DNA of 7,685 nt from T1SED10-198M sp003554345 [NCBI: Candidatus Sumerlaeota bacterium] (lineage in GTDB: Bacteria > Sumerlaeota > T1SED10-198M), in NCBI GenBank assembly GCA_003554345.1, contig PWGE01000084.1, positions 1 to 7,685 of the forward strand, given 5' to 3'. Below, piece after piece: positions 1-7,685 of this stretch. Position numbers and translations under genes: made by a program. Under the pieces are notes generated by a model. The model was not told where the DNA came from and searched no databases. It saw only the letters and a program-made list of their open reading frames with translations. Position 1 is the stretch's first letter. Every line of letters starts with the position of its first letter.

Positions 1-2
1 AG

Positions 3-233
3 GGAGAAGATATAGAGGAAGCACGCCGCTTTTTAGAAGAAGCAACAATGGCTTTGGAAATAATAATTGAAGAATTTGGATTGCCGGAAGAAGTAACCCT
101 TTTTCGAATCCACTGCCCTATGGCTTTTGATGATGAGGGTGCTGATTGGTTTTCTGATGAAGAGGAGGTGCTCAATCCGTATTTTGGTGAGGCGATGTTA
201 CGGTGTGGTGAGATTGAAGAAACACTCCCCTGA
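3..233 (+). CDS. cusB: CusB-like RND efflux periplasmic adaptor, C-terminal fragment
   Basis: The reading frame is open from the left edge (first full codon at 3) to TGA at 231-233, giving the last 76 residues of a longer protein. The ATG at 48 is internal, not a true start. The fragment opens with a charged amphipathic helix and ends in a small domain with the pattern HCPMAF, a Trp, then NPYFGEAML and RCGE. This matches the C-terminal metal-binding domain (DUF3347-like) found on many CusB-type membrane fusion proteins. The Cys (codon 114-116), neighbouring Met, and second Cys (codon 204-206) are plausible soft-metal ligands. The parent protein would bridge the inner-membrane pump CusA and an outer-membrane channel in the periplasm and hand over Cu(I)/Ag(I). 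The gene sits 100 bp upstream of cusA on the same strand, the usual order. The N-terminal lipoyl and barrel domains lie outside the window, so the assignment rests on this tail and on context. Confidence 0.85.
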   Translation, partial: GEDIEEARRFLEEATMALEIIIEEFGLPEEVTLFRIHCPMAFDDEGADWFSDEEEVLNPYFGEAMLRCGEIEETLP

Positions 234-275
234 TGTGACAAGTCTTTCATGATAACTTCAGGAAGGTAGAAAGAT

Positions 276-332
276 ATGAAAACAATATCTCCCGGCAGAT
301 CTTCCCATGGGAAAATAAATAAAGAGATATAG
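276..332 (+). CDS. possible 18-codon leader ORF just upstream of cusA
   Basis: ATG at 276 opens an 18-residue frame, MKTISPGRSSHGKINKEI, ending with TAG at 330-332, one base before the cusA ATG (TAG-C-ATG). An AGGAAGG at 260-266 lies 9 bases upstream and is a better Shine-Dalgarno than the weak AAAGAG in front of cusA itself, so termination here could feed ribosomes to cusA. The peptide has no recognisable family. An ORF this short could be chance, so this is a suggestion based only on ribosome-site quality and tight spacing. Confidence 0.3.
   Translation: MKTISPGRSSHGKINKEI
302..313. repeat. 12-bp perfect palindrome TTCCCATGGGAA
   Basis: TTCCCATGGGAA reads identically on both strands and sits 21 bp before the cusA start. 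Its core TTCCCATGGG recurs at 7410-7419 downstream of the permease. It could be a dimeric regulator site or a small hairpin near the ribosome binding region; nothing else in the sequence shows which. Confidence 0.4.
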
Positions 333-333
333 C

Positions 334-3300
334 ATGGTAAAACGCTTGATCCGCTTTTGTTTATATAGTCCATTTATTGTAGGTCTGATAGTTTTATTAA
401 CCATTTTGTTTGGATTAATGACAGCACCCTTTGATTGGGATCTGGGCTTTTTTCCTCGTGATCCTGTACCGGTCGATGCCATTCCGGATATTGGGGAGAA
501 TCAACAGATTGTCTTTACTGAATGGATGGGTCGTTCACCGGAAGATATCGAAGATCAAATAACATATCCGCTTACCATTGCCCTTATGGGTATTCCCCAT
601 GTTGAAGAAGTGAGAAGTTTTTCTTACTTTGGGTTTTCACAGATTTATGTGGTTTTTGACGAGGGAGTAGACTTTTACTGGTCTCGTAGCCGAATAATAG
701 AAAAACTCAACAGTCTGCCGGCAGGTGAGCTTCCGGATGGAGTAGAACCGACCCTTGGTCCGGATGCTACAGCGCTGGGACAGATATTCTGGTACACTTT
801 GCAGGGCCGTGATCCTCATGGAAATCCTGTAGGTGGCTGGGACCTGGAAGAACTGAGAACTATCCAGGACTGGTACGTTCGTTATTATCTGTGGGGAGCA
901 AGAGGTATAGCTGAAGTTGCCAGTGTTGGTGGTTTTCAAAAAGAATATCAGGTTGATGTGGACCCCGATGCTATGCGGCAATACGGCGTTGATATAAAAA
1001 AGATTTCCCGGGCTGTTCGCCGCTCAAATCTGGATGTGGGTGCCAGGAATATTGAAATCAATCGGGCGGAATACCTTATCCGAAGCAGTGGTTTTGTCCA
1101 GGACAAAGAGGATATTGAGAATACTGTCGTAACCGTCAGAGAAAATATTCCGGTACGTATTAAAGATGTTGCAAAAGTAACAAGTGGTCCTGCTCAAAGA
1201 CGAGGGGCACTGGATGTTGATGGATCAGAAGCAGTGGGTGGGGTGGTAACGGTGCGAGATGGTTATAATCCTCTGGAGGCTATTCATAATGTTAAAGAAG
1301 TGATTGCCGATATTGAACCTGGTCTCCCTCGTAAACCGTACATTGATTACGATAAGGTTACCTTTGCAGAAACGGCTGATTTCGCTGCACGCCATGGATT
1401 TCAGGGTTATAAAGATGGTGCTGTAAATGAAGAGGGTTGGTTGGAATGGCTGGACAATACAGATCATAACGATTGGCCTGATTGGATTACCATCAGCCAA
1501 CTGGAAATTGTTCCTTTTTATGATCGCACTGAACTTATTTATGAGACATTGGGAACTCTTGGAACTGCCTTGAGCGAAGAAATACTGGTAACAATTATTG
1601 TTATAGTAGTTCTCCTGGGTCATCTGGCGAGTTCACTGCTTGTGAGTAGCGTCCTCCCTCTCTCTGTGCTGGCATGCTTTATCATGATGAAAGTGTTAGG
1701 CGTTGATGCTAATATTGTTTCTCTTTCGGGAATTGCTATTTCAATTGGTGCCATCGTTGATATGTCTATTATTATCTGTGAGAATGTTTTCCGACACCTC
1801 CAGGAAGCTCCACCTGATAAGGATAAGAAAAAGGTTGTTTTAGAAGGTGCTTCAGAGGTGGGAAATGCTGTGCTTACTGCGGTTTCTACCACCGTGATAA
1901 GCTTTATGGCTGTATTTACCATGACAGGGCCGGAAGGCCGGCTGTTTCGACCACTTGCTTTTACCTTTACCAGTATGCTGGTGGCTTCCATTCTTATTGC
2001 TCTTACAGTAATGCCGGTGGCGGGATATCTGGTATTTTCGTTGAAATTGTCCGGCAGAACGCTTAGAACTTTCTTCCTTTTATTGCTGGGAGGAGTTGGT
2101 TTCTCCCTGATTGTGATATGGCAATGGTTTATTGCGGGTGCCGTTCTTTTGCTCGCTGTAATCTGCTGGTTTAGCCGGGAATATCTCTCGGAAAAAGGGA
2201 AAAAGATTCTTTCTCGAGGCTTTCTTGTACTGCTGTCATTCTTTTTATTGTTTGTCCTCGCAGGATACTGGGAACCTCTGGGAGCAGAAGCGGGTAGAAC
2301 CGGAAACCTTCTTTTCTTGGTTGTGGTGTTTGGTGGTCTTCTGGTTACCCTGGAGATGATAAAACGTTATTATCCCATTATATTGAGATGGTGTTTGCTT
2401 CATACAAAAACTTTTCTCGCCATTCCATTGTTTATTGTGATAGCTGGTATTGTCATATGGCTTGGCTTCAGTCGGGTATTTTTCTTTATTCCGGCGACGC
2501 TTGAAAAAATTGGTTTGGACAGGACTGAAATGGAACATACCACTCTGTGGATGGAAGGAGACAATCTTTTCCCGGGTATGGGTCGGGAATTTATGCCTGC
2601 GCTGGATGAAGGATCTTTTCTATGGATGCCTACCATAGGAACTCATGCCTCTATCGGGGAGGCTCTGGAGGTATTAGCAGAGCAGGATGAGGCTTTTGCT
2701 CGCATTCCTGAAGTCAAAACAGTAGCGGGGAAAATAGGAAGAGCAGATTCACCTCTGGATCCTGCCCCTATTTCTATGATTGAAACGGTAATTCACTATA
2801 AATCAGAATATAAAACGGATGAAGATGGAAGAAGATTACATTTTAAATATGACCGGCAAGAAGAAGAATTTATCAGAGACCAGAATGGAGATTTAATACC
2901 TGATGCAGGCGGAATGCCCTTTCGCCAGTGGAGAGACCACATCAAGTCTCCTGATGATATCTGGGAAGATATAGTGGAAGCTGGAGATATGATGGGGAGT
3001 ACGTCGGCGCCACGGCTTCAACCCATAGAAACCCGTCTGGTAATGCTTCAGACAGGAATGCGGGCGCCGATGGGAGTAAAGGTTTTTGGTCCCGATTTGG
3101 AGTCTTTAGAACAAGTGGCTCTTGATATTGAGAGTTTACTGCAGGAGGTGCCTTCAATTCAACCTGCTACCGTCCGTGCCGATAGAGTGGTAGGTAAACC
3201 ATATTTTGTTATTGAACCGAAACGGGAAGCCCTTGCCAGACATGGTATGAGTATGCAGGATGTTCAGGAAGTTATAGAAGTAGCTATTGGCGGTAAACAT

Positions 3301-4395
3301 CTGACGCGTACTGTGGAGGGCCGTGAAAGATTTGGAATACGTGTCCGATATAAACGGGAATTACGTGATGACCTGGAAAAACTGGGTAGAATACTGCTGC
3401 CGGCAATGAATGGAGAGTACCAGGTGCCTCTTGAAGAGGTGGCTGATATTGACTATGAAAGGGGGCCCATGGTTATCAAAAGTGAGGACACCTATCCAGT
3501 GGCCTATGTCACCTTTGGAATGCAAACAGGCCATTCAGAAGTAGATGTGGTGGAAGAAGCAGAGGCACATCTTCAAAGGGCGGTCAATGATGGAACCCTT
3601 TCTCTCCCGGAAGGAGTAACGTTTCGCTTTGCAGGGGAGTATGAACAACAAGTACGAGCCCAGCAGACTCTCTCAGTCATTCTTCCCCTTTCGTTGTTGA
3701 TCATCCTTACGATTCTGTATTTTCAATTTAAATCTGCAAAGGTTTCTTTCCTGGTCTTTCTATCCATTTTGCTGGCGTGGAGCGGGGGTTTTATACTGCT
3801 GTGGCTCTACGGAGAACCCTGGTTTATGAATTTTTCGTTTTATGGAGTTAATCTCCGTGATCTTTTCAATATGGAAACATATAATCTCAGTGTGGCAGTA
3901 TGGGTGGGATTTCTTGCTTTATTTGGTATAGCAGTAGATGACAGTGTGGTAATGGGGACCCATTTGGAACAGGTTTTTTCCCGGTCTTGTCCCTCTGACA
4001 GGGAATCCATCCATAAAGCTGTGATAGAGGCGGGAAGCAAAAGAATAAGACCCTGCTTGATGACAAGTGCTACTACCATTCTTGCCCTTCTTCCTGTTTT
4101 GACCTCTACCGGCAGGGGGGCTGATGTTATGATTCCTATGGCTATACCGGCGGTAGGTGGTATGACTTTTGTAGTCCTTTCTAATTTCATGGTTCCGGTA
4201 TTGTATGCTGTCTTGAAAAAAGAAGAAATCTCAGGTAAACAACAAAAGTCCTGGAAAAAAAGGATTGTAATTTTTCTTATTGTATCAGCTATTGGAGCAG
4301 TGATATTTTTACATCGTTCAGAAGCTGAAAGAATACGTGAGAACGATACCCAGCAAGAAGAAATGCCGGAGGAAGATCCGCACCGTTTTCATTAA
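334..4395 (+). CDS. cusA: CusA-type heavy-metal efflux RND permease, enlarged (1353 aa)
   Basis: Inner-membrane, proton-driven pump of the HME-RND family, probably exporting Cu(I)/Ag(I). The start is supported by the family-like N-terminus, with TM1 at about residues 12-30 followed by a PVDAIPDI segment. Family landmarks include WSRSRIIEKLN, ELPDGVEPTLGPDA, EVASVGGFQKEYQV, YDRTELI (396-402) and TM4 GIAISIGAIVD with Asp476. The CusA methionine triad and acidic residue appear conserved: Met765 (FLWMP), Met815 and Glu817 (ISMIET), Met904 (RLVML). It is about 300 residues longer than E. coli CusA (1047). The extra length comes from an insertion at about 344-393, four extra hydrophobic segments at about 580-674, a charged insertion at about 822-880, a spacer at about 1160-1186 between TM9 and TM10, and a C-terminal extension with a further hydrophobic helix (1310-1326) and a charged tail. 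TM10 carries Asp1202-Asp1203; the TM11 position of the CusA Lys is Cys1241. It lies directly downstream of cusB. Family certain; substrate inferred. Confidence 0.96.
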   Translation: MVKRLIRFCLYSPFIVGLIVLLTILFGLMTAPFDWDLGFFPRDPVPVDAIPDIGENQQIVFTEWMGRSPEDIEDQITYPLTIALMGIPHVEEVRSFSYFGFSQIYVVFDEGVDFYWSRSRIIEKLNSLPAGELPDGVEPTLGPDATALGQIFWYTLQGRDPHGNPVGGWDLEELRTIQDWYVRYYLWGARGIAEVASVGGFQKEYQVDVDPDAMRQYGVDIKKISRAVRRSNLDVGARNIEINRAEYLIRSSGFVQDKEDIENTVVTVRENIPVRIKDVAKVTSGPAQRRGALDVDGSEAVGGVVTVRDGYNPLEAIHNVKEVIADIEPGLPRKPYIDYDKVTFAETADFAARHGFQGYKDGAVNEEGWLEWLDNTDHNDWPDWITISQLEIVPFYDRTELIYETLGTLGTALSEEILVTIIVIVVLLGHLASSLLVSSVLPLSVLACFIMMKVLGVDANIVSLSGIAISIGAIVDMSIIICENVFRHLQEAPPDKDKKKVVLEGASEVGNAVLTAVSTTVISFMAVFTMTGPEGRLFRPLAFTFTSMLVASILIALTVMPVAGYLVFSLKLSGRTLRTFFLLLLGGVGFSLIVIWQWFIAGAVLLLAVICWFSREYLSEKGKKILSRGFLVLLSFFLLFVLAGYWEPLGAEAGRTGNLLFLVVVFGGLLVTLEMIKRYYPIILRWCLLHTKTFLAIPLFIVIAGIVIWLGFSRVFFFIPATLEKIGLDRTEMEHTTLWMEGDNLFPGMGREFMPALDEGSFLWMPTIGTHASIGEALEVLAEQDEAFARIPEVKTVAGKIGRADSPLDPAPISMIETVIHYKSEYKTDEDGRRLHFKYDRQEEEFIRDQNGDLIPDAGGMPFRQWRDHIKSPDDIWEDIVEAGDMMGSTSAPRLQPIETRLVMLQTGMRAPMGVKVFGPDLESLEQVALDIESLLQEVPSIQPATVRADRVVGKPYFVIEPKREALARHGMSMQDVQEVIEVAIGGKHLTRTVEGRERFGIRVRYKRELRDDLEKLGRILLPAMNGEYQVPLEEVADIDYERGPMVIKSEDTYPVAYVTFGMQTGHSEVDVVEEAEAHLQRAVNDGTLSLPEGVTFRFAGEYEQQVRAQQTLSVILPLSLLIILTILYFQFKSAKVSFLVFLSILLAWSGGFILLWLYGEPWFMNFSFYGVNLRDLFNMETYNLSVAVWVGFLALFGIAVDDSVVMGTHLEQVFSRSCPSDRESIHKAVIEAGSKRIRPCLMTSATTILALLPVLTSTGRGADVMIPMAIPAVGGMTFVVLSNFMVPVLYAVLKKEEISGKQQKSWKKRIVIFLIVSAIGAVIFLHRSEAERIRENDTQQEEMPEEDPHRFH

Positions 4396-4400
4396 GAACT
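4316..4400 (+). repeat. direct repeat copy A: intact 3' end of cusA
   Basis: The last codons of cusA, its TAA stop and a few bases beyond form the intact copy of an 85-bp direct repeat. It aligns without gaps to 5822-5906 at a constant offset of 1506 bp, with 11 mismatches counted by eye (about 87% identity). The repeat encodes the charged C-terminal tail, outside the transport core. Confidence 0.9.
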
Positions 4401-4453
4401 GGAAGGATAAATTGATCAGAAGATAAAGGAAAAATAGAGAAAAAATTTTATAC

Positions 4454-4460
4454 AGGAGGT
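4454..4460 (+). promoter_or_regulatory. strong Shine-Dalgarno of the GLUG gene
   Basis: AGGAGGT lies 7 bases before the ATG at 4468, a near-perfect anti-SSU match at ideal spacing. It fixes the start of the GLUG protein and is much stronger than the site in front of cusA. No clear promoter was found in the 72-bp gap after cusA, so co-transcription with cusA is possible. Confidence 0.85.
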
Positions 4461-4467
4461 ATAAATT

Positions 4468-5640
4468 ATGATTACTTCAGGAACCTTAAGGAAACATTTT
4501 GAGAGGGTTTTTTATATCGCCCTTTTTATAGGGGCTGGTGTAATGGTTATTGGCGGGAGCTATGCGGGAGGGTTGGGAACTACTCAGAATCCCTACCAGG
4601 TGGCTACTGCCGATCAGCTGAACAACATACGAAATGATCTGGATGCTCATTTTGTACAAACTGCTGACATTGATCTTGCTGCATATAGTGCAGGAGAAGG
4701 ATGGGAGCCGATAGGAGAGTGGCCTGATGGATTCACGGGCTCTTTTGAGGGGAATGATAATATTATAACCGGCCTGTTTATCGATCGCCCTCAATCAGAT
4801 TTTGAGGTGGGACTTTTTGGATATATACAAGAACCAGAAGAAGAAGAACCAGCAGAACTTACAGGCATTGTACTGGAAAACGTTGATGTTACCGGTAGAA
4901 ATGGTGTTGGTGCACTGGTTGGATCAAATGATGGTGGTGAACTTATTAATTGCCGGGCTACTGGCGACGTCTCGGGAGAAATGCTGGTCGGACTCCTTGT
5001 TGGTTCAAATAACGGATCTATTACCGGAAGTTCTGCGGAGGGAACGGCATCAGGTGATGACTATGTTGGCGGTTTGAGCGGTACTAATGAAGGTCCCATA
5101 ATTGACAGTTATGCTGATGCAGTAGTCCAGGGAAATAATGAAATGACTGGAGGACTAGTCGGTTGGAGCATTGGTCCAATTACAGGGAGCTATGCCCTTG
5201 GCTCCGTATCCGGTGATCTTCATGTGGGCGGACTGACAGGAGCAAACAGCGATAAGATTGAAGAAAGTTATTCACTGGCGGCTGTTTCTGGAGGAGACAA
5301 TGCCGGGGGATTAAGTGGCGTAAACGCTCAAGCAGCAGAAATAATATATAGTTTCGCTGCCGGAGCGGTTTCGGGTCAAAATGATACTGGAGGCCTTGTG
5401 GGATATAATGATGATGGCACGATTGCTGATTCATACTACGATGAAGATGAGAGCGGACAGAGTGATGTAGGTAAGGGAATTCCTCTCTCTACTTCACAAA
5501 TGAAGCAACAGACCTCCTTTACCGGATGGAATTTTCAAGACATATGGGATATGTCGGATCCAGCTACCGCTTTCGAAGGTTATCCTGTTTTACAGTGGCA
5601 GGAAGTACCCACTGAGATTCGAGACTGGTTTGTTTATTAA
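4468..5640 (+). CDS. secreted GLUG-repeat protein
   Basis: A 390-residue exported protein of unknown function. It starts with a signal peptide: basic residues at 8-13, a hydrophobic core at 14-30 and a likely cleavage after SYA (residue 33). Residues about 36-120 resemble the region that commonly precedes GLUG repeats (NPYQVATADQLNNIR, FVQTADIDL, FTGSFEGN, GLFGYI). After an acidic run (EPEEEEPAE, 122-130), about seven GLUG units (PF07581 type) of 24-28 residues occupy about 147-325, each like xVGGLVGxNxGxIxxSYAxGxVSG. They probably stack as a beta-solenoid. A typical closing segment follows (STSQMKQQ, TGWNFQDIW, then YPVLQWQ). No sortase motif and no clear type IX sorting domain is visible. 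GLUG proteins are usually surface or extracellular, sometimes linked to adhesion. The gene follows cusA by 72 bp but is bracketed by two copies of the cusA 3' end, so it may be a passenger and not a pump component. Confidence 0.9.
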   Translation: MITSGTLRKHFERVFYIALFIGAGVMVIGGSYAGGLGTTQNPYQVATADQLNNIRNDLDAHFVQTADIDLAAYSAGEGWEPIGEWPDGFTGSFEGNDNIITGLFIDRPQSDFEVGLFGYIQEPEEEEPAELTGIVLENVDVTGRNGVGALVGSNDGGELINCRATGDVSGEMLVGLLVGSNNGSITGSSAEGTASGDDYVGGLSGTNEGPIIDSYADAVVQGNNEMTGGLVGWSIGPITGSYALGSVSGDLHVGGLTGANSDKIEESYSLAAVSGGDNAGGLSGVNAQAAEIIYSFAAGAVSGQNDTGGLVGYNDDGTIADSYYDEDESGQSDVGKGIPLSTSQMKQQTSFTGWNFQDIWDMSDPATAFEGYPVLQWQEVPTEIRDWFVY

Positions 5641-5686
5641 AAAACCCCGTATATTAAACATGATGACAGGTTTTGTATTCCGCTGA

Positions 5687-5715
5687 TATAGGCGGGAAAT
5701 AAGCCTGTAGTTTTT
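5687..5715 (+). terminator. candidate rho-independent terminator after the GLUG gene
   Basis: TATAGGC (5687-5693) pairs with GCCTGTA (5703-5709), seven pairs including one G-T wobble, with a 9-base loop. One base later comes TTTTT (5711-5715). It lies 47 bp after the GLUG stop, where a terminator is expected. The stem is short and of modest stability. Confidence 0.45.
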
Positions 5716-5802
5716 AAGTCGTTTCGCAGAAATGGTGCCATTTGGTGCAATGCCTGTATACTATCAGGGTATGATTTGAAATAAATCTTTGCACCGGTGT
5801 AA
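5716..5802. other. non-coding stretch with potential secondary structure
   Basis: No gene is seen. GGTGCAA (5744-5750) can pair with TTGCACC (5789-5795), and CACCGGTG at 5792-5799 is a palindrome. Short stretches here faintly recall the cusA region encoding TM12 (for example a Pro-Val-x-Tyr coding match near 5753-5764), which would fit an older, larger duplicate, but the frame and spacing do not hold and this cannot be shown by eye. Confidence 0.25.
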
Positions 5803-5901
5803 GGAGAAATAGTTTTAAGGTGTTCAGAAAGTGAAAGAATACGTGAGAACTATACCCAGCAAGAAGTAACGCCGGAGGAAGATCCGCATCTCCATCATTA
5901 A
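5803..5901 (+). pseudogene. orphan duplicate of the cusA 3' end (remnant)
   Basis: Read in the frame of 5821, this encodes a second version of the CusA C-terminal tail ending at TAA (5899-5901), exactly aligned with the cusA stop. Over the final 26 codons, 19 residues match the intact tail, with blocks such as ERIREN, TQQE and PEEDPH shared. An in-frame stop at 5800-5802 closes the frame upstream and there is no start codon or ribosome site, so it is not translated as such. Most of the changed codons are non-synonymous, as expected for unconstrained decay. It is best read as the remains of a duplicated or rearranged cusA. The 85-bp core (5822-5906) is copy B of the direct repeat. Confidence 0.85.
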
Positions 5902-5906
5902 AAACT
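5822..5906 (+). repeat. direct repeat copy B of the cusA 3' end
   Basis: Gap-free partner of 4316-4400, with 11 mismatches in 85 positions; similarity continues a few bases past the stop codon and then fades. Together the two copies bracket the GLUG gene. Confidence 0.88.
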
Positions 5907-6327
5907 CAGAGAAAGTCATTAGGGAAAAGCGGTTTGGACTGCATAAAGACTTTAAAGGAGGGTAATAGTCAGCAGTTTTACAAAAAGAACCAGGAATGTG
6001 GAAAATGAGTTAAGAAAAAGATACAATTTTCTATTGCTTTAAAAATTTTTCAGAAACCAGTCTTAAAAGTAATGGTATACATCTTGATATAAATGAATCA
6101 GGGTGAAAATAACGTAAAATAGGAATGAGCAATATTAACTACCCCGGATAAAATGAGGTGCACATAAACTTTTGGTAGAGGAAAGTGAGGGAAGGTGAGA
6201 GGGCTCCGATAAAGAAAGATTGTTATTGAAATATAATTAGAGGCTCGATAATACTATTGACCATGGAAACTAGCTGGTTTACCTTCCTTATAATATAATA
6301 TTGGTGGGAAGTCTTCTGGAGAAAAAC
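5907..6327. other. about 420 bp without a recognisable gene
   Basis: Both strands are broken by frequent stops. Notable points are an AAAGGAGGG at 5954-5962 that resembles a strong ribosome site but has no ATG, GTG or TTG at a suitable distance; an AT-rich palindrome AAAAATTTTT at 6041-6050; and an imperfect repeat (AGAGGGCTCCGATAA at 6198-6212, AGAGGCTCGATAA at 6239-6251). From 5962 one frame runs open for 27 codons before a stop but matches nothing I recognise. No tRNA or known RNA fold was seen. The stretch may be decayed coding DNA. Confidence 0.4.
6289..6299 (+). promoter_or_regulatory. possible -10 doublet upstream of the permease
   Basis: TATAATATAAT contains two overlapping perfect -10 hexamers (6289-6294 and 6294-6299) about 30 bp before the leader ORF. 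No good -35 lies 16-19 bp upstream; the nearest strong match, TTGACC at 6257-6262, is 26 bp from the first hexamer, too far for a standard promoter. CTTCC and GGAAG flank the element as a short inverted repeat. Confidence 0.35.
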
Positions 6328-6387
6328 ATGTTTGAAAAAATATTACTGTATTACCGAAAAATATTATTATTTGAGGATACTACATGA
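6328..6387 (+). CDS. 19-codon leader ORF translationally coupled to the permease
   Basis: ATG at 6328 opens MFEKILLYYRKILLFEDTT, ending with TGA at 6385-6387, which overlaps the permease start as ATGA (6384-6387). GGAG at 6318-6321, six bases upstream, is a good ribosome site. The peptide is hydrophobic and basic and contains two similar halves, EKILL and RKILL, from a DNA near-repeat at 6334-6345 and 6356-6366. The permease's own ribosome site (GAGGA, 6373-6377) lies inside this ORF, so translation of the leader would pass over it. This is the classical layout of a coupled leader peptide. No protein family is recognised, and expression is unproven. Confidence 0.5.
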   Translation: MFEKILLYYRKILLFEDTT

Positions 6388-7262
6388 CATTTCTTCAGGC
6401 TGTTCAAATGTATCTTTGGGATGTTCTGCCTGCCCTGTTACTGGGGTTTTTCCTGAGTGGGCTGATCCATGAGTTTTTCCCTGCAAACTGGATAGATAAA
6501 TACCTGGGGCGGGCGGATATACGATCTGTTTTGTATGCTACCCTCGTAGGTACCATCCTGCCGATTTGTTGCTGGGGCTCTTTACCTATGGCCATAGCCT
6601 TTTATAAGAAGGGTTCTCACCTGGGACCTGTCCTGGCTTTTTTGGTGGCAACACCTGCCACCTCAGTCACGGCCCTTTTGGTCAGTTATCGGTTGTTGGG
6701 ATTAAATTTTGCCCTGTATGAATTTTTTGCCGTGATTGTGATAGGTATTCTGGTAGGAATCGTGGGAAATAGGTTTACTCAGAAGCAGGAGCATACGGAA
6801 GATACTGCATGCTCTGATTGTTGTGATGAGACTGAAAAAGATGTTCCCAGTGCTTTACAAAGAATAAAATCAGTTTTCCGGTTTGCTTTCCTGGACCTGC
6901 CTAAAGATATCGGCCTGGAAACACTGGTAGGGATTATCCTTGCTGCCGTAGTCATTTCTTTTGCGCCCCTTGGTGATTGGATAAACCGTTATATGACAGG
7001 TGGGGGAGGATACCTGTTCAGCGCCGTTTTTGGTTTGACCATGTATATCTGTGCCACCGGGACGGTACCGCTTGTCAGTGCCTTTCTGAACCAGGGACTC
7101 AATATTGGCGCTGGTATGACCCTTTTGCTTATTGGTCCTGTAACCAGTTATGCCACTGTTTTGGTGGTTCGCAAAAAGTTCGGTATGCCGGTATTGCTGA
7201 CATATCTCAGCGTGGCTACTGCTTTATCCCTTCTGCTGGGATACCTTTTTATGATTCTTTAA
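6384..7262 (+). CDS. ArsP/DUF318-type permease, putative metal or metalloid exporter
   Basis: A 292-residue inner-membrane protein of the PF03773 (DUF318, ArsP_1) permease family, whose members include organoarsenical exporter ArsP and the SO_0444 Cu/Zn exporter group. It has two related halves. The first contains ILPICCWGSLPMA (Cys62, Cys63) followed by FLVATPATS; the second contains YICATGTVPLV (Cys223) and LLLIGPVTS, the pseudo-repeat expected for the family. About eight to nine hydrophobic segments are visible. A hydrophilic loop between the halves (about 130-165) carries CSDCCD (Cys143, Cys146, Cys147), a CxxCC cluster that could bind a soft metal. The start at 6384 has GAGGA six bases upstream and overlaps the stop of a short leader ORF. 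Proximity to cusBA supports a metal-resistance role, but the substrate (As, Cu or Zn) cannot be told from the sequence. Confidence 0.85.
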   Translation: MTFLQAVQMYLWDVLPALLLGFFLSGLIHEFFPANWIDKYLGRADIRSVLYATLVGTILPICCWGSLPMAIAFYKKGSHLGPVLAFLVATPATSVTALLVSYRLLGLNFALYEFFAVIVIGILVGIVGNRFTQKQEHTEDTACSDCCDETEKDVPSALQRIKSVFRFAFLDLPKDIGLETLVGIILAAVVISFAPLGDWINRYMTGGGGYLFSAVFGLTMYICATGTVPLVSAFLNQGLNIGAGMTLLLIGPVTSYATVLVVRKKFGMPVLLTYLSVATALSLLLGYLFMIL

Positions 7263-7285
7263 AAAAACAAGGGGATAAATGAACT

Positions 7286-7312
7286 GTCTGTTGTAGAGGG
7301 TGATAAACAGAC
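7286..7312. other. hairpin 24 bp after the permease stop
   Basis: GTCTGTT (7286-7292) pairs perfectly with AACAGAC (7306-7312) across a 13-base loop. The following sequence is T-rich but lacks a T-run at the stem base, so it is a stable 3' structure and only a weak terminator candidate. Confidence 0.35.
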
Positions 7313-7360
7313 TGTATTCGTCTCTTGTCTTTTGATGTCTTTAAACTAAAAAAAATCTTT

Positions 7361-7411
7361 ATTGTTCGACTCATACGGAAAATCTGTTATGAGTTATTTA
7401 TGAACAATTTT
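7361..7411. terminator. nested hairpin, possible bidirectional terminator
   Basis: ATTGTTC (7361-7367) pairs with GAACAAT (7402-7408), and inside it ACTCATA (7369-7375) pairs with TATGAGT (7388-7394), 14 pairs in all with an asymmetric internal loop. A-rich sequence (about 7348-7356) lies on the left and T's (7408-7411) on the right, so either strand could present a stem followed by U's. It is 99 bp past the permease stop. Confidence 0.4.
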
Positions 7412-7426
7412 CCCATGGGTGCTTTT

Positions 7427-7454
7427 AACCCTTACATACGGGTTTTTACTTTAT
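7427..7454 (+). terminator. weak terminator-like hairpin
   Basis: AACCC (7427-7431) pairs with GGGTT (7440-7444) across an 8-base loop and runs into T-rich sequence. The stem has only five pairs, so this is a marginal candidate. Confidence 0.25.
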
Positions 7455-7573
7455 TTTATATTTCAACACTCCTCTGAAAATAGAAATACCTTAAGAATTA
7501 AGAAAAAGAAGAACAACTAAGAAAACAGAAAAATATTGCTTACAAGTTCTATACTCCCGGGTTACAATTTAGC

Positions 7574-7600
7574 AGGGCAGACACACAGGTCTGCCCCTAC
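7574..7600. repeat. REP-like palindromic repeat, unit 1
   Basis: A 27-bp unit in which GGGCAGAC (7575-7582) pairs perfectly with GTCTGCCC (7589-7596) around the loop ACACAG, followed by CTAC. It resembles short interspersed palindromes (a GGGC stem arm, a GCCCCTAC end) that occur in many copies in some bacterial genomes and are sometimes linked to REP-associated transposases. None is encoded here. Confidence 0.75.
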
Positions 7601-7627
7601 GGCTGAAATGATCGGGGAGATTAATAC

Positions 7628-7654
7628 AGGGCAAACACATAGGTTTGCCCCTAC
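7628..7654. repeat. REP-like palindromic repeat, unit 2
   Basis: The same 27-bp unit in the same orientation, starting 54 bp after unit 1. GGGCAAAC (7629-7636) pairs with GTTTGCCC (7643-7650) around ACATAG. Of three differences from unit 1, two are at the two sides of one stem pair (G-C to A-T), so pairing is preserved; the third is in the loop. Confidence 0.75.
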
Positions 7655-7685
7655 CACTGATAATAAACTTTTCAAAGTATAATGC

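Follow-up and report, generated by a model that had tools for sequence, protein, structure and literature searches.

Introduction

Pumps of the RND family have 12 helices, and both of their termini are cytoplasmic. At the 3' end of a gene for one such pump, described here, a stretch of coding sequence recurs downstream, and two kinds of known system offer the closest comparisons. The truncated remnants of duplicated genes found in prokaryotes are partial copies near an intact gene that have no start codon or gene body and drift in a near-neutral manner. Integrative elements can enter the 3' ends of genes and leave behind a displaced gene end. The downstream copy at this locus (copy 2, positions 5809 to 5906) resembles the former in all of these respects, but it is very short, has kept the 3' end and the stop codon of the gene and is separated from the other copy by an unrelated gene, and the intermediate stages are unseen. 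As with the integrative elements, the gene end is repeated on either side of an inserted-looking gene; unlike them, the locus has no recombinase gene in the 1.5 kb between the copies, and no empty site is known. We consider it probable, at roughly 78%, that copy 2 is a dead, non-coding and lineage-specific remnant of a duplicated cusA 3' end.

Results

The window, the whole 7,685-nucleotide stretch that was analysed, is an entire contig (C24) from a metagenome bin that comprises 454 contigs, totals 2.55 Mb and is 87.66% complete. All features lie on the + strand. The window opens with the 3' end of a reading frame (3 to 233), and a similar frame precedes cusA in two relatives, L031 and contig C229 of genome G044. 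The cusA gene itself (334 to 4395; SEAERIRENDTQQEEMPEEDPHRFH) encodes an RND pump of the CusA/CzcA family that has a tail and one additional helix at its C terminus; its product scored 726.9 bits against TIGR00914 (cut-off, 701.45), also matched PF00873 and had an additional hydrophobic segment at residue 1311. A gene for a GLUG-repeat protein (4468 to 5640; PF07581, 59.6 bits) follows and is separated from copy 2 by a terminator-like hairpin with a T run (5662 to 5715), detected by RNA folding. Beyond copy 2 lies intergenic DNA (5907 to 6383) with no coding likeness and no further genomic copy, and then a permease gene of the ArsP_1 family (6384 to 7262; PF03773, 152 bits). This permease scored 207.6 bits with the SO_0444 Cu/Zn efflux model and 168.4 bits with the SaoE model, below the respective cut-offs of 300 and 325.

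GLUG-repeat proteins were found to be strongly expanded in this genome, with 51 matches to the protein of the window distributed over the window and 25 other contigs. One further GLUG gene (L169, contig C196) is bracketed by a private direct repeat of terminator-like hairpin sequence (1831 to 1892 and 3984 to 4045; 62 nt, 94% identity). Contig C118, in which several GLUG stretches occur, begins with exactly the same sequence as the last 121 nt of the window (7565 to 7685). It may be the continuation of the window, or both contigs may end in a common repeat. A short motif occurs twice in this final stretch of the window (7573 to 7606 and 7627 to 7660) and has relatives in L168 and L172.

A single repeat family with two members was detected in the window, at 4296 to 4400 and 5802 to 5906 (105 nt, 82% identity, ungapped, spacing of 1506). 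BLAST against the genome itself delimited a core of 98 nt with 84% identity (4303 to 4400 against 5809 to 5906; E value of 1.1e-23), and repeat search, BLAST and local alignment were the basis for defining the two copies. Copy 1 (4303 to 4400) consists of the last 93 nt of cusA, including the stop codon, and 5 nt beyond it; copy 2 is an orphan cusA tail with an aligned stop codon and no gene body, and the weaker likeness begins at 5802. Mismatches numbered 19 of 105 over the full repeat, 16 of 98 over the core, 15 of 93 up to the stop codon (4303 to 4395) and 11 of 85 over 4316 to 4400. The last of these counts reproduces the initial annotation, in which the last ~85 bp of cusA were said to recur 1506 bp downstream without gaps, with 11 mismatches and with an aligned stop codon; the coordinates given there also proved correct. 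The best local alignment of 4096 to 4470 with 5641 to 6384 was ungapped and had a score of 116, far beyond chance, as 500 single-base shuffles gave a mean of 22.7 and a maximum of 34. Since the match spans the stop codon and continues for 5 nt past it, duplication at the level of DNA, as originally proposed, is supported. Copy 2 therefore has significant DNA likeness (98 nt, 84%, E value of 1.1e-23) to an intact gene in the same genome, one of the features by which the remnant of a duplicated gene is recognised.

The two edges of the match differed. In successive 20-nt steps, identity was 18, 19, 18 and 14 across the tail and then fell to 6 and 3, giving a sharp 3' edge, while the 5' edge was softer, with the likeness fading between about 4316 and about 4280. 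Upstream of copy 2, no trace of a cusA gene body was detected by repeat search, local alignment or sequence comparison, which bears out the claim that the second copy lacks one. Six-frame comparison of 5641 to 6384, with stops read as X, against L011 to L109 detected no coding likeness at E values up to 1, and 5641 to 6383 had no other relative in its own genome at E values up to 0.1.

The longest exact run common to the two copies was 19 nt, and this figure bears on whether the repeat arose during assembly by the joining of cusA ends from two strains into one metagenome contig. Such a join is suggested by the fact that the window is an entire contig of a bin in 454 pieces and by the 121 bases at its 3' end that are identical to part of C118. 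However, identity of 84% with an exact run of 19 nt would be too little for the usual mis-joins, which occur at common words, and both copies are internal to the contig, so that an artefact appears highly improbable.

Within a genome that is 87.66% complete, a third copy was not detected. A dispersed repeat, with the tail occurring at many unrelated sites, was rejected, since only two copies were present in the genome searched. A phylum-level search of 40 genomes, including that of the window, gave a match in the latter only. When the 50-residue tail was used as the query against G041 to G044, to look for tails on other genes or for solitary tails, six weak matches were obtained (E values of 0.135 to 0.512), two of which correspond to the ends of cusA in G041 and G042; this search missed the known tails of G044 and so lacked the power to rule out further ones.

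The coding state of copy 2 was assessed from the differences between the copies. Over 30 codons, there were 2.5 synonymous and 12.5 non-synonymous changes (pS of 0.147 and pN of 0.171), which was compatible with neutrality (P = 0.44). For the same 30 codons, the intact paralogues on contigs C229 and C184 of G044 exhibited 10 synonymous and 3 non-synonymous changes (pS of 0.458 and pN of 0.044), a significantly different distribution (Fisher P = 0.0018, with counts rounded to 2/12 and 10/3), although this comparison involves only 15 changes and runs across lineages, and changes could be assigned to one copy at the last codons only. Relaxed constraint on copy 1, whose CusA protein has a long branch in the tree (0.40), could add to this neutral appearance. 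Copy 2 has no complete reading frame, a further feature of duplicated-gene remnants: downstream of the preceding stop codon, its frame contains no ATG, GTG or TTG, and the gene body is missing. The frame and stop codon of the copy are themselves intact, with no gap in 98 nt, but this is no sign of life because 7,461 of 20,000 neutral simulations with 15 changes also kept both. The near-neutral changes, the lack of a usual start codon and of a body and the presence of only two copies support a release of the second copy from constraint.

The hairpin at 5662 to 5715 was more stable than any of 200 shuffles (z of -4.23 for the fold of 5655 to 5720), and transcription of the GLUG gene probably stops there, ahead of copy 2. 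A plain scan for terminator patterns listed a shorter version of this hairpin among two sites where 1.6 would be expected, which means that pattern matching by itself did not exceed chance. From the sequence evidence as a whole, we infer that copy 2 has no function.

Folding analyses were relevant to a different possibility, namely, that copy 2 has been kept for its function as an RNA hairpin or as a regulatory leader ahead of the permease gene. The fold of copy 2 was more stable than those of dinucleotide shuffles (z of -2.85 over 105 nt; 1 of 200 as stable), most markedly at 5800 to 5860 (z of -3.56; 0 of 200), and copy 1 was not unusually stable (z of -1.25 and -0.81). When the letters at the positions that differ were permuted, equal stability was rarely obtained (68, 20 and 23 of 3,000). 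Random mutants of copy 1 with an equal number of changes were, however, as stable in 426, 729 and 99 of 3,000 cases for the three stretches, and these stretches had been picked after the fact. Moreover, the hairpin of copy 2 is not followed by a T run, no Rfam family scored above threshold within the window and about 480 nt separate copy 2 from the start of the permease gene. An RNA element was set aside, given that random mutants of copy 1 equalled the stability of copy 2 in 3 to 24% of runs; we regard a retained RNA function as very improbable.

The CusA tail was then compared with those of relatives, for which the best 80 of 502 confirmed stretches were used; the class-level search amounted to one genome. 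Among these best 80, the nearest named cusA relatives were from Planctomycetota bins. The tail is rare: in the loci searched, a DPH-motif ending was present in 5 of 92 CusA-like C termini with a stop codon, those of the window, L030, L031 and contigs C229 and C184 of G044, and all five tails carry EEDPH. In all five proteins the tail is preceded by an extra hydrophobic segment, and in the window segment and tail together occupy 4264 to 4395. The four relatives thus share with the window an extra C-terminal helix and an EEDPH tail, but their loci have one tail each as opposed to two. L032 CusA grouped with the window protein in the tree (support of 83/92), yet has no tail. Because a 13th helix would be added to 12 helices with cytoplasmic ends, the acidic, His-containing tail would be placed in the periplasm, where one explanation for it would be as a metal-binding strip. 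In the parts of the literature covered by our searches, there was no report joining CzcA heavy metal efflux with a C-terminal extension, and the terms for CusA and RND with C-terminal, transmembrane helix and histidine-rich occurred together in one paper, on cobalt and vitamin B12.

Three closely related cusA genes were observed on separate contigs of G044 (C229, C184 and C221) and grouped together at 100/98; the C221 gene is incomplete, being cut off before its end. These genes represent a recent multiplication.

The extreme ends of the tails were informative about the two copies. An HxHH ending was found in copy 2 (HLHH) and in three of the four tailed relatives (HRHH in L030, HAHH and HEHH in G044) but not in the cusA gene of the window, which ends in HRFH; L031 ends in HQGH. 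Over the last 24 nt, L030, C229 and C184 had 21, 18 and 17 matches to copy 2 versus 18, 15 and 14 to copy 1, and L031 had 16 versus 17. As copy 2 resembles three of four relatives at a point where cusA does not, an older tail seems to have been the ancestor of both copies, each of which would have changed since. The description of copy 2 as a "decayed copy" in the initial annotation consequently holds for its loss of constraint but less well for its last 24 nt, which are nearer to three of the four relatives than is the end of cusA itself. Both copies also contain the motif SE-x-ERIREN-x-TQQE, which none of the four tailed relatives has, and this places the duplication of the tail after the split from them.

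The end of copy 2, which looks more ancestral than that of cusA, would also be explained if a GLUG-bearing segment of ~1.5 kb had entered the 3' end of cusA with a replacement tail and copy 2 were the displaced original, either in the manner of integrative elements at gene 3' ends or by a single crossover with a circular segment. The copies bracket exactly one gene, which belongs to the family with 51 matches in the genome, and relatives have no GLUG gene at this site. The GLUG gene is, however, the only long + strand ORF between the copies, and there is no recombinase gene in the 1.5 kb. Flanking repeats were counted in 81 of the 454 contigs, including the window: private intergenic ones occurred at 2 of 11 GLUG ORFs, the second being L169 with its 62-nt, 94% repeat, and at 0 of 202 other ORFs. 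Without the index case, the comparison became 1 of 10 versus 0 of 202 (P = 0.047), or 1 of 10 versus 3 of 202 for all flanking repeats (P = 0.18). The three non-GLUG ORFs (L184, L197 and L250) had repeats that were scored as non-private; that of L184 falls within a longer reading frame of opposite orientation and has 3 copies in 2 contigs, and those of L197 and L250 occur 20 to 32 times across 14 to 18 contigs. Furthermore, the L169 repeat is hairpin sequence outside ORFs and not a gene end. In related genomes, 1 of 9 GLUG ORFs versus 0 of 22 others had a flanking repeat, the single case being internal to a longer GLUG frame. A general association of GLUG genes with flanking direct repeats is suggestive only, and we consider an insertion at cusA to be unlikely.

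In L031, L032 and C229 of G044, a gene for a YHS-domain lipoprotein lies 3' of cusA, in the position that is occupied by the GLUG gene in the window. Two of these three lipoproteins scored above the PF04945 cut-off, and that of L032 reached 24.9 bits versus 30.3. At L032:9906 to 10010, a tail-less CusA end is present with the lipoprotein gene about 100 nt 3' of it. No trace of the lipoprotein was detected in the window with the G044 protein as the query, and a search of the genome, performed with no positive control, gave no match. The parts of the literature searched held no report joining a YHS domain with CusA efflux.

The CusA tails of relatives resembled the leader/linker of the adjoining YHS lipoprotein, at the DNA level in L031 and C184. 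Tail/leader pairs were noted in L031 (4804 to 4858 and 5082 to 5127) and also in L162 and L163 (C229 and C184 of G044). The L031 tail had DNA scores of 43 against its own leader and 33 against the C229 leader, and the C184 tail had scores of 33 and 29 against these two leaders, with 0 of 1,000 codon shuffles as good in each case. Scores were lower for the C229 tail (22 against its own neighbour, 26 of 1,000; 21 against the L031 leader, 55 of 1,000), and the L030 tail exhibited no likeness to the leaders (17 and 16; 367 and 496 of 1,000). Both copies in the window and the L032 leader likewise had no likeness at the DNA level. At the protein level, none of 1,000 residue shuffles equalled any of the comparisons of the L030, L031, C229 and C184 tails with the L031 and C229 leaders, a lenient test in that, on both sides, an acidic stretch comes after a hydrophobic one. 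It is likely that a copied start of the lipoprotein gene was fused to the end of cusA or that the two exchanged sequence. A more elaborate proposal, in which the cusA 3' end of this clade is a recurrent copying site where a YHS leader was copied onto CusA, supplying the 13th helix and a periplasmic metal-binding tail, and, in the lineage of the window, a GLUG cassette was inserted with a flanking direct duplication, displacing a cusA tail, seems decidedly unlikely.

Discussion

Our preferred reading remains that copy 2 is a dead remnant. A stretch holding the end of cusA would have been duplicated once this lineage had diverged from its known relatives. One copy would still terminate the working cusA gene, and the other, whose gene body would have been lost or have never existed, would have drifted in a near-neutral manner; it now lies between the probable terminator of the GLUG gene and the permease gene.

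Within this reading, we lean, at about even odds, towards a larger duplication or recombination involving a cusA paralogue, with deletion of the body and the GLUG gene ending up between the copies. According to the initial annotation, either cusA was duplicated in tandem and most of one copy was then lost, or paralogues recombined; such a history is plausible because G044 has three close cusA genes, which show that cusA has duplicated within the clade, but no traces of a body were found and the history is possible only. The C229/C184 pair likewise stops aligning at the stop codon. With near-neutral drift, a larger duplication should have left homology past the stop codon, and none was seen; nor did any relative examined have two cusA genes at the locus. 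A short local duplication of ~100 bp accounts for the data almost as well and fits the edges best, but leaves the intervening GLUG gene unexplained.

The synteny comparison that had been suggested as a check did not separate these histories. No second close cusA was detected in the genome, the best other RND matches being 25 to 31% identical, and no GLUG gene was present beside cusA among the loci examined in relatives. No relative was close enough to reveal an empty site, the intergenic DNA of relatives did not align with the window, and in L058 there was a distant ArsP-like match ~1.6 kb 3' of cusA.

Overall, the repeat is a real but ordinary scar, left by an old rearrangement next to a metal-efflux gene in an uncultured bacterium, and is of little import alone. 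It marks a cusA flank that has been rebuilt in this lineage, with a GLUG gene in the place that a YHS lipoprotein gene occupies in three relatives, and copy 2 preserves a form of the CusA tail that is nearer to that of most relatives. The CusA tail of this clade, together with its resemblance to the neighbouring lipoprotein's leader, merits more attention than the scar, as this tail may exemplify a gene end made from the copied start of a neighbour.
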